Of a stretch of DNA of 64,000 nt, positions 1-64,000 are shown piece by piece. The DNA comes from Arenibacter arenosicollis (lineage in GTDB: Bacteria; Bacteroidota; Bacteroidia; Flavobacteriales; Flavobacteriaceae): NCBI RefSeq assembly GCF_014397245.1, contig NZ_JACLHY010000019.1, positions 1-64,000 of the forward strand. The letters run 5' to 3'. A model generated the notes under the pieces. That model did not search any database. It was not told the DNA's origin and saw only the letters and a program-made list of their open reading frames with translations. Numbering within the stretch: position 1 is the stretch's first letter; every line of letters starts with the position of its first letter. The position numbers were made by a program, and so were the translations under genes.

Positions 1-666
1 TTCCGACTTTTGTCCCATAAAAAGGTCCAAAAGCCACCTTCCCTTGTCAAGGGAAGGAGCAAATGTTATTGCTATATTTAGGAAATACTTGAGAATTATA
101 GCAATGAAAAAAGAATAAAGGGTTCCTCCCCCTAGAAGGGGAAGGTGTTCTGCTTCACCTCAAGTGAAGTGGAACGGAAGGAGTGATTAACGGAGGGTCA
201 ATTGTTGTTCAGAGCTGGATCCCTTCCGACTTTTGTCCCATAAAAAGGTCCAAAAGCCACCTTCCCTTGTCAAGGGAAGGAGCAAATGTTATTGCTATAT
301 TTAGGAAATACTTGAGAATTATAGCAATGAAAAAAGAATAAAGGGTTCCTTCCCCTATTAGGGGAAGGTGTTCTGCTTCACCTCAAGTGAAGTGGAACGG
401 AAGGGGCGATTAACGGAGGGTCAATTGTTGTACAGAGCTGGATCCCTTCCGACTTTTGTCCCATAAAAAGGTCCAAAAGCCACCTTCCCTTGTCAAGGGA
501 AGGAGCAAATGATATTGCTATATTTAGGAAATACATGAGAATTATAGCAATGAAAAAAGAATAGAGGGTTCCTTCCCCTAGAAGGGGAAGGTGTTCTGCT
601 TCACCTCAAGTGTATTGGGACGGAAGGGGTGATTAACGGAGGGTCAATTGTGGTTCAGAGCTGAAT

Positions 667-1186
667 CCCTTCCGACTTTTGTCCCAGAGAAAGGTCCAAA
701 AGTCACCTTCCCTTGTCAAGGGAAGGAGCACAATGATTATTATTTTTGAGAGGGATATGAAGCCTAAAAAGATACATAACAGACCTGAAACCAAAACAAA
801 TAGAATTCAGCTTCGAAAAAACCTGACTTCAGCAGAAGCCTTTCTTTGGAACGAATTGAAGGGAAAGAAATTGAATGGCAGGAAATTTAGGAGACAACAT
901 GTTATAGGTATTTATATTATGGACTTTTATTGCTCTGAGGAGAATTTGATAATAGAATTGGATGGAGAGGTTCATAATCATGCAATCGTAGGCGAAAATG
1001 ACGACAAAAGAACTGCATATTTGAATAGGAATGGATACAAGGTTATCCGTTTTGAAAATAAAATGGTTTTTGAAAATTTGCTCAGCGTTTTACAGGAAAT
1101 AAGGGATAATTTTAATGATAAAAAAGAATAAAAAGCTCCTTCCCCTAGAAGGGGAAGGTGTTCTGCTTCACCTGAAGTGAAGTGGA
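667..1186 (+). mobile_element. Expanded repeat unit carrying a DUF559 nuclease gene (candidate REP-like or MITE-parent element)
   Basis: This unit has the same ends as its neighbours (CCCTTCCG at 667-674; GGAACGGAAGGGG near 1174-1186) and the same two palindromes (706-726 and 1138-1158). The DNA between the palindromes is a complete DUF559 gene instead of the 65-bp filler. The filler in the short units resembles the edges of this gene: both begin AGCA(c)AATG followed by TTATT-rich DNA, and both end AATG(at)AAAAAAGAATAAA before the second palindrome. The short units can therefore be read as internal deletion copies of this one. The inverse, gene insertion into a short unit, is possible but explains the edge similarity less well. 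No target-site duplication could be defined. Confidence 0.55.
757..1131 (+). CDS. DUF559 domain endonuclease-like protein
   Basis: The 124-residue product matches the DUF559 family, predicted small nucleases of the Vsr/PD-(D/E)XK fold. Visible hallmarks are the N-terminal segment LRKNLTSAEAFLWNELKGKK, then KFRRQHVIGIYIMDFYC with the conserved Asp, and LIIELDGEVHNH with the Glu-x-Asp-Gly pair, followed by the C-terminal strand GYKVIRFEN. The frame is open from 679, but residues before 757 come from the repeat itself. ATG 733 is an alternative start; 757 fits the usual family N-terminus. The gene is bracketed by the two repeat palindromes and its stop lies 6 bp before the second one. Cellular role is unknown; the context suggests a link to spread or maintenance of the surrounding repeats, by analogy with RAYT transposases and REP palindromes. 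Confidence 0.85.
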   Translation: MKPKKIHNRPETKTNRIQLRKNLTSAEAFLWNELKGKKLNGRKFRRQHVIGIYIMDFYCSEENLIIELDGEVHNHAIVGENDDKRTAYLNRNGYKVIRFENKMVFENLLSVLQEIRDNFNDKKE

Positions 1187-1379
1187 ACGGAAGGGGTGAT
1201 TAACGGAGGGTCAATTGTTGTTCAGAGCTGGATCCCTTTCGACTTTCGTCCCTGAAAAAGGTCCAAAAGCCACCTTCCCTTGACAAGGGAAGGTGCTAAT
1301 GATATTGCTATATTTAGGAAATACATGAGAATTATAGCAATGAAAAAAGAATAGAGGGTTCCTTCCCCTAGAAGGGGAA

Positions 1380-1415
1380 GGTGGACCAATCCACGGCTGA
1401 GTGGATTGGGACGGA
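1380..1415. repeat. Variant hairpin in the fifth repeat unit
   Basis: In most units this position reads CTTCAC-CTCAA-GTGAAG. Here it is replaced by a different sequence that still forms a stem (CCAATCCAC, loop GGCTGA, GTGGATTGG). The change affects both arms together, so the structure is kept while the bases differ. It lies between the second palindrome and the right end of the unit. Confidence 0.7.
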
Positions 1416-1616
1416 AGGGGTGATTAACGGAGGGTCAATTGGTGTTCAGAGCTGGATCCCTTCCGACTTTTGTCCCATAAAAAGGTCCAAAAGCCACCTT
1501 CCCTTGTCAAGGGAAGGAGCAAAGTGGTTGATATATTGGGGGAATAAGGGATGATGCACTGAGCACAGATTTTAATTGTTATATTGTGGTTTAATACAAG
1601 TTATTCGGGAAGTTAT

Positions 1617-2801
1617 ATGAATATAAAGGATAAAATAAAAGAGCTTGCACAAACCTATAGCCAAGAGTTTGTAGGTATCAGGAGGTATCTGCACCAGCAC
1701 CCGGAACTGTCCTTTAAAGAGTATGGAACCTGTACCTATGTACGGCAGCAACTTACAGCTATTGGAATCGGCACTATTGAATCTGTGGCTGAAACAGGTT
1801 TATTGGCTACTATTCATGGAACTAATAAAGGCAAAACCATCCTTTTAAGGGCGGATATGGATGCCCTACCCATTCATGAAGAAAATACGGTGGAATACGC
1901 TTCCCAAAATAAGGGGGTTATGCATGCCTGTGGCCATGATGTACATATGACCTCTTTGTTGCTGACCGCTAAAATATTATATGAGCTTAGAAATGAATTT
2001 TCTGGAACTGTAAAATTATTATTTCAACCAGGTGAGGAAGTAATGCCAGGTGGGGCTACCTTGGTAATGAAAGAGGCCGCCTATAAGACCTTGGGCCCAA
2101 TTCCCCATTTAGGTCAGCATGTGATGCCAAATCTTCCTGCTGGGAAAGTAGGTTTTAGGCCTGGACTGTTTATGGCCAGTATGGATGAGATTTATATTAC
2201 TGTATTAGGAAAGGGCGGTCATGCAGCTGTACCTGAAGAATGCATAGATCCCATTCTAATTGCTTCCCATATTATTGTGGCTGCCCAACAAGTGGTCAGT
2301 AGAATGGCATCGCCTAAGACTCCCAGCGTATTGTCCTTTGGTCGCATTATTGGGGATGGTGCCAACAACGTAATACCGGACAAGGTAACTATTGAAGGTA
2401 CTTTTAGGACCTACGATGAAGTGTGGAGAACGGAAGCGATTGAAAAACTCACTAAGATGGTGAAATCCATTGCAGCAGGGATGGGAGCGGAATGTATAGT
2501 AGATATTCCAAGAGGATATCCACATCTTAAAAATGATGTAGCCTTGACCAAATCCATGAAACAAGGTGCAATATCGTTCCTAGGAGAAGATAATGTAGTT
2601 GACTTGGATTTATGGATGGCCGCCGAAGATTTTGCTTACTACACCCAAAAAAACCAAGCCTGCTTTTATTTGTTGGGAGTGGGGAATACTGAAAAGGGAA
2701 TTACTTCTGGCTTGCATACCCCAACCTTTAATATAGATGAATCTGCCTTGGGGACAGGTGGGGGATTAATGGCATGGCTGGCTTTGGAGTCTCTTGCTTA
2801 G
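1617..2801 (+). CDS. M20D-family amidohydrolase (N-acyl-amino-acid / hippurate hydrolase type)
   Basis: The 394-residue protein is a full-length M20D metallopeptidase-family amidohydrolase, which removes acyl groups from N-acyl amino acids in the cytoplasm. Motifs in order are LRADMDALPIHEEN (about 78-90), HACGHDVHMTSLL with the metal-ligand Cys105 and His107, FQPGEEVMPGGA with the catalytic Glu and metal-ligand Glu (140-141), GQHVMPNLPAGKVG, the lid-domain GKGGHAAVP, and near the C-terminus GLHTPTFNID with the last metal histidine. The open frame extends upstream to 1584, but ATG 1617 gives the standard N-terminus. No signal peptide is seen. It stands alone, directly after the repeat array. 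The exact substrate cannot be told from sequence. Confidence 0.9.
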   Translation: MNIKDKIKELAQTYSQEFVGIRRYLHQHPELSFKEYGTCTYVRQQLTAIGIGTIESVAETGLLATIHGTNKGKTILLRADMDALPIHEENTVEYASQNKGVMHACGHDVHMTSLLLTAKILYELRNEFSGTVKLLFQPGEEVMPGGATLVMKEAAYKTLGPIPHLGQHVMPNLPAGKVGFRPGLFMASMDEIYITVLGKGGHAAVPEECIDPILIASHIIVAAQQVVSRMASPKTPSVLSFGRIIGDGANNVIPDKVTIEGTFRTYDEVWRTEAIEKLTKMVKSIAAGMGAECIVDIPRGYPHLKNDVALTKSMKQGAISFLGEDNVVDLDLWMAAEDFAYYTQKNQACFYLLGVGNTEKGITSGLHTPTFNIDESALGTGGGLMAWLALESLA

Positions 2802-3008
2802 GCATTGATCTTTCAGCATGGATACTTGCGACAAGGATGCCTACAGTTAAGCCCTGTGCTAGGATGAAAAATACCTCTTCTTATTGAGTGATATTCGTGT
2901 TGGGACTAAATGCTGGCCTTTTGCAGTTATGGGTGGAATAAATAAATGGCTTTATGGTAACCAATTAATGTTTTGTTTACTTTTAGGCATTCCATCGGTG
3001 CGTATACT

Positions 3009-4229
3009 ATGAAAAACTATTTGCAGTATTTTATTAGTTTTCTGTTTGTGCTAATGATCTATGCCATTCATATGCTGCCGGTGTCGGATAGTATGCTGAA
3101 TGAAAACAACACTAAACTATCCCATGTTTTTTTGGCTTCCCAGATTAGATATCATCAGGAATTTGCACCCTTTGCGAGACGCCCATTAACATCTTTGTTG
3201 ATCGAAGGTTCATCCGGTATTTTTGGGGTGACCTTGGGTGAGTCTTTTGTTCTTGTCAACCTATTATTGTTATTTGTCAGTGGGATATTGATATATATCA
3301 TTTCAATAAAGCTTAATGCTACAAAAGGTCAGGCACTATTTAATCAAGTTGCCTATTTTTTGACATTTTCCATTCTTTTCGCTTTTTTCCCTCCGGTTTT
3401 CAGCTATGATGAGCCGCTTCAGTACTGTTTGATCATGCTCAGTGTATTGGCTTTGATCCAGCAGAAGTGGCGGCATTATGTCCCATTATTTTTAATGGCC
3501 ACCATAGCTAGGGAAAGTACTGTTTTTCTTTGGCCCGGCTTGGTAATTATATTTTCTGGTCTAAGTTTGAAATCAAAAAATATGTGGTCGCCAACAGTAA
3601 GAAAAAAATTGTTCCTGCTTTTTTTACCCCTTCCCTTATACGGTATTTATTTGGGGATATTTTTATGGGCAACCGGTATTTGGAAGGAAACCTCCGAGGT
3701 GGTCGCCAATAGACTCAGTTGTTACTTTGAGAATTTTGGAACGTATTCCAGCTCCGTAGAAACTATAGTATCATTTTTCTTGGTATTAGGTCCCAGTCTT
3801 TATTTTCTTTATATGTCCATGAAGCCAAAGGCATTTACCCTTTTGGAAAAAAAATACGTATTGGCCTTTCTGGTTGCTCTAGTGATAAATTCTCCCATTG
3901 TAATGGCAGCTACTTTGGCTAGGGAAACAAGGCTATTTGCATTGCCACTTTTTTTTATATGGCCTTTGGTCGGACAATTGTTTGGAAAGGATTTAACCCT
4001 TCTATCCAGGCCTGGTCTGTATCTGGATTGCTTTAAGAATTGGCGTTATAGAATCCTTTTATTGGCTTTGTGCCTAATAAATTATATGGTTTCGTTTAAG
4101 CTGTATGTTCCCAGTTTTCCTGCCAAGGATAATTTTTTTAATGAATATTTATTTGTACTTCTTTTAATGATATCACTGCACTTTGTTCTTGTTACTTTTA
4201 AGGATAAAAATAGGGGCACTGTAGGATAG
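3009..4229 (+). CDS. Polytopic membrane protein, possibly GT-C-like
   Basis: The 406-residue protein is mostly hydrophobic, with roughly ten predicted membrane segments. The first starts right after the initiator (YLQYFISFLFVLMIYAIHML). After it comes a hydrophilic loop with NENNTKLSHVFLASQ and RRPLTSLLIEG, then evenly spaced membrane helices to the C-terminus. This layout resembles GT-C glycosyltransferases and other lipid-linked sugar enzymes, but no diagnostic DxD or EXD motif was recognised, so the function is left open. ATG 3009 is chosen over the upstream in-frame start at 2973 because it puts the hydrophobic segment at the very N-terminus. It is monocistronic and converges with the next gene. 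Confidence 0.6.
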   Translation: MKNYLQYFISFLFVLMIYAIHMLPVSDSMLNENNTKLSHVFLASQIRYHQEFAPFARRPLTSLLIEGSSGIFGVTLGESFVLVNLLLLFVSGILIYIISIKLNATKGQALFNQVAYFLTFSILFAFFPPVFSYDEPLQYCLIMLSVLALIQQKWRHYVPLFLMATIARESTVFLWPGLVIIFSGLSLKSKNMWSPTVRKKLFLLFLPLPLYGIYLGIFLWATGIWKETSEVVANRLSCYFENFGTYSSSVETIVSFFLVLGPSLYFLYMSMKPKAFTLLEKKYVLAFLVALVINSPIVMAATLARETRLFALPLFFIWPLVGQLFGKDLTLLSRPGLYLDCFKNWRYRILLLALCLINYMVSFKLYVPSFPAKDNFFNEYLFVLLLMISLHFVLVTFKDKNRGTVG

Positions 4230-4326
4230 GATTGGTCCACTCCAATAATTGTGGAATGCTATATTTAAGGAAAGTATAGTGGTTTAAGTTTTTAAACCCA
4301 GCAGGTAATTTTATATTGAAACCAAT

Positions 4327-4950
4327 TTATTCCCTGACCTTTCTATGAACTACAGGAGCTACCAAATTGGGGTCATGGGGTAATGTGGATTGTTCAAATT
4401 CCAGTTTGTGTTCATTTCCCAGGTTATCATAGGATGCCAATACTATATCTAAATAGCCTTTTTCTATAATACTTTTGTCCTCGTCATTAATGGCATCATA
4501 CTCATATGCCGGCAGTGCCTTGTAGGCATAGACTTTACCGTTTTCAAAGTAGTATTCTTCAACGCGATCTGTGACATCAATTCTTGTATACCCTAATTCA
4601 AATTGATCAAACAATGCTAATTCCTCATGGGTCAAGAAATACAAGGTACAGTTTAATCGTATGTCCTTATTCTCTATAATATTTAGAAAAATAGACTTTT
4701 CGTAAGGTATGGCATTGTTATTTTTAAGATAAAAGGACTCATATTTTATATATTCTGCAGGAAAATTTGGATCGTTATTGGGGGCTACAAAATTCCAAGC
4801 GCGCTGCATACCGTTGAGATGTATCCAATAGATAGGATCTTGGTATTTTCTTCCTAGAATTTCCTCAAGGCTCTCCAAAGAGGATAACATTCCGTAGCCG
4901 ATCATTCCTACTTTGCCTTCTTGGATTTTTATAACGGACTTGCCATTCAT
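4327..4950 (-). CDS. Gamma-glutamylcyclotransferase-like (GGCT fold) protein
   Basis: The 207-residue protein carries GGCT/AIG2-like hallmarks: GYGMLSSLESLEEILG near the N-terminus (family Y/F-G-S-L loop that binds the glutamyl group), HLNGMQRAWNF (family G-x-x-R-x-(F/W)), and LALFDQFELGYTRIDVTDRV, where the Glu after DQF matches the catalytic acid of the family LDxxEG motif. Members open gamma-glutamyl bonds to give 5-oxoproline or act as uncharacterised relatives. It is cytoplasmic, with no signal peptide, and stands alone on the minus strand. The substrate is unknown. Confidence 0.65.
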   Translation of the reverse strand: MNGKSVIKIQEGKVGMIGYGMLSSLESLEEILGRKYQDPIYWIHLNGMQRAWNFVAPNNDPNFPAEYIKYESFYLKNNNAIPYEKSIFLNIIENKDIRLNCTLYFLTHEELALFDQFELGYTRIDVTDRVEEYYFENGKVYAYKALPAYEYDAINDEDKSIIEKGYLDIVLASYDNLGNEHKLEFEQSTLPHDPNLVAPVVHRKVRE

Positions 4951-5106
4951 TTGCTTACATTCTAAATTAATGATACAGAAGAAAGTTAAAATTTAATATG
5001 AATAAAGGTCATTTCAAAGCATCTTAACTAAGATTTCTTTACCAGATAACATGATGACGACTTGCCCAAATTTAGCTTAATTCACCAAATAATTGATATA
5101 TACTTT

Positions 5107-5562
5107 TTAAAATATTTCATACAAAGCCTTGGTCCTATAATCGAATATTTCGTTCAGCTTTGCTTTAATAATCAATTCATTGGCTATACTCCCCAAGAAG
5201 CCCAATGGAGGTTGGTAGCTAACAATATCGGTCATTAAAGTCCCGTTGGATCTAGATTCTATAATATGCTGATGATGCCAAATCTTATATGGACCTACTC
5301 TTTGTTCATCCACGAAATAGCTATTTTCTTTTAAGTGCGTAATTTCTGTGACCCAAGTAGTTTTAATCCCTAATAAGGGAGAGACCTTGTAGCTTATAAT
5401 CATGCCTGCATACATTGTTGTGGGAATATCTGCTGAAGTAATATCAAAGCCCATATAATCCGGGGTTATCTTTTTTAGATTGGTAGGGTTGGCAATAAAA
5501 TTCCATACTTCTTCAAGACTGGCATTAATTTCTTGTGTTTTTTTAAATTGATAAAATCCCAT
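5107..5562 (-). CDS. SRPBCC (START-like) ligand-binding protein
   Basis: The 151-residue protein has the SRPBCC layout: N-terminal strand FKKTQEINASLEEVWNFIAN, then the helix region TNLKKITPDYMGFDI, a GMIISYKVSPLLG strand, TTWVTEITHLKENSYFVDEQ, and a final long helix. Members bind hydrophobic ligands in a central cavity; the ligand is unknown here. It lies 14 bp after the DedA gene on the same strand, so the two are probably cotranscribed. Confidence 0.75.
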   Translation of the reverse strand: MGFYQFKKTQEINASLEEVWNFIANPTNLKKITPDYMGFDITSADIPTTMYAGMIISYKVSPLLGIKTTWVTEITHLKENSYFVDEQRVGPYKIWHHQHIIESRSNGTLMTDIVSYQPPLGFLGSIANELIIKAKLNEIFDYRTKALYEIF

Positions 5563-5576
5563 GTGTACTAAATGTA

Positions 5577-6218
5577 TTAATTAGAATTTGATTTCTTTCT
5601 TAATAATAATGAAAATACGAGGGGCAGCGTTGTAATTAATATTAAAGAGAGGAAGATTAGTCCATAATTATTCTTGACCCAAGTAATTTCACCAACAAAA
5701 AAACCTGTCAATAAAAAAAGGCTTATCCATAAAATAGCCCCTAAAACAGTATTCTTTAAAAATAAACGGCGTTCCATATAGACCATACCGGCCAAAAATG
5801 GAATATAGGTTCTAATAATTGGGAAAAAACGTCCAACAATTATGGCCCTTCCCCCGTGTTTATCATAAAATTTCTGGGCTTTTGGCAGATGTTTCAACAA
5901 GTAGTTTTTTAGAAAATAATTTTCGCTGCGTTCCAATTTTTCACCCAAATATTTTCCAGTGATAAAATTTAGAAGGTTTCCGATAATGGCGGCTATTATA
6001 AGAATTACCAGCAAAATCCAAATGTTTAGGTTGGTCGAAGCGGCAACTACTCCGGCAGAAAACAATAATCCATCCCCAGGCAAAAAAGGAAAGACGATAA
6101 GGCCGGTCTCGAGCATAATGATAAAAAAAAGTAGAACATAGGCGTAAAAAACATTATTGGCCACCAAGGCCAATAAAGCATCATCGGTATGCAATATTAT
6201 TTCGAATAACTTGTCCAT
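5577..6218 (-). CDS. DedA family inner-membrane protein
   Basis: The 213-residue protein is a DedA/VTT-domain membrane protein of usual length. Family signs are ETGLIVFPFLPGDGLLFSAG near residue 40, GNLLNFITGKYLGEKL, and the conserved GRFFPIIRTYIPFLAGMVYM (about 128-147). It has about five hydrophobic segments. DedA proteins are proposed polyprenyl-phosphate or phospholipid flippases linked to membrane homeostasis; the lipid handled here is not known. It is the upstream gene of a likely two-gene operon with the SRPBCC gene. Confidence 0.9.
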   Translation of the reverse strand: MDKLFEIILHTDDALLALVANNVFYAYVLLFFIIMLETGLIVFPFLPGDGLLFSAGVVAASTNLNIWILLVILIIAAIIGNLLNFITGKYLGEKLERSENYFLKNYLLKHLPKAQKFYDKHGGRAIIVGRFFPIIRTYIPFLAGMVYMERRLFLKNTVLGAILWISLFLLTGFFVGEITWVKNNYGLIFLSLILITTLPLVFSLLLRKKSNSN

Positions 6219-6691
6219 TGTAATTTAATTATTTAGAATCCCTTAATTATTTCAGTTGGAAATAATGCGGTAAGGAGGTACTTCGTCTTGTATTTAGGGT
6301 AAGATTGATGCCTTAATATTGGCACGGCAACAATGTTGTGGTATTTGTGTTTTGGCAAAAGGTAGATTTTCCATTGTAAAAATAGTTTATTAAATGTACG
6401 TAATATCTCCTATGATAAGATGTGGTCCTTATTAAATATTAAGTAAGGTTTAAGAAACTGTTCTTGTTTTTTTATTGTTAAACTAATTTAAATTTGTTGG
6501 GGCATGCTAGATAAACAGCCTTAAGGTGAAATATTTGGCAAAAACCAGGGAGGAATTGATTATAAAAAAACGTAGTCACACAATACAAGATGTGACTACG
6601 TTTTTTATGAATATAAAAATCGGGTTTTTCGCCCTTTGCTGCAAGTATCTAAGAAAGTACTATTGGACCTTAATTCTGTATTATTCTAAAA
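6219..6691. other. Gene-free stretch with a terminator
   Basis: These 470 bp are AT-rich and hold no convincing reading frame. The only clear structure is the strong terminator hairpin at 6565-6606. The promoter of the DedA/SRPBCC operon should lie near 6220-6400, but no clear TAnnTTTG box was seen. Confidence 0.5.
6565..6606. terminator. Bidirectional rho-independent terminator
   Basis: A perfect 16-bp stem (AAAAAACGTAGTCACA paired with TGTGACTACGTTTTTT) encloses a 10-base loop. The A and T tracts on both sides allow termination in either direction. It lies downstream of the minus-strand cupin gene (ends 6692), whose transcript it would stop. Confidence 0.9.
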
Positions 6692-7237
6692 TTAAACAAA
6701 GGTAATACCTTGTTTTGCGCAAATCTCCGCTACCTTTTGAAAGTCTGGTGGGCCAGGTGGTAGTTGGGATAATTCAGTGAACATATGTTCTATCCCGGCC
6801 GGAAAGGCAGAGGTAATCATTTTGGCATTTTCCGTGCCTACAACTGTCCAGGAATGTGGGATGTTTTTTGGGGCAAAGGCCACATCACCTTCATTTAAAA
6901 GCGTGGTTTCCCCATCGACCATTATTTCGACCTGTCCTTTAATTACCCTAAATATTTCATCTTCCTTAGTGTGGATGTGCGGCGGTATACCTACTCCCGG
7001 GCCCACGTTATCCACCCATTCCACGATCTGGCTTCCCGTTTCGCTACCCACTAATTTATGGGTCTGTATATCCCCTATTACATTTAGAACATTTCCTTCC
7101 TCGTCCTTAATAATCTTGGGTTCCGTTTTATCTGAATAGTCATTGTTTGCTGAGACCGACTGACATTGTATCATTCCTGGTACCAATGCAATTCCCAACC
7201 CTATTCCAGATGCTTTTAAAAATTTCTTCCTGTCCAT
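6692..7237 (-). CDS. Exported cupin-domain protein
   Basis: The 181-residue protein starts with a Tat-like leader (DRKKFLKASGIGLGIALVPG), followed by a linker and one cupin_2 barrel at about 85-160. Cupin motif 1 is PPHIHTKEDEIFRVIKGQVE (HxH..E..G) and motif 2 is APKNIPHSWTV, so the three His and one Glu metal ligands are present. Cupins include enzymes and sugar or ligand binders; the substrate is unknown. The twin-arginine is RK rather than RR, so Tat export is likely but not certain. An AraC regulator gene lies 87 bp upstream on the same strand and may control it. Confidence 0.85.
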   Translation of the reverse strand: MDRKKFLKASGIGLGIALVPGMIQCQSVSANNDYSDKTEPKIIKDEEGNVLNVIGDIQTHKLVGSETGSQIVEWVDNVGPGVGIPPHIHTKEDEIFRVIKGQVEIMVDGETTLLNEGDVAFAPKNIPHSWTVVGTENAKMITSAFPAGIEHMFTELSQLPPGPPDFQKVAEICAKQGITFV

Positions 7238-7324
7238 AATATTGTTTTTAGAAATAGCAAATTAGGCTAATACTTAAAGCAATGGAATGTGAAAAACAGG
7301 GTATATCCTTAGATTTTGCAACTT

Positions 7325-8128
7325 TTAGTTTTCTCTAAGCATGGATGGGGTAATCCCAGTGTGTTTTTTAAAAAAATAGCTAAAATAATCTGGAGAGGAG
7401 AAGCCCAGTTCGTAACAGATTTCTTTGATGGTTTTATCCGTAAATTTTAATTGGTGGCGAGAGCTCATTATTCTTTTCTCGGTAATAATGGCCTTGGCGT
7501 TTACCCCAATGGTTTCCTTTATACATTCATTTAAGTAGTTGTCGGATACGTTGAGCATCTCCGCATAGTCGCAGACTTTATGGTTCACGGAAAAGCGTTT
7601 GTCTACCAGTTTTTTAAATTTATAAACGAGTGCCTTTTTTGAGTTGTTTTCCGATATGACCGATTTAATGTTGCATTGGCCGTCACAATAGACAAAAATG
7701 GTATTCAATAAGGATATTATAGCGTCGTCCTTATGGTTAAGTTCCGATCCAATCAGCTCGTCCAGCATTTCCAAAATAGACTGGATCCTTTTTTCTATGC
7801 CAGGGGAGAGATTTATTTTAGGAATTGCATCTGAAGCAAATAGCCTTATTTCATTAATGTGGAGTTTGCTTAACAACGGGTTGTCCAATATCTCTTGGGA
7901 TAAATACAAAATATAGCCAGAGGATGAGTCCGAATTTTCCTTTAATAATTTCCATTCGATACTAGGGTGAAGAAAGAAAATTGAATTTGACACATTTCTG
8001 TACAAAACCTTGTCTATTTCAAGTGATTTTACTCCGTTTTGAATCCAGAAAACCGAATAGTACCCCTCCTTTTTTTTGGAAGTGGTTTTGTTTGCTATTC
8101 TCGATATTTTTATGGCTTCTGGATCCAT
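7325..8128 (-). CDS. AraC-family transcriptional regulator
   Basis: The 267-residue protein has an N-terminal ligand-sensing half (PEAIKISRIANKT...) and a C-terminal pair of AraC helix-turn-helix motifs. The second carries the typical IKEICYELGFSSPDYFSYFF and KKHTGITPSMLREN. The open frame runs on to 8212, but ATG 8128 (MDPEAIK) gives the usual length. It lies upstream of the cupin gene in the same direction, which suggests a regulator-target pair. The effector is unknown. Confidence 0.87.
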   Translation of the reverse strand: MDPEAIKISRIANKTTSKKKEGYYSVFWIQNGVKSLEIDKVLYRNVSNSIFFLHPSIEWKLLKENSDSSSGYILYLSQEILDNPLLSKLHINEIRLFASDAIPKINLSPGIEKRIQSILEMLDELIGSELNHKDDAIISLLNTIFVYCDGQCNIKSVISENNSKKALVYKFKKLVDKRFSVNHKVCDYAEMLNVSDNYLNECIKETIGVNAKAIITEKRIMSSRHQLKFTDKTIKEICYELGFSSPDYFSYFFKKHTGITPSMLREN

Positions 8129-8534
8129 AGATAAAAGTGCAGTTCGTTTTATATTGGTATTAGTTGGGCCGCAACGATTTTCGGATGGAAAATGCGTTAT
8201 ATAAATATGCAAAAACTTTAGGGGATTAGCAAGGTTGGTATATGATATTTGCTTGGAATCTTCCGTGCAGGACAGTATATTAGTAGAATGGCGATGATGG
8301 AGTAACGCGAGTTCTAATGGTTTTTAATTTCTAATGCGTTGAATAGGGTTATGTTGTCTGGTTTAGCCTGCCTTCCTCAGGTATGCGCATCCCGATGGTT
8401 ATCGGGAGAGACCTAATTTTAGATTTAATTGTCAAAAACCTCTCGACAGCGCTCCGGGAGACAAAAATATTATCTTTAATTAATTGATAATCATTCCTGT
8501 GACTTTCATTTTAAATATATTTCACCTTAAATTA
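8129..8534. other. Gene-free stretch with short inverted repeats
   Basis: No gene was recognised. A hairpin TCCCGAT-GGTT-ATCGGGA lies at 8390-8407, and a GC-rich patch CTCGACAGCGCTCCGGGAG follows near 8440-8461. GC-rich palindromic patches in AT-rich DNA suggest a dispersed extragenic repeat, but no second copy was found in this window. Confidence 0.45.
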
Positions 8535-8882
8535 CTACTGATCCGACCATACGCCAAGTTCGTTTCCGGAAGGGTCTTTAAAATGGAATCTTCGTCCGCC
8601 AGGAAAGGAAAAGATATCTTTGGAAATTTCATCCCCACTTTCCACAATTTTATTTTTTATGGTGTCAAGACTACTATGGTATAATATAGCCAATGCACCA
8701 TTTTCAATTTCATTATTTGTCTTTTCAAATCCACCTTCAATTCCACTGTTGGAGAAAGCTACATAAGTGGGTCCATAATCTGTAAAGTTCCAATCAAAGG
8801 AGGTTTCATAGAACTTCTTTATTTCTTCGAGGTCCTTTGCTTTGAATTCTATATAGTTGATATGCTTGTCTTTGGCTTTCAT
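8535..8882 (-). CDS. VOC (glyoxalase/bleomycin-resistance fold) protein
   Basis: The 115-residue single-domain VOC protein has the two beta-alpha-beta-beta-beta modules: INYIEFKAKDLEEIKKFYET, then GPTYVAFSNSGIEGGF, and the second half ending RFHFKDPSGNELGVWSD, with the metal-ligand Glu in GNELGV. The function within this broad superfamily cannot be assigned. It is the last gene of a three-gene minus-strand operon, 15 bp after the nucleoside hydrolase gene. Confidence 0.85.
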   Translation of the reverse strand: MKAKDKHINYIEFKAKDLEEIKKFYETSFDWNFTDYGPTYVAFSNSGIEGGFEKTNNEIENGALAILYHSSLDTIKNKIVESGDEISKDIFSFPGGRRFHFKDPSGNELGVWSDQ

Positions 8883-8897
8883 TTAAGGGAGTAGTTT

Positions 8898-9872
8898 TTA
8901 ATTGGACTCTAGTTGCAGAATTAGATTATCCATGGTTTTGGCAATGACCTCCGGATTTATATTTTCCTTGATGGAAATATGAGCGTGATTTTTACCTTCT
9001 TTGCTTTGACCAAAATGCCATTCGTTACTCCCATCTTTCTTTACGGAAACACAACCATTGGTGTTGAGGTTGAAAAACTGGGAACTTGTATCCTTATCCA
9101 AAAGTATTACCGATGCTTGGTCCCAGGCAGGTCGGCCAGTGAAATTGTTATAAAGTTCATAGCTTCGGTATACAGGATTGGAGGTGTTTAATTTCGACTT
9201 TAAATAATCTCCGCCTGTAATAATTTGATTTCCCAATTCCCAGCCGCAAAAAATAACTTCCTTTTCCCAATTGTCAAGGCAATACACCGTGGAGGCCGGA
9301 TCTGGGCGATGAAAATTGGCTTCCAAGCCCTTTGGATATGTTCCGCCCATACAAAGCCATTTTTTTACTTTTTTGTTCACGAGTTCTTTTCCTTTCAATG
9401 GGGAAATTTCATCGCCTTCAGATTTCAACAAATTTTGAAGACTGGTCAAATGCCCAATGGTAACTATAACAACTGAATTGTCCTTGCTTTCGTGTAGAAG
9501 CTTTCGGTATAGTTCCGCAGCTTCAGTGGTTTGATCTATTGAAGTTATGGCGTGTGGAAATTCTTCACTAATCTGCCTGGTGTATTTGGAAAAATTAGCG
9601 AGATTATCCTGTTGTTTCAAAAAGCCAATCGGGATATCCGCCTGGTTGTAAAAGGTGTTTATGGCGTCTACACATTGATAAGAATAATTGTCGGAACTGG
9701 TGACTATCACCCCAATTAAATCTATTTTTCCCAGTTTCTGATAGGAATGCAACATGGCCAAAGCTTGTACATCATCAACATCGGAATCAATGTCCGTATC
9801 CAGAATAACCTTGGTTTGAGCGGTACAATGGATAGTTAGTAAGATCAGGGGAAGCCAAAGTATTGTTTTCAT
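8898..9872 (-). CDS. Exported nucleoside hydrolase-like protein
   Basis: The 324-residue protein begins with a signal peptide (LWLPLILLTIHCTAQ) and then shows the calcium-binding motif of inosine-uridine nucleoside hydrolases, VILDTDIDSDVDDVQALAML. The later segments IVTIGHLTSLQNLL and CMGGTYPKG match the family order (family consensus LxxGPLTN). Classical members split ribonucleosides into base and ribose. Exported Bacteroidota homologues are often DUF1593-like or of unknown substrate. The gene is 18 bp after an exported lipoprotein gene and 15 bp before the VOC gene. Confidence 0.8.
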   Translation of the reverse strand: MKTILWLPLILLTIHCTAQTKVILDTDIDSDVDDVQALAMLHSYQKLGKIDLIGVIVTSSDNYSYQCVDAINTFYNQADIPIGFLKQQDNLANFSKYTRQISEEFPHAITSIDQTTEAAELYRKLLHESKDNSVVIVTIGHLTSLQNLLKSEGDEISPLKGKELVNKKVKKWLCMGGTYPKGLEANFHRPDPASTVYCLDNWEKEVIFCGWELGNQIITGGDYLKSKLNTSNPVYRSYELYNNFTGRPAWDQASVILLDKDTSSQFFNLNTNGCVSVKKDGSNEWHFGQSKEGKNHAHISIKENINPEVIAKTMDNLILQLESN

Positions 9873-9890
9873 AAATGATTATGGGATGAA

Positions 9891-10856
9891 TTATTCTTGG
9901 ACTGAAAACGTTTTTAACATCCCTTTTTTCATAGTATTGGGCACTTCTGAGATAAAGGCGTAAAAACCTGGTTCAAGATCCACTTTGAAATAACCAATGC
10001 TACCGGCAGGACTATCATTAACGCCTCCCAAAAAAGTAACGCCTTCTGGGGCGGGGGTGATAAGTCCTTTGGGATCGGCCCAATTCATCCAACTTTCAAG
10101 AGCCTCAAGATTGGTGGTATCCGCTAATTTAACCAAATTTACATCATGTCCTACAAAATTTTCATGTACAACTTGGTCTTTAAATTCTACGGAAAAGACT
10201 TGTGGACCTTTTGTAATGGATCCACTATAGTTAATGCCTTCAGTACTGGAAATAGTAATAATTGTAGTAGGAGAAGGAGGCGAAATGGTACTTTTTTCAT
10301 TAGATACAATGATTGGTTTTGCCATGCCCATCGAGGAATGAAATTTTCCATTGGGCATTTTTACGTAACACTCCAAAATGTAATATCCAGGTTCCAATTT
10401 AACTGTAGTAGTACTGTTCTTATTTGGTGAAACCAGTCCAGATCCTCCTGAAAATACTACTTCAAAAAACCATGCGGGTAGATTGTTGAATTCGGCATAA
10501 CCTGCTTCTGTTTTTCCTTCATTAATTAAATCCATTCCCTTGTCGAAGGGTGGAAAGACTTCATTTTTTGTGTCTTGGATCGTCTTGCCTTCGGGATATT
10601 TGTCCAGTAAAAAGAAATGTGTTTCTGTAGATTTGTTTTGATAATTAAAAGTATTCCAGCCATATGGAATTGTATCGGGGCTTTTAAAGTCCATAACCGT
10701 TGTTGTGATCTGGACAATGCTATCCTTTTTGGCAACTAATTTTTCGTCTGTGTTAGCTTTTTTATCCGGGCCACAACTGTGCAGTATAAACGCTGAAATA
10801 ATTAATATTTTAACTGTATTTCCGTGGGTTTTAAAGAAGGGTTGTAGTGCTTTCAT
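9891..10856 (-). CDS. Lipoprotein of unknown function with two similar halves
   Basis: The 321-residue product starts with a lipoprotein signal (ILIISAFILHSC, modified Cys followed by GPDKK). It has two similar halves: each has a segment with VxLEPGYYILE or VDLEPGFYAFI, preceded by a glycine-rich strand (FSGGSGLVS / FLGGVNDSPAG) and followed by a C-terminal strand. This suggests a duplicated beta-sandwich; family not recognised. It heads the operon with the nucleoside hydrolase and VOC genes. A decayed fragment of a homologue lies at about 13130-13225. ATG 10856 is preferred over 10874 because it gives a shorter signal peptide. Confidence 0.65.
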   Translation of the reverse strand: MKALQPFFKTHGNTVKILIISAFILHSCGPDKKANTDEKLVAKKDSIVQITTTVMDFKSPDTIPYGWNTFNYQNKSTETHFFLLDKYPEGKTIQDTKNEVFPPFDKGMDLINEGKTEAGYAEFNNLPAWFFEVVFSGGSGLVSPNKNSTTTVKLEPGYYILECYVKMPNGKFHSSMGMAKPIIVSNEKSTISPPSPTTIITISSTEGINYSGSITKGPQVFSVEFKDQVVHENFVGHDVNLVKLADTTNLEALESWMNWADPKGLITPAPEGVTFLGGVNDSPAGSIGYFKVDLEPGFYAFISEVPNTMKKGMLKTFSVQE

Positions 10857-11227
10857 AGTTGTAGTTTTTTCCAATGTATATAGTGTAAAACTCTAGCGGG
10901 CATTTCATAATATGAACAGCACGCCAAGGTATGTTCAAATCTATACTTTGGGGAATCTTTTGACCGGAGGGAGTTTTGGAGGGGGAATTTGTTGAAACAA
11001 AATACGAATGAAATCAGTAAAAAGCAAATGTTAAAAGCTTAATTTAAAAGGTGTTGTGAAATCTATTTTTTATGACAGCTCTATATTCCATATGCAAATT
11101 AAATAATGCCATTCTACGATAACTTATTTATGATTGGTTCTTGGAAATGAAAATGCTTCTCATATTGGTACTCCCTCCACTAATCAATATCCCTTATTGC
11201 TTCCATGTAATTTAGATCATGTAGAGC
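10857..11227. other. Gene-free stretch upstream of the lipoprotein operon
   Basis: No open frame or strong hairpin was recognised in these 370 bp. The minus-strand promoter of the lipoprotein operon should lie in the left part. The stretch also holds the 3' end region of the SGNH hydrolase gene. Confidence 0.4.
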
Positions 11228-11944
11228 TTATTTTTGGAAATAATTAAAAATCCCATTCGCAATGATTTGATGCCCATCTGCATTTGGATGGTTTACCTGA
11301 GACATAAATTTTGAAATGCTATCTCCTTCTATAATTTTCTCTTGAAACAGGAGGTAGCTGTCCACAAGACCAACACCGTTCTCCTCGGCTAATTGCCTAA
11401 TTTGATTTTTGTGCTGTTCCAAAACATTATTGGTTTCCATAATGTTTATTCTTTGGTCGGGGGAAGGCGTTAAAAGAATTATTTTAATTCCTTTTTTTAA
11501 AGCTTTACTAATCATTTTGTTCCATGCGTCATATGATATTGCAAGTCCAACCCCTGTATCGTTTAAGGCATAATCCAAGAAAAGAACGTCAGGTTTATGG
11601 TTTAGGACTTCGGACTCAAACCGTTGGGCTCCGCTTACTGAATTTTCACCACCAATGGAGGTATTTATAATGTTGACCACTGCAAATGGATATTGTTCTT
11701 TAATTCTTTTTAGTAGTTGAAATGGATAGGAGTCCAAGGTATTGACATCAGGTGTCCTAAAATATCCTGCCGGAACCGAATGCCCGTGAAAAACTAAATT
11801 TATCGTTCTATTTTCCGGCCATTTTTTATCAAGTTGTTCTTTAATATCCTTTAAATAATCTGAAGGAGTGGCAATCTTGTTTTGAGCATTTGTAAACCAG
11901 GAAAATAGTAATGTTATTACTATGGTGAATTTTATTTTTTTCAT
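11228..11944 (-). CDS. Exported SGNH/GDSL-type hydrolase
   Basis: The 238-residue protein has a cleavable signal peptide (KKIKFTIVITLLFSWFTNAQ) and the SGNH blocks: FHGHSVPAG with the nucleophile Ser56 (block I, GHS instead of GDS), NTSIGGENS (Gly block), DYALNDTG with Asn128 (block III) and NHPNADGHQIIA with the Asp and His of block V. Members deacylate esters, often acetyl groups on glycans, in the periplasm. An upstream extension to 11986 is possible, but ATG 11944 places the signal peptide correctly. It is monocistronic. The substrate is unknown. Confidence 0.83.
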   Translation of the reverse strand: MKKIKFTIVITLLFSWFTNAQNKIATPSDYLKDIKEQLDKKWPENRTINLVFHGHSVPAGYFRTPDVNTLDSYPFQLLKRIKEQYPFAVVNIINTSIGGENSVSGAQRFESEVLNHKPDVLFLDYALNDTGVGLAISYDAWNKMISKALKKGIKIILLTPSPDQRINIMETNNVLEQHKNQIRQLAEENGVGLVDSYLLFQEKIIEGDSISKFMSQVNHPNADGHQIIANGIFNYFQK

Positions 11945-12073
11945 TTCGTTTGTTCTCAAAAGGGTTACAAAGAGGTTTAAAGCCACACAAAACCATGTTG
12001 AAAAGGTTTGAGCAATGGCGTCATTGGTTTAGGATATCTTTTTATTAATGGATACATTTCTTATAAATAAAAA

Positions 12074-12988
12074 TTATAGTAGCTCCATTTTTACCCAAAA
12101 AGACCAAATTAAAAATAAAGTAATGCACAGAGTGATTCCATATAGCAGAAGAATGGCAAGCATTCTTAAAAGAGTCTTTAACCAGCTACGTTTGTAGAGG
12201 TGTAATTTTCCGAAAAATAGGTAAATAGGTATGGATGCCATTAAGTAATTTTCCGGATAATAAGTACGAATGGGGAATATAAGTTTGAGACAAATGATTA
12301 CGATAAACAATAGGAAAACGAAAGTGTGTTGATTTATGGCTAGGACCAGGTGACTATAATAATATTTTTTGCTTTTTCTAAATATCATCCACAGGAAGAA
12401 TGCGTAAACGGGCATAAGAAAGAATAGGGACCACGAAACGAATTTAAGGAAGCTATCCATATACATTTTAGGATTATTTAAGACCTTTCTTAGGGCATTG
12501 GACAATTTCTCAGGTGCAATGGGTGTATTGCCAAAATTTAATTGGTTGGTACCTAAGGAATCGGCAGAAGTATTATTGTGGTTGACCTGTTTATCAATAG
12601 ATAGGTTTATTTCCTGTTTGTCTATTTCACTAATTTGAATTTTTCTTCCAGCATAGATAGACAATAACAAAAAGAATATGAAGCTCATAAATATATAAAG
12701 CCTAAACGGTGACATATACCTTGCCCGATAACCACTTAAATATTCTTCTACGAATTTTCCGGGACGGAAGATTAAAGATGACATGGATTTCCATATCCTG
12801 GTATCAAAGGCAAAAATATTTCCTACAAGATCAACAATTAAAAAACGAAAGGGTTTTTCAAATTCGTATACAGACTGACCGCAATTAGGACAGTATTTAC
12901 CTGTAAATTGTGTTTTACAGTTCTTACATTCGGCATTTTCCAGTTTTTCTAAGGTCTCTTCGGAATTAATTTTGTTTCGCTCGGTCAT
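12074..12988 (-). CDS. DUF3667 zinc-ribbon membrane protein
   Basis: The 304-residue protein starts with a zinc ribbon (CKNCKTQFTGKYCPNCGQS, four Cys) and continues FRFLIVDLVGNIFAFDTRIW, LIFRPGKFVEEYLSGYRARY and SPFRLYIFMSFIFFLLLS, the order typical of DUF3667 proteins in Bacteroidota. Four to five membrane helices follow. The function of the family is not established. Confidence 0.88.
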   Translation of the reverse strand: MTERNKINSEETLEKLENAECKNCKTQFTGKYCPNCGQSVYEFEKPFRFLIVDLVGNIFAFDTRIWKSMSSLIFRPGKFVEEYLSGYRARYMSPFRLYIFMSFIFFLLLSIYAGRKIQISEIDKQEINLSIDKQVNHNNTSADSLGTNQLNFGNTPIAPEKLSNALRKVLNNPKMYMDSFLKFVSWSLFFLMPVYAFFLWMIFRKSKKYYYSHLVLAINQHTFVFLLFIVIICLKLIFPIRTYYPENYLMASIPIYLFFGKLHLYKRSWLKTLLRMLAILLLYGITLCITLFLIWSFWVKMELL

Positions 12989-13129
12989 TTTAAAAGGTCT
13001 TTTGTTTTAGGTGATTGGCCATATGGACAAAATGGAACACTGCGAAATGAACAATAGTTGGCTCTATCTGGTTTGGACCTAACAGTTTGGGAAAGTTGTA
13101 ATCCCCAGTTCTAAATTAGCCTATACATT

Positions 13130-13225
13130 ATACCCGCTGGTTTTACCAAATTTACATCATTTCCCAGAAAGATTTCATGGGCAATATTAGCTTAGAATTC
13201 TACAGTAAAACATGACTCCCCAGTA
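13130..13225 (-). pseudogene. Fragment of a second copy of the two-half lipoprotein
   Basis: Reading the minus strand gives CFTVEF, a stop, then ANIAHEIFLGNDVNLVKPAG. This aligns with VFSVEFKDQVVHENFVGHDVNLVKLAD of the lipoprotein gene at 9891-10856, and the DNA is alike over the same span (ACCAAATTTACATCAT is identical). An in-frame stop and loss of both flanks show decay. It indicates a former tandem or nearby duplicate separated by about 3 kb of other genes. Confidence 0.7.
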
Positions 13226-13438
13226 CTGTGTCAACTTTAATCATTATCTTAAGTATCTCTACCAATGATCGGACATTTTTATATTTGAACAAAAACTTTA
13301 CCCATATAGGTTGAGGTGATGGTCGGGTTTTTATGTAGTACCATCAAAAGCAGCTATGGAGATAGAAGCTAATTCCTGATTATTTTTTAAGATGTGGGCT
13401 CCTCCCTCGAATTGCAATAAAATATTTACACTTTTTTC

Positions 13439-13446
13439 TATCTTTA
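13439..13446 (+). promoter_or_regulatory. Candidate -7 box before the RsbQ-like gene
   Basis: TATCTTTA resembles the Bacteroidota -7 consensus TAnnTTTG, 15 bp before the ATG at 13461. A TTG at 13413-13415 sits about 23 bp upstream, slightly far for the -33 element (usual spacing 19-21). Confidence 0.35.
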
Positions 13447-13460
13447 AAAAAAAATTGAAC

Positions 13461-14270
13461 ATGGATGTTTTAAAAAGGAATAATGTAAATATTATTGGAA
13501 AGGGAAGTCAGGTTATCATGTTTGCCCATGGCTTTGGATGCGATCAGGTTATGTGGAGATATATTACCCCAGCTTTTGAAGAGGATTATAAATTGGTTTT
13601 GTTTGATTATGTGGGCTGTGGTAAATCCGATATCGGCCAATATAATGAGGATCGTTACGGCTCTCTTCATGGTTATGCACAAGATGTTCTAGAAATTTGC
13701 AATACACTAAGCCTAGAAAATGTTATCTTGGTGGGGCATTCCGTAAGTTCCATGATTGGCATGTTGGCCTCAATTCAACAACCGGAATTGTTCCGTTCAT
13801 TGATTCTGGTGTGTCCTTCCCCTTGTTATATTAATAAGCCTGGCTATACAGGAGGCTTTGAGGAAAAGGATTTACTAGAACTTATGGAGGTCATGGAAAA
13901 CAATTATGTTGGCTGGGCTAGTTTTTTGGCGCCCGTGGTTATGAAAAATACAGAAAGACCGGAACTGGTTCAGGAGCTTGGAGAAAGTTTTTGTTCTATG
14001 GATAAAGAAATAACGGGAAATTTTGCCAAAGTCACTTTTTTTTCGGATAATAGGAAAGATCTTCCTAAGGTAAAGGTTCCTAGCCTCATTCTTCAGTGTA
14101 CCGAAGATGATATTGCCAGTGACAAGGTGGGCGCATATGTTCAGGATAATCTAAGGCACTCTGAAATATATCATATGAAGGCTACTGGACATTGCCCACA
14201 TATGAGTGATCCCGAAGAAACGATTAAATACATAAAGCAATATTTACAAAAAGAAAATATTTCTGCCTAG
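13461..14270 (+). CDS. rsbQ: RsbQ-like alpha/beta hydrolase
   Basis: The 269-residue protein is an alpha/beta hydrolase very close to RsbQ of Bacillus and related to plant D14/KAI2 receptors. Segments that match RsbQ are FAHGFGCDQVMWRYITPAFE, LFDYVGCGKSD, GYAQDVLEIC, VGHSVSSMIGMLASIQQPEL (nucleophile Ser94), VCPSPCYIN, FFSDNRKDLPKVKVPSLILQ and ATGHCPHMS (His244); the acid is Asp216 or Asp217. In Bacillus, RsbQ works with the PAS-domain phosphatase RsbP in energy-stress signalling. Here the next gene, 25 bp downstream, is a PAS histidine kinase. ATG 13461 is used; upstream codons back to 13392 look non-coding. Confidence 0.9.
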   Translation: MDVLKRNNVNIIGKGSQVIMFAHGFGCDQVMWRYITPAFEEDYKLVLFDYVGCGKSDIGQYNEDRYGSLHGYAQDVLEICNTLSLENVILVGHSVSSMIGMLASIQQPELFRSLILVCPSPCYINKPGYTGGFEEKDLLELMEVMENNYVGWASFLAPVVMKNTERPELVQELGESFCSMDKEITGNFAKVTFFSDNRKDLPKVKVPSLILQCTEDDIASDKVGAYVQDNLRHSEIYHMKATGHCPHMSDPEETIKYIKQYLQKENISA

Positions 14271-14295
14271 TTGAACGATTGAATTAAATGAATCT

Positions 14296-15474
14296 GTGAA
14301 TTTTAAACCCCCGTGCTATATTTTTTCTTTTTCGGTAGATGGTAATCTAGCACACATAAACCAGTTGATGCTTAGTCATTTGGAATATGATGAATTGGAA
14401 GTCATTGGTCGCCTCCGCTTTGAAGACTTACTTACTGGTGGTAGCCGGATTTTTTATAAGACCCATTTTTTGCCAATGTTATTGATGCAGGGTAAGGTAG
14501 ATGAAATGTTCCTGTCCTTAAGTTCCAAATCTGGCAAGGAATATCCAGTTCTTATGAATATGGTCCTATCGGGTAATTCGGACACTCCGACGGTAGATGC
14601 CGTAGGTCTTCATATGGCTAAACGCAATAAGTACGAGAAAGGAATTCTTGAGGCCAAGCAAGCAGCAGAAAAGGCACTTAAGGAGAACGATGTGTTGTTG
14701 AAAATGAAGGCCGAGTTGGAAAGGCACCAGGAATTACTGGAACAACAATTACGGGAATTAAAACGTATTAATAAGGAGCATGTGGAATTTAATAAAGTAC
14801 TTGCCCATGATATGCAGGAACCTTTGCGTAAAATACAACTATTTGCAGGTCTCCTTGAAGGGAAGACTGAGAAAGAGGGAGTTGGGGAAGAATTTGGATC
14901 CTATCTTAAGAAACTTCAGGGTCTTTCAGAATATTCGCGTGACTTATTGATGCGGTTACAGCACTATCATTCCTTGGAAAGTAGGATTAACAACTTCACC
15001 ACGGGCAACTTGGAAGAAATGATTCAAGCGGCCATCTCAAAGCTGAGTATCCCGGAGATTCAGCCAGATTTGACCCACTTGAGGGTAAAGGATGTCCGTG
15101 GAGATATACCAAGACTGACATGGGTATTGAAGGAATTATTGGCCAACGCATACCAATTCCGAACCCAAGGGAAACCCTTGTACATCGAAATTTCATCAGA
15201 CTTGATCAAGGATAATTATTATAAGACTGTACAAGACGCCTACAGGTATACGGACTTTATCCAAATACGGATTAAGGACAATTCCCAAGGATTTCCGATT
15301 AACGATCAAGATAAAATTTTTGGACTTCTACAAAAATTTCATGTCGGAAGTGGCACAGGCTTGGGACTGGCTTATTGTAAAAAGATAGTTGATCTTCACT
15401 ATGGTCATATTTTAATAAAGGACATTGCTGGGGGAGGGTCGCAATTTACAATTTTACTACCCTACTTATCATGA
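14296..15474 (+). CDS. PAS-domain sensor histidine kinase paired with RsbQ-like protein
   Basis: The 392-residue soluble kinase begins with GTG 14296; the frame opens only at 14275 and the ATG at 14288 runs into a stop, so GTG is forced. Order: an N-terminal PAS domain (about 8-108) of the type seen next to SpoIIE phosphatases (FEDLLTGGSRIFYKTHFLP, then GKEYPVLMN), a coiled coil (about 115-165), HisKA with HDMQEPLRKI (phospho-acceptor His171), and a HATPase domain ending GTGLGLAYCKKIVDLHYGH and GGSQFTILLP. No membrane segment is visible. The PAS domain probably senses a small ligand made or delivered by the adjacent hydrolase; this is inferred from the RsbQ/RsbP precedent. Its stop overlaps an 11-codon frame. 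Confidence 0.88.
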   Translation: MNFKPPCYIFSFSVDGNLAHINQLMLSHLEYDELEVIGRLRFEDLLTGGSRIFYKTHFLPMLLMQGKVDEMFLSLSSKSGKEYPVLMNMVLSGNSDTPTVDAVGLHMAKRNKYEKGILEAKQAAEKALKENDVLLKMKAELERHQELLEQQLRELKRINKEHVEFNKVLAHDMQEPLRKIQLFAGLLEGKTEKEGVGEEFGSYLKKLQGLSEYSRDLLMRLQHYHSLESRINNFTTGNLEEMIQAAISKLSIPEIQPDLTHLRVKDVRGDIPRLTWVLKELLANAYQFRTQGKPLYIEISSDLIKDNYYKTVQDAYRYTDFIQIRIKDNSQGFPINDQDKIFGLLQKFHVGSGTGLGLAYCKKIVDLHYGHILIKDIAGGGSQFTILLPYLS

Positions 15475-15506
15475 GTAATAATGAACCCTTATACAAGGCG
15501 TTATGA
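15471..15506 (+). other. Eleven-codon frame overlapping the kinase stop (ATGA)
   Basis: ATG 15471 overlaps the TGA of the kinase (ATGA) and reads MSNNEPLYKAL before a stop. Kinases of this kind are often followed, with such coupling, by a short response regulator starting MSNNEP-like. This may be what is left of one, or chance. No homology could be seen downstream. Confidence 0.25.
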
Positions 15507-15635
15507 ATTTATAACTCTAAATCCATTTTTTTTGAATATATATAAGTTCTAAAGAAATTTATTTTATTATTTAAATAAATAATGATATTGAACCTAATAA
15601 GGGCATGAATATCACAATTCTGAACTTCCTTTCTT

Positions 15636-15643
15636 TATATTTG
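15636..15643 (+). promoter_or_regulatory. Candidate -7 box for ppnP
   Basis: TATATTTG matches the Bacteroidota TAnnTTTG consensus and ends 24 bp before ATG 15668, which supports that start over the upstream in-frame ATG at 15605. A good TTTG -33 element was not seen. Confidence 0.4.
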
Positions 15644-15667
15644 CGGCCTTACATTAAAGGAAAACTT

Positions 15668-15949
15668 ATGATCACGAGCAACGCATATTTTGATGGGACA
15701 GTAAAATCCTTAGGTTACACTTCTGCTACTGGAAAATCTACCATTGGTGTAATGGAACCAGGAGAGTATGAATTTGGAACCTCTGCCAAGGAAACCATGA
15801 TTGTCGTCGAAGGGGAATTAATAGCCTTGTTGCCAGGCGAATCCGAATGGAAATCGTTTAAGACTGGCACTTCTTTTAAAGTGGGGGCCAATACTTCTTT
15901 TAAGGTAAAATCGGTAGGGCAAACATCCTATTTGTGTCAATACGAATAA
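15668..15949 (+). CDS. ppnP: Pyrimidine/purine nucleoside phosphorylase (PpnP, DUF1255)
   Basis: The 93-residue protein matches the small cupin-fold PpnP/YaiE family along its length: NAYFDGTVKSLGY, STIGVMEPGEYEFGTS, ETMIVVEGEL, WKSFKTGTSFKVGANTSFKV and the C-terminal SYLCQYE. PpnP splits nucleosides with phosphate into base and ribose-1-phosphate, with broad specificity. Usual length is 93-95, which fits ATG 15668; the frame runs up to 15605. Monocistronic. Confidence 0.92.
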   Translation: MITSNAYFDGTVKSLGYTSATGKSTIGVMEPGEYEFGTSAKETMIVVEGELIALLPGESEWKSFKTGTSFKVGANTSFKVKSVGQTSYLCQYE

Positions 15950-16072
15950 AGGAAATTTTCTGATTTTAAGTTAATAGGCTAATAGATCAGTAAAAATTAC
16001 TAGTCTCTTATGACTATTTTAATTAATGGTTATTGGGGGTCGGTCTTGGTTTATTAGCAAGTTTCAATGGCT

Positions 16073-16510
16073 TTACATAATCTGGTTAAATTCCAGTTTT
16101 TCGCCATCCAGTCCTCGTATAGCAAAATATTTACACCCCTTTTCCCAAAAATTTAGGAATACAGGCTTTTCCTCTACCATTGTAAAACCCGCCTCTTTAA
16201 GTTCGTGAAATGCTTTTTCAACATCGGCCACATCAAAAGCTATGTGGTCCACATGGCCATCTTTGCGCGATTTTAATTCCAAAAGGTCGTTTTTGGTAAC
16301 CTGGTATAGCTCAATGATCACTCCCCTTTGTTCCATCATTGCCACAAGTATGGTGTCGTTCTCTTCCGGAACATCTACATGGGAATCCATGATCCTCTTA
16401 AAACCCAGGGATTCGTAAAATTCCAAAGAAGCCTTTAAGTTGGAAACAGGTAGTCCAAGGTGCTGCAGTCCGTTGAAATTGTCTTGGAGAAATGTTTTTC
16501 TTTGGCTCAT
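16073..16510 (-). CDS. VOC family protein (glyoxalase I-like)
   Basis: The 145-residue single-domain VOC protein shows GLQHLGLPVSNLKASLEFYE with the first metal His, VIIELYQV with a Glu ligand, GHVDHIAFDVADVEKAFHEL with the second His, and IRGLDGEKLEFNQI with the last Glu. All four metal ligands are therefore present, as in glyoxalase-like lactoylglutathione lyases. The substrate is not determined. It is transcribed alone. Confidence 0.87.
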   Translation of the reverse strand: MSQRKTFLQDNFNGLQHLGLPVSNLKASLEFYESLGFKRIMDSHVDVPEENDTILVAMMEQRGVIIELYQVTKNDLLELKSRKDGHVDHIAFDVADVEKAFHELKEAGFTMVEEKPVFLNFWEKGCKYFAIRGLDGEKLEFNQIM

Positions 16511-16828
16511 AAATATTCATTTTAATCTTGTATGTAAGATAACGAATTATTCGCATCGCCATTATTTTTGGACTTCGAATACTTCCTTCCTTTAAAATAA
16601 AAGGAGCTTGCGAAGGAGTTAACCCAGATCAATATTTATCGACTGTCAAAATACCCCGTTTAAAATTAGAATATTTCCTTATTCTTCAACAGCTGTTTTA
16701 AGTTTTTGTCAGCTTGTGTTTAGTGCTTTAATCCAGTCTTTTAGGTTTGGAACTATGTCAAATATAAAATCGTAATTTAGGCATTCCTCCATTTCTCAAA
16801 GAACCATTGTATTAATTTTGAAGCCATA
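16511..16828. other. Gene-free stretch with a weak hairpin
   Basis: No gene was recognised. A small inverted repeat TCCTTT (16588-16593) / AAAGGA (16600-16605) followed by GCGAAGGAGTTAACCC vaguely recalls the right end of the 223-bp repeats. TAATTTTG at 16813-16820 resembles a -7 box but lies only 8 bp before the next ATG. Confidence 0.35.
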
Positions 16829-18187
16829 ATGAATTTTAAGAAGAAGTCAATATTAACCTTATTTTCCATTGCCATTACGGCCTCTGGTATTGGGCAATCC
16901 GAAACGACAGCTACGGATCGTATATTAAGTGGTAAGAATTTTCAATTTCTGGAAACATTGACCAAAACAATAATTGATAGTTCCCGTATTTACCCAGGCC
17001 AGAAGGTTGCTGATCAAATGGGTAACAATAACACAGGAATGGTTTTGGTGAAACCGGGAGGTAGGGGGAGTTATCCTGCTTTTTGGATTCGTGATTATGC
17101 CATGTCTTTGGAATCGGGATTTATTACCAAGGAGGAACAAAGAAATATGTTAATGTTGACGGCTTCTACCCAAGCCGATAGAACATGGATTACCAAAAAT
17201 GGATCCTTGATTCCTTTTGGTGCCATTGCAGATCATATTCGTATGGACGATAGTCTGCCCATATACTTTCCCGGAACGTATAGTTTCGAGGAGCAGGGAA
17301 CTCCGCAATTCGGTAGGACCCCGCCTTACGGCGATCAGTTTTTCTTTGTTCAAATGGCTCATTATTATATAAAAACTACAGCAGACCTAACCATTTTGGA
17401 ACAGGAAATTAATGGTACCAGGCTTATAGATCGACTTGAAATTGCGTTTAATGTACCTCCATCAAGATTGGATAATCATATTGTTACTACCACGGATCAT
17501 TTTAGGGGCATCGATTTTGGTTTTAGGGATGTTATGACCATTACAGGGGATCTTTGTTACCCGTCCATCCTAAAATTTAGGGCGGCCTTGAATCTTGTGG
17601 AATTATTTGAAAAACTTAACAACCCAGCCAAGGCGGAAAAATACAGTATGATAGCCAATAAAATCAAGGAGGCATTACCGTTGGTGTTTATGGATGAAAG
17701 GGGCATGCTTAAAGCATCAAATGGAAAAGGAAGTCAGGCCGATGTTTGGTCCACGGCCTTAGCGATTTATTACGATATCTTAAGTAAGGAAAATACTGAA
17801 AGAACAAGCCGGTTCTTGTCCCACGCTTATGAAAAAGGCCACCTAGCATACAAGGGGAATATTAGGCACATTTTAACCACGGATGATTTTAACGAGTCCA
17901 CAGCCTGGGAATTTTCATTGGCCCGGAAAAACACCTACCAGAATGGGGCATATTGGGGAACTCCAACGGGATGGGTATGCCATGCCATAGCTAAAACCAA
18001 TTTTAAACTTGCCCAGAAATTGGCCCAAGAATACATAGAGGACCTACGTGTAAACGATTTTAGAAAAGGGGTGGAATACGGAGCGCCCTATGAATGTTTT
18101 CATCCTTCCGGACACAAACAAAACCCATTGTATATGACTACGGTAAGTTGTCCCTTGGCTGCGTTTAGAAAAATTGTAAAACCTTGA
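16829..18187 (+). CDS. Exported six-hairpin ((alpha/alpha)6) glycosidase-like protein
   Basis: The 452-residue protein has a signal peptide (KKKSILTLFSIAITASGIGQ) and an all-alpha body with (alpha/alpha)6 toroid features. Motifs include YPAFWIRDYAMSLESGFIT (aromatic-rich, with a WxRD typical of such glycosidases), DHFRGIDFGFRDVMTITGDL, DVWSTALAIYYDIL, and NESTAWEF followed by NGAYWGTPTGWVCHAIA near the C-terminus. No exact GH family could be named. It lies alone before the cytochrome operon and the polysaccharide region, so a role in glycan breakdown is plausible. Confidence 0.65.
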   Translation: MNFKKKSILTLFSIAITASGIGQSETTATDRILSGKNFQFLETLTKTIIDSSRIYPGQKVADQMGNNNTGMVLVKPGGRGSYPAFWIRDYAMSLESGFITKEEQRNMLMLTASTQADRTWITKNGSLIPFGAIADHIRMDDSLPIYFPGTYSFEEQGTPQFGRTPPYGDQFFFVQMAHYYIKTTADLTILEQEINGTRLIDRLEIAFNVPPSRLDNHIVTTTDHFRGIDFGFRDVMTITGDLCYPSILKFRAALNLVELFEKLNNPAKAEKYSMIANKIKEALPLVFMDERGMLKASNGKGSQADVWSTALAIYYDILSKENTERTSRFLSHAYEKGHLAYKGNIRHILTTDDFNESTAWEFSLARKNTYQNGAYWGTPTGWVCHAIAKTNFKLAQKLAQEYIEDLRVNDFRKGVEYGAPYECFHPSGHKQNPLYMTTVSCPLAAFRKIVKP

Positions 18188-18874
18188 TCTTCAAAGAAAT
18201 TTTATAAGTACGTTCTTTCAGGGTTTATTGGCCTTTCCATGGCAACATTAAAGGCAAGTGTTAATTTTTATTTTTAAGTCTGGGATTGTTTCAACAAAAT
18301 CATCACCAATTTAAAAAGTTACAAATTCGAAGATGACCGTCGATTCTTAATAAGGGTCACATCAGGGAATAATACTGCCTCATCACAATCGGAATCCATG
18401 GCCTCGCGGTTACGGATTACGGTATTAAGCATATTTTAAACACCTGGTACAAGCCATAATAAAATAGTTACCAATGATTTTGTAGCCGGTATTTAATCCA
18501 ATGATTTCCCGATGGTAATATTTCGAGCTTTCGTTATTTACAAGAAATTTCTGATTGTTTTTTCTTTATTGGTTATAATATAGGGAGAATTTATGCCTTT
18601 AACTTTTTCATGTATATTTATGAATATTTTGTAAATATTTAATTCATTAGTGGATTCTCAAGTTCTTTTTGTTTTAAACAATGCTAAATACGGCTTAAAG
18701 GTTTAACCGTGCGCATACTTAATCCTAAATAATAGGAGATGAACAATGAAAGTCAAAGGGTAGAGCTTTGTTAAGGTTAGGGTTTTCCTTCTTAAAGATG
18801 AATGGAATACGAATGTATTATAAACTGTGAATTAGAAAAGGATTAGAAAATTGACATATAATTTTTTATTTAAA
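18188..18874. other. Long gene-free stretch with a possible decayed aminotransferase fragment
   Basis: These 690 bp hold no intact gene. On the minus strand near 18315-18432 a 37-codon frame resembles part of a class IV aminotransferase. The right part is AT-rich and presumably carries the promoter of the cytochrome operon. Confidence 0.4.
18315..18432 (-). pseudogene. Possible fragment of a class IV (D-alanine type) aminotransferase
   Basis: The minus strand reads MLNTVIRNREAMDSDCDEAV then LFPDVTLIKNRRSSSNL before a stop. The pattern LN(S/T)V..REA....CDEA(V/L)L followed by SSSN(L/V) is that of the middle of D-amino-acid aminotransferases. Both flanks are lost and stops interrupt the frame. 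This is a pattern match by eye only. Confidence 0.3.
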
Positions 18875-21673
18875 ATGGCAAAATCTGTTTGTATAAACAG
18901 TATTTATATACTTTCTTGGATTTTGACTATCCTATTTTTAGGGTCCTGCAATGACTCATCAAATAAGGAAATAAGTTTCAATCGCGATGTTCGCCCCATC
19001 TTAAATAGTAAATGTTTAAGATGTCACGGAGGGGTTAAGGCCAATGGAGAGTTTAGTTTGTTATTTGAAGAAGATGCATTTAGTAAAACACAATCCGGTA
19101 AACCTGCCATTGTGCGGGGGAACCATGAAAAAAGTGAACTGTATAGAAGATTGGTATCCAAAGACCCGGAGATCAGGATGCCATTTGAGTCTCCACAACT
19201 CTCCCAGGAGGAAATTGATATCTTGGCCAAATGGATCGATCAAGGGGCGAAATGGGAAAAACACTGGGCGTATATTCCTCCTAAAGAAAACATTGTACCC
19301 CCGGTAGTAGTCGATAGTGGTTGGGCCAAGAATCCGATAGATCAATTTGTATTTTCCAAATTAAAGGAAAAGGGACTATCTCCTTCAGTAAGAGCAGATA
19401 AGAATACTTTGTTGAGAAGGCTTTATTTAGATCTAACGGGACTTCCACCGACCATTGAACAGGCCAATGCATTTTTGGAGGATAATTCCTCGGATGCATA
19501 CGAAAAATTGGTAGATGAATTATTGGGGTCTCCGCACTTCGGGGAAAGATGGGCCAGTATGTGGTTAGACCTGGCACGATATGCAGACTCCAAAGGGTTT
19601 GAAAAGGATACCAATCGGGAAATTTGGAAATTTCGGGATTGGGTAATAGCGGCCTTTAATAAGGATATGCCCTTTGATCAATTTTCAATTGAACAATTGG
19701 CGGGGGATATGCTTCCGGAGCCAACGGAGGAACAGTTGATCGCCACGGCATTTCATAGGAATACGCTTGCCAATGATGAAGGTGGAACGGATAATGAAGA
19801 ATTTAGAGTGGCCTCTGTTGTGGAAAGGGTAGCAACGACCTACGAAGTCTGGCAGGGCACTACAATGGCCTGCGTTCAATGCCATAGTCACCCCTACGAC
19901 CCTTTTAGGCACAAGGAGTTCTATGAGACCATGGCATTTTTCAATAATGCGGCCGATGACGATTCCTATTTTGAACGACCCAAACTTTTTACCTATTCCA
20001 AGGAGAATAAAAAAGAAGTAGAAGGCCTTATGGAATACATTAACGGCCAATTGCTGCCTAGTGACGGGCAAGTGGCCAAGTCACGGTTTTTGTACGATCA
20101 GAAAGAGGCGTTGTTGACGCATTTGGGATATCGGCTCAAAGAAGCTGAGGCATTTGATCAAACCAGTCCGTTTATAGAATTGGATGAGGGCCTGAATTTT
20201 TTATGGCAGATCCAGGATAGTTCATGGGCCAGTTACAATAACGTTGATTTAAGGAAAGTTAATAAAATGGGCTTTTTGGTCTCTGCTACCCTAGATTATG
20301 CAGGGGACATTTCCATTCATTTGGATTCGCTCAATGGCAGAAAAATTGGTGAAGTACGCATTGGTAGTACGGAAGGATCCAAACGTGTTGAAAACGGCTT
20401 CAAAGTAAAAGAGTTTAGTGTTCGAATACCGGAGATTGCAGGTGAGCACGATGTTTTTTTGCAGTTTCACAAAGGCGAGAGCTATGTGGCACATCTTTTC
20501 TATTTGGATAAGATTTTCTATTATGAAAAAGAACCTCTTATGGAAAAGTATGATGGGGAAATTAAACGGAAACTGGAGAAGCTTGCCCAAATCCCGACCA
20601 CAAGTACTCCCATAATCCAGGAATTACAAGGGGACGAGAGCCGTAAAACCTTTATATTTGATCGGGGCAGTTGGTTAAATTTGACGGAAGAGGTCAATAT
20701 GGGGATTCCAAATATCTACGGTATCCCGGAAAATAAAGAGCCGGGCAATAGGTTGGAATTTGCCCAGTGGATGGTAAGTGGTAAGAACCCGCTTTCCGCA
20801 CGTGTTGTGGTAAATCGTTTTTGGGAACAGATCTTTGGAAGGGGCTTGGTGGAATCTATGGAGGAATTTGGTTCCCAGGGCAAAGACCCAAGTCATCCGG
20901 AATTGTTGGATTGGATGGCGGTAAAATTGATGAAGGAATACAAGTGGAGGGTAAAACCTTTATTGCGCGACTTGGTCCTATCGGCTACCTATCGACAATC
21001 GTCGAATTCGCATCCCGAGATAATAAAATTGGACCCGGCCAATAACTGGCTTTCCAGAGGGGCGCGAAAACGTCTTTCAGCGGAGCAGATCCGTGATGAA
21101 ATTCTGTCGGTGAGCGGCCTGTTGAACCGAACGATCGGAGGGCCGAGTGTTATAAATGCAGATGTTGAAATTGCAGGTGGCTGGAACACACTTCCAGAAT
21201 ATGTAATTCAAGGGGACGATGCCATGTATAGGCGTTCAATATATACATTTTGGAAAAGGGTCAACCCCCCTATGAACATGATCGTATTCGATAGCCCGGA
21301 TAGGTCGGCCTGTGTTTCAAGTCGGGTGCTGACGAATACACCCTTACAGGCCCTTAGTTTACTAAATGATAAAACCTTCTTTGAAGCTTCGCAGGAATTG
21401 GCAAAACAGATGTTCGAGGCGGACAAGCAGCTGGAGAATCAAATAAAATTCGGATATTTCAAGGTGATGGGCAAAAACATTAAGGAGGAAAAATTAATGC
21501 AATTGACACAGCTATATAACGATGCACTTTTGCATTATGTAAATAATATGGATAGTTCGGAGTTTCCTGAGGTAGCACTGGAGTATTCAGGCAAAAATAA
21601 ATCTAGGTTGGCGGCACTGACCATGGTGGCCAATGTATTCCTAAACCTGGATGAATTTATTGTAAAAGGATAA
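18875..21673 (+). CDS. Planctomycete-type cytochrome lipoprotein: PSCyt1 + DUF1549 + CBM6-like + DUF1553
   Basis: The 932-residue lipoprotein (signal ending LTILFLGSCNDS) has a PSCyt1 c-type haem site CLRCHGG (C47, C50, H51) in NRDVRPILNSKCLRCHGG, then a DUF1549/PSCyt2 block (NPIDQFVFSKLKEKGLSPS, LRRLYLDLTGLPPT, WLDLARYADSKGFEKD) with a second CxxCH, CVQCHSHPYDPF. About residues 464-555 look like a CBM6 beta-sandwich (GDISIHLDSLNGRKIGEVRI, then EHDVFLQF). The C-terminal DUF1553/PSD1 block has NPLSARVVVNRFWEQIFGRG and TNTPLQALSLLNDKTFFEAS. ATG 18875 is chosen over TTG 18851. It heads an operon with the DUF1501 gene 9 bp downstream. The family is thought to act in extracellular redox or glycan processing, but the reaction is unknown. 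Confidence 0.9.
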   Translation: MAKSVCINSIYILSWILTILFLGSCNDSSNKEISFNRDVRPILNSKCLRCHGGVKANGEFSLLFEEDAFSKTQSGKPAIVRGNHEKSELYRRLVSKDPEIRMPFESPQLSQEEIDILAKWIDQGAKWEKHWAYIPPKENIVPPVVVDSGWAKNPIDQFVFSKLKEKGLSPSVRADKNTLLRRLYLDLTGLPPTIEQANAFLEDNSSDAYEKLVDELLGSPHFGERWASMWLDLARYADSKGFEKDTNREIWKFRDWVIAAFNKDMPFDQFSIEQLAGDMLPEPTEEQLIATAFHRNTLANDEGGTDNEEFRVASVVERVATTYEVWQGTTMACVQCHSHPYDPFRHKEFYETMAFFNNAADDDSYFERPKLFTYSKENKKEVEGLMEYINGQLLPSDGQVAKSRFLYDQKEALLTHLGYRLKEAEAFDQTSPFIELDEGLNFLWQIQDSSWASYNNVDLRKVNKMGFLVSATLDYAGDISIHLDSLNGRKIGEVRIGSTEGSKRVENGFKVKEFSVRIPEIAGEHDVFLQFHKGESYVAHLFYLDKIFYYEKEPLMEKYDGEIKRKLEKLAQIPTTSTPIIQELQGDESRKTFIFDRGSWLNLTEEVNMGIPNIYGIPENKEPGNRLEFAQWMVSGKNPLSARVVVNRFWEQIFGRGLVESMEEFGSQGKDPSHPELLDWMAVKLMKEYKWRVKPLLRDLVLSATYRQSSNSHPEIIKLDPANNWLSRGARKRLSAEQIRDEILSVSGLLNRTIGGPSVINADVEIAGGWNTLPEYVIQGDDAMYRRSIYTFWKRVNPPMNMIVFDSPDRSACVSSRVLTNTPLQALSLLNDKTFFEASQELAKQMFEADKQLENQIKFGYFKVMGKNIKEEKLMQLTQLYNDALLHYVNNMDSSEFPEVALEYSGKNKSRLAALTMVANVFLNLDEFIVKG

Positions 21674-21682
21674 TATGGTAAT

Positions 21683-23137
21683 ATGGATATTTTAAACGAG
21701 GCACATTATCGCGAGAGCGAATATAATACCCGGAGGCATTTTTTAAAAAATTGTATTTCGGGCATGGGGGCCATGACACTCGGTTCCATGTTGGGAGGAA
21801 ATTTGTTCGCGAACAATTCGCCCTCGCCTATTACAGATAATGGAATCCCCCATTTTTTGCCCAAGGCAAAGCATGTGATCTATTTGCACATGGCAGGGGC
21901 GCCATCGCAACTGGAGCTTTTTGATCATAAACCTGTGCTGAATACATTGAATGGACAGGATTGTCCCCCATCCTTACTGGAAGGCAAACGTTTTGCGTTT
22001 ATTAGGGGTACTCCTAAAATGCTGGGCTCGCAGGCCAGTTTTAATCAGTATGGGGAATCCCGTAGCTGGGTTTCCGATTATTTGCCAAAATTTTCCAGCG
22101 TGGTGGATGAGATCAGTTTTCTAAAAGCCGTGCATACGGAAGAGTTCAACCATGCTCCGGCACAGTTTTTAATGCAGACTGGATCGCCAAGACAGGGACG
22201 CCCCTCATTGGGCAGTTGGGCCACCTATGGATTGGGATCGCCAAACGAAAACCTGCCCGGCTTCATCGTTTTGCTTTCGGGAGGGGTGGTCTCCGGTGGA
22301 AAACGCCTTTGGGGAAGTGGATTTTTACCTACCGTATATCAAGGGGTACAATGTCAGTCCAAAGGTCCCGCGGTCAGGAACCTACAAAACCCTAAAGGTG
22401 TGGATGCAGCACTGAGAAAACAATCTGTCGATGCCATAAACAAAATAAATGAACTGGAATATCAAGAATCAAGGGACCCTGAAATCCTAACGCGAATGTC
22501 ACAATATGAACTGGCGTTTAAAATGCAGACATCGGTGCCGGGGGTTATGAGTATAGATGGTGAACCGGAATATATTAAAAAGCTATATGGCGTAACTCCT
22601 GGGGAAAGCTCCTTTGCAAATAATTGTCTTCTGGCAAGAAGGTTGGTAGAAAATGGGGTGCGTTTTGTTCAGCTATATGATGACGGATGGGATACACATG
22701 GGGTCGGCGCAGGCAATGGGGTAGATGTTGGGCTGTACAATAAATGTAGTAGGATCGACCAAGCTATGACTGGACTTCTTACCGATTTAAAACAAAGGGG
22801 ACTTTTAGAAGAAACCCTAATTGTTTGGGGCGGTGAGTTTGGCAGAACTCCCATGATGGAGGCAAGATCGGGGCAAGGTTTCTTTGGACGGGACCACCAC
22901 GGAGAGGCCTTTACCATGTGGATGGCAGGAGGAGGTGTTAAAAAGGGGTTCACTTTTGGCGAAACGGATGAAATAGGCTATTCGGCCATAAGAGGTAAGG
23001 TCCATGTTCATGACGTACAGGCAACAATTCTTAACCAATTGGGGTTGGACCACGAAAGGCTTACCTTTCATTTTCAAGGCAGGGATTTTAGACTTACGGA
23101 TGTGAGCGGCAACGTGATCAAGGATATTTTAACATAG
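21683..23137 (+). CDS. Tat-exported DUF1501 protein (alkaline-phosphatase-like fold)
   Basis: The 484-residue protein begins with a Tat signal (NTRRHFLKNCISGMGAMTLG) and matches DUF1501: HVIYLHMAGAPSQLELFDHK, EEFNHAPAQFLMQTGSPRQG, GVRFVQLYDDGWDTHG, VWGGEFGRTPMMEARSGQG and GRDHHGEAFTMWMAGGG. The conserved DGWDTH, GEFGRTP and DHH residues are the metal-site positions of the sulfatase/alkaline phosphatase-like fold. DUF1501 genes regularly follow DUF1549/DUF1553 genes, as here (9-bp gap). The substrate is not known. Confidence 0.92.
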   Translation: MDILNEAHYRESEYNTRRHFLKNCISGMGAMTLGSMLGGNLFANNSPSPITDNGIPHFLPKAKHVIYLHMAGAPSQLELFDHKPVLNTLNGQDCPPSLLEGKRFAFIRGTPKMLGSQASFNQYGESRSWVSDYLPKFSSVVDEISFLKAVHTEEFNHAPAQFLMQTGSPRQGRPSLGSWATYGLGSPNENLPGFIVLLSGGVVSGGKRLWGSGFLPTVYQGVQCQSKGPAVRNLQNPKGVDAALRKQSVDAINKINELEYQESRDPEILTRMSQYELAFKMQTSVPGVMSIDGEPEYIKKLYGVTPGESSFANNCLLARRLVENGVRFVQLYDDGWDTHGVGAGNGVDVGLYNKCSRIDQAMTGLLTDLKQRGLLEETLIVWGGEFGRTPMMEARSGQGFFGRDHHGEAFTMWMAGGGVKKGFTFGETDEIGYSAIRGKVHVHDVQATILNQLGLDHERLTFHFQGRDFRLTDVSGNVIKDILT

Positions 23138-23148
23138 CAGAAGTACAT

Positions 23149-24516
23149 ATGGAATTAGACTTGTTTTTGGGGAGATTTCACCCCTTGGTAGTACACTTGC
23201 CCATTGGGTTTATTGTCTTGGCCGTAATTATTGAAAGTATTGGTCTGTTCAAGAAAGATAGGCAGATATATAACCGCATTGTTCAATATGCCCTAATAGC
23301 AGTTATAGTGTCCAGCCTTATTGCTATTGCTACCGGACTGTTACTGTCCCAGGGAGGGGAATACAATGCAGAAACACTTGGTCAGCACAAATGGCTGGGG
23401 ATCGGGGTGGCGGTATTTTCTGTTTTGGTATTAGTTCTTAAAATTAAAATACCTAAGTACGACCGGCAGCATTCCATGATAGTATCTTCAGTATTTATAA
23501 TCCTTGTTGGACTAACAGGGCATCAAGGCGGTGTGCTTACCCATGGAGAAGAATACCTTCTTACCTATGCCCCGGATGCAATAAAGAATATGGCAGGATT
23601 TGAAATTGCGGATTCAAAAAAAGGAATCCTACCTAAAAATCAAGACTCGATCTTAATTTACGGAGATATTGTTAAACCTATGTTCGACCAAAAGTGCGCC
23701 TCCTGCCATAATAATGATAAACAAAAAGGAGGTCTTAATCTTGAAGGATATAAGGACTTGTTCACAGAGGCGGAAAGTGGATATCCAATTGTACAGGGCG
23801 TTTTGGAAGAAAGTGAATTATTTAAGCGCATAAGTCTACCATTGAACAATAAAAAATTTATGCCTTCAAAGGGCAAGCCCTTAAGTTATAGTGAACTGAA
23901 AATCCTTGAATATTGGATAAATACGGGTGCGGATAGCTTGGCAGTGTTCGACCATAACAGTATGCCAAGGGAATTGTTGCAGCTCATGATCAGGGATTAT
24001 AATTTGGACTACAATCCCAGGCCCTATGTTGAAACTATTGTGGTTGAGGAAGTTGATCAACAAAAAGTAGCGTTATTGACCGAAAATGGATTTTCGGTCA
24101 ATAGGTTGGGAGAAGATAATTTTTTATTGGATGTAGGTTACGACGGATCAATTATAGGACAGGAACAAATTGAATTATTGAAACAAATTGGTGAAAATAT
24201 TACCTTTTTGAACCTATCCAATTGCGGACTGACTGATGCTATGCTGGCCAAGTTGCCCGAATTGAGGCATCTTACCAAAATTGACTTACATTCAAATCCG
24301 ATCACCGATAATGCAATGCAGCAATTACAAAAGTATATGCATTTGGAAGTGATCAACCTTTATGACACGGAGGTTTCCGACCAAGGTTTAAAATTGTTGT
24401 TGGATATTGATTCTTTGAGAAGGTTGTATTTGTGGAAAACCAAGGTAACCCAGCAGATGGTCGAGGAAAACAGTAATAGTGGAAATGTTTTAATTGATCT
24501 TGGTGGTGCCATCTGA
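23149..24516 (+). CDS. DUF2231-like membrane domain + c-type cytochrome + leucine-rich repeats
   Basis: The 455-residue protein has a four-helix membrane domain at about 1-130 (GRFHPLVVHLPIGFIVLAVI, with conserved His residues as in DUF2231), then a PSCyt1-type haem domain (FDQKCASCHNNDKQKGGLNL; C183, C186, H187), a linker and leucine-rich repeats (FLNLSNCGLTDAMLAKLPEL, IDLHSNPITDNAM, INLYDTEVSDQGLKLL). It would link an inner-membrane haem or quinone-reactive module to a periplasmic protein-binding domain. It lies 11 bp after the DUF1501 gene and ends the operon. It may be the electron carrier for the upstream PSCyt protein (inference). Confidence 0.85.
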   Translation: MELDLFLGRFHPLVVHLPIGFIVLAVIIESIGLFKKDRQIYNRIVQYALIAVIVSSLIAIATGLLLSQGGEYNAETLGQHKWLGIGVAVFSVLVLVLKIKIPKYDRQHSMIVSSVFIILVGLTGHQGGVLTHGEEYLLTYAPDAIKNMAGFEIADSKKGILPKNQDSILIYGDIVKPMFDQKCASCHNNDKQKGGLNLEGYKDLFTEAESGYPIVQGVLEESELFKRISLPLNNKKFMPSKGKPLSYSELKILEYWINTGADSLAVFDHNSMPRELLQLMIRDYNLDYNPRPYVETIVVEEVDQQKVALLTENGFSVNRLGEDNFLLDVGYDGSIIGQEQIELLKQIGENITFLNLSNCGLTDAMLAKLPELRHLTKIDLHSNPITDNAMQQLQKYMHLEVINLYDTEVSDQGLKLLLDIDSLRRLYLWKTKVTQQMVEENSNSGNVLIDLGGAI

Positions 24517-24713
24517 ATCTATACTCAATGGAATAATTATCGCTATTATATAACTTCATTCAACACAAATGTTTGATGTGTAGAAAGCAAATTGTTGAAC
24601 ATATAAATTGATTATATCCTGTATTTGTCCGCATAGAAGGTTGCCGATTAAAATGAAAACTAAATTTTTTTCCTTTGTTCTTGATTTTCAGGCTAATATA
24701 TTGATACTGAACA

Positions 24714-26594
24714 TTACTTTAGAATATTCAGGTATTTCAATCTCAGCTGCACTTCTGAATCCTCAGCAACCGTTTTGGATATGCTGTCCAACTGAATATT
24801 AAATTTATAGTTGTATTTGCCCGACTCCATAAGTACCACCGAATTTAAAATTAAAAGCGCCTCACTTGGTTTTTCGGATTCGTACAAGGAATTTGTCATC
24901 ACGGTTGAAGGGTTCAATTTCTTTACGATGCCTAGAAATTCGGCTGCTCGCACCCTGTTAATTAGCTCTGTGTCCTGTGAGGCCATTTCCGTAATCTGGG
25001 ATTCCATTCCCATGGCTTGCTGCCCAAAAGCACTACAAGCGATAATTGCCCAATATCTTTCCCATGGATCGGATGACTTTAGGGCGGTGGTAAGGGAATT
25101 CTTGGCATCATCAAAATTCAATAGGTTTAAATCGGCAATTTCAATATATTTTTGAATTTCGTCTTTATGCTTTTTTCCGAATTGGGCAGGATTTTGGAAC
25201 GCCTTCTCAATCAGGAAGTGTTCGGGATAGAAAGATAGATCAGGCATTTCTTTTACCCAAGAAGCGAGTTTTTCTCGCATGTTAATAAGTGTAGAGCTAT
25301 ACGCTGGATCATCTGCCAAATTCTTTGTTTCATAGGGGTCGGCATCAACATCAAAAAGCATTTCTGGGGCACGTTTTTCAAAAAAAGCGGATTGCACCTC
25401 ATTGAGTTTACCATCGTTGTACAAGGACTGCCATTCCTGATAGGCCAATTGCTTGTAACGATAGTTGTTCATTAGTCCGTCATAATTAAATGGCTGATAG
25501 CTCCTTATGTATTTATACTTCCCTTTTCGCACAGCCCGAACCATATCATATTTTTCATCAAACCTATCGGCATAACTATAGGTCTCATCACGGGAATTCA
25601 ATTCCTCACTCTCTATATCCTTGCCTAAAAAGGCGGTTCCATCTATTTCTTTGGGAATATTAATACCAGCAAGATTTAAAATGGTTGGAGCCAAATCTAT
25701 AAAACTCACGAAACCATTTATGGTGCTACCTATCTGGTTTTTTACTAGATGTCTATATTTTTTGGGAACATGGACCACCATAGGGACATGTAGTCCGGTT
25801 TCATAAAGATATCCCTTACTTCCTGGCAATACGCCACCATGATCACCGAAGTAAAAAATGAAGGTGTCATCCAGGCGACCATCCTCTTTTAGTTCCTTAA
25901 TAATCTTCCCTACCTGGCGGTCCATCTCCCTGATTTTATCACGGTACAGAGCATTCGTGTATTTAAATAAGTCGGTGTTGGGATGATTGGGTTGAATTTT
26001 GAAGGAATTTATATCCGTTTCAGTAGCAATAGTATCCATGCCCTGAGCAGTAAAGTGCATGCTGGATTCATGGGAAACCCCAATATTAAAAACATGAAAA
26101 AAGGGCTGTTGTTCCGCCCTGTTTTTCCAGCTGGCCTTCTTTGAAGATTCGTCCCAGACTCCTTCACTTTTAATTATATTGTAATCCTCTTTGCTATTGT
26201 TGGTGGTGTAATAACCGGCCTGTTTTAAATAGGTGGGAAACATTTTGAGTGAATCGGGCATGGGAACAACGGCCATCTTTCTATGAAATTGGGACCCGAT
26301 ACGAGGTCCGTAGCAACCAGATATTATTGCCGAACGGGCAACACTACAGACCGGGGCATTGGAAAATGCCCTACTAAAGATCAAACCTTCCTTGGCTAGC
26401 GCTTCAATATTTGGGGTATGAATTCCATTATCATCAAAAAGCTTTTGGTAATGCTTAGAATTGTCCTCGGAGGTGATCCATACTATATTTGGGGGCAGCT
26501 CCTCTTTTGGTTTTGTTTGGCAACTAATAAGAGTGATGGCACACAGAAGAATTATGCAAATCTTGAAAATTATGCTATAGTTATTTTTAAACAT
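24714..26594 (-). CDS. Lipoprotein sulfatase (S1 family, CSVAR motif) with C-terminal helical extension
   Basis: The 626-residue sulfatase is a predicted lipoprotein (signal ending ITLISCQTK). Family features: NIVWITSEDNSKHY (metal-binding strand), HTPNIEALAKEGLIF, the signature SNAPVCSVARSAIISGCYGP with Cys83 to be turned into formylglycine and Arg87, then FIFYFGDHGG and GLHVPMVVHVP. The third signature residue is Val instead of Pro/Ala; this variant seems common in heparan-N-sulfatase-like Bacteroidota members, from memory. After the sulfatase fold about 150 residues look like HEAT-type helices (SDPWERYWAIIACSAFGQQA). ATG 26594 is preferred over the in-frame start at 26636. It is transcribed divergently from the ThuA gene. 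Confidence 0.9.
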   Translation of the reverse strand: MFKNNYSIIFKICIILLCAITLISCQTKPKEELPPNIVWITSEDNSKHYQKLFDDNGIHTPNIEALAKEGLIFSRAFSNAPVCSVARSAIISGCYGPRIGSQFHRKMAVVPMPDSLKMFPTYLKQAGYYTTNNSKEDYNIIKSEGVWDESSKKASWKNRAEQQPFFHVFNIGVSHESSMHFTAQGMDTIATETDINSFKIQPNHPNTDLFKYTNALYRDKIREMDRQVGKIIKELKEDGRLDDTFIFYFGDHGGVLPGSKGYLYETGLHVPMVVHVPKKYRHLVKNQIGSTINGFVSFIDLAPTILNLAGINIPKEIDGTAFLGKDIESEELNSRDETYSYADRFDEKYDMVRAVRKGKYKYIRSYQPFNYDGLMNNYRYKQLAYQEWQSLYNDGKLNEVQSAFFEKRAPEMLFDVDADPYETKNLADDPAYSSTLINMREKLASWVKEMPDLSFYPEHFLIEKAFQNPAQFGKKHKDEIQKYIEIADLNLLNFDDAKNSLTTALKSSDPWERYWAIIACSAFGQQAMGMESQITEMASQDTELINRVRAAEFLGIVKKLNPSTVMTNSLYESEKPSEALLILNSVVLMESGKYNYKFNIQLDSISKTVAEDSEVQLRLKYLNILK

Positions 26595-26896
26595 TGGAGT
26601 ATACGGTTTGAATTTATGGTAGGCTATTTTTGGCACATGATTATTGTGAAAGTCCCCAATATAGCAAATCTTCCATATCCGCGCTGTTTTTGTGATGCGT
26701 TTACTGTCCTTGCATCAAGTTCTTTAATGCATTAAATATTCTGCGTTCACTATTTTAAATAAGCCTAATTTTATGGGAGAACTCACGTCAAGAAGATATT
26801 GACTCTTAATTATACCCGCAAAACCCTTATTTTTAATGAAACAAATGTAAAGTATACATATACTTAATTAATTCGAAAAAATAATAATTGCCAATT
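26595..26896. other. Divergent intergenic region between sulfatase and ThuA
   Basis: It holds the promoters for both divergent genes. No gene, strong hairpin or clear TAnnTTTG box was seen. Confidence 0.4.
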
Positions 26897-27745
26897 ATGA
26901 AAAACAAAAGAACCCGAATTGTTTCAGCTATCTTTTTATCGTTATTGTTTTTATCCACCTTTCAGTTAATTTCTCAGGAGCACCTTGATGTGGACCATCA
27001 AAAGAAAATGCATGAGCGCAATGCGATGGGAGACGGCACTACATTGAAGGTTTTACTCTTTTCCGGTACGGGTTGGTTCCGCCATCCGGACATTCCCATA
27101 GTAAATGGATGGATTGTACGGCTAGGTGCCGAACACAATATGCAGATAGATGTAAGTGAAACTGGAAGTGATATTTCCAAGGAAAAACTGAGCTATTATG
27201 ATGTATTGCTGTTCAACAATGCAAATGTTCTTGATAAAGTTTTTAATGAAGGGCAACGCACTGCCATAGAGGAATGGTATAAAGCAGGGGGAGCTATTGT
27301 TGGTTTACATGCATTGTTGGTGCATCAGGAAAACTGGCCTTGGATTATGGAATTGGGAGGTTGTGATTTCAATAGTGATTCTGAATTTCTAAAAGCTAAA
27401 TTGGTGGTTGATCCCACGGCCATGGATCATCCTGCCGTTAAGGGGATGGGTAAAGAGTTTTGGTACGAAGCAGATTGGACCAACCACACCAACTCTGTTA
27501 CAGGTTTGCCGGGCGTACAGGTTTTACTCAGGGTAGACGAATCCACATACGAACCGGTTAGAGAGTATTTCAAAACTAGAGGAGGCGTAGCAATGGGAAA
27601 GGATCATCCTATAGCATGGACCCGAGTTTGGGGCGGAGGAAGATTTTTCTATACAGAGTTGGGTCATGACATTCGCTCATTGAATACGGATTTTGGACGA
27701 CAACATCTTATAGAAGGAATAAAATGGGTAGTGAATAAAGAATGA
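26897..27745 (+). CDS. Exported ThuA-domain protein
   Basis: The 282-residue protein has a signal peptide (KNKRTRIVSAIFLSLLFLST) and one ThuA domain: LKVLLFSGTGWFRHPDIPIV, YYDVLLFNNAN, FNEGQRTAIEEWYKAGGAIV, GLHA, and near the end PIAWTRVWGGGRFFYTELGH. ThuA has a class I glutamine-amidotransferase-like fold and is linked to sugar (for example trehalose) use in rhizobia and to sugar dehydrogenase pathways in Planctomycetes. ATG 26897 is used rather than TTG 26888. Placement between two sulfatases suggests a part in the same glycan pathway. Confidence 0.9.
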   Translation: MKNKRTRIVSAIFLSLLFLSTFQLISQEHLDVDHQKKMHERNAMGDGTTLKVLLFSGTGWFRHPDIPIVNGWIVRLGAEHNMQIDVSETGSDISKEKLSYYDVLLFNNANVLDKVFNEGQRTAIEEWYKAGGAIVGLHALLVHQENWPWIMELGGCDFNSDSEFLKAKLVVDPTAMDHPAVKGMGKEFWYEADWTNHTNSVTGLPGVQVLLRVDESTYEPVREYFKTRGGVAMGKDHPIAWTRVWGGGRFFYTELGHDIRSLNTDFGRQHLIEGIKWVVNKE

Positions 27746-27945
27746 TAAAGCTGCTCATAATTTCTTTGAGGATTTATGCAGTTGAAGTAACAGGTCATTA
27801 GAGCTTTTCCTATTTTGGTATAGGTGCAGTTATTTTGCCTTTCTGGTCATTAAGAAGTGCATAAGGCAAAAATATTTGAAGTTTATCCTTAAACCGTTTA
27901 TATTTATTCTCTTTAACAGAGAGTTTTACAAATACAAACAACCAA

Positions 27946-29556
27946 ATGAAAGCATTACCATTATTTTCCCTTTTTACACTATGCCTTTTGTCGTTGCACA
28001 GTTGTGCAGAGAAAGAAAACAAGAAGCCCCAGAAACCCAACATCCTGTTCATCATGTCCGATGACCATGCTTATCAGGCCATAAGTTCATATAGTGACCA
28101 CTTGATCCAGACCCCAAATATTGATCGTTTGGCCAAGGAAGGCATTCTGTTTAGAAATGCCAGTGTTACCAATTCTATCTGCGCGCCGTCCAGGGCGACT
28201 ATTCTTACAGGGAAGCATACCCATATCAACGGAAAGATTGATAATCACAATCCTTTTGATACCACCCAGGTTACTTTTCCGCAACTGTTTCAAAAGGCGG
28301 GTTATCAAACGGCCATGTTCGGGAAGTTGCATTTTGGAAACAATCCCAAAGGAGTGGACGAATTTATGATTCTGCCAGGACAGGGACATTATATTAATCC
28401 GGATTTTATCACCCAGAAAGGAGATACTACCATTACGGGATATGTAACTGATATAATCACTGAAATGAGTCTTAATTGGTTGGACAAAAAACGGGACCCC
28501 AATAAGCCTTTTCTTTTAATGTACTTGCATAAGGCCCCCCATAGACCATGGTGGCCAAGAGCAGATAAGTTTAAGGAGTATACCCAAAAAACATTTCCCT
28601 TGCCGGAGACCCTTTTTGACGATTATAAGAATAGGGGCACTGCGGCCAAAACTGCCGAAATGAATTTATTGTACCATATGCAGTATAGCCATGATAGCAA
28701 AATCTGGCCAGAAACCTTGGAGGCCATGGGAGGCGTAGAGCCATTTGTTGAAGGTTCACAGGCAGATGTTTACAACGAATTCAATCGTGGAAATGAAGAA
28801 CAAAGGCAAGAATACAAGCCTATTATCGATGCTATAAACCAGGATTTTATGGAGAAATGGCCTTCGATGACAGACAAGGAAAAAATGACCTGGAAATACC
28901 AACGGTATATGCAGGATTATTTGGGCAGTATTTCTTCCGTGGATGATAATGTAGGAAGAGTGTTGGACTATTTGGATGACAACGGCCTGGCCGAAAATAC
29001 CATAGTGGTCTACACTTCTGACCAAGGGTTTTATTTAGGGGAACACGGTTGGTTCGACAAACGTTTTATTTATGATGAATCGTTTAAAACCCCATTGCTG
29101 ATCCGCTGGCCCAATGTAATTAAACCGGGGACCACTGAGGAAGAAATGGTACAGAACCTCGATTTTGCCCAGACGTTTTTGGAGGCGGCACAAATAGAGG
29201 CCCCAGCTGATATGCAGGGTGAAAGTTTAATGCCATTGTTAAAGGGGCAAAGCGACCAATGGAACAGGGAGGCCGTTTATTACCACTATTATGAGTATCC
29301 CAGTGTTCATATGGTAAAACGTCATTATGGCATTGTTACAAAGGAGTACAAATTGGCACATTTTTATTATGACGTAGATGAATGGGAATTGTATGACCGT
29401 AAAAAAGATCCCAAGGAGTTGAACAATGTCTATGATGATCCAGACTATGCCGAGGTCGTAAAAGAACTAAAGGAAAAACTGGCCAAACTTCGGACAAAAT
29501 ACAAGGATTCCAAAGAACTGGATGATAAGTATATTGAACAATCCAAGAAGTATTAA
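27946..29556 (+). CDS. Lipoprotein sulfatase (S1 family, CAPSR motif)
   Basis: The 536-residue sulfatase carries a lipoprotein signal (LCLLSLHSCAEK). Features: PNILFIMSDDHAYQAISSYS (metal Asp pair), QTPNIDRLAKEGILFRNA, the canonical signature SICAPSRATILTGKHTHING with Cys79 as formylglycine precursor, GYQTAMFGKLHFG, YTSDQGFYLGEHGWFDKRF and the C-terminal DPKELNNVYDDPDY. It resembles the N-acetylglucosamine-6-sulfatase-type S1 subgroup (from memory, S1_11). It removes sulfate esters from glycans outside the cytoplasm and would need a formylglycine-generating enzyme not encoded in this window. A terminator follows at 29584-29618. Confidence 0.93.
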   Translation: MKALPLFSLFTLCLLSLHSCAEKENKKPQKPNILFIMSDDHAYQAISSYSDHLIQTPNIDRLAKEGILFRNASVTNSICAPSRATILTGKHTHINGKIDNHNPFDTTQVTFPQLFQKAGYQTAMFGKLHFGNNPKGVDEFMILPGQGHYINPDFITQKGDTTITGYVTDIITEMSLNWLDKKRDPNKPFLLMYLHKAPHRPWWPRADKFKEYTQKTFPLPETLFDDYKNRGTAAKTAEMNLLYHMQYSHDSKIWPETLEAMGGVEPFVEGSQADVYNEFNRGNEEQRQEYKPIIDAINQDFMEKWPSMTDKEKMTWKYQRYMQDYLGSISSVDDNVGRVLDYLDDNGLAENTIVVYTSDQGFYLGEHGWFDKRFIYDESFKTPLLIRWPNVIKPGTTEEEMVQNLDFAQTFLEAAQIEAPADMQGESLMPLLKGQSDQWNREAVYYHYYEYPSVHMVKRHYGIVTKEYKLAHFYYDVDEWELYDRKKDPKELNNVYDDPDYAEVVKELKEKLAKLRTKYKDSKELDDKYIEQSKKY

Positions 29557-29583
29557 AGGATTCCATTAAATTAAATAAGCTTC

Positions 29584-29618
29584 AAAAAAATAGCTGGCAT
29601 TTTGCCCGCTATTTTTTT
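29584..29618 (+). terminator. Rho-independent terminator after the second sulfatase
   Basis: AAAAAAATAGC and GCTATTTTTTT pair around an inner GGC-ATTTT-GCC hairpin, with a run of T at the 3' side. It separates the sulfatase transcript from the HTCS gene. Confidence 0.88.
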
Positions 29619-29819
29619 GTTAAATGGCCTTGATAGTGCTAGACTTTATAGAGTGAATATTTCATAAATTAGCCGCTTACGTAAAGATTGGATGCTTAAA
29701 TTTTGTAGTAATAAAGCTTAGGATCGGTTTTGTAAATTAAAACACCTTATATCCTTGATTATTTCATTATTTAGGTAGTTCATGCCTAATTTTTAATCAT
29801 TTTTAGTTTATATTGGTTT

Positions 29820-32800
29820 ATGCCGTTTTTTAATGTAAAAAGTACTTCCCTGTTCATTACTATTTTTTACATCGGCATTTGTATTGCTCAGAATAGGTCA
29901 GTTAATTCCAATAATATCTCGCTCGGCCCTAAGAACCATCCTACTATTAATAGCCTAAATAAATGGAACAATACTCAAATTGCTCCTGAATTAAAATATA
30001 AATTTCAGCAAATTGACAATTCCCAAGGTTTATCGAATAGTTCCATTAATACAATTTTTCAAGATTCGGATAACCTCTTATGGATTGGCACGTGGGATGG
30101 TTTAAATCGCTATGATGGTAGTAAATTCAAAATATTCCGTCCAGAGCTAAATAACGAGAATAGTTTAAGCAATCAGGTGATACTTAAAATTGATGAAGAC
30201 AAATCTGGTCAAATTTGGGTGTCAACAATTCATGGAATAAACAGCTATGATAAGAAAACAAATACCTTTCGGCGTTATTATTTTACTAGAATAAACAATC
30301 CTCCAGTCTCAGAATCTGAGTTTAACATGGCACTTGATGCAACCAAAACTGTGTTCTGTGCCGTGAAAGATTGGGGTATGGGCTACTTTTATAAGGACGG
30401 TTTTCAAAAATTGAATTCCCATAATCTCCCTACGGAGGCTGTGAAAAAGATGGTATTCACTGCTTCAGGAGATTTGCTTCTACAGTATATTAATGGCGAA
30501 TTGTACCAATTAAAGATAACTACCGAGGAAAATGATCAAAAAAGCATATCAAGTATTGAGATGGTTTCTGAAAATGTTCATGAATTCGGAATAATCCAAA
30601 ATCAAAAATTATGTATTATTTCTAAAACCGGAAAGGTAGAGATATGGTCATTGTTGGATCAAAGTTCAGTTGTAGTTGACGAAAGGAATGTTACAAACGT
30701 AATTGGAAATATATCTGAAGGTCTCATACTATCCAATAAATCTGAATTTTTGATTATTGATATTTCAGGAAATAGAGTTGATCTTCCCTGGAAGAAATTC
30801 CTTCAAGACCAAAAGATAACCACTATTTTTCAGGGAAATGAAAATGTTATTTGGGTAGGTACCGATGGGGAAGGAATTTTTAAGTTATATCCCATCCGAA
30901 AATCATTTAATCTAATTACAAAGGCTGAAGTGCCCGAGTTCAGTGAGGGTATTATAAGAACATTTACCGAGTCTCCAGGCAATTCTTTTTGGGTTGGAAC
31001 CAAAGGAAAGGGATTATTCCGCTTTCCGTCAAAATTTTACGAGAATGTTAATGAGTCTTTAGAGTATGAAAATTTCAATCAAAATAATAGCGGTATTAAC
31101 AATTCGGTTTATGCATTGCATAAAGGAAGGGACAGTTTAATCTTTATAGGAACCGATGGGGAAGGAATAGATGTTTTTGATTTAAAAAAATCACGGATTG
31201 TAAATTGGTCCCAAATAATGGAAAGTGACCAATGCGATTATTTTAAGTCAACTTATGCTATTTATCAAGACAAGAAAGGCTATATATGGTTGGGTACCAA
31301 TGGTTATGGAATGATTCGCCTCAAAATTGATCGCGACGGAGAAAGGCTTAAAGTCTCTCAATTCAAGAAATATGCGGCAGGCGAATTTGAGGACAACAGT
31401 TTAAGCAGTAATATTATTTTTTCAATTCAACCTAGGAATGAACGTGAACTTTGGGTGGGAACTAGGTTAGGTGGCTTAAACCTTTTTAATAAGGAATCGA
31501 ACTCTTTCAAGATTTTTAAAAATAAAAGAAACGACCCGCAAAGCCTATCCAATGATGATATTCTTTGCCTATATGTAGATTTAAAAAGTAAGCTTTGGGT
31601 GGGGACCAGTTTCGGGTTGAATTTATTACAGGAAATAGGAAATGATGAAGAGGCAAATTTTAAACGCTATACCGTAAAAGACGGCCTGCCGAACAACACG
31701 ATTCATGGGATTGTTTCTGACAAAAGATCAAACCTTTGGATAAGCACTAATTTTGGTTTATCCAATTTTATAATCGATGAATCCAGATTCATTAATTATA
31801 CCGAAAATGAGGGCTTACAAAATAATGAGTTTGCGGATGGTGCTTTTTATAGGGATACTGACTCGGATTTTGTATTTATGGGAGGTATAAAAGGCTTTAA
31901 TTATTTTTTGCCTTCTGAAATAGAAGAGGATCTTTTTGTTCCAGATATCCTTATCGATAAGATAAGTGGGCAAAATAAGGAAATACCTTATTATCAAAAT
32001 CTAGTAGTTTCTCCAAACGCTATCTCCTTTCCCTCCATTAATTTAGATCACGATGAAAATTATTTCGACATAGATATTGCCGCCCTAACCTATATCCACA
32101 GTGAAAAATGTAAATATGCCTATCAGCTTATTGGGTTTGACAGCGAATGGGTGAACATCAACAACAGAAGAAACATTTCCTTTACCAATGTACCACCTGG
32201 TAAGTATTCTCTGTGGTTGAAATGGACCAATAGCGATGGTGTTTGGAGCAATCCAACAAGAGCTATTGATATAAAAATAGATCCAATTCTTTGGCGAACA
32301 AATGTGGCATATGCGGTCTATTTGCTGCTTTTTCTTCTTTTGCTTGTGTTGATTTACAGCTATTACCAGAAAAAGCAATCTTTAACTCAAAATATTATTC
32401 ATCAAAAAAGGGAAGAAGAGATCCATCAAAATCGTCTTACTTTTTTTACGAATGTGGCACATGAGTTTCAAACGCCTTTGACTTTAATTACCGGACCTGT
32501 TCAAAAACTTTCTGAAATGGTTGGTTTAAGTGAAAAGAACCAGAGGTTTATAAATATGATTGAAAGGAACTCCTCTAGATTACTCTTTTTAACACAACAA
32601 TTACTCGAATTTAGGAAAGCTGAAAGCAATTATGTAGAGGTACGGGTCAGGCAATTTGATCTAGTGAACCTAATAGAACAAATTGCCGAATTATTTGATG
32701 AATGGGCCATTCAGAAAAATATTGAATACGAATTGGACATACCATCATTATTGGAAGGTTGGTTTGACAAGGACAAAATTGAGAAGATTGTATTTAACCT

Positions 32801-34025
32801 ACTCTCCAATGCCTTTAAATATACTCCGGATAATGGAAAAATTAACCTAAAGATATTTATTGAGGAGGATTTTAATATTCTAAATATTATTGTATCCAAT
32901 TCAGGAAAGGGCATTGCAAAAGAAAAATTGGATCGTGTATTTACCAGATTTGTATTATTGGATGAGAGTAAGGATACGGACACAGATAAGTTTAGGACTG
33001 GTATTGGCCTGGCATACGTGAAAAGTCTGGTGACAGTTTTAAAAGGTGAAATTACAGTTTCAAGTGAAGTCGATAAGAAAACTTCGTTTCATGTTTTGCT
33101 ACCCTGTAGTAAGGTCAGCTTTCAAGATACGGAATTGGAGGAGCATTCAGGTCAAGTAAATATTTCATATCATTTAAAAAATATTCTGGAGGACGTTTCT
33201 AATAATTCTGAAGATATTTCAAATAAATTAACGTCCCTTGATGTCCTTCAAAATAAACGTAAAGTGGTGTTGATTGTCGAAGATGAAAAAGATGTTAGGG
33301 TATTTTTAAAAGAATTACTAATTGAAAAATATAATGTCTTGACAGCAAATAATGGTGCCGAGGCCGTTGATGCTATCAAAAAGGAAATGCCGGATATAAT
33401 TATCAGTGACCTTATGATGCCGGAAATGGATGGGATGGAATTATGTAAAAAAATAAGGAGCAATGTTCTTACTTGTCATATTCCTTTTATTATGCTAACC
33501 TCAAAAAATTCGGTTATCCATAGTATTGAAGGTTTGGAAAGTGGGGCCAATTCCTATATTCCAAAACCATTCCATCCTGATTATTTGCAGGTGAAAGTCC
33601 AAAATCTTCTGGAGGAAAAGGAACTGATGTTGAAACATCTGTCCAAAGAAACGCCCATTGAAAGTCTTACAAACAGTTTGGAACATGATGAGGAGAAGGA
33701 CTTTATGAAAAAGGTGGTAACTTTTATTCAAAGCAATATTGAAAATGAAAACCTTCAAAGTTCATTAATTGAGAAAGAGCTGGGAATAAGCAGTTCCCAA
33801 CTCTATCGAAAAATTAAATATTTATACGGTTTTTCTCCCGGAGATCTAATACGGACTATTAGATTGAAACATGCTGCTACCCTGTTGAGGGAAAATATCC
33901 TAACCGTCTCACAAGTTTGTTATCAATCTGGGTTCAATAATCGCTCTTATTTTTATAGGGAGTTTAAGAAAATGTATAACATTACTCCTAAAAATTATCA
34001 GCTTAAGTCGAGGTCCAATTTATAA
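29820..34025 (+). CDS. Hybrid two-component system sensor/regulator (HTCS)
   Basis: The 1401-residue protein joins a two-component system in one chain. After an N-terminal signal (TSLFITIFYIGICIAQN) come two beta-propellers of about 14 blades with repeats such as LLWIGTWDGLNRYDG and IWVGTDGEGIF (about 50-700), a Y_Y_Y domain, a membrane helix (VAYAVYLLLFLLLLVLIYSY), HisKA with FFTNVAHEFQTPLTLI (His881), HATPase (NLLSNAFKYTPDNG, GIGLAYVKSL), a receiver (ISDLMMPEMDG, Asp1197) and a C-terminal AraC HTH (GFNNRSYFYREFKKMY). HTCS sensors bind an oligosaccharide in the periplasm and activate the adjacent susCD genes. Confidence 0.95.
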   Translation: MPFFNVKSTSLFITIFYIGICIAQNRSVNSNNISLGPKNHPTINSLNKWNNTQIAPELKYKFQQIDNSQGLSNSSINTIFQDSDNLLWIGTWDGLNRYDGSKFKIFRPELNNENSLSNQVILKIDEDKSGQIWVSTIHGINSYDKKTNTFRRYYFTRINNPPVSESEFNMALDATKTVFCAVKDWGMGYFYKDGFQKLNSHNLPTEAVKKMVFTASGDLLLQYINGELYQLKITTEENDQKSISSIEMVSENVHEFGIIQNQKLCIISKTGKVEIWSLLDQSSVVVDERNVTNVIGNISEGLILSNKSEFLIIDISGNRVDLPWKKFLQDQKITTIFQGNENVIWVGTDGEGIFKLYPIRKSFNLITKAEVPEFSEGIIRTFTESPGNSFWVGTKGKGLFRFPSKFYENVNESLEYENFNQNNSGINNSVYALHKGRDSLIFIGTDGEGIDVFDLKKSRIVNWSQIMESDQCDYFKSTYAIYQDKKGYIWLGTNGYGMIRLKIDRDGERLKVSQFKKYAAGEFEDNSLSSNIIFSIQPRNERELWVGTRLGGLNLFNKESNSFKIFKNKRNDPQSLSNDDILCLYVDLKSKLWVGTSFGLNLLQEIGNDEEANFKRYTVKDGLPNNTIHGIVSDKRSNLWISTNFGLSNFIIDESRFINYTENEGLQNNEFADGAFYRDTDSDFVFMGGIKGFNYFLPSEIEEDLFVPDILIDKISGQNKEIPYYQNLVVSPNAISFPSINLDHDENYFDIDIAALTYIHSEKCKYAYQLIGFDSEWVNINNRRNISFTNVPPGKYSLWLKWTNSDGVWSNPTRAIDIKIDPILWRTNVAYAVYLLLFLLLLVLIYSYYQKKQSLTQNIIHQKREEEIHQNRLTFFTNVAHEFQTPLTLITGPVQKLSEMVGLSEKNQRFINMIERNSSRLLFLTQQLLEFRKAESNYVEVRVRQFDLVNLIEQIAELFDEWAIQKNIEYELDIPSLLEGWFDKDKIEKIVFNLLSNAFKYTPDNGKINLKIFIEEDFNILNIIVSNSGKGIAKEKLDRVFTRFVLLDESKDTDTDKFRTGIGLAYVKSLVTVLKGEITVSSEVDKKTSFHVLLPCSKVSFQDTELEEHSGQVNISYHLKNILEDVSNNSEDISNKLTSLDVLQNKRKVVLIVEDEKDVRVFLKELLIEKYNVLTANNGAEAVDAIKKEMPDIIISDLMMPEMDGMELCKKIRSNVLTCHIPFIMLTSKNSVIHSIEGLESGANSYIPKPFHPDYLQVKVQNLLEEKELMLKHLSKETPIESLTNSLEHDEEKDFMKKVVTFIQSNIENENLQSSLIEKELGISSSQLYRKIKYLYGFSPGDLIRTIRLKHAATLLRENILTVSQVCYQSGFNNRSYFYREFKKMYNITPKNYQLKSRSNL

Positions 34026-34064
34026 AATCTTCACAATTTATTGATAATCAGTTGTTTGCACTCA

Positions 34065-34107
34065 GGTGTACAATATTGATTAAATAGTGTACACCTTTTA
34101 GTGTACC
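34065..34107. promoter_or_regulatory. GTGTAC repeats between HTCS and susC
   Basis: GGTGTACA (34065-34072) and TGTACACC (34088-34095) form an inverted repeat with a 15-bp spacer. A third copy, GTGTACC, follows in direct orientation at 34101-34107. The site lies 40 bp after the HTCS stop and 129 bp before susC, a suitable place for the HTCS operator. A weak terminator role for the inverted repeat cannot be excluded, though no T-run follows. Confidence 0.5.
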
Positions 34108-34235
34108 CTCCTTCTAACTTTACTTCAACTTAAAACGAGCTTTTTAAAATCACCTAACAATTTATTCCAACTTTCTAATCGGAGTAAAAAAGTGATCTAC
34201 TTAATTAACCAAATTTAATTGTAAAAACAATTCTT

Positions 34236-37200
34236 ATGAAGATGAAAAATTTTATCAGAAAGCTAATTTTTTTAGGGACTTTCCTTTTCGGGAGTTCCTT
34301 GTTGGCTCAGACCATTACCGGTATTGTCTCGGATGATGAAGGTCCTCTTGCCGGTGTAAATGTTATTATTGAAGGAACATCGATCGGTACTTCGACAGAT
34401 TTTGATGGTAATTACACCATATCCAATGTAGATACCAATGCAGTGTTGGTGTTTAGCTATATAGGATATGAGACACTAAGGGTTCCGGTTAATGGAAAAA
34501 CCCAGATTATTGTTACCATGACCCAAGGTGCCAATGCATTGGACGAAGTGGTTCTTGTAGGGTATTCTACATTAAAGAAATCAACTTTGACCGGGGCTGT
34601 TTCTGTGGTAGATGTTGATGACTTGGGGAAGGCCCGTACATCCAATGTTGCCCAAGCCTTACAGGGGCAAGTTGCAGGCGTGCAGGTAGCATCCAGTAGC
34701 GGTGCACCAGGCGGAGGGATTCAAGTTCGGGTCCGTGGCGTTGGTACAATAGGGAATAATGACCCATTATATATTGTGGATGGCGTTCCATCGCGTGATA
34801 TTACTTTTTTAAATCAGTCCGATATAAAAACGATGTCGGTTTTAAAAGATGCAGCGGCAGCTTCGATATATGGTTCAAGGGCATCAGCAGGAGTTGTATT
34901 GATTACCACAAAAAGTGGTTCAATAGGAAAAATGAGACTTGAAGCCGAGTACTGGTATGGGGTTCAATCTGCTTCCAACCTTCCAACCATGCTAAATGCT
35001 GAACAATATATCAATACTACCGAGAAAGCATGGAACAACACATATACTGGTGCCAATCCGTATACCGCCGATAGGGGTAGGGCAGATTTTGGAGATACTG
35101 ATTATTTGGACGAATTGTTCGAAGGAGGAAGTTCGCAAAATCTACAGTTGTCCGCAAGTGGAGGAAGTGAAAAAGTTCAGTTTTTAATGTCCATGGGATA
35201 TTATGGTGAGAACGGTATAGTAGTATACGATAATGACAAGTTCCGAAGATTAAATTTTAGAACAAATATCAATGCTGAGCTATCCGATAGATTAAAGGTT
35301 GGCGCCAACGTGCAATTGTCCTCATCAACACAGGACAAAGTTCCTTCTACAGGTGAAAGTTTAATAAGATTTGCGTTGTTAAGGGCTCCTGTAATACCAC
35401 TTTTTAAAGATGTAAATGATCCTACCTATTCTGAAAGAGACCCTTTTACCGATATGCCTTTCTTTACGCCCACCGGTTATGATCAAGGGTTGAATAGAAC
35501 CATGTATGAAATGGTTGGAAACCCTATAGCGCAAGCTTATTTTTCGGATGATCAGACTAGAATATTTAAAACATTCGGCAACGTATATGGTCAGTATTCA
35601 TTTTTACAGGATAAAGAACTAACATTTAGGTCCAATGTTGGGGTAGACCTTACCTTTTTTCATGACAAGACTTTTAATGAAAATTTCGGAGATGATGACG
35701 GAGGTGGAAGTGCCATCGACCAAGGGTTGGGAAGAAGAAACAGGCCCAATAATTTAAGCGAGAGAAGAGGGGAATCATTGGCCTTAACCTTTAGTAATAC
35801 CTTAAATTATAATAAATCGTTTGGTGAAAAACATGACTTCAGTGCAATGATAGGTACTGAATATGTTACTCAGACAGAGTCGGATATATATGCTAGTAGG
35901 TTTCGTTTCCCGTATTCAATAGACGAATTTAGATATTTGTCCTTTGGAGGTGAAGGACTCGATGAAAATAACGGAGGTGCAGGTACTGAATCTGCTCTGT
36001 TTTCCTATTTTGGGTCTACCACATATTCATATGACAATAAATATATGGTAACCGCCAATTTAAGAGCGGATGCATCCTCAAAATTTGCAGAAAATAACCG
36101 ATGGGGGTATTTTCCATCTGTTTCTGGAGGTTGGACGATATCACAGGAAGATTTTTTAAGCGAAGTGGATTGGATGTCCAATTTAAAATTAAGAGCTAGT
36201 TGGGGTCAATTGGGTAACCAGAATATAGACAACTACACCTACGCAGAACTAATTGAACAAACGGAAGGTATAGTTAGAAAAGTACGGTACGGTAATCCTG
36301 ATCTAAAGTGGGAAACTACAACTCAGACCAACTTGGGAATCGACCTAGGTCTTTTCAAAAATAAAATAGGTTTTACTGCTGAATATTTTGACAAAAGTAC
36401 AACAGATATATTATTGCCAATAGGCTTGCCCGGTTTCCTTGGAGATTTGCAACCTACTATTGTCAATGCTGGTGAGGTGAGTAATAAAGGTTTTGAATTT
36501 TCCGTCAATTTTAGAAATTCAGAAAGGGAGTTTAAATATAATATCAACGCCAACCTTTCAACAGTAACCAACAATGTTGAGAAATTGCACCCAAATGTCC
36601 CCAATATAGTTAATAACGAATCCAGAACGGTTGTTGGTCAGCCTTTGGATGCTTATTACGGATATAGAATGGAAGGTATTTATCAGAACCAAGCAGAAAT
36701 AGATAGTCATTTATTTTTGGAAGGGAATTCTAAACCGGGGGACATTAAGTTCAAGGATATTAATGGTGATGGCAAAATAAGCCCCGATTTTGATCGCGAA
36801 TTTATAGGGTCTTCCATACCGGATCTTACCTATGGTGTCTTCTTGACCGGGGAATATAAAGGATTTGATATGTCCATGCTTTTTCAGGGTGTTGAAGGTA
36901 TCGACAGGTATAATGATGGAAAAAAAATCATAGATTTTGATACAAGGCCATTCAATTACACTACAGCTATTTTAGGGGCATGGGATGGTGAAGGCAGTAC
37001 CAACAGTATTCCAAGAGTGGCTTTTGAAGATAACGGTAGTAGTAAGGTCTCCAGTATTTTTGTTGAAGACGCCTCTTACTTCCGTTTGAAAAATATTGAA
37101 ATAGGTTATACCATAGATGGCATCAAAGGATTTGATAGCGCACGACTTTATGTATCCGGTAAAAATCTACTTACTTCCACCAATTATACAGGTTTGGATC

Positions 37201-37280
37201 CCGAAGCATCGGATTTAGTGGATAAGGGAACATATCCATTATCTACATCCTTCTTGTTTGGTGTTAATGTTAAATTTTAA
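34236..37280 (+). CDS. SusC-like TonB-dependent outer-membrane receptor
   Basis: The 1014-residue protein has a signal peptide (KLIFLGTFLFGSSLLAQ), a carboxypeptidase-like regulatory domain (ITGIVSDDEGPLAGVNVIIE, DFDGNYTISNV), the plug with DEVVLVGYSTLKKSTLTGAV, LQGQVAGVQVASSSGAPGG and NDPLYIVDGVPSRDI, and a 22-strand barrel ending with an aromatic residue (FLFGVNVKF). It imports glycans with SusD and TonB energy. The susD gene follows after 17 bp. The substrate is inferred from neighbours to be a sulfated or mannose-containing glycan. Confidence 0.96.
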   Translation: MKMKNFIRKLIFLGTFLFGSSLLAQTITGIVSDDEGPLAGVNVIIEGTSIGTSTDFDGNYTISNVDTNAVLVFSYIGYETLRVPVNGKTQIIVTMTQGANALDEVVLVGYSTLKKSTLTGAVSVVDVDDLGKARTSNVAQALQGQVAGVQVASSSGAPGGGIQVRVRGVGTIGNNDPLYIVDGVPSRDITFLNQSDIKTMSVLKDAAAASIYGSRASAGVVLITTKSGSIGKMRLEAEYWYGVQSASNLPTMLNAEQYINTTEKAWNNTYTGANPYTADRGRADFGDTDYLDELFEGGSSQNLQLSASGGSEKVQFLMSMGYYGENGIVVYDNDKFRRLNFRTNINAELSDRLKVGANVQLSSSTQDKVPSTGESLIRFALLRAPVIPLFKDVNDPTYSERDPFTDMPFFTPTGYDQGLNRTMYEMVGNPIAQAYFSDDQTRIFKTFGNVYGQYSFLQDKELTFRSNVGVDLTFFHDKTFNENFGDDDGGGSAIDQGLGRRNRPNNLSERRGESLALTFSNTLNYNKSFGEKHDFSAMIGTEYVTQTESDIYASRFRFPYSIDEFRYLSFGGEGLDENNGGAGTESALFSYFGSTTYSYDNKYMVTANLRADASSKFAENNRWGYFPSVSGGWTISQEDFLSEVDWMSNLKLRASWGQLGNQNIDNYTYAELIEQTEGIVRKVRYGNPDLKWETTTQTNLGIDLGLFKNKIGFTAEYFDKSTTDILLPIGLPGFLGDLQPTIVNAGEVSNKGFEFSVNFRNSEREFKYNINANLSTVTNNVEKLHPNVPNIVNNESRTVVGQPLDAYYGYRMEGIYQNQAEIDSHLFLEGNSKPGDIKFKDINGDGKISPDFDREFIGSSIPDLTYGVFLTGEYKGFDMSMLFQGVEGIDRYNDGKKIIDFDTRPFNYTTAILGAWDGEGSTNSIPRVAFEDNGSSKVSSIFVEDASYFRLKNIEIGYTIDGIKGFDSARLYVSGKNLLTSTNYTGLDPEASDLVDKGTYPLSTSFLFGVNVKF

Positions 37281-37297
37281 TTTAAAAAAAGGTAATC

Positions 37298-38782
37298 ATG
37301 AAAAATATATTTAACAAAATACTAATTGTCCTTTTCATATCATCGCTTGCAGTGGGCTGTATGGACGAATTGGAAAAAGAGCCTATAGGGCTGCTAACGG
37401 AAGACATCATAGACAACGACCTGGCTTTGGTAACCCTAGAGGCTTCGGTAGGTTCAATTTATCAACCGCTAAAAAACACCTTAAATGGAGTTATACCAGG
37501 CTGGAGATGGGATTTGGGAACCGTATTTAGAAATGATATTGTGTTGCAGGACATCGCAGCCAATGATATGAACAAAAAATGGAATCCAGATGGGGATCAA
37601 CCTTGGATGGATGAAGTGGGCAACTATACTTTTACGCCAGAAAACCAAGCTTTTAACGGAATTTGGGTCTATGACTTTATTGGGGTCAATAGGGCCAATC
37701 TTGCTATAGGATTTTTATCCGATGCAGCTACCGTCCAAAGCGCTGGAATGACCGAGGCCCGTAAAAATCAACTTTTGTCTGAAGCACATTTTCTAAGGGC
37801 TTACTACTATTTTGATTTGGTAAATAACTTTGGGGATGTACCTCTGATCAGTGCAACTCCAGATTCTTTTGAGGAAGCATTGGCGGTGGCCATTAGGGCA
37901 CCTAAGGAAGAGGTTATGGCCCAGGTAAATTCCGATATTGCCCTTGCAAAATCCTTGTCGTCCAACGCGAAGTACCCAGATCCAACCGAACCTTGGAGGG
38001 TTTCAAAAGGTGCTATTATTGCATTACAGGCCAAAGTTGCATTGTTCAATGAGAATTGGTCTTCAGTGCTGACTTCAATTACCGAATTGGATGCCCTGGG
38101 AAACTACAGTCTCAATGCCAATTATTTCGACAGTTTTAACGCCGATATGGAATTTTCTGATAATGAAGTGATTTTCGCCTACGACCATCGTTCAAACGAA
38201 ACACCTAACAATACCAACGGTTTAAATGATGTAATCGGATGGGGATTTTTTGCGCCAACGGATGATTTTGTAGCCGCCTTTGAAGCTAATGATCCAAGAT
38301 TGCTATATACTACAACAGCCGATCCAGATGATAAGCGTTCCTTTAAGATTATTGGTTCCACTACCGATAGGATTGATTATGGTAATAGAGTTTTTATACG
38401 CTACGCAGATGTGTTGCTATGGAAAGCTGAAGCACTTAATGAAACTGGGGATTTTACCGGAGCTGTAGATATTATCAATCAAATAAGAACTAGGGCTAGG
38501 ACCAGTGCTACTGCAGACGGTTCAATAGTGCCCCCTGGAACATTATTGGATAGACCTGCATCAACCGATACATCGGAAATTGCAACATGGATAATGTCTG
38601 AAAGAAGGGTGGAATTAGGTTTCGAATCCCATAGGTTCAATGATCTAAAAAGATGGGGAACTGCAAAAGCGGTATTATCGGATTTGGGTAGAAATTTCCA
38701 AGACCAAAATTATTTATTCCCAATTCCCCAAAGGGATATTGATAAGTCTGGAGGAACAATCACACAGAATCCAGGGTATTAA
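37298..38782 (+). CDS. SusD/RagB-family outer-membrane glycan-binding lipoprotein
   Basis: The 494-residue lipoprotein (signal ending SSLAVGC, Cys21) shows the SusD order: MDELEKEPIGLLTEDI, LSEAHFLRAYYYFDLVNNFG (TPR region), VFIRYADVLLWKAEALNETG, INQIRTRART and SERRVELGFESHRFNDLKRW near the C-terminus, with the final FPIPQRDID. It binds glycan at the cell surface and closes over the SusC barrel. A terminator hairpin separates it from GH130. Confidence 0.96.
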   Translation: MKNIFNKILIVLFISSLAVGCMDELEKEPIGLLTEDIIDNDLALVTLEASVGSIYQPLKNTLNGVIPGWRWDLGTVFRNDIVLQDIAANDMNKKWNPDGDQPWMDEVGNYTFTPENQAFNGIWVYDFIGVNRANLAIGFLSDAATVQSAGMTEARKNQLLSEAHFLRAYYYFDLVNNFGDVPLISATPDSFEEALAVAIRAPKEEVMAQVNSDIALAKSLSSNAKYPDPTEPWRVSKGAIIALQAKVALFNENWSSVLTSITELDALGNYSLNANYFDSFNADMEFSDNEVIFAYDHRSNETPNNTNGLNDVIGWGFFAPTDDFVAAFEANDPRLLYTTTADPDDKRSFKIIGSTTDRIDYGNRVFIRYADVLLWKAEALNETGDFTGAVDIINQIRTRARTSATADGSIVPPGTLLDRPASTDTSEIATWIMSERRVELGFESHRFNDLKRWGTAKAVLSDLGRNFQDQNYLFPIPQRDIDKSGGTITQNPGY

Positions 38783-38833
38783 ATAGAATTGATAATATTA
38801 ATAATTGAGTTGATAGTTGAGTTTTAATAAGTT

Positions 38834-38872
38834 GAGAAGCAGTAAGTTGTTAGAGTACTGCTTCTCTTTTTT
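38834..38872 (+). terminator. Terminator or attenuator between susD and GH130
   Basis: An 11-bp stem, GAGAAGCAGTA paired with TACTGCTTCTC, is followed by TTTTTT. It lies 52 bp after susD and 31 bp before the GH130 gene, so it probably ends most susCD transcripts while some read through into the enzyme genes. Confidence 0.88.
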
Positions 38873-38902
38873 ACCCAGCTCCGATTTAAAAAGAAACGAA
38901 AA

Positions 38903-39952
38903 ATGACAGATATTGCAAATAGATATAGTGAAAATCCTTTGTTGTCGCCCAAAGATTTAAAGGCAAGCAATGAGAACATGGTTATAGAATGTTTGCTAAA
39001 TCCTGGGACATTCGAATTTAATGGTAAAATAGGCCTCTTAGTGCGTGTTGCCGAAAGAACTGTCAAAAAAGATGGCCTTGTATCCGTCCCATTTTATAAT
39101 AACCTTGGAAAGGTAGAGATTTTGGATTTTAAGCTCGATGACCCCAAATTGGACAGTTCGGACGCAAGGGTTATTAATTATGACGGAGTGGATTACCTAA
39201 CCACTATTTCCCATCTTAGATTACTTTTCAGCGATGATGGAATTACATTCTCCGAGGCGGATGAATATGCAGCACTCTTTGGTGAAGGGGAATACGAAAG
39301 TTATGGTATTGAGGACTGTAGGGTTTCAAAAATTGATGACATCTATTATCTAACCTATACTATGGTTTCTCCCAACGGAGTTGGTGTTGGCTTGAGAACT
39401 ACCAAAAATTGGAAAGACTTTGATAAAAAAGGAATGATTTTCAGTCCACACAATAAGGACTGTGCCATTTTTGAAGAGAAAATCAATAACAGGTTTTATG
39501 CACTGCATAGACCAAGCAGTCCAGAATTAGGTGGAAATTATATTTGGACCGCTGAATCACCCGATGGGGTTCACTGGGGCAATCACAAGTGTATTGCTAA
39601 AACCAGAGCTTCCAAATTTGATAGTAAAAGACTTGGAGCAGGAGCTTCACCTATTAAAACTAAAGAAGGTTGGTTGGCAATCTATCATGGGGCAACAGAG
39701 CAAAATAGATATTGTTTAGGGGCTTTGTTGTTGGATTTGTATGATCCCTCCATTGTAATTGCAAGGTCTGAGGAACCGATTATGGAACCATTGGCCGAGT
39801 ATGAAAAAACTGGATTTTTTGGTAATGTAGTTTTTACGAATGGCCATACAGTACATGGAGACGAAATTAAGTTGTATTACGGAGCTTCGGATGAACATGT
39901 ATGCCTAGCAACTCTTTCCATTAAATCAATTTTAAAATCACTTAAAAAATAA
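38903..39952 (+). CDS. GH130 family mannoside phosphorylase or mannosidase
   Basis: The 349-residue protein is a five-bladed-propeller GH130 enzyme. Landmarks are NPGTFEFNGKIGLLVRVAER, SDDGITFSEAD, YGIEDCRVSKID with Asp138 as the general acid, HNKDCAIF, RLGAGASPIKTKEGWLAIYH and the last blade IKLYYGASDEHVCLAT. GH130 members act on beta-mannosides, as phosphorylases or, in some subfamilies, beta-1,2-mannosidases; which applies here cannot be told by eye. There is no signal peptide, so it acts in the cytoplasm on imported oligosaccharides. Its stop overlaps the start of the MFS gene (TAATG). Confidence 0.88.
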   Translation: MTDIANRYSENPLLSPKDLKASNENMVIECLLNPGTFEFNGKIGLLVRVAERTVKKDGLVSVPFYNNLGKVEILDFKLDDPKLDSSDARVINYDGVDYLTTISHLRLLFSDDGITFSEADEYAALFGEGEYESYGIEDCRVSKIDDIYYLTYTMVSPNGVGVGLRTTKNWKDFDKKGMIFSPHNKDCAIFEEKINNRFYALHRPSSPELGGNYIWTAESPDGVHWGNHKCIAKTRASKFDSKRLGAGASPIKTKEGWLAIYHGATEQNRYCLGALLLDLYDPSIVIARSEEPIMEPLAEYEKTGFFGNVVFTNGHTVHGDEIKLYYGASDEHVCLATLSIKSILKSLKK

Positions 39953-41193
39953 TGGGAGTTGTAGCTAAAATTGGACTGAAGGATTTCTCAAGGAGTGCCA
40001 AAATATTGATTTTAACAAATTTGGTCTATGCATTTGTAATGCCTGTTATAGATATTTTTGTGGCATCCTATATTATGCGCAACTCCAATGATCCATCAAA
40101 GGTTATGCTATATCAATTGGCTATATATACAGGTATACCTATAACTTTTTACATAAATGGGTATTTACTTAATCGTTTCAATATAAAAAGACTATTTTCT
40201 CTTGGGATGCTACTAAGTGGGGTATCCATGGTTTTTATGATGTCATTAAAAGAGATTTCTTATTCTGGCTTGGTTTCCGCTGGATTAATAATGGGGATGT
40301 CTTTTGGTTTGTACTGGTCCAATAGGGATTATTTGGTACTTGCAACCACATCTGATAAAACTAGAAATTTTTATTATGGTCTTGACACATTCTTTTATAC
40401 CACCACGGCAGTTTTGGTGCCGATAATTATTGGGTGGTATCTAATGAGTGGAGATGATAGCAGCAACGAAGGGGTAAATTCAGGGTATAAGGTGGTGACG
40501 GCCGTTGTCTTTGTTTTTACAATCATCGCTTCTGTTATTTTTCATTTTGGAACGTACGAAAAGCCCAAGAGCGAGAAATTTCTATATTTCAAGTTTCATA
40601 AACTTTGGAACAAAATGCTTCAAATGGCTTTGATAAAAGGATTGGCTCAAGGGTTTATAGTGACGGCCCCTGCCATCCTAATGATGAAATTTTTCGCATC
40701 TGAGGGAGCCTTGGGTACTGCCCAATCCATTGGAGCAATTATAGCGGCCGTAATAATGCTCATTTTGGGTAAATTATCAAAACCAAAACACCGACTCATC
40801 ATCTTTAGTTTTGGATTGATTTGTTTCTTTTTGGCATCCTTGTTCAATGCGGTATTATTTAGTTCGGTCGGAGTGATCATTTTTATCTTTCTCCTATTGA
40901 TTGCCAGACCCATTTTGGATATAGCCTATTTTCCCATTCAACTTAAAGTAATTGATTTATTGTCCGAATTGGAGAACAGAAACGAATTTGCCTATATACT
41001 AAATCATGAATTTGGATTGTTCGTAGGTAGGCTTATAGGAGCTGGTACATTCCTAGGTATCGCATTTTTTGGGGATGCCGATATCGCTTTACGATATGCT
41101 CTATTAATTATAGGAACATTGCAATTATTGGCCATAGTAATTGCAAAACAATTATTAACGCAACAAAATAAACTAGAAAATGAAAGCATTTAA
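39952..41193 (+). CDS. MFS transporter, probably for oligosaccharides
   Basis: The 413-residue protein has about twelve membrane helices and MFS shape: a first helix (NLVYAFVMPVIDIFVASYIM), a central cytoplasmic loop at about 200-225 (FHFGTYEKPKSEKFLYFKFH), and a second half starting LIKGLAQGFIVTAPAILMM. It would carry mannosides across the inner membrane for the GH130 enzyme. Its ATG overlaps the GH130 stop and its last 14 bp overlap the next gene, pointing to translational coupling. Confidence 0.88.
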   Translation: MGVVAKIGLKDFSRSAKILILTNLVYAFVMPVIDIFVASYIMRNSNDPSKVMLYQLAIYTGIPITFYINGYLLNRFNIKRLFSLGMLLSGVSMVFMMSLKEISYSGLVSAGLIMGMSFGLYWSNRDYLVLATTSDKTRNFYYGLDTFFYTTTAVLVPIIIGWYLMSGDDSSNEGVNSGYKVVTAVVFVFTIIASVIFHFGTYEKPKSEKFLYFKFHKLWNKMLQMALIKGLAQGFIVTAPAILMMKFFASEGALGTAQSIGAIIAAVIMLILGKLSKPKHRLIIFSFGLICFFLASLFNAVLFSSVGVIIFIFLLLIARPILDIAYFPIQLKVIDLLSELENRNEFAYILNHEFGLFVGRLIGAGTFLGIAFFGDADIALRYALLIIGTLQLLAIVIAKQLLTQQNKLENESI

Positions 41194-42946
41194 TCTTCAT
41201 CTTATCCTATTTTCCATTTTAGGTCTTGGTTTAAGCTCATGTAATGAGGCAGCAAAAGAGAATTTGTTTGAGGAAGCCAATCCAATAGTTCAAGTAGGTG
41301 TTCAAAGGATTGATTCTATGCCAAATATGCCAAAACCGTTTAAAATTTTGGATTTCAACACCTTGGCTAAGGAATATGACAAAAAGGTGTACGATGAAAA
41401 TCAAACCGGAAAATATTGGCCATTAATTTGGAAAGATAATTCTAGAAAAAACTTTGACCAGGAAACTTACGGAATCTACACTGCCATGGGCGATGTTAGA
41501 CAGGGTAAAGAACATTATGAAGGCATTTTTCATGAATCACTTGCAAGTATTGGATCTGTGCTTGGTGCAAGTTTGGTGGGGATTGATAAGTCGAATCAAA
41601 ATGGTGGAAACTATGTACGCATGTTAAAAAATTACTACAACAGTGAAACCAATTGGAATATAATGATGAACAATACCAGTCCTGAAGTGGCCCAGCTTGG
41701 AGGAGGATATGCTAGGGATTGGTGGTATGATGTTTACCCCAATGTTATGTTTTATGCCGTCGCCGATCTTTATCCGGAGGTAAATGAATACGATGATATT
41801 CTTCGCTCAGTGGCGGATAAGTTTTATGAGGCGGACTCGGTGTTAAATGGTAACTACGATTATTCCTTTTTTGATTATGCTACCATGCAACCTAGCAAGA
41901 CTTGGATATGTACACAACAAGATGCAGCAGCAGGTCATGCGTACGTACTATATGCGGCTTACCAAAAATTTAATGACCCAAAGTATTTGGAAGGTGCCAA
42001 ATCATCATTGGAGGCACTATTAAACCAGAAAGAAAATTATTTCTATGAAATTTTGATGCCTTTCGGCGCTTATGTCGCTGCAAGAATGAATGCGGAACAG
42101 GGCACCAATTACAACTTTGCAGAAATATTGGACTGGACCTTTGATGGCACTTCGGCATGCCGAGAGGGCTGGGGAGTGCTGGCTGACAATTGGAATGGGT
42201 ATGATGTTTCCGGGTTAGTGGGGAGTACCACACATAATGGAGGTTTTGCTTTTTTAATGAATACATACGACACCATGTGGCCCCTTGTTCCTTTGGTGCG
42301 TTATGATCAGCGCTATGCGAACACTATCGGAAAATGGATGTTAAATGCGGCAAATGCTTCCAAGCTATTTTATCCGTATGAAATTCCTGATGACCACCAA
42401 ACGATTCCTGAGGAAAAAGAGCATACCAAAGGGGTTATCGCATATGAAGGACTAATAAAAAGTTCACATTATGAAGAAGAGGGGTTATACTTGGATATAC
42501 AGGCTCCCGTTGCCATTGGTGATGGTATGAAATGGAATAAGGACAATCCTAAAGTTTCCCAGTTTAGTGTATATGGTAGTGGACATGTTGGAATTGCTGG
42601 GGCCATTATTTCCAAAACCAATGTTGAAAATATACTTCAACTGGATTTATTGGCTACAGATTTCTATCGGGACAGTGCATATCCAAGTTACTTATACTAC
42701 AACCCAAATGAGGAATCCAAAAAAGTAGTAATTTCTATTGGTGATAAGGATCTAAAAATATATGATGCCATTGAACGTAAATTTATTTCTCAAAAAACGA
42801 AATTTGACTTTACTTTTAAGGTTGAAGGGGAGTCATCATGTTTATTGGTTCTAATACCAGCGACGGCAAAAATTAAGGAAGAAGGAGGTAAATTATATGC
42901 TGATGATGTTGTTATAGATTATAACTATGATTATGGAATAAACTAA
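41180..42946 (+). CDS. Lipoprotein with (alpha/alpha)6-type body, probable glycan-active protein
   Basis: The 588-residue lipoprotein (signal ending SILGLGLSSCNEA) has a long all-alpha central part with aromatic motifs such as GGGYARDWWYDVYPNVMFYA, CTQQDAAAGHAYVLYAAYQK and CREGWGVLADNWNG, and a C-terminal beta domain (VVISIGDKDLKIYDAIERKF). It is therefore probably a surface or periplasmic glycoside hydrolase or lyase-like protein of unassigned family. The gene overlaps the MFS gene by 14 bp and ends the operon. The substrate is probably the same as that of GH130. Confidence 0.7.
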   Translation: MKAFNLHLILFSILGLGLSSCNEAAKENLFEEANPIVQVGVQRIDSMPNMPKPFKILDFNTLAKEYDKKVYDENQTGKYWPLIWKDNSRKNFDQETYGIYTAMGDVRQGKEHYEGIFHESLASIGSVLGASLVGIDKSNQNGGNYVRMLKNYYNSETNWNIMMNNTSPEVAQLGGGYARDWWYDVYPNVMFYAVADLYPEVNEYDDILRSVADKFYEADSVLNGNYDYSFFDYATMQPSKTWICTQQDAAAGHAYVLYAAYQKFNDPKYLEGAKSSLEALLNQKENYFYEILMPFGAYVAARMNAEQGTNYNFAEILDWTFDGTSACREGWGVLADNWNGYDVSGLVGSTTHNGGFAFLMNTYDTMWPLVPLVRYDQRYANTIGKWMLNAANASKLFYPYEIPDDHQTIPEEKEHTKGVIAYEGLIKSSHYEEEGLYLDIQAPVAIGDGMKWNKDNPKVSQFSVYGSGHVGIAGAIISKTNVENILQLDLLATDFYRDSAYPSYLYYNPNEESKKVVISIGDKDLKIYDAIERKFISQKTKFDFTFKVEGESSCLLVLIPATAKIKEEGGKLYADDVVIDYNYDYGIN

Positions 42947-43000
42947 GTTCCCCCTAGAAATATCATTCGCACCTTCATGTGGAAGATTTTCTAGATAACA

Positions 43001-43042
43001 AGGGAGGCCTCCTACAGGATTAGGATGGCCTTCTTTTGTTTT
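43001..43042 (+). terminator. Terminator after the GH130-MFS-lipoprotein operon
   Basis: AGGGAGGCC and GGCCTTCTT form an imperfect stem, with T-rich DNA after it (TTTTGTTTTTTAT). It lies 55 bp after the last gene of the operon and converges with the minus-strand molybdenum-hydroxylase genes. Confidence 0.65.
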
Positions 43043-43147
43043 TTATGGGATTTAGAAGATGTATAGGCAAAGATTCATTGTTTCTATTACTTAGTTATGT
43101 CGAAATGATAGGGGAGGTTATTGTTTTAAACAATTACGAGTCCAGGG

Positions 43148-45370
43148 CTAGCCATTCAAAATCTTCTCAGGCGTAATCGGCAGATCATACACCCGTTTTC
43201 CGCAAGCCTTATAGATGGCATTGGCAATTGCCGCAGGAGTTGGAGGCATAGGGACTTCTCCCACACCCTTGGCATCCTCTTCAGGGCGATTGATAATGGC
43301 GACCTCCACTTCAGGGATTTCCGAAAATCGTAAAATGGGGTATTTTATCCAGTCTGTGCTAGTGATTTCATTGGTATTGAAAGTCAACTGTTCCTTTAGG
43401 GTCCAACTGGCCGCCTGGATCAATCCACCTTCAATTTGATTCGTAATCCCATCCATATTGATCACTTCTCCTACATCTACCGCTGCCCACATTTTAATAA
43501 GCTCAATATTGCCCGTGACCTTATCTACGGCAACTTTGGCAGCCATGGCTATATAGGCGTCCGTATTCTTGTACCTCATAAAGGCATAGCCGACACCTTG
43601 ATTATCCGCTATATTTTGGGAAGCGGTAAGTTCTTTTACCTTCTGGATGACCGCAATGGCCCTTTCGTCCTCCAAATGTTTTAGACGGAAATCCAAGGGG
43701 TCTTGTCCCGCCTTTTCGGCCAAGCTATCCATAAGGGACTCTATAGCAAAGATATTGGTAAAAGATCCCAAGCTCCGCAATGACGAAACACGAAATGGCC
43801 CGTTGTAATAGTGGGCATTTAGCTTCATATTGGGAATGTTGTAATACGGATCGGCGTTTCTATGGCCACCTCCCAAATATCCTCTCGACTTCATCGTAAA
43901 AGGAGTTTCCAAATACCGCGCCGCCAATACCGTCCCAGCATCCTTATTGGGACGTTGGCTATGGGAGTCGGTCCACACATCGGCCTTCCAAGAATTTATT
44001 CTATTGTTTTCATCAAGGCTGGCTTCCAATTCGGCAATCATGGCCGGACCATAGGGATCCCATAAATGTTCATCCTGTCTGGACCATTGCACCCGAACAT
44101 GGGTATTGGGGTATTCCATTGCCAAAAGGGCGGCATCAGTTGCAGCATCATCAGCCGTGCTATGACCAAAACAACCTGCCCCTGGAACAGCTATAATATG
44201 TATTTTTTCGGCCTCCATAGACAACATGGTCGCCAAGGCTTCCCTCAAAGGATATATCCCCTGACTATGGGACCAGATGTGCAATACTTCACCATCAAAC
44301 ATAGCCCATCCACAAGCCGGGCCTAAAGAAGCGTGCTTTATATAGGGTTTGGTATATCTCGCTTTAATGGTTTCCACCCCTTTAAAGGCGGCCTCCACAT
44401 TACCTTCATTCCTTACAGTTTCAGGATCGTTGGCAATTTCTTTGATATGCGTAAACAGATTTTCTATTTGGGGAAAGGGTGCTGAGGTAGTCCATTCAGA
44501 GTGGTTCCTAAGGTATTGTTCGGCTTTTATTGCTTGATGTTCCCTTTCGGTAATTACCCCCACAAAACTTCCTTTCACTACCGTTTTAAGGACGCCAGGT
44601 ACTTCTGCCTTTAAGCCGGTCTCATCAAGAGTAAGCAGTTTTGATTCATACCCAGGTGGTCTTACCACCCTGGCATGCACCATACCTGGAAAGCGTAGAT
44701 TTTGAATATAGCCCGCCTGTCCCCGAACCATTCCTTCTATATCCGTTCTTGCAATAGATTTTCCAACATAGCGGTGTTCTGCTTTGTTTTTAATGGGTAC
44801 CGGAACAATTACTTCCTTGTCTATTTGTTCACCTTCGAGGATTTCGGCAAAAGTGAGGGATTTGTTGCCCAGTTTCGACTTAACAATGCCATTGAATAGC
44901 AGCAGGTCGTCAATGGGAGTATTTAGTTTTTTACTTGCCAATCCCAGTAATTCCTGTCTTGCTGTGGCCGCTGCATAGCGTACGGACATAGCGCTATTTT
45001 GAATGGAGGCACTGGCGCCCGTATAGCCTTCGTTTGGCGTAAGGCCGGTCTCTGCCAGATGCACTTGAACTTTGTCCAAATCCATATCCAATTCTTCTGC
45101 GGCAACTTGTTGGATGGCGGTGCGTAGCCCCTGTCCCAATTCTACTTTTCCTGATAATACCCTAATGTTGCCATCTTCCAATATTTCCAACCAAGCGTTC
45201 ACGGTTTTGGCACGACCTATACTACCAGGAAGTTTTCCGTCATAAGTAGCACGGGAAGCTATAGTAGGGTCTTCCGAGCCTATGCAAGCCCCAAGGAGTG
45301 AGAACCCTACACTGATATAACCCATGTTCTTGATGAATTTTCTTCTGGATTGAAGGGGTATTTCGGTCAT
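43148..45370 (-). CDS. Molybdopterin-binding subunit, nicotinate-dehydrogenase B-like, Tat lipoprotein
   Basis: The 740-residue protein has a Tat signal (QSRRKFIKNMGYISVGFSLL) ending in a lipobox (LLGAC). It is a xanthine-oxidase-family large subunit: LEILEDGNIRVLSGKVELGQ, AAEELDMDLDKVQVHLAETG, GAGCFGHSTADDAATDAALL (the form seen in nicotinate dehydrogenase B-type proteins, from memory), the C-terminal EGGLIQAASWTLKEQL and KGVGEVPMPPTPAAIANAIY with the catalytic Glu. The enzyme hydroxylates an aldehyde or N-heterocycle at a Mo centre in the periplasm. The iron-sulfur subunit gene lies 14 bp upstream. The substrate is unknown. Confidence 0.9.
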   Translation of the reverse strand: MTEIPLQSRRKFIKNMGYISVGFSLLGACIGSEDPTIASRATYDGKLPGSIGRAKTVNAWLEILEDGNIRVLSGKVELGQGLRTAIQQVAAEELDMDLDKVQVHLAETGLTPNEGYTGASASIQNSAMSVRYAAATARQELLGLASKKLNTPIDDLLLFNGIVKSKLGNKSLTFAEILEGEQIDKEVIVPVPIKNKAEHRYVGKSIARTDIEGMVRGQAGYIQNLRFPGMVHARVVRPPGYESKLLTLDETGLKAEVPGVLKTVVKGSFVGVITEREHQAIKAEQYLRNHSEWTTSAPFPQIENLFTHIKEIANDPETVRNEGNVEAAFKGVETIKARYTKPYIKHASLGPACGWAMFDGEVLHIWSHSQGIYPLREALATMLSMEAEKIHIIAVPGAGCFGHSTADDAATDAALLAMEYPNTHVRVQWSRQDEHLWDPYGPAMIAELEASLDENNRINSWKADVWTDSHSQRPNKDAGTVLAARYLETPFTMKSRGYLGGGHRNADPYYNIPNMKLNAHYYNGPFRVSSLRSLGSFTNIFAIESLMDSLAEKAGQDPLDFRLKHLEDERAIAVIQKVKELTASQNIADNQGVGYAFMRYKNTDAYIAMAAKVAVDKVTGNIELIKMWAAVDVGEVINMDGITNQIEGGLIQAASWTLKEQLTFNTNEITSTDWIKYPILRFSEIPEVEVAIINRPEEDAKGVGEVPMPPTPAAIANAIYKACGKRVYDLPITPEKILNG

Positions 45371-45384
45371 AGTGTGAGTATAGT

Positions 45385-45849
45385 TTAGAGGCTTTTAGCT
45401 GCGGTTTTAACTGCCCTGATTATCCTTGTATGGCTACCACAACGGCATATGTTGCCTTCGAGCGCATTTCTGATTTCCACATCATCCGGACTGGGGTTTT
45501 TGTTCAACAGGCTAATAGTGGTCATCACCATCCCATTGAGGCAATAACCACACTGGGCGGCTTGTTCCTTTACAAATGCTCGCTGAACGGCATGTAGTTT
45601 TCCGTTATCACTTACAAGACCTTCCAAGGTGGTTATTTCAGATTTACCAATGGACGAAACTGGTAACATACAACTAGTAGTAGCAGTGCCATTTACCAAC
45701 ACTGTGCAGCTCCCACATTGCGAAAGTCCACAACCATATGTAGGTGCGTTCAGCTCTAGATAATCACTTAAAACATGGAGTAAGGGGGTATCGGCTTCTG
45801 TTTCGACCTTTTTTTGGGAACCATTGATGTTGAGGTGGTAGGTTGGCAT
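45385..45849 (-). CDS. 2Fe-2S small subunit of the first molybdenum hydroxylase
   Basis: The 154-residue protein carries two [2Fe-2S] sites of the xanthine-oxidase family: the plant-ferredoxin-type cluster (Cys40, Cys45, Cys48 in CGLSQCGSC, and Cys60) and the second cluster (Cys100 and Cys103 in CGYC, Cys135 and Cys137 in CRCG). ATG 45849 is preferred over an upstream in-frame start at 45891. It lacks an export signal, so it probably crosses by Tat as a passenger with the Mo subunit. It passes electrons from the Mo centre to an unidentified acceptor. Confidence 0.92.
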   Translation of the reverse strand: MPTYHLNINGSQKKVETEADTPLLHVLSDYLELNAPTYGCGLSQCGSCTVLVNGTATTSCMLPVSSIGKSEITTLEGLVSDNGKLHAVQRAFVKEQAAQCGYCLNGMVMTTISLLNKNPSPDDVEIRNALEGNICRCGSHTRIIRAVKTAAKSL

Positions 45850-45996
45850 GGTTACAAGTTTAGCTTCTAAGATAATGAAATGCTTTTCCAAAACAAATGA
45901 ATTGTTAATTCAGTAGTAAAGCTGATCATCTAGATAATTATTGGATTTTTCAGAATGTGTTCAATGGCTTTAGTTAGGTCTTATACTTTAAATGAA

Positions 45997-48171
45997 TTAA
46001 GTATTTAAAGCCTGTAAAACACGGTCTGGGGAAAATGGTAGATGTCTTAATGGTTTCCCCGTTAATTTCAGAAATGCATTTGCTATGGCACAGGCAACCA
46101 TAGGTGTTGCCGTTTCACCAACCCCTTCGGGTATTTCTGTGGATTCAAGGATTGCCGTTTCAATACTTTCCGGGATGTCCTGCATCCTGAGTAAATTGTA
46201 ATCATGAAAATTGGATTGTTGCACCTTGCCATCAACTATGGTAATTTGTTCCTTCAGTACACTGCTCATGCCCATAATGATGCCACCTTCCATTTGTGCT
46301 TTTACATTGTCCGGTTGAACCACCACTCCGGAATCCAAGGCAACCCAGAAATGATGTACTTTAATATTGCCCGTACTGCGGTCAACAGAAATTTCACAAA
46401 CTCCTGTCCCCAATGATCCATGTTCCACAAAAGCCATACCCTTGGCCCGGCCATTAACGGATGGTGTGTTCCAATTGGATATTTCAGCGACTTTTTCCAG
46501 TGTAGCCAATGCCCTAGGTGCCTTGGCCATTAATTTTCTCCTAAGTTCCAAAGGATCTAATCCCTGATCACTCGCAATTTCATCCAGCATACACTCAATA
46601 GCAAACTTATTGGGACCATGGCCCACGGCACGCCAATGTTTTAAGCGAATGCCATTGGAGGCTTCCCGCCATTCCGCAAATTGGTTGGGGATATCATAAT
46701 GGTCATTTGCCACAGCACTTGCCACTAGGTTTCCACCGTCCCCAATAACACTGTGCGAAAAACCGGTGACACTACCATTAGGGTCTGTACTTGCAATTAA
46801 ACGCTGTAGGGAAAGAGGACGGAAAGCCCCATAGGTAATATCGTCCTCCCTAGTCCATATTAGTTTTACGGGAAGTGGTGCCATTTCTTTGGCCAGTACG
46901 GCACATTCCTCAACAAAATCGTTCATACTTCGCCTGCCAAATCCACCACCCAAATACTGAAGGTGTACGCTTACATTTTCCGGGGCAATGTCCAGGATTT
47001 TGGGTACACCCAACTTGGTGTCCGGACCCTGTTGACTACCAACCCATACTTCGGCACTACCACCATCTTCAGCAACCTGCACCACCGCATTTAGAGGTTC
47101 CATCTGGGCATGGTAAACATAATCGTTTTTAAAATCGACCTTATAAGTTTTGGCGGCAGTTTTTATGGCCTTTGGAAAATCCCCTTTTTCTATGATTACC
47201 TTACCACTTTGTTTTTGTGACGCTATTTTTTCATAGGTGGCATAAACCTCCTGGGAATTATGTCCGCTAGCCTTCGATTGACTCCAATTTATTTTTAAGC
47301 TCTTTTTGGCGTTCAAGGCTTGTTCCAAAGTCTTGGCAACAATCCCAATGGCATAATCCAAGGGGATTATTTTTAGTACCCCTTCCATGGCCAGGATTTC
47401 CGATTCATTGGTCAAAGTAGGTTTGGAACCGTGCAGATTTCCTCTTTCCAAAACTCCGTAAACCATTCCTGGCAAGCGAATATCAATTGCAAATAGAGCA
47501 CTGCCATCCACCTTGGCAGGGATTTCAGTTCGGGGAATATCTTTTCCGACCAACTGGAATTCCGTGGGATTTTTTAATTGTTCTTCTGTAAAATCGGGTA
47601 GTGTTTCGGGCATTTCCAAAAATGGAACCAAGTCACCATAGCTTATTTTTTGATCCGTTTTTTTATGAACTATAAAACTTTTGTATGTTGTTATTTCCGA
47701 AATGGGCACTTCCCAATGTTTGGCCGCACTACTCATTAATACATAACGGGCCTGGGCACCTGCCTTTCGCATAACCTGGTAGTAACTATTTGTAGTTCTG
47801 CTCCCCACCGTAAACATAAGCTTGCTACCTGGGGCCCATCCAGGAGAACCATATACCTCAGATTCCTGAGGAGAAAACTCCACCTTCACCTTGGACCAGT
47901 CCGCATCCATTTCTTCCGCAAAAAGCAAAGGTAAAGAGGTCATAGATCCTTGCCCCATTTCGGCGGCTGGATTATAAATAGTGATTAGGTCATCTTCCGA
48001 TAATTTCACCCAGGCCGTAAGCGGATGTCGTGCGAGTTGTTTCTCTATTTGCTTTGGATCCCTACAAGAGATTAGTTGAGGCAGCATTCCTGAAACTCCA
48101 ATAAATAGGGCCACCCCACTGGATGATTTTATGAACTTTCTCCGACTAATAATTGTTTTAGTTTGGTCCAT
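45997..48171 (-). CDS. Molybdopterin-binding subunit, IorB-type, Tat lipoprotein
   Basis: The 724-residue protein has a Tat signal (ISRRKFIKSSSGVALFIGVS) ending in a lipobox (LISC). It is a xanthine-oxidase-family large subunit closest to isoquinoline 1-oxidoreductase beta: NPAAEMGQGSMTSLPLLFAE, YLGGGFGRRSMNDFVEECAV and EGGIIMGMSSVLKEQI, then PEGVGETATPMVACAIANAF with the catalytic Glu. It differs from the neighbour pair in the active-site loop (GGGFGRR instead of GAGCFGH). ATG 48171 is chosen because it puts the Tat signal at the N-terminus. Its own 2Fe-2S gene ends 4 bp upstream. Confidence 0.9.
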   Translation of the reverse strand: MDQTKTIISRRKFIKSSSGVALFIGVSGMLPQLISCRDPKQIEKQLARHPLTAWVKLSEDDLITIYNPAAEMGQGSMTSLPLLFAEEMDADWSKVKVEFSPQESEVYGSPGWAPGSKLMFTVGSRTTNSYYQVMRKAGAQARYVLMSSAAKHWEVPISEITTYKSFIVHKKTDQKISYGDLVPFLEMPETLPDFTEEQLKNPTEFQLVGKDIPRTEIPAKVDGSALFAIDIRLPGMVYGVLERGNLHGSKPTLTNESEILAMEGVLKIIPLDYAIGIVAKTLEQALNAKKSLKINWSQSKASGHNSQEVYATYEKIASQKQSGKVIIEKGDFPKAIKTAAKTYKVDFKNDYVYHAQMEPLNAVVQVAEDGGSAEVWVGSQQGPDTKLGVPKILDIAPENVSVHLQYLGGGFGRRSMNDFVEECAVLAKEMAPLPVKLIWTREDDITYGAFRPLSLQRLIASTDPNGSVTGFSHSVIGDGGNLVASAVANDHYDIPNQFAEWREASNGIRLKHWRAVGHGPNKFAIECMLDEIASDQGLDPLELRRKLMAKAPRALATLEKVAEISNWNTPSVNGRAKGMAFVEHGSLGTGVCEISVDRSTGNIKVHHFWVALDSGVVVQPDNVKAQMEGGIIMGMSSVLKEQITIVDGKVQQSNFHDYNLLRMQDIPESIETAILESTEIPEGVGETATPMVACAIANAFLKLTGKPLRHLPFSPDRVLQALNT

Positions 48172-48175
48172 GATT

Positions 48176-48652
48176 TTAATTTTCAATTTTAGATTGGGAA
48201 GCAGCAGCCAATTCAATGGCCTTAATAATACGCAGGTAGGTACCGCAACGACAAAGAATACCATTCATATGGGTCTTAATTTCCTCAGTTGTAGGATTGG
48301 GGTTGGCATCCAAAAGGGCAACGGCCTGCATGATTTGTCCAGACTGACAATAGCCGCATTGTGGCGCCTGGGCTTCAATCCATGCTTTTTGAACCGGATG
48401 GTCCCCGTTTTTGGACAAACCCTCTATGGTTTTAATTTTTTGGCCTTCCGCAAAATTGTCCACTTGCAATAAGCAGGCCCGCATGGGTTGATTGTCGATA
48501 TGAACCATACATGACCCGCATTGTCCAATACCACAACTGTATTTGGTTCCGGTAAGTCCCAAATGTTCCCTTAAAACCCAAAGCAAAGAAGTACCCTCGG
48601 TAACTTCAACTTTGAATTTTGAATTATTTATGTCCAGTTGATAAGTAGCCAT
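48176..48652 (-). CDS. 2Fe-2S small subunit of the second molybdenum hydroxylase
   Basis: The 158-residue protein has the same two clusters as its paralogue: Cys40, Cys45, Cys48 (CGIGQCGSC) and Cys60, then Cys99 and Cys102 (CGYC), Cys134 and Cys136 (CRCG). It is full length for an IorA-type subunit. It begins the minus-strand four-gene run of two Fe-S/Mo pairs. Confidence 0.93.
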   Translation of the reverse strand: MATYQLDINNSKFKVEVTEGTSLLWVLREHLGLTGTKYSCGIGQCGSCMVHIDNQPMRACLLQVDNFAEGQKIKTIEGLSKNGDHPVQKAWIEAQAPQCGYCQSGQIMQAVALLDANPNPTTEEIKTHMNGILCRCGTYLRIIKAIELAAASQSKIEN

Positions 48653-48790
48653 GAGATAGAAATGTTTCCCATTAAATTACTGAAAAAGAAGGATGTAGCC
48701 TATTGTAAGTTTGAAAATTTAGGTAAACAGGTATTCTATAGTGTATTTGGGGTTGGGTTCTGGCTAAACGATAGATTAAGAGTAATTAGG

Positions 48791-49459
48791 CTATATCAGC
48801 CCCATACTGGAAGCTATATAAACTAGATGGGTGGTATTGGAGGCATCGAAATAGTCCTTTAATTTACTGATATTGGCCTCAATTGACCTTATGCTATTGG
48901 GCGAAATGCCGTCTTCTTTGAGTATTATGCTTATTTCGTTCTGTTTATAACCTATTGCCAATAAGGACAATAATTTTTGGTCATAATCATTTAATTCCAA
49001 GGCGTTTTTTTGCTGGAGTGCGGCCGAGGCTATGGGGCAGGTGTAGGTTTCATTGTTGGCAATGGCTTCAATGCTGTTCTGAAGTTCCTTGAGGCCGTTC
49101 AATCCCTTGCAAACATAACCATCAATATTTTGGTCTTCAAATAATGATTTTATGGTGTTGTGGTCGTCCTCCACAGAAAAAACAACAATCTTTATTTCTG
49201 GATAAATTTCTTTTATAGCCGTAATAAGTTCTTGGCCGTTTTGAAGTTTTTTATTGTTTCTTGGATCGTCGAAGGACAAATCGGTTATTAACAGCCTAAA
49301 AGGCGTGCCATCCAAGATTGCTCTTTTCAGTTTCAAAAGTGCCTCATCACAGTATTGGGAATGACCAATATTGGTATATCCCAATGAATTAAGCATGGTG
49401 GTAACCCCCAAATTATTGCTGTCTATATCCTCAGATACAAATATTCTATCAAATCGCAT
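48791..49459 (-). CDS. LuxR-type response regulator
   Basis: The 222-residue protein has an N-terminal receiver domain with acidic pair Glu10/Asp11, phospho-acceptor Asp60 in RLLITDLSFDDP, and GYVCKGLNGL. A C-terminal LuxR-like HTH follows (LLAIGYKQNEISIIL, SIRSIEANISKLKDYF). It lies 8 bp downstream of the TPR kinase gene, so it is the cognate regulator. The targets are not known; the adjacent molybdenum-hydroxylase genes, 139 bp downstream on the same strand, are candidates. Confidence 0.85.
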   Translation of the reverse strand: MRFDRIFVSEDIDSNNLGVTTMLNSLGYTNIGHSQYCDEALLKLKRAILDGTPFRLLITDLSFDDPRNNKKLQNGQELITAIKEIYPEIKIVVFSVEDDHNTIKSLFEDQNIDGYVCKGLNGLKELQNSIEAIANNETYTCPIASAALQQKNALELNDYDQKLLSLLAIGYKQNEISIILKEDGISPNSIRSIEANISKLKDYFDASNTTHLVYIASSMGLI

Positions 49460-49467
49460 ATGTATTT

Positions 49468-51342
49468 TTAAATGGCAAATGTTATTGTAGCCGTGACACC
49501 TTCGTTTTGTTTTGAATCGAAATTAATATTTCCGTTAATACCATTCATGCGGTTTTCCACATTCGTAAGTCCATTTCCTAGATAATTCTCCGTTGCATTA
49601 AAACCCACTCCGTTGTCCACATACTTAATAACAACTTGTTTATTGTTCTTGGCACAGGTAATGGCGACCATGGAAGCCTGACTATGTTTCTTCATGTTTA
49701 CCAGTAACTCTTGTAGTACCCTATATACTTCAATTTTCGCTTCTGCAGATACCTTGTCCCAAAAATCCGAAGTCAGTTCCTTGGTTATTATTTTAGTTTT
49801 AGGAGAGCTATAGGAATTAAGAAGGGCCAAAAATTCCTTTCCAAAGTTTTCTCCTGTATTAATGGCCGTATATTCCTTGCTGATATCCCTTATTCTTTTA
49901 TAAATACTGTTTAAGCCTTCCAGGATTATAACCTTTTCGGATGCCACTATTTCCTGAGGGTCTTTTTGTACTTGGGTCATGAGGTAGAAAATATCATTGC
50001 CAAGTTCGTCGTGTAATTTTTTTGAAAGACGTAGTTCGGTCTTGTAAGCCATCTCCAATTGTTCCTTTTTCTTCTGCTGATTTTTATAAAAGACCACAAA
50101 GACAATTAGTATCAATGAAATTACTGTGGCGGACAGAGCCATAATATTCTGTTTTTCTTTATTGGCAACTTGGGCCAATAGCATAAGGTTTCTTTTTTCT
50201 AAAGTGTCGTTATCATATTTCGTAGCGGCATAAATAGAGCGAACGGCCTGTTTTGTCTTTTCAAGCTTGTTCTGCACCTTGGAATAATAGATAGCCTCCT
50301 CGGAAACATCCTGTCCAAGGGATTTTTTTAGGGGTAATAATAAATCCAAAGCTTCCAAAATAGCGACTGAATTATTTAGTTTTTTCGAGTAGGCAAAGGC
50401 TTTTTGGGCATAAGTCAAAGCCAAAGGTTTATTGGTTTCAAAATAGTATTCTGCCAAATGGATAGTGCTGGATATTAATCCGGAAACCGTATTTAATTCT
50501 TGCCGTATTTTTAAGGAGTTTAAGAGGAGTGACTCGCTTTCTGGGTTATTCTTATTTTCCAACCACTTAAAATGGCCCATATTACAAATGGCGCGGGAAT
50601 ATTGAATTTGATTATTCCCTTTGGTACTTTGTGCTATTCTATCCAGTATGCCAAAACTGGAATTGTAGCTGTGCAGTGCCGCCAGAATATTAGCTCTTGT
50701 GATGGTAATGGCCGACAGATTTTCTGTGGTAATGTCCGCGGTAGGATGTGCGTTTAGCAGGCTAAAAATTTTGTCGTTCCAGCGGAGGGATTCTTTATAG
50801 TTTCCCAATTCTTTCTGACAGACCGAAATTGTTTGATAAAGACCGGTGATGGATTCTATTTCATTGGAGCCTTCCAGATATTTTAGCCCCTCGGTTGCGG
50901 TAATCATACCTCCACTATAATCACCCAAACTTTTCTGAATGTTGGCCATATCCAGCAATCGGTCCCCAGCACCAATACTGTCATGTAACTTTAAATTCAT
51001 GGAATAGGATTTATCAAAATAAAAGTAGGCCGAATCCAATTGATCCATTCTTTTAAAATAATATCCTTGCCGCCAATAGGCATTGATTATATAACTACTA
51101 TCAGAGGCAAATTGGGCCTTATGGAGCAATTTCTTGGAATGGATAATAGCACTTTGGTAGTCTTTCTTTTTTGCAAAAACTCCAATTTCTTTTATGAGTT
51201 GTCCTAATGAATCTGTTTCCGTTTGCACAGAAAAGGAGTTAAGGGTGGTAGGATGTACTGTGATGTTTTCAGAGGAAAAACCAGCTAGACAACAATTGTA
51301 AATAAGGACAATAATGAGGGACGGACCAAACTTAAAATTCAT
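49468..51342 (-). CDS. TPR-containing sensor histidine kinase (HisKA_3)
   Basis: The 624-residue protein starts with a signal segment (LIIVLIYNCCLAGFSS) and a long periplasmic helical part of TPR repeats (YQSAIIHSKKLLHKAQF, QLDSAYFYFDKSYSMNLKLH, GNYKESLRWNDKIFSLL). A membrane helix follows (IMALSATVISLILIVFVVFY), then the NarL-type HisKA_3 with RLSKKLHDELGNDIFYLM, and a HATPase ending ENYLGNGLTNVENRMNGING. The open frame extends to 51444, but ATG 51342 places the signal at the N-terminus. It pairs with the LuxR regulator 8 bp downstream. Confidence 0.87.
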   Translation of the reverse strand: MNFKFGPSLIIVLIYNCCLAGFSSENITVHPTTLNSFSVQTETDSLGQLIKEIGVFAKKKDYQSAIIHSKKLLHKAQFASDSSYIINAYWRQGYYFKRMDQLDSAYFYFDKSYSMNLKLHDSIGAGDRLLDMANIQKSLGDYSGGMITATEGLKYLEGSNEIESITGLYQTISVCQKELGNYKESLRWNDKIFSLLNAHPTADITTENLSAITITRANILAALHSYNSSFGILDRIAQSTKGNNQIQYSRAICNMGHFKWLENKNNPESESLLLNSLKIRQELNTVSGLISSTIHLAEYYFETNKPLALTYAQKAFAYSKKLNNSVAILEALDLLLPLKKSLGQDVSEEAIYYSKVQNKLEKTKQAVRSIYAATKYDNDTLEKRNLMLLAQVANKEKQNIMALSATVISLILIVFVVFYKNQQKKKEQLEMAYKTELRLSKKLHDELGNDIFYLMTQVQKDPQEIVASEKVIILEGLNSIYKRIRDISKEYTAINTGENFGKEFLALLNSYSSPKTKIITKELTSDFWDKVSAEAKIEVYRVLQELLVNMKKHSQASMVAITCAKNNKQVVIKYVDNGVGFNATENYLGNGLTNVENRMNGINGNINFDSKQNEGVTATITFAI

Positions 51343-51587
51343 CCCTCCAAAATACAAAATGCCTTCACATTTAGGAACGCTTTTTGTTAAAATTACCTGT
51401 GGCCAGTAGGTCAGGTGAGTGGTAATTAGGGAGCATCTTTCCACAAAACAACTAAAGCAAGCGATTAAAAGTGCAACTAATGCACTAATAAAAGGGACAA
51501 AAAAATCTATTTTAATATCAATTTAACACCGTTAGGTAACAAAGGTTACAAAGATAGGGTATCCTCTTTCTTATTTTTGTGCCTATC

Positions 51588-51950
51588 ATGAAAGCTAAAA
51601 CTTACATAGCGGTACTATTAACCTTCATCTTTATGGCAAAATTTGTTGCCATAGATGCAAATGGTCTCAATCACCTGTTCGGCGGAAGTGATATAGCTTT
51701 TGTAAACCCGCATTGTAAAAATGACAATCCCCCAAAGCTGACCAAGAATACAACCAGTTTTTCACAAGCCGACGACTTAACTTCTGAAGTAATTGTATTA
51801 AATGGCTTTTGTACTTCGCAGTTTAAATTGGAGCTGTTCTCTTGGGAAGCGGATTACTCAGAACCCATTTCAATTTTTAACGAACATTTCTCTTCTAGGT
51901 TAAGTTATCTATACTTGGATACCACCTCTCCGCCACCTCGGTTGGGCTAA
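51588..51950 (+). CDS. Small exported protein of unknown function
   Basis: The 120-residue product has an N-terminal hydrophobic signal (KAKTYIAVLLTFIFMAKFVA) and a hydrophilic rest, with one Cys pair well separated (NPHCKNDN and LNGFCTSQF) and a proline-rich tail TTSPPPRLG. No family was recognised. It heads a same-direction run of sulfur-related genes, and its first part is followed by a terminator-like hairpin at 51960-51983. TATTTTTG at 51572-51579 may be its -7 box. ATG 51588 is used, not GTG 51579. Confidence 0.6.
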   Translation: MKAKTYIAVLLTFIFMAKFVAIDANGLNHLFGGSDIAFVNPHCKNDNPPKLTKNTTSFSQADDLTSEVIVLNGFCTSQFKLELFSWEADYSEPISIFNEHFSSRLSYLYLDTTSPPPRLG

Positions 51951-51959
51951 CAAACATTT

Positions 51960-51983
51960 CACAGCCTTTTAAGCTGTGTTTCT
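51960..51983 (+). terminator. Weak terminator-like hairpin after the small exported protein
   Basis: CACAGC (51960-51965) and GCTGTG (51973-51978) pair around CTTTTAA, followed by TTTCT. The stem is short, so it may be leaky. Confidence 0.5.
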
Positions 51984-52066
51984 CGAGTAATTCTTTATCC
52001 CTAAAATATTATAGGAGGAACTATTACGGACAAACACCATACAAAATCACACATTAAATTTTTACA

Positions 52067-52465
52067 ATGACGACTAAAATTTTAATCAGCCGTCGTTCCA
52101 TACAACTGTTGCGCATATTGGTAAGTGGCATATTTCTTATAGCAGGTTTCAATCACCTGCTTAATGTAGAAAAGACCGCCCAGCGGATAGAACAGGCCAG
52201 CTTTAAGGGGATCGCCTATTATTTTGGAGAACCTCAATGGCTCATTATTCTGTCCGGTATCGTAATGCTCACAGCAGGTTTTATATTCCTGATCGGGTAT
52301 AAAACCAAATGGGCGGCACTTATCCTGATGGCGGTTTTGATTCCCATAACATTAACTGTTCAAGTAGGACAGATTACGACCTTGGGCCCGCTGTTTAAAA
52401 ACATAGCAATTTTAGGTGGACTTCTTTTTTTTATTCTGAACGACACCGATAACCTTTTAAAATAA
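52067..52465 (+). CDS. DoxX-family membrane protein
   Basis: The 132-residue protein has four membrane helices in the DoxX order: LLRILVSGIFLIAGFNHLLN, then PQWLIILSGIVMLTAGFIFL, then KWAALILMAVLIPITLTVQV and the final GPLFKNIAILGGLLFFILND. DoxX relatives include the DoxD part of thiosulfate:quinone oxidoreductase. It sits 94 bp before a DsrE-like gene and two SoxB-like genes, which fits a part in sulfur-compound oxidation (inference). Confidence 0.87.
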   Translation: MTTKILISRRSIQLLRILVSGIFLIAGFNHLLNVEKTAQRIEQASFKGIAYYFGEPQWLIILSGIVMLTAGFIFLIGYKTKWAALILMAVLIPITLTVQVGQITTLGPLFKNIAILGGLLFFILNDTDNLLK

Positions 52466-52559
52466 TTCATATCGTAATGAGCCATAACACTTCTTGATAC
52501 TGACCGAGAAGCTCAATGGCGTATTACATATGACCTTTAAAAATTAATAAAAATAACAT

Positions 52560-52982
52560 ATGAAAAAATACATTATTAGTTCAATCTTTATAATGCTCGC
52601 CCTGTTTAGCACGGCTAACCTAAGGGCGCAGGAAATAAAAAACAGTAAAAACAATTATGTGGTGCTTACCAAAAAAGTACCGCAATTACAGCCCATTATC
52701 CTCACGGCCGAAGCGTTAAAGGCAGAGGATGGAGAGAATTTCGGCGATTTTCAGGTCATTATATGTGGCAAGGAAATAGGTGATATTACCGAAGCCGATA
52801 AAATTGGAAAGTTTATTGACAAGGCAGAAAAGGCAGGGGTAAATATTGTGGCCTGTGGGTTTTCACTGAATAAATTCAATGTGGATAAAAAAAGAATCCC
52901 CAAGGAAATAAAGGTGGTAGAAAACAGGATCTTATACAATTTTCAGCTTCAGAAGAAGGGTTATAAAAGCATAAGTCTATAG
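52560..52982 (+). CDS. Exported DsrE-like protein
   Basis: The 140-residue protein has a signal peptide (ISSIFIMLALFSTANLRAQ) and a DsrE/DsrF-like domain: NFGDFQVIICGKEIGDITEA, KAGVNIVACGFSLNKFNVDK with the conserved Cys in the VACGFSL loop, and KVVENRILYNFQLQKKGY. DsrE-type proteins carry sulfane sulfur; exported forms are common in Bacteroidota. Its stop is 2 bp before the SoxB-like gene, so both are cotranscribed. Confidence 0.75.
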   Translation: MKKYIISSIFIMLALFSTANLRAQEIKNSKNNYVVLTKKVPQLQPIILTAEALKAEDGENFGDFQVIICGKEIGDITEADKIGKFIDKAEKAGVNIVACGFSLNKFNVDKKRIPKEIKVVENRILYNFQLQKKGYKSISL

Positions 52983-52984
52983 TT

Positions 52985-54643
52985 ATGAGAAATTTTAAGA
53001 GATTCCTTTTAACTACGCTCCCCCTTGTAGGCATACTATTGGTAATGGTGGCCTATAAAACGGGAAAAACGAAGGTACTGGCTAGCAATGCGGCCGTTAA
53101 GGATACTTTGAGTATTACGATCTTACAAACCGCCGATATTCACGGGCAGCTTGATACACACCCTGAACTATTCTGGGAAGATGAAAAAGTTGTTTTCAAG
53201 GACCGTGGGGGCCTCGCCAATATCAAGACCCTTTTTGATCGGGAGCGCCAAAAGCATCCAGATAGAACCATCATCGTAGATGGTGGCGACCTGATACAGG
53301 GTAGTGGTTATACTGCCCTGTCTGAAGGAAAGGTGATGCCCGATATTATTAAAAGAATGGGGTATGATGTTATCATCCCAGGAAATTGGGAAGTGGTCTA
53401 CGGGAAGGATATAATGATGGATGTAATGCAAGGTTACGAAACTGATGTAATCGCCCAGAATATGTATCATGATAAAAGCGAAAAGCCCTTGTTCCCTGGG
53501 TATTCCATAAAAGAAATTGAAGGGGTCCGAATCGGTTTTATTGGTATTAACGACCCAGACGTTCCGGTTAGACAGAATCCTATTTTTAGCGAAGGCATAG
53601 GTTTCAGCGGCCTTGATGACAAGTTGAAAAAGATGGTGGACGCAATCAAGGTCGATGAAAAGGTGGATGTACTTTTCTTGGTAACCCATATCGGTATTTT
53701 TAAGCAGGTGGAACTCGCCAATAACCCCATTGCCGAAAATGTAGATTATGTGTTGGGCAATGATACCCATGAACGGGTGCGCGAGCCCATACAGGGCAAA
53801 TATGCCAAGGTTACCGAACCCGGTGCTTTTGGTTCCTTTGTGGGTAAGTTGACGCTTCACTTTGTGGACGGAAAATTGGTGGGTGATGATTACGAGCTCA
53901 TCGATGTTGACCCTAAAGTATTTCCTGCAGACAAGGTTATCCAAGCTCTTGTGGACAAGGCAAAGGCGCCATATAGGGAACACTTGGAAACCGTGGTGGG
54001 TTATACTGAAACGCCTATTTACCGGTACCTGACCGTGGAAAATCCGATGGACAATATGATTACCGATGCGGCCCGCTGGAAAACGGGAGCCGATATTTCA
54101 ATTTCAAACGGTTTTCGTTTCGGCAACCCTATCGTTCCAGAACATGGAAAACCTGCGCCCATCACCAGGGCAAATCTATGGAATTTGCTCCCGGTAAACG
54201 AAAAGATAAAAACCGGGAAGGCCACAGGAAAACAGATCAAGGCTTGGTTGGAAAATGAAATGCACAATGCCTTCTCCGAAAATCCGACCGAACGTTTTGG
54301 CGGTTGGTTGGTGCGGTTCTCTGGGATGAAGGTAGATTTCAACAGCCAGAATGCAAAGGGCACCCGAATTTCCACAATAACCGTAAACGGTGAGCCCATG
54401 CATGATGATGAATACTACACCATCTCGGCCTGTGTACGGCCTGGGGATCCGCTGGACAATCTTTGTAGAATGCCGAATGTCAAGGATGTTGAGGTAAAGG
54501 ATTATACCATACACGAGGTTGTTGAAGAGTATCTCAAGATAAATACACCTGTATCTCCCACTTTGGAAGGGAGGGCATATTGCGAATATCTCGGAGCATA
54601 TTCCTTTTCGACCGTCCCTAAAACCGATTATATATTTCAATAA
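52985..54643 (+). CDS. SoxB/5'-nucleotidase-like metallophosphoesterase with N-terminal signal
   Basis: The 552-residue protein has a signal/anchor (FLLTTLPLVGILLVMVAYK) and the metallophosphatase + C-terminal 5'-nucleotidase domain pair: LQTADIHGQLDTHPE (Asp51, His53), IIVDGGDLIQGSGY (Asp99, Asp102), GNWEVVYGKD (Asn134, Trp135), FLVTHIGIF, LGNDTHERV, and the C-terminal ISISNGFRFGNPI. In 5'-nucleotidases the loop reads GNHE with a catalytic His; here Trp replaces it, as in SoxB (GHWEFTYG), while the metal-ligand Asn is kept. The later HTH metal motif has Asp for the first His. The substrate may be a thiosulfate or sulfane adduct. Confidence 0.8.
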   Translation: MRNFKRFLLTTLPLVGILLVMVAYKTGKTKVLASNAAVKDTLSITILQTADIHGQLDTHPELFWEDEKVVFKDRGGLANIKTLFDRERQKHPDRTIIVDGGDLIQGSGYTALSEGKVMPDIIKRMGYDVIIPGNWEVVYGKDIMMDVMQGYETDVIAQNMYHDKSEKPLFPGYSIKEIEGVRIGFIGINDPDVPVRQNPIFSEGIGFSGLDDKLKKMVDAIKVDEKVDVLFLVTHIGIFKQVELANNPIAENVDYVLGNDTHERVREPIQGKYAKVTEPGAFGSFVGKLTLHFVDGKLVGDDYELIDVDPKVFPADKVIQALVDKAKAPYREHLETVVGYTETPIYRYLTVENPMDNMITDAARWKTGADISISNGFRFGNPIVPEHGKPAPITRANLWNLLPVNEKIKTGKATGKQIKAWLENEMHNAFSENPTERFGGWLVRFSGMKVDFNSQNAKGTRISTITVNGEPMHDDEYYTISACVRPGDPLDNLCRMPNVKDVEVKDYTIHEVVEEYLKINTPVSPTLEGRAYCEYLGAYSFSTVPKTDYIFQ

Positions 54644-54655
54644 AAATTAGAAATT

Positions 54656-55294
54656 ATGGCAAATAAGATAAAAAATAAGAACATAAAGAGAACGTGGATA
54701 CAGTACGGAGTTATTGCCGTAGTGGCCATTACGCTGTACGCCACGGGTCTGCATACCGATGTAATCGGTTTTGCACAACGCGGACTGCTCGCTACCGGTT
54801 TAATGAACCCCGATGTGGAGGAGATTGCAGAACTGCGGCAGGAGGAAAAAGAGAATGAGGGTGAAATGGCCAAGGTGTCGGATTTTCCCAAAGCAGATTT
54901 CAATCTGCAGTTGATAGATAAGGATGGGAATAGCAAGTCTTTGGCAGAATTGAAAGGCAAGGTCATCTTTTTAAACTTTTGGGCAACCTGGTGTCCGCCC
55001 TGTATTGCAGAAATGCCCAGCATCGACAAATTGCATGAAGAAATGGGGGATGAGGTGGAATTTGTAATGCTCTCCTTGGATCAGGATTTTGAAAAAGCCA
55101 AGGCTTTTGATAAACGCAAAGGGTACGACCTGCCAATTTACGCCCCTGCAAGCAATTTGCCCCCCATGTTTCAATCGTCTGCCATCCCTACTACCTTTAT
55201 TATTGATACCGATGGAAATTTGGTATTGACCCATGAGGGTATGGCCGATTATAGCGACCCGGAATTCAAAAAATTCCTGCATAGTTTAAAGTAA
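54656..55294 (+). CDS. TlpA-family membrane-anchored thioredoxin
   Basis: The 212-residue protein has one N-terminal membrane anchor (WIQYGVIAVVAITLYATGL), a linker and a thioredoxin-like domain with FLNFWATWCPPCIAEMPS (Cys113-Pro-Pro-Cys116), SKSLAELKGKV, the cis-Pro loop SSAIPTTFIIDTDG and a C-terminal helix. It would reduce disulfides, or sulfur-carrier bonds, in the periplasm. It lies 12 bp after the SoxB-like gene; SoxW-like reductants occur in sox loci. Confidence 0.9.
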   Translation: MANKIKNKNIKRTWIQYGVIAVVAITLYATGLHTDVIGFAQRGLLATGLMNPDVEEIAELRQEEKENEGEMAKVSDFPKADFNLQLIDKDGNSKSLAELKGKVIFLNFWATWCPPCIAEMPSIDKLHEEMGDEVEFVMLSLDQDFEKAKAFDKRKGYDLPIYAPASNLPPMFQSSAIPTTFIIDTDGNLVLTHEGMADYSDPEFKKFLHSLK

Positions 55295-55581
55295 GTGTTT
55301 TTCCCAAACGGGATGGGAAGATGTAAACCATTGAACTGTCCCTTTTAGGAAAACCTATGATTATGGATGGCATTCAAGCTTGCCATTTGCTGTTGGGCAT
55401 GTAGTCGATTTTTTGCACAATGACCTAGGCGAAATTGAAATCAAGACTGAAAAAAAATTGGGGGAAAGGCTATTTTCAGAGGTTCTGAATCCAATTTATT
55501 TGTAAATTAATCAATGGTTTTTTATTGCCATATTCGGCTTAATAATAACCGAAACTGATAGGACACTAAAGCACTAAAAAG

Positions 55582-57009
55582 ATGAAACTGAATATTTTGT
55601 TTATAAACGACGTACACGGCTACCTTGCCCCACATCCAGAATTGTTTTATGATGAAACAGGGGAGGTAGTGGAAATGGCTGGAGGTTATGCCCACATTGC
55701 AGGCGTAGTGGAGGATATTCGCAAGGAAAACCCTAATACACTTCTTTTTGACGGGGGCGATACCTTACACGGCACCAAACCCTTGGTTGATTCGCAGGGC
55801 GAAGCTATTATACCCATTTTAAATGCACTGAAGCCTGATGCTTTGGTAGGGCATTGGGATTTTGGTTATGGTCCGGACCGGTTACAGGAAATCAACAAAC
55901 AGTTGAATTTCCCTATGTTGGGATGTAATGTGTATTCTGAGGATGGGTCCAATTTTTTACAACCCACCATAATGTTAGAAAAAGAACACCTAAAAATAGG
56001 AGTCATTGGCGTGTGTGCTATGATTGTGGACAAAGTAATGCCGGTGAAGTTTAGTAAGGGTCTAAAATTCACTTCAGGCATGGAGGAAGTTCCAAGGTAT
56101 ATCAAGCAATTGAAAGCTGATGGAGCTAATATGATCATGCTGCTTTCCCATAACGGTTTTCCGCAGGACGTGGAACTATTGAAAAAAGTCGACGGCATCG
56201 ATATCTGCCTGAGCGCCCATACCCACAACCGAATTTATAGTCCCGTTGAGGTTAATGGAGCACGCATAGTACAATGTGGGTGTCATGGGGCATTTGTGGG
56301 GAAGTTCACCATCGATTTTAAAGAAAAAGAAATTACGGGCTGGGATTACGAGCTTATAAAGGTTGACGGTTCCCTCCCGATACATACAGAAGTGGATAAA
56401 TTGGTTCAAAACATTTTGGAACCGTATCAAAAAATTAGGACTGCAGTTTTAGGCCGTACAGACGAGATATTGCATCGTTATTGTGCAACGAATTCTACCA
56501 TGGACAATTTGCTCCTGAAGGCTATTGCCCACGTTACAAAGACCGATATTGCTTTTTCAAATGGCTGGCGTTATGGAGCGCCCATACCCGTAGGGGATAT
56601 TACCGAAAATGATCTGTTCAATATTACCCCTATGAATCCGCCTGTCTCTACGGTAGAACTCACCGGAACTGAAATCAAGGAAATGCTCGAAGAAAATCTG
56701 GAGCGCACTTTTAGCAACGACCCATTTGGACAAATGGGAGGGTATGTAAAACGAACTTTAGGGCTGCAGGTGAATATGCGAATTGAAAACCCGACGGGAC
56801 ATCGCATTCAGGAAATCTATTACCAAGGGTCACACCTCAATTTTGAAAAGACCTATAAAGTAAGTTTTGTAACTACCCAGGGGGTGGCCAAAAAATATGG
56901 CAAAAACCGTAAAGAACACAGTCAAAAAGCTGTGGAAGCCATGAAAGCATTTTTAAAGGAGAATCCCGATTTTAGCCCGGATAATACAGAACGTTATCGT
57001 TTGGTTTAG
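55582..57009 (+). CDS. SoxB-like metallophosphoesterase without signal peptide
   Basis: The 475-residue protein has the same two-domain form but starts directly with the first strand, with no signal peptide: NILFINDVHGYLAPHPE (Asp10, His12), LLFDGGDTLHGTKP (Asp57, Asp60), GHWDFGYGPDRLQE (His91, Trp92), LLSHNGFPQD, ICLSAHTHNRIYSPV and the C-terminal AFSNGWRYGAPIP. The GHWDFGYG loop is nearly that of SoxB (GHWEFTYG). The full HTH metal motif is kept. It lies 287 bp after the TlpA gene in the same direction. It may be cytoplasmic, or exported by another route. Confidence 0.82.
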   Translation: MKLNILFINDVHGYLAPHPELFYDETGEVVEMAGGYAHIAGVVEDIRKENPNTLLFDGGDTLHGTKPLVDSQGEAIIPILNALKPDALVGHWDFGYGPDRLQEINKQLNFPMLGCNVYSEDGSNFLQPTIMLEKEHLKIGVIGVCAMIVDKVMPVKFSKGLKFTSGMEEVPRYIKQLKADGANMIMLLSHNGFPQDVELLKKVDGIDICLSAHTHNRIYSPVEVNGARIVQCGCHGAFVGKFTIDFKEKEITGWDYELIKVDGSLPIHTEVDKLVQNILEPYQKIRTAVLGRTDEILHRYCATNSTMDNLLLKAIAHVTKTDIAFSNGWRYGAPIPVGDITENDLFNITPMNPPVSTVELTGTEIKEMLEENLERTFSNDPFGQMGGYVKRTLGLQVNMRIENPTGHRIQEIYYQGSHLNFEKTYKVSFVTTQGVAKKYGKNRKEHSQKAVEAMKAFLKENPDFSPDNTERYRLV

Positions 57010-57305
57010 TCAAATTGGCCCTAGAGAATTTAAATCCCTATAGAAAATCCGCTGAATGTTCCTAAGCATTTATGAATGTAGTAAGCATTCAAAACATGAC
57101 CAAGAATCCATCCATTTGGGTGGCGAGGATGTCGTATAACGCTGAGCGTGCGAATATTGTAAAGGGGGGGTGATTCTTTTTGCTATTAAACCGTTTTCCT
57201 TCCCACATTGCCATCATCCCCTATTCGTTGCACAAAGGTTTTAATTGGAAATATTGAGGCTATAGGTGGTTGTCCACAACACGGATATATAAATTATTTC
57301 AAATC

Positions 57306-60300
57306 TCAATGCCCAATTTCGCAAGAACATCCAGAGTAGGTTTCACCATGCCAGTCAAAACCTGGCGCGTAGTCGTTCATTTCCCAATAAAAGGCACTTC
57401 TAGGTTTTTCATAATTTCCAACCTCGTCCATAGTTTCCGTATCGTATAATCTGCCATTGATCATGGTGTATCTTACCGAGTTGGAATTTCGAATATTTTC
57501 CAGCGGATTTTTATCCAAAACTATCAAATCTGCCAACATTCCTTCTTTTAGGGCGCCTATCTGATCGTCCATCCCTAAATAATTGGCCCCGTTTATGGTT
57601 GCTGCTTTTAAGGCTTCCATATTCGTCATTCCTCCCTGTGCCAGCATCCAAAGTTCCCAATGTGCTCCAAGACCTTGTATCTGGCCATGTGCACCCAAAT
57701 TTACCTTTACCCCTGCGTCCGACAATTTTTTGGCATTTTTGGAGACCAGGATATGGCCGTTTTCATATTCTTTTATGGGAGCCATGGTACGGTGCCTAGA
57801 TCGGGAGTCTATAACACTCCTCGGGGTATATTTTAATAGTTTTTCATCTTCCCAAACGTTGGTGGTTTGGTACCAGTAGTATTCCCCGTTCAATCCACCG
57901 TAATTAACGATCAGGGTAGGGGTGTAGCCAGTTTGACTAGCGGCCCATAATTGAACAACGTCCTTACTCAAATTAGCAACCGGTATATTGTGCTCTATTC
58001 CGGTATGTCCGTCCAAAATCATGGACATATTATGAAAGAATGTGGAGCCCCCTTCAGGCACTACCTGAATTTCATATTCATTGGCGGCCTTTATAATTTG
58101 CTGCCTTTGATCCCTTCTTGGTTGGTTGTAACTTTTTACCGAAAAAGCTCCAAAGGCTTTCGTTCTATAAATGGCCGAACGTGCATCCTCCAAATTGTTT
58201 ACGGTAGCTTTAAAATCGCCATCTGCGCCATATAAAATTGCGCCAGTTGAAAAAATCCTGGGACCCACCATATTTCCAGCACGTACCATTTCAGATTGTG
58301 AGAATACCATCTCGGTATTAGCGGAAGGGTCGTGTGTTGTAGTAACGCCATAGGCTAGGTTGGTGTAGTATTGCCAATGTTTTTGCGGGCTAAGACCAAA
58401 TCGAAAATGTCCAAGGTGCGCGTGTACATCTATTAAGCCGGGCATAATTGTTTTACCACTTACATCAATAATTTTGGCATCTGCAGGTATACTAAGGGAG
58501 TTCGTGGGACCAATACCCGTAATTTTATTATCCTTGATTAGAATGGTGCCATTTTCCAATACTTCATCTTCATTCATGGTAATAATCCTTGCTCCCGTAA
58601 AAGCGATAGTGCCTTTTGGTTTGTCCGATGCAAGGCTAAGGTTGATTTTTATACCTAGGGTATCCATTTTTGGAATAGAATCCGGAGCGCCTTCCAAAAA
58701 GAGAAACCTTTGGTTAATGGCCGTACTAAAAAAGGCATCCCCTAAGGTCCAATTGAGTTTGCTGCTATTAGCGGACCAATGCAAATTAATTCCGGCATCA
58801 CGAGCTACTTGGGCAACGGGGACATTGGTGGCCTTTCCGTCCAATTCAATGGTATTCCCTGTCATAGGTAGGGCTGCAATATAAACCTTGTATAAATTCG
58901 TAAATGCTATCCAATTATCGTCCGGACTCGGAATTATCCTTTGTGCATATTTGGATTTCACCAATTCTCGAGCCTCCTTGCCTTCTAGGTTTACAGATTT
59001 CAGGGTTTTGGTGAGTTCTCCAAAAAGATATCCCCCAGTTTGGTAATAGATCCTGCTCGCATCCTTATTGAACGCTGGAAATTCGCCCTCCTTTATGACC
59101 AATTTCTTGTTGGATTTGAATCCGCCTTTTTTGGTATAATTTACATCCAACAAATAAATCCCGGGTTCTTTGGTATTTACATAACCCTGATGCCCGTTTC
59201 CAGCTTCTTCCCGATATACAATAAGGTTGTTGTCTTTAGGTGAAAAAGAAGGCTCTCTGTAAATGGCCATTTCACTGGTCAAGGTTACAGGTTTGTTTTT
59301 GGGTGAGGTTAAATCCAATCGTTGGATAGTTCCCATATTTTCGTCGTTCCAAGTCACATAAACCAGGTATTTGCCGTCTTTTGAAAAGGAGGGCTCAAAT
59401 TCAAGGTCAGTCCCTGAAGTGAGTCGCACCGGGGTGCCATTTGGAAGTGCCTTTTTCCACAAATACCCGGCTGCATTGAAAATTAAGTTTTTACCATCGG
59501 GGGAAGTTACGGCATTGCGTATGGCTTTTGGGCTAAAGGTATCCGGGGCCGCATTGTTTTTAAATCTTAAGGCGTTTACAATTTTATGGTTGGCCGTTGC
59601 TTCAAAGGGTATGTCGGTTACCTTAAGGGAATAGACATCAATATTTTTGATTTTCCCCTGGGCCCAGATAATAATGGATCTATCGTCAGGAGTAAAATTG
59701 AACCCTGTGTAGGGCCCAAAGACTGCCCAGGTTTCCTGTTGGTCTTTACTAAGTTGATCGTATATGGGCCATTCTTTCCCAGATTTAAGATCATGCAGGT
59801 AGAGCACTGTTTTTTCCCGTACCCGTTTTACAAAGGCCATCACTTTGCCATCATGTGAAATTACAGGGCGTATGGCTCCACCTGGACCACCTGTTACCCT
59901 TTCGGTTTCCCCATCTTCAAGGTTATATCTATTTATGACATATATCTGGCTGTTGGGGTCTTTGTTATATTGAAAGGCACCACCGGGATAAACGTCTTCG
60001 CTGTAATATACATATTTACCATCCGGTGAGGCCCAAGGTTCCCCAGCATCCTGTTGATCATTTTTCTTTTTGGTAAGTTGAATGCCCTTTCCGCCCGATT
60101 TGTGGTACATCCAAATTTCACCTGCTCCCAGCGAACGGGTTGCCGTAAAATGTTTTCTGCAAAAGATATAGTTGCCATCTACCGACCATACCGCATTGTT
60201 TACAAGTCTAAAATCTTCCTTGGTTATTTGTTTGGCTTCGGTACCATCCGTATTCATGATCCAAATATTATCTCCTCCGCCGGCATCACTGGTAAAGCTA

Positions 60301-60608
60301 ATATGCTTGCCATCAGGGCTATATCTAGGCTGAACCTCATATGCATGTCCCTCCCTTATCAAGGTTGCGCTACCCCCGGTGATGGGCATTGTGTAAATAT
60401 CGCCTAACATGTCAAAAACTATTTGGCTGCCGTCAGGACTTACATCCAGACTCATCCAAGAACCTTCGTCCGAGGTGATGGAGACATTTTTGAATGATAG
60501 AGCGGGGTTGGACACATCCCATTTGTCTTTCTTGGTTTCTTCTGTATCTTGTGAATTGGAAGTTTGGCAAATAAGTATTAAAAGGGTGAATAGGATACTA
60601 TTTTTCAT
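57306..60608 (-). CDS. Exported fusion of TolB-like propeller and amidohydrolase
   Basis: The 1100-residue protein has a signal peptide (SILFTLLILICQTSNSQ), then TolB/PD40-type propeller blades up to about residue 660, such as LDVSPDGSQIVFDMLGDIYT, PRYSPDGKHISFTSDAGGG and PSFSKDGKYLVYVTWND. The C-terminal amidohydrolase (about 680-1070) has the metal motif MPGLIDVHAHLGHFRFG, PEGGSTFFHNM, GIEHNIPV and the ending EGMLADLIVLDKNPLENIRN. It hydrolyses an amide, cyclic amide or ester of unknown identity in the periplasm; the propeller probably binds a peptide or polymer. The start ATG 60608 is preferred over 60626. Confidence 0.9.
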   Translation of the reverse strand: MKNSILFTLLILICQTSNSQDTEETKKDKWDVSNPALSFKNVSITSDEGSWMSLDVSPDGSQIVFDMLGDIYTMPITGGSATLIREGHAYEVQPRYSPDGKHISFTSDAGGGDNIWIMNTDGTEAKQITKEDFRLVNNAVWSVDGNYIFCRKHFTATRSLGAGEIWMYHKSGGKGIQLTKKKNDQQDAGEPWASPDGKYVYYSEDVYPGGAFQYNKDPNSQIYVINRYNLEDGETERVTGGPGGAIRPVISHDGKVMAFVKRVREKTVLYLHDLKSGKEWPIYDQLSKDQQETWAVFGPYTGFNFTPDDRSIIIWAQGKIKNIDVYSLKVTDIPFEATANHKIVNALRFKNNAAPDTFSPKAIRNAVTSPDGKNLIFNAAGYLWKKALPNGTPVRLTSGTDLEFEPSFSKDGKYLVYVTWNDENMGTIQRLDLTSPKNKPVTLTSEMAIYREPSFSPKDNNLIVYREEAGNGHQGYVNTKEPGIYLLDVNYTKKGGFKSNKKLVIKEGEFPAFNKDASRIYYQTGGYLFGELTKTLKSVNLEGKEARELVKSKYAQRIIPSPDDNWIAFTNLYKVYIAALPMTGNTIELDGKATNVPVAQVARDAGINLHWSANSSKLNWTLGDAFFSTAINQRFLFLEGAPDSIPKMDTLGIKINLSLASDKPKGTIAFTGARIITMNEDEVLENGTILIKDNKITGIGPTNSLSIPADAKIIDVSGKTIMPGLIDVHAHLGHFRFGLSPQKHWQYYTNLAYGVTTTHDPSANTEMVFSQSEMVRAGNMVGPRIFSTGAILYGADGDFKATVNNLEDARSAIYRTKAFGAFSVKSYNQPRRDQRQQIIKAANEYEIQVVPEGGSTFFHNMSMILDGHTGIEHNIPVANLSKDVVQLWAASQTGYTPTLIVNYGGLNGEYYWYQTTNVWEDEKLLKYTPRSVIDSRSRHRTMAPIKEYENGHILVSKNAKKLSDAGVKVNLGAHGQIQGLGAHWELWMLAQGGMTNMEALKAATINGANYLGMDDQIGALKEGMLADLIVLDKNPLENIRNSNSVRYTMINGRLYDTETMDEVGNYEKPRSAFYWEMNDYAPGFDWHGETYSGCSCEIGH

Positions 60609-60764
60609 AGAGTGTATGGCTTGCAATTGTTAAGCGCTTAGGTTTGAAATAAAACTTTAAAGATAGTATTTTGGATTAAACTGCCCTATAGAAATATGGC
60701 TTCGCACGTTGGGTTGAACATGTGTTGGCGGAGGTACTCGAAGTTGGGAGACTTTGCGCAGCGC

Positions 60765-61322
60765 TTACTTGAACAGTAAAAACAACATCGCGGGGTCCTC
60801 CTTAAAGGCCTCCCTAATTTTGGTAAAGGCTATCCGCATTTGAGATTCCACGGTTTTAATAGAAATCCCCATTTGTTCTGCAATATCTTTATACTTAACC
60901 CCTTGTGTTTTATTCAGCATTATTATTTCTCTGCACTTTGGAGGGAGGGAATCAATGACCTGTTTCATTTTCTGAATACGTTTTTCCAAGGCATCTGAAT
61001 CCTCTTCTATTCGGTCCAAAAGCGCACGCTCCCAAATTTGACTTAGTAGTTTTTCCTGCTTTTTGGCTTTCTTAATAGTATCAATATATCTATTGTACGC
61101 TATGGCATAGAGATATGCCTTTGGGGATTTGGTTTCGTCCAACTTAGACCTATCCTCCCATAGGCGAATAAAGGCGTGCTGAACAATATCTTCCGACTGT
61201 ACTTTGTCATGGTTATTGGTGGTGATATACGCCACTAGTCGATCGTAAAATGTATTAAAGAGATACCTGAATGCACTCCTGTCTCCGTTCTTCATGGCAA
61301 CTACTGCCTCAATTTCATTCAT
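60765..61322 (-). CDS. ECF sigma-70 factor (FecI-like)
   Basis: The 185-residue protein has sigma region 2 (RYLFNTFYDRLVAYITTNNH, IVQHAFIRLWEDRSKLDETK, SPKAYLYAIAYNRYIDTIKK) and region 4 (IDSLPPKCREIIMLNKTQGV, KYKDIAEQMGISIKTVESQM). It is of FecI type for surface-signalling loci. It lies head-to-head with the FecR gene (168 bp apart), and a SusC with an STN domain follows, so it would activate this uptake locus. Confidence 0.93.
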   Translation of the reverse strand: MNEIEAVVAMKNGDRSAFRYLFNTFYDRLVAYITTNNHDKVQSEDIVQHAFIRLWEDRSKLDETKSPKAYLYAIAYNRYIDTIKKAKKQEKLLSQIWERALLDRIEEDSDALEKRIQKMKQVIDSLPPKCREIIMLNKTQGVKYKDIAEQMGISIKTVESQMRIAFTKIREAFKEDPAMLFLLFK

Positions 61323-61490
61323 TTGAGCTGGTTGTTTATTTACATGGCATTTGGAACATTATTGCGAATATCAAATTTTTTTTAATTCTTTTTAAGGGTT
61401 TTATATTTTTTTAAAGTATTGGTTGTGTAATGTGTAATAAAAGTTATTTCATAACGAACACAAAGCGGGATAAAAATTGGGAAAAAGGTA

Positions 61491-62624
61491 ATGAAAAAAA
61501 ATATAACAAAGTTGCTTCTTGGCACCATTACGGAAAAGGAGATAATGGAGCTTCGTAACTGGTTGAAAGATCTAGAAAACCAGTCTGTTCTTGAATCTTA
61601 TGTTCGTGATTATCACGATCTAAACTTGGCAACATTAGAAAGCAATCTTGATGATGCCTACCACAAGGTGGCCCAGCAAATAGACAGTAACAAAAGACCG
61701 ATTAAAAGGCTTTTCCCAATTTGGTCTAAGTATGCCGCTGCAATTGTATTGTTGTTTGGTTTGGGGTTTTTATTTCAACAAGGTTTCCTTTCCCGGGAAG
61801 ACCTCGAAGTTCTTGCTCCTAAGGATGAATCTATAACCTTGGAATTGAGCAACGGTACAATTCAAACTATTGATATCAAGAGCGTCAAAGAAGTAAAGGA
61901 TTCAGAGGGAAATATTGTGGGGACTCAAAAACAAAATCAGATCAGTTATTCCCAGGTAACAGAAAGGGAAGAATTGGTTTTTAATACTCTAAAAATTCCG
62001 AATGGTAAAAAGTTTCAATTGGAATTGTCCGATGGTACTTTGGTGCACCTAAACGCCGGTAGTTCCTTAAGATATCCGGTTAATTTTCTAGAGGAGGGTC
62101 CCAGGCAAGTATATCTTTCCGGAGAGGCTTATTTCGATGTTACCAGTAATGCTTTAAACCCCTTTATTGTAAATGTCGATGAACTGGATGTAATGGTACT
62201 TGGTACGGAATTTAATATTTCAGCTTATGCCGAAGATGGGCATATAGATGTTGTTTTGGTTGAAGGTTCCGTTGGTATGAACAAAAAGGACCAACTTGAA
62301 AGGGGGTCTGTTGAGTTGTCTCCAGGACAAAAAGGAACTTATGAACAAGATTCCAAGAGTATATTGGTGGATAAAGTAAATACTAGCCTTTACACCTCTT
62401 GGATGCAAGGTCATTTGGTATTTAGAGATTTGACTTTTGATAGTATCTTGAAAAAACTCGAACGCCATTATAACATAGAAATAGTCAATACTAATGTTGT
62501 ACTAGGAAAAGAGGTCTTCAATGCGCGTTTTGATAATGTTGAAATTGAAGAAGTGCTTGGATACTTTAATGATATCCATAGCATCGATTTTAGGATTCAG
62601 GGAAATAAAGTAATAATAAAGTAA
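61491..62624 (+). CDS. FecR-family anti-sigma/transmembrane regulator
   Basis: The 377-residue protein has a cytoplasmic N-terminal part (ITEKEIMELRNWLKDLENQS), one membrane helix (YAAAIVLLFGLGFLFQQGF), a periplasmic FecR domain (NTLKIPNGKKFQLELSDGT, GSSLRYPVNFLEEGPRQVYL, SGEAYFDVTSN, FIVNVDELDVMVLGTEFNI) and a C-terminal DUF4974 part (FRDLTFDSILKKLERHYNIE). It holds the sigma factor until the STN domain of the receptor signals substrate loading. Confidence 0.93.
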   Translation: MKKNITKLLLGTITEKEIMELRNWLKDLENQSVLESYVRDYHDLNLATLESNLDDAYHKVAQQIDSNKRPIKRLFPIWSKYAAAIVLLFGLGFLFQQGFLSREDLEVLAPKDESITLELSNGTIQTIDIKSVKEVKDSEGNIVGTQKQNQISYSQVTEREELVFNTLKIPNGKKFQLELSDGTLVHLNAGSSLRYPVNFLEEGPRQVYLSGEAYFDVTSNALNPFIVNVDELDVMVLGTEFNISAYAEDGHIDVVLVEGSVGMNKKDQLERGSVELSPGQKGTYEQDSKSILVDKVNTSLYTSWMQGHLVFRDLTFDSILKKLERHYNIEIVNTNVVLGKEVFNARFDNVEIEEVLGYFNDIHSIDFRIQGNKVIIK

Positions 62625-62792
62625 AATAACAGAATTGTAACAAAAACAAATTTGAACGCCTATGGATTAAAATCTCAAACGCCGTCGCTTTATTCTAAAA
62701 CAAAACAAAACCGGAAAATGCGCTAACATTTCCCGGAAATAAAAAGCGATCGTGCAAATTAATTTGCTAACCACTGATAAACATTTAAAATT

Positions 62793-64000
62793 ATGAAAAA
62801 AAACTTCATCCAACCGAGGTTGGAATCAACATTGTTGAAATTCGACTTAAAAATGAAATTGACCTTGCTATTACTAATGACCGCCTTATTGGGTTTGCAC
62901 GCCAATGACAGCTATGCTCAAAAGGCCAAAGTAACCCTGAATGTCGAAAACGCTACCGTACAAGAGGTTATAGATAACATTGAATTAAACACAAAATTTA
63001 ATTTCGTTTATAACACTAAACATGTCAATCTTCAGCGGAAGTTATCGCTTAAATTTAACCAGGAACACATTGACAAAGTGCTCAATCAGTTGTTTGAGAG
63101 TACGAATACCAACTATAAAGTCAAGGGTACTCAGGTTATTTTATGGCAGAGTCAGCCCAACAAAGTTATCGAGGTATCTACTCTAGCCGATAATCCTGGA
63201 GAACCATTGGTTGTCCAGTCTGTCATCTCGGGAACGGTAATGGATATGGATGGCACCCCTTTACCTGGAGCAAATATTGTTGAAAAAGGTACTACCAATG
63301 GGGTTATAGCTGATTTTGATGGAAATTTCTCCATAAACATAAACAGTGAGAATGCTGTTTTGGTGGTTTCATTCATTGGCTTCATAACCAAGGAACAACC
63401 TATAGCAGGCCAAAACCAATTGATTATAGAACTTCAAGAGGATTCCGCAAAACTCGATGAAGTAATCGTTACGGGGTATACTTCTGAACGAAAGAGCGAT
63501 CTTACAGGTGCGGTTTCAATAGTTAAAATCGACGAGATGACGGATCAACCTTTAGCCAGTGTAAATGAGATTGTTCAAGGTAGATCCGCAGGTGTCGAAG
63601 TTCTTAGTTCCAATTCTCCTGGTGGTAATGCTGCAATTCGAATCAGGGGATTTAGTACAATAAGAAATAATGATCCGCTCTATGTTATTGACGGTGTGCC
63701 CACTACTACCGGAATTAACTTAATTAATCCAAACGATATAGAGTCGTTGCAAGTTCTTAAAGACGCATCCTCCGCTTCTATTTATGGTTCTAGGGCAGCC
63801 AATGGTGTGGTTGTAATTACCACCAAGAAAGGAAAGGAAGGTAAAGTTAAAATAGCATATGACGGTTATGCAGGCGCAATGACGGTTATGCGATTACCAA
63901 AATTAGCCTCTGCCTCGCAATATGGTGAGGGACTTTGGCAGGCTTTTGCCAATGATGGCATTACACCTTCCAATGATATTTACGGTACAGGAAGTACCCC
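62793..64000 (+). CDS. SusC-like TonB-dependent transducer with STN domain, cut by window end
   Basis: The frame from ATG 62793 is open to the window end (402 codons) with no stop, so the gene is truncated here. It has a signal peptide (MKLTLLLLMTALLGLHAND), an STN/secretin domain at about 50-110 (NVENATVQEVIDNIE, KFNFVYNTKHVN), a regulatory-like domain (ISGTVMDMDGTPLPGANIVE, DFDGNFSININ) and the plug (LDEVIVTGYTSERKSDLTGA, IVQGRSAGVEVLSSNSPGG, NDPLYVIDGVPTTTGINL, GSRAANGVVVITTKKGKEG). The STN domain marks it as the surface-signal transducer for the sigma/FecR pair just upstream. A susD partner is expected beyond the window. Confidence 0.93.
   Translation, partial: MKKNFIQPRLESTLLKFDLKMKLTLLLLMTALLGLHANDSYAQKAKVTLNVENATVQEVIDNIELNTKFNFVYNTKHVNLQRKLSLKFNQEHIDKVLNQLFESTNTNYKVKGTQVILWQSQPNKVIEVSTLADNPGEPLVVQSVISGTVMDMDGTPLPGANIVEKGTTNGVIADFDGNFSININSENAVLVVSFIGFITKEQPIAGQNQLIIELQEDSAKLDEVIVTGYTSERKSDLTGAVSIVKIDEMTDQPLASVNEIVQGRSAGVEVLSSNSPGGNAAIRIRGFSTIRNNDPLYVIDGVPTTTGINLINPNDIESLQVLKDASSASIYGSRAANGVVVITTKKGKEGKVKIAYDGYAGAMTVMRLPKLASASQYGEGLWQAFANDGITPSNDIYGTGST

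Follow-up and report, generated by a model that had tools for sequence, protein, structure and literature searches.

A DUF559 nuclease gene between triplex-type hairpin repeats: a candidate selfish DNA element in Arenibacter and other bacteria

Introduction

The palindromic elements of Rickettsia are inserted in frame in protein-coding genes; they are not known to carry a gene inside or to occur outside one bacterial group. In the RAYT-REP/REPIN system (PMC3733652), palindromes with a GTAG (or CGTC) tag stand on either side of a small gene for a nuclease, a tyrosine transposase; intragenic units are known and non-autonomous copies occur. A further repeat family, described under the names BoxC, PIT element and TM repeat, is composed of a hairpin and a third tract mirroring one of its arms, and is arranged in inverted pairs (PMC4666352). 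In E. coli, BoxC repeats have been on record since the 1990s; strain K-12 has 23 copies, and more than 260 genomes contain representatives. According to the same report, no mobility function had been found for them, and BoxC/TM loci are rearranged (PMC4666352). The terms ‘DUF559’, ‘endonuclease’ and ‘ycjD’ are absent from its text.

The locus described here and its relatives share with RAYT-REP the tagged palindromes around a small nuclease gene, the intragenic units and the non-autonomous copies, yet the nuclease is of the PD-(D/E)XK type and the tail is often GGTGAGG. With BoxC, PIT and TM repeats they have in common a pyrimidine/purine hairpin with mirror tract, many copies per genome, occurrence in many genomes and inverted pairs; those repeats were described without a mobility gene, whereas here two of them enclose a nuclease gene, and copies are found inserted in frame. 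Like the Rickettsia elements they are palindromic and in frame, but they contain a gene and occur in several phyla. The transposase of insertion sequences and MITEs was not found in the unit under study.

Results

A palindromic array with one gene-bearing unit

The window analysed here, i.e., a stretch of 64,000 nucleotides from Arenibacter arenosicollis (contig NZ_JACLHY010000019.1, here C11), opens with a palindromic array of 223-bp repeat units, one of which is enlarged to 567 bp; all features listed below lie on the + strand. The window start is the end of contig C11 and falls inside the array, and the number of units seen is a minimum. An incomplete short unit at the contig start (1..220; 95% identity to the unit at 444-666) is followed by two short units of 223 bp (221..443 and 444..666), the 567-bp long unit (667..1233), whose ends are those of the short units, a short unit of 224 bp (1234..1457; 91% identity to 444-666) and a partial unit (1458..1546), consisting of a left end and then a filler unlike the others, of which positions 1540-1555 resemble a region near the DUF559 gene 3' end at 14 of 16 nt. 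A 284-nt stretch covering one unit occurs five times with 65-98% identity (ungapped), and TRF reports for positions 1-741 a period of 223, 3.3 copies and 95% matches. In the whole genome the 223-bp unit yields eight matches, all of them on contig C11 and in this array. The break of the contig inside the array (window 1-220) suggests that such arrays may interrupt assemblies and be undercounted.

The long unit begins with an outer pyrimidine tract, CCCTTCC (667..673), mirroring the hairpin arm CCTTCCC, and continues with the left hairpin CACCTTCCCTTGTCAAGGGAAGG (704..726), a DUF559 PD-(D/E)XK nuclease gene of 132 codons plus stop (733..1131), the right hairpin CCTTCCCCTAGAAGGGGAAGG (1138..1158) and an outer purine tract, GGAAGGGG (1189..1196), which mirrors the arm GGGGAAGG. 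Short unit 444-666 has the same components, namely a third tract CCCTTCC (444-450; mirror p 0.005 against flank shuffles), left and right hairpins (483-503 and 573-593) with a deletion filler between them, and the third tract GGAAGGGG (622-629; mirror p 0.003 against flank shuffles). On the right, the mirror tract of the window unit lies 28 nt from its hairpin, a wider spacing than the loops of 1-6 nt used in PMC4666352.

The original prediction, made from the window alone, had placed a DUF559 gene within one unit of a palindromic array, and this is borne out by the open reading frame at 733-1131 in unit 667-1233 and its match to PF04480; the further statement that the gene exactly fills the space between the palindromes holds with a margin of no more than 6 nt at either end. 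The fillers of the short units had been read as both edges of the gene with the middle lost, which holds in outline. When seven fillers from five genomes were each compared with two DUF559 genes (the G005 and G014 fillers being the final 90 nt of a longer excised segment and including part of the left hairpin), eight of 14 comparisons gave p < 0.05 in a shuffle test and every filler had at least one p <= 0.025. Most fillers match the 3' end, for instance those of G004 and G005, for which none of 2000 shuffles was as good, and the G016 filler matches the 5' edge (p 0.002). As to the proposal that the long unit is a parent and the short ones its non-autonomous deletion copies, a gene-bearing form beside forms with the look of internal deletions agrees with it, but the units are found in one array at one site and not as dispersed copies.

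No transposase was detected in the window unit, DUF559 being the sole family found in Pfam (MTES_1575 and ART appeared below cut-off). Membership of the RAYT family was rejected on the lack of a Pfam-detectable tyrosine (Y1) transposase in the unit; the comparison with RAYT/REP drawn in the prediction is apt in the sense of ‘works like’, with a nuclease in place of the Y1 transposase.

The nuclease

The window protein matches PF04480 with an E-value of 6.8e-33 and a score of 113 bits (cut-off 20.6). Sixteen residues, numbered after the first sequence of the alignment, are invariant in 34 proteins, i.e., R26, T30, E33, W37, F50, R51, R52, Q53, D62, L70, E73, G76, H79, D88, R91 and R104. Profile searches returned the DUF559 structure 3hrl from N. 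gonorrhoeae (6.6e-33) and 3r3p, the homing endonuclease I-Bth0305I (E 6e-6), whose type we take to be that of the EDxHD homing endonucleases. An AlphaFold model of a DUF559 protein (pLDDT 82.9) retrieved by Foldseek, in this order, 3hrl, 3r3p (E 1e-4) and PvuRts1I, with Vsr (1vsr, E 0.02) at rank 7. The nuclease fold is thus homologous to that of the EDxHD enzymes, and spread at a fixed site is suggested in leuS (see below); the present elements differ in having no apparent intron or intein, in their triplex-type repeat ends and in their many unrelated target genes.

Across three orthologue pairs the window gene has a dN/dS of 0.056-0.099 at a dS of about 1 or more, near saturation, and on these ratios is under purifying selection. 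According to PMC12907096, the Caulobacter DUF559 protein VsrA is required for the SOS/DNA-damage response of cells lacking cytosine methylase, a role read there as mismatch repair; by analogy with this requirement, DUF559 members may be active as nucleases.

One orthologous site across the genus

The gene next to the array (an M20 peptidase as judged by eye) has a match in all 18 genomes of the genus. The gap upstream of it, which follows an ApbE-like gene (by eye), was inspected by eye in these 18 genomes, two of which (G013 and G015) were read in part. Units, unit ends or traces are present in 16 of them and the gap is clean in two. A DUF559 gene together with short units is found in six (G000, G005, G009, G013, G014 and G015; in G009 the gene was placed by coordinates, and in G015 it contains a stop). 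Five genomes (G002, G004, G006, G016 and G017) have no gene but show short units or unit ends, G011 has a remnant, four (G001, G003, G007 and G010) show faint traces, and G008 and G012 are empty. The units being confined to one orthologous site, they have multiplied locally in this genus, growing and shrinking in place with no dispersal.

The window genome encodes two other full-length DUF559 genes, which also lie among palindrome-bearing repeats of other sequence. Those around one (L002) are interspersed, with no array called by TRF, and those around the other (L003) form a tandem array of three 170-bp copies. A fourth DUF559 match (L004), encoding a protein of Vsr size, is not among such repeats.

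Hairpins flank DUF559 genes in many bacteria

Relatives were collected by scanning genome contigs with a DUF559 alignment, and the best 80 of 580, together with as much as 10 kb of flanking sequence in either direction, form the named set; these loci are not independent, eight being hisF fusions of Pedobacter-type genomes. Hairpins with a pyrimidine arm followed by a purine arm (CCTCTCC..GGAGAGG type, designated YR) occur at a density of 3.16 per kb within 100 bp of the gene, 1.53 per kb at 100-200 bp and 0.01-0.03 per kb beyond 2 kb, and hairpins of the reversed (RY) type are almost lacking near DUF559 genes. With arms of at least 6 bp and a distance of up to 300 bp, YR hairpins are present on both sides in 35 and on any side in 51 of the 71 named loci with enough flank, compared with 0 and 21 of 1126 control positions on the same contigs. 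A 5-bp-arm criterion brought no gain (45/71 versus 51/71) because four C of five were required, and in several of 17 loci that had fallen below an earlier threshold shorter-armed hairpins were read by eye.

A second set, drawn from unnamed relatives and phylum members (59 loci less five that were short and four that were weak, i.e., 50; one locus, L045 = L170, is common to both sets), has YR hairpins on both sides in 32 and on any side in 44. Flanking hairpins were found at none of five weak partial DUF559 matches, four of which are of Vsr size. Among the Gammaproteobacteria, the class to which G257 (source of the Methylococcus locus L187) belongs, a DUF559 match is present in 24 of 94 genomes; hairpins stand on both sides at 18 and on any side at 20 of 22 strong-domain loci, as against 0 and one of eight weak-domain loci. 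The palindrome-nuclease-palindrome layout foreseen for the window is consequently widespread and no local accident, as judged from the distance profile, the 35/71 versus 0/1126 contrast and the 18/22 gammaproteobacterial loci. The prediction would have been undermined by DUF559 genes without such flanks, and these form a minority, the tested hairpin type being absent within 300 bp at 20 of 71 named and six of 50 other loci, and the majority being flanked. The likeness of the repeats to the known BoxC/PIT family and the in-frame insertion into essential genes, both set out below, formed no part of the prediction.

When phage (50,697) and plasmid (72,556) records were searched with the window protein by tblastn, DUF559 turned up in three and 39 of them, respectively, some of the plasmid records being chromosome-sized. 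Among ten plasmid-collection loci that were read, several have motifs on both sides (from cyanobacteria, Sinorhizobium, Deinococcus, Azospirillum and Sphingomonas), with inverted repeats around DUF559 of 94 nt in Sinorhizobium (L122, S. meliloti CP090106.1) and 53 nt in Deinococcus. The E. coli and Photobacterium copies of this collection have the motif downstream only, and a P. aeruginosa plasmid gene (L130), beside which no palindromes are visible, is a counter-example. The end repeats of L122 taken alone match other rhizobial replicons in 19 of the 30 rows listed (152 records). On a Sphingomonas plasmid (L129), a DUF559 gene with inverted repeats lies between the genes for NAD(P) transhydrogenase subunits, splitting the operon.

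The ends resemble BoxC-type triplex repeats

For 106 strong hairpins from 48 of the 80 named loci, a mirror of the adjacent arm was sought within 22 nt on either side. Such a mirror, matching in at least 7 of 8 places, stands beside 83 of them, compared with 4.8% per side in shuffled flanks. In 54 of the 106 the hairpin has a tail, being preceded by CCTCACC or followed by GGTGAGG, and these tag-plus-hairpin ends form inverted pairs around the gene, with the tails pointing either out or in. The DUF559-flanking repeats therefore look like the intrastrand-triplex repeats BoxC, PIT and TM, sharing with them the pyrimidine/purine-arm hairpin and the third tract that mirrors an arm and would be triplex-capable. 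In E. coli K-12 a BoxC-like motif, with the TTA second loop of type A, follows the DUF559 gene ycjD; this case belongs to the same DUF559 family, and differs in that the motif stands on one side only.

Copies of such motifs are numerous in genomes that carry the gene. In 19 of these, CCTCTCC-N0-8-GGAGAGG occurs 852 times and the reversed control twice; the motif was not found in two of the 19, nor in three plasmid records. Across the phylum, the 84 genomes with a strong DUF559 match contain 443 copies of CCCCCT..AGGGGG and 49 of the control, compared with 138 and 105 in the other 114 genomes (Mann-Whitney p 4e-5 for enrichment over the 198 genomes, a value that ignores kinship and includes the flanks of the genes themselves). 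Many motifs are also present in G114 and G096, which have no DUF559 match, and in G047, with a weak match only. At L187:7181-11869, a methylase-like open reading frame combines a DUF559 insert with a long in-frame tandem series of one end repeat (ESPSPAGGGGEN), present in many copies.

In-frame insertion in host proteins

In 30 of the 80 named loci the DUF559 domain lies in an open reading frame of more than 260 aa; among them is L138, whose sequence contains masked letters and for which no host is evident. Hosts were named by family scans of 16 of the 30, in two batches of eight. The first batch returned LeuRS, MetH, AroC, HsdM and HisF, and the second HrpA, ValRS, LeuRS and, weakly, a PglX-like methylase, with four frames showing DUF559 only; RecG, HsdR and others were recognised by eye as further hosts in the second (unnamed) set. 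AroC, ValRS, HrpA and the LeuRS of L174 are split into two matching stretches around the insert, and in LeuRS, MetH and HsdM the DUF559 domain is situated between host domains or behind them. For ValRS, the model matched ahead of the insert stops at 591, and a related model takes over at 590 behind it; the HrpA match resumes at 231 after the insert. Little or no host sequence thus seems to have been lost, an estimate qualified by the differing ValRS models and by the first stretches of HrpA and AroC, which lie outside the printed matches.

The element ends are translated within the host, for example as SPSLGGGRGEV. No intein domain was found among the Pfam matches up to E 1e-8 in eight hosts, and the reading frame is open. 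In L174 (L174:823-2175) the frame stops 20 codons past the DUF559 domain, and the insert seems either to break the essential host gene leuS or to reflect an assembly end effect. At the hisA-hisF junction of Pedobacter type, hisF forms part of a 386-417 aa open reading frame behind the nuclease in eight of 12 genomes searched, the eight having been preselected (L216, L220-L224, L226 and L227). In the printed junctions hisF starts at codon 2 and its old ATG is gone, and with its own start seemingly lost HisF would be made as a fusion or started elsewhere. No base-exact empty site was found at this junction, the four unfilled gaps among the 12 genomes being too different.

Occupied, gene-less and empty forms of the leuS site

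The leuS site was read in 27 genomes, gene-less forms being called by eye. A full element is present in three members of the genus (G013, G006 and G011), a decayed full element in a member of another genus (G019) and a gene-less repeat in G005, G003 and G030. The site is empty in seven members of the genus (G000, G002, G004, G009, G014, G016 and G017), and the remaining genomes have no clear element; the phylum set contributes two more full copies, in G091 and G141. In a tree of the leuS N-part, G013 (full) is sister to G014 (empty) with support of 100/99, and the full copies require at least two changes. In G019 (L031 / L110) the in-frame DUF559 remnant has lost several conserved nuclease residues, and its frame is open.

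Between G013 and G006, dS is 0.07 in each of two windows within the insert, compared with 0.36-1.90 in ten other leuS windows. The two sequences diverge up to the left end of the element, where high similarity starts, and beyond its right end they agree, save for one difference, over some 50 nt before diverging again. GTC stands on both sides of the element, and its right flank is unlike that of the empty alleles. On this comparison the leuS element, perhaps along with a little adjoining sequence, is read as having recently passed between lineages, an exchange which could be ordinary short-tract recombination without help from the nuclease. No such dS contrast was seen for the pairs G013-G011 and G006-G011. 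A comparable picture is seen at a further site (C1), occupied at the same position in G013 and G017, where the DUF559 gene has a dS of 0.034, compared with 0.653 for leuS, and identities are 97-100% in the gene and 87-95% in the flanks.

For the Sinorhizobium element L122, no record lacking only the element was recognised among 30 listed of 152 records. In E. coli, 3365 of 5426 genomes have a ycjD match. This gene was considered as a strain-level empty site and rejected, three strains without it carrying an RND efflux region between sapF and fabI, which PMC12817139 names eefABC and assigns to strains without ycjD. At this sapF-fabI position (L211, L213-L215), ycjD and its BoxC-like repeat stand where other strains carry eefABC.

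Discussion

Comparison places this architecture across phyla and at many unrelated sites, including in-frame positions in essential genes, and gene-less forms occur at the same sites as full elements. We consider it probable, on these comparative grounds, that the long unit is one copy of a selfish element of very small size, consisting of a DUF559 nuclease gene between triplex-capable inverted hairpins and propagating by homing-like copying. Each end, a hairpin usually accompanied by an extra mirror tract on one side, could fold into an intrastrand triplex. The nuclease, which we infer to drive movement of the element, would cut the target, or the hairpin or triplex exposed at a replication fork, whereupon double-strand-break repair would copy the element in and co-convert short flanks; rare off-target events may give rise to new sites. 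Since both ends can be read without stops, no splicing is needed for the element to reside in a protein. Solo repeats of the BoxC, PIT or TM type would be what remains after internal deletion, and recombination between tandem copies would produce arrays such as that of the window. The case as a whole is comparative.

The same ends could instead serve a RAYT-like transposition, in which the nuclease recognises a single-stranded tag and hairpin at replication forks and itself moves elements and solo repeats. Such action fits the tag-hairpin ends in inverted pairs around the gene, half of whose hairpins or so bear the recurring CCTCACC/GGTGAGG tail (54/106), and the many dispersed solo copies of the motif per genome. 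PD-(D/E)XK nucleases have, to our knowledge, no joining chemistry of their own, which counts against this route, and in the leuS case the element spread at one and the same site, where its right flank is changed; we regard a purely RAYT-like mechanism as doubtful. The homing-like route, which agrees with the tract seen in leuS and with the relatedness of the nuclease to I-Bth0305I, is rated somewhat higher, and a mixture of both is possible. For the window array taken alone, it might be supposed that slippage expanded a satellite-like tandem repeat in which the nuclease now plays no part, given that the units lie at one site and vary from none to several copies between species. This would explain the copy number but neither the origin of the units nor the gene, which is under purifying selection, though the G015 copy has a stop; we hold it to be unlikely, and a simple tandem satellite is retained for the copy number of this array only.

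Two further explanations were considered. If BoxC-type repeats were hotspots of insertion and rearrangement, DUF559 genes could be passive, hitch-hiking cargo, in keeping with the existence of repeats without gene and with the rearranged BoxC/TM loci reported in PMC4666352. The same small gene is found at the same position between inverted ends in several phyla, with a tight distance profile (scanned at DUF559 loci only), which makes the cargo explanation very unlikely. The least likely is that a Vsr-type mismatch-repair gene, useful to the host, resides in repeat-rich places, repeats gathering where its product nicks or stalls. The Vsr-like fold (1vsr, Foldseek E 0.02) and the need for VsrA in the SOS response of Caulobacter without cytosine methylase (PMC12907096) speak for it, but the weak matches, four of five of Vsr size, have no such flanks (0/5), and the in-frame copies in LeuRS, ValRS, AroC and HrpA and the gene-less forms at the same sites would be left unexplained.

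The nuclease family, the repeats and in-frame palindromic inserts are each already known. Among the literature matches listed, from a search whose scope excluded bioRxiv and most subscription journals, none links DUF559 to palindromic, BoxC or triplex repeats. The composite lacks a defining feature of RAYT-REP, of IS/MITE and of intron- or intein-borne homing elements; if the homing-like reading is right, a homing specialist might see in it a new variant of the last. The package looks, from sequence comparison, like an unrecognised selfish DNA element and a possible source of a long-known bacterial repeat family. On balance, and with somewhat less confidence than for the element itself, we favour the view that DUF559 nucleases act as dedicated mobilisers of BoxC/PIT/TM repeats throughout bacteria, with a nuclease and triplex ends, in-frame invasion of essential genes without splicing, and solo repeats as their footprint. 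As the gene lies between two BoxC/PIT repeats in several phyla, the origin of the repeats is directly testable, e.g., at ycjD of E. coli K-12. Nuclease elements in frame in LeuRS, ValRS, MetH, AroC, HrpA and HisF, where the matches inspected revealed no intein domain, would, if true, represent a further lifestyle of selfish DNA inside essential genes, and would account for the odd ‘DUF559 fusions’ in annotation.

An additional arrangement was noted at L203:8219-12865, where a PglX-like gene contains, besides a DUF559 element, an extra in-frame pair of end repeats with no gene between them.
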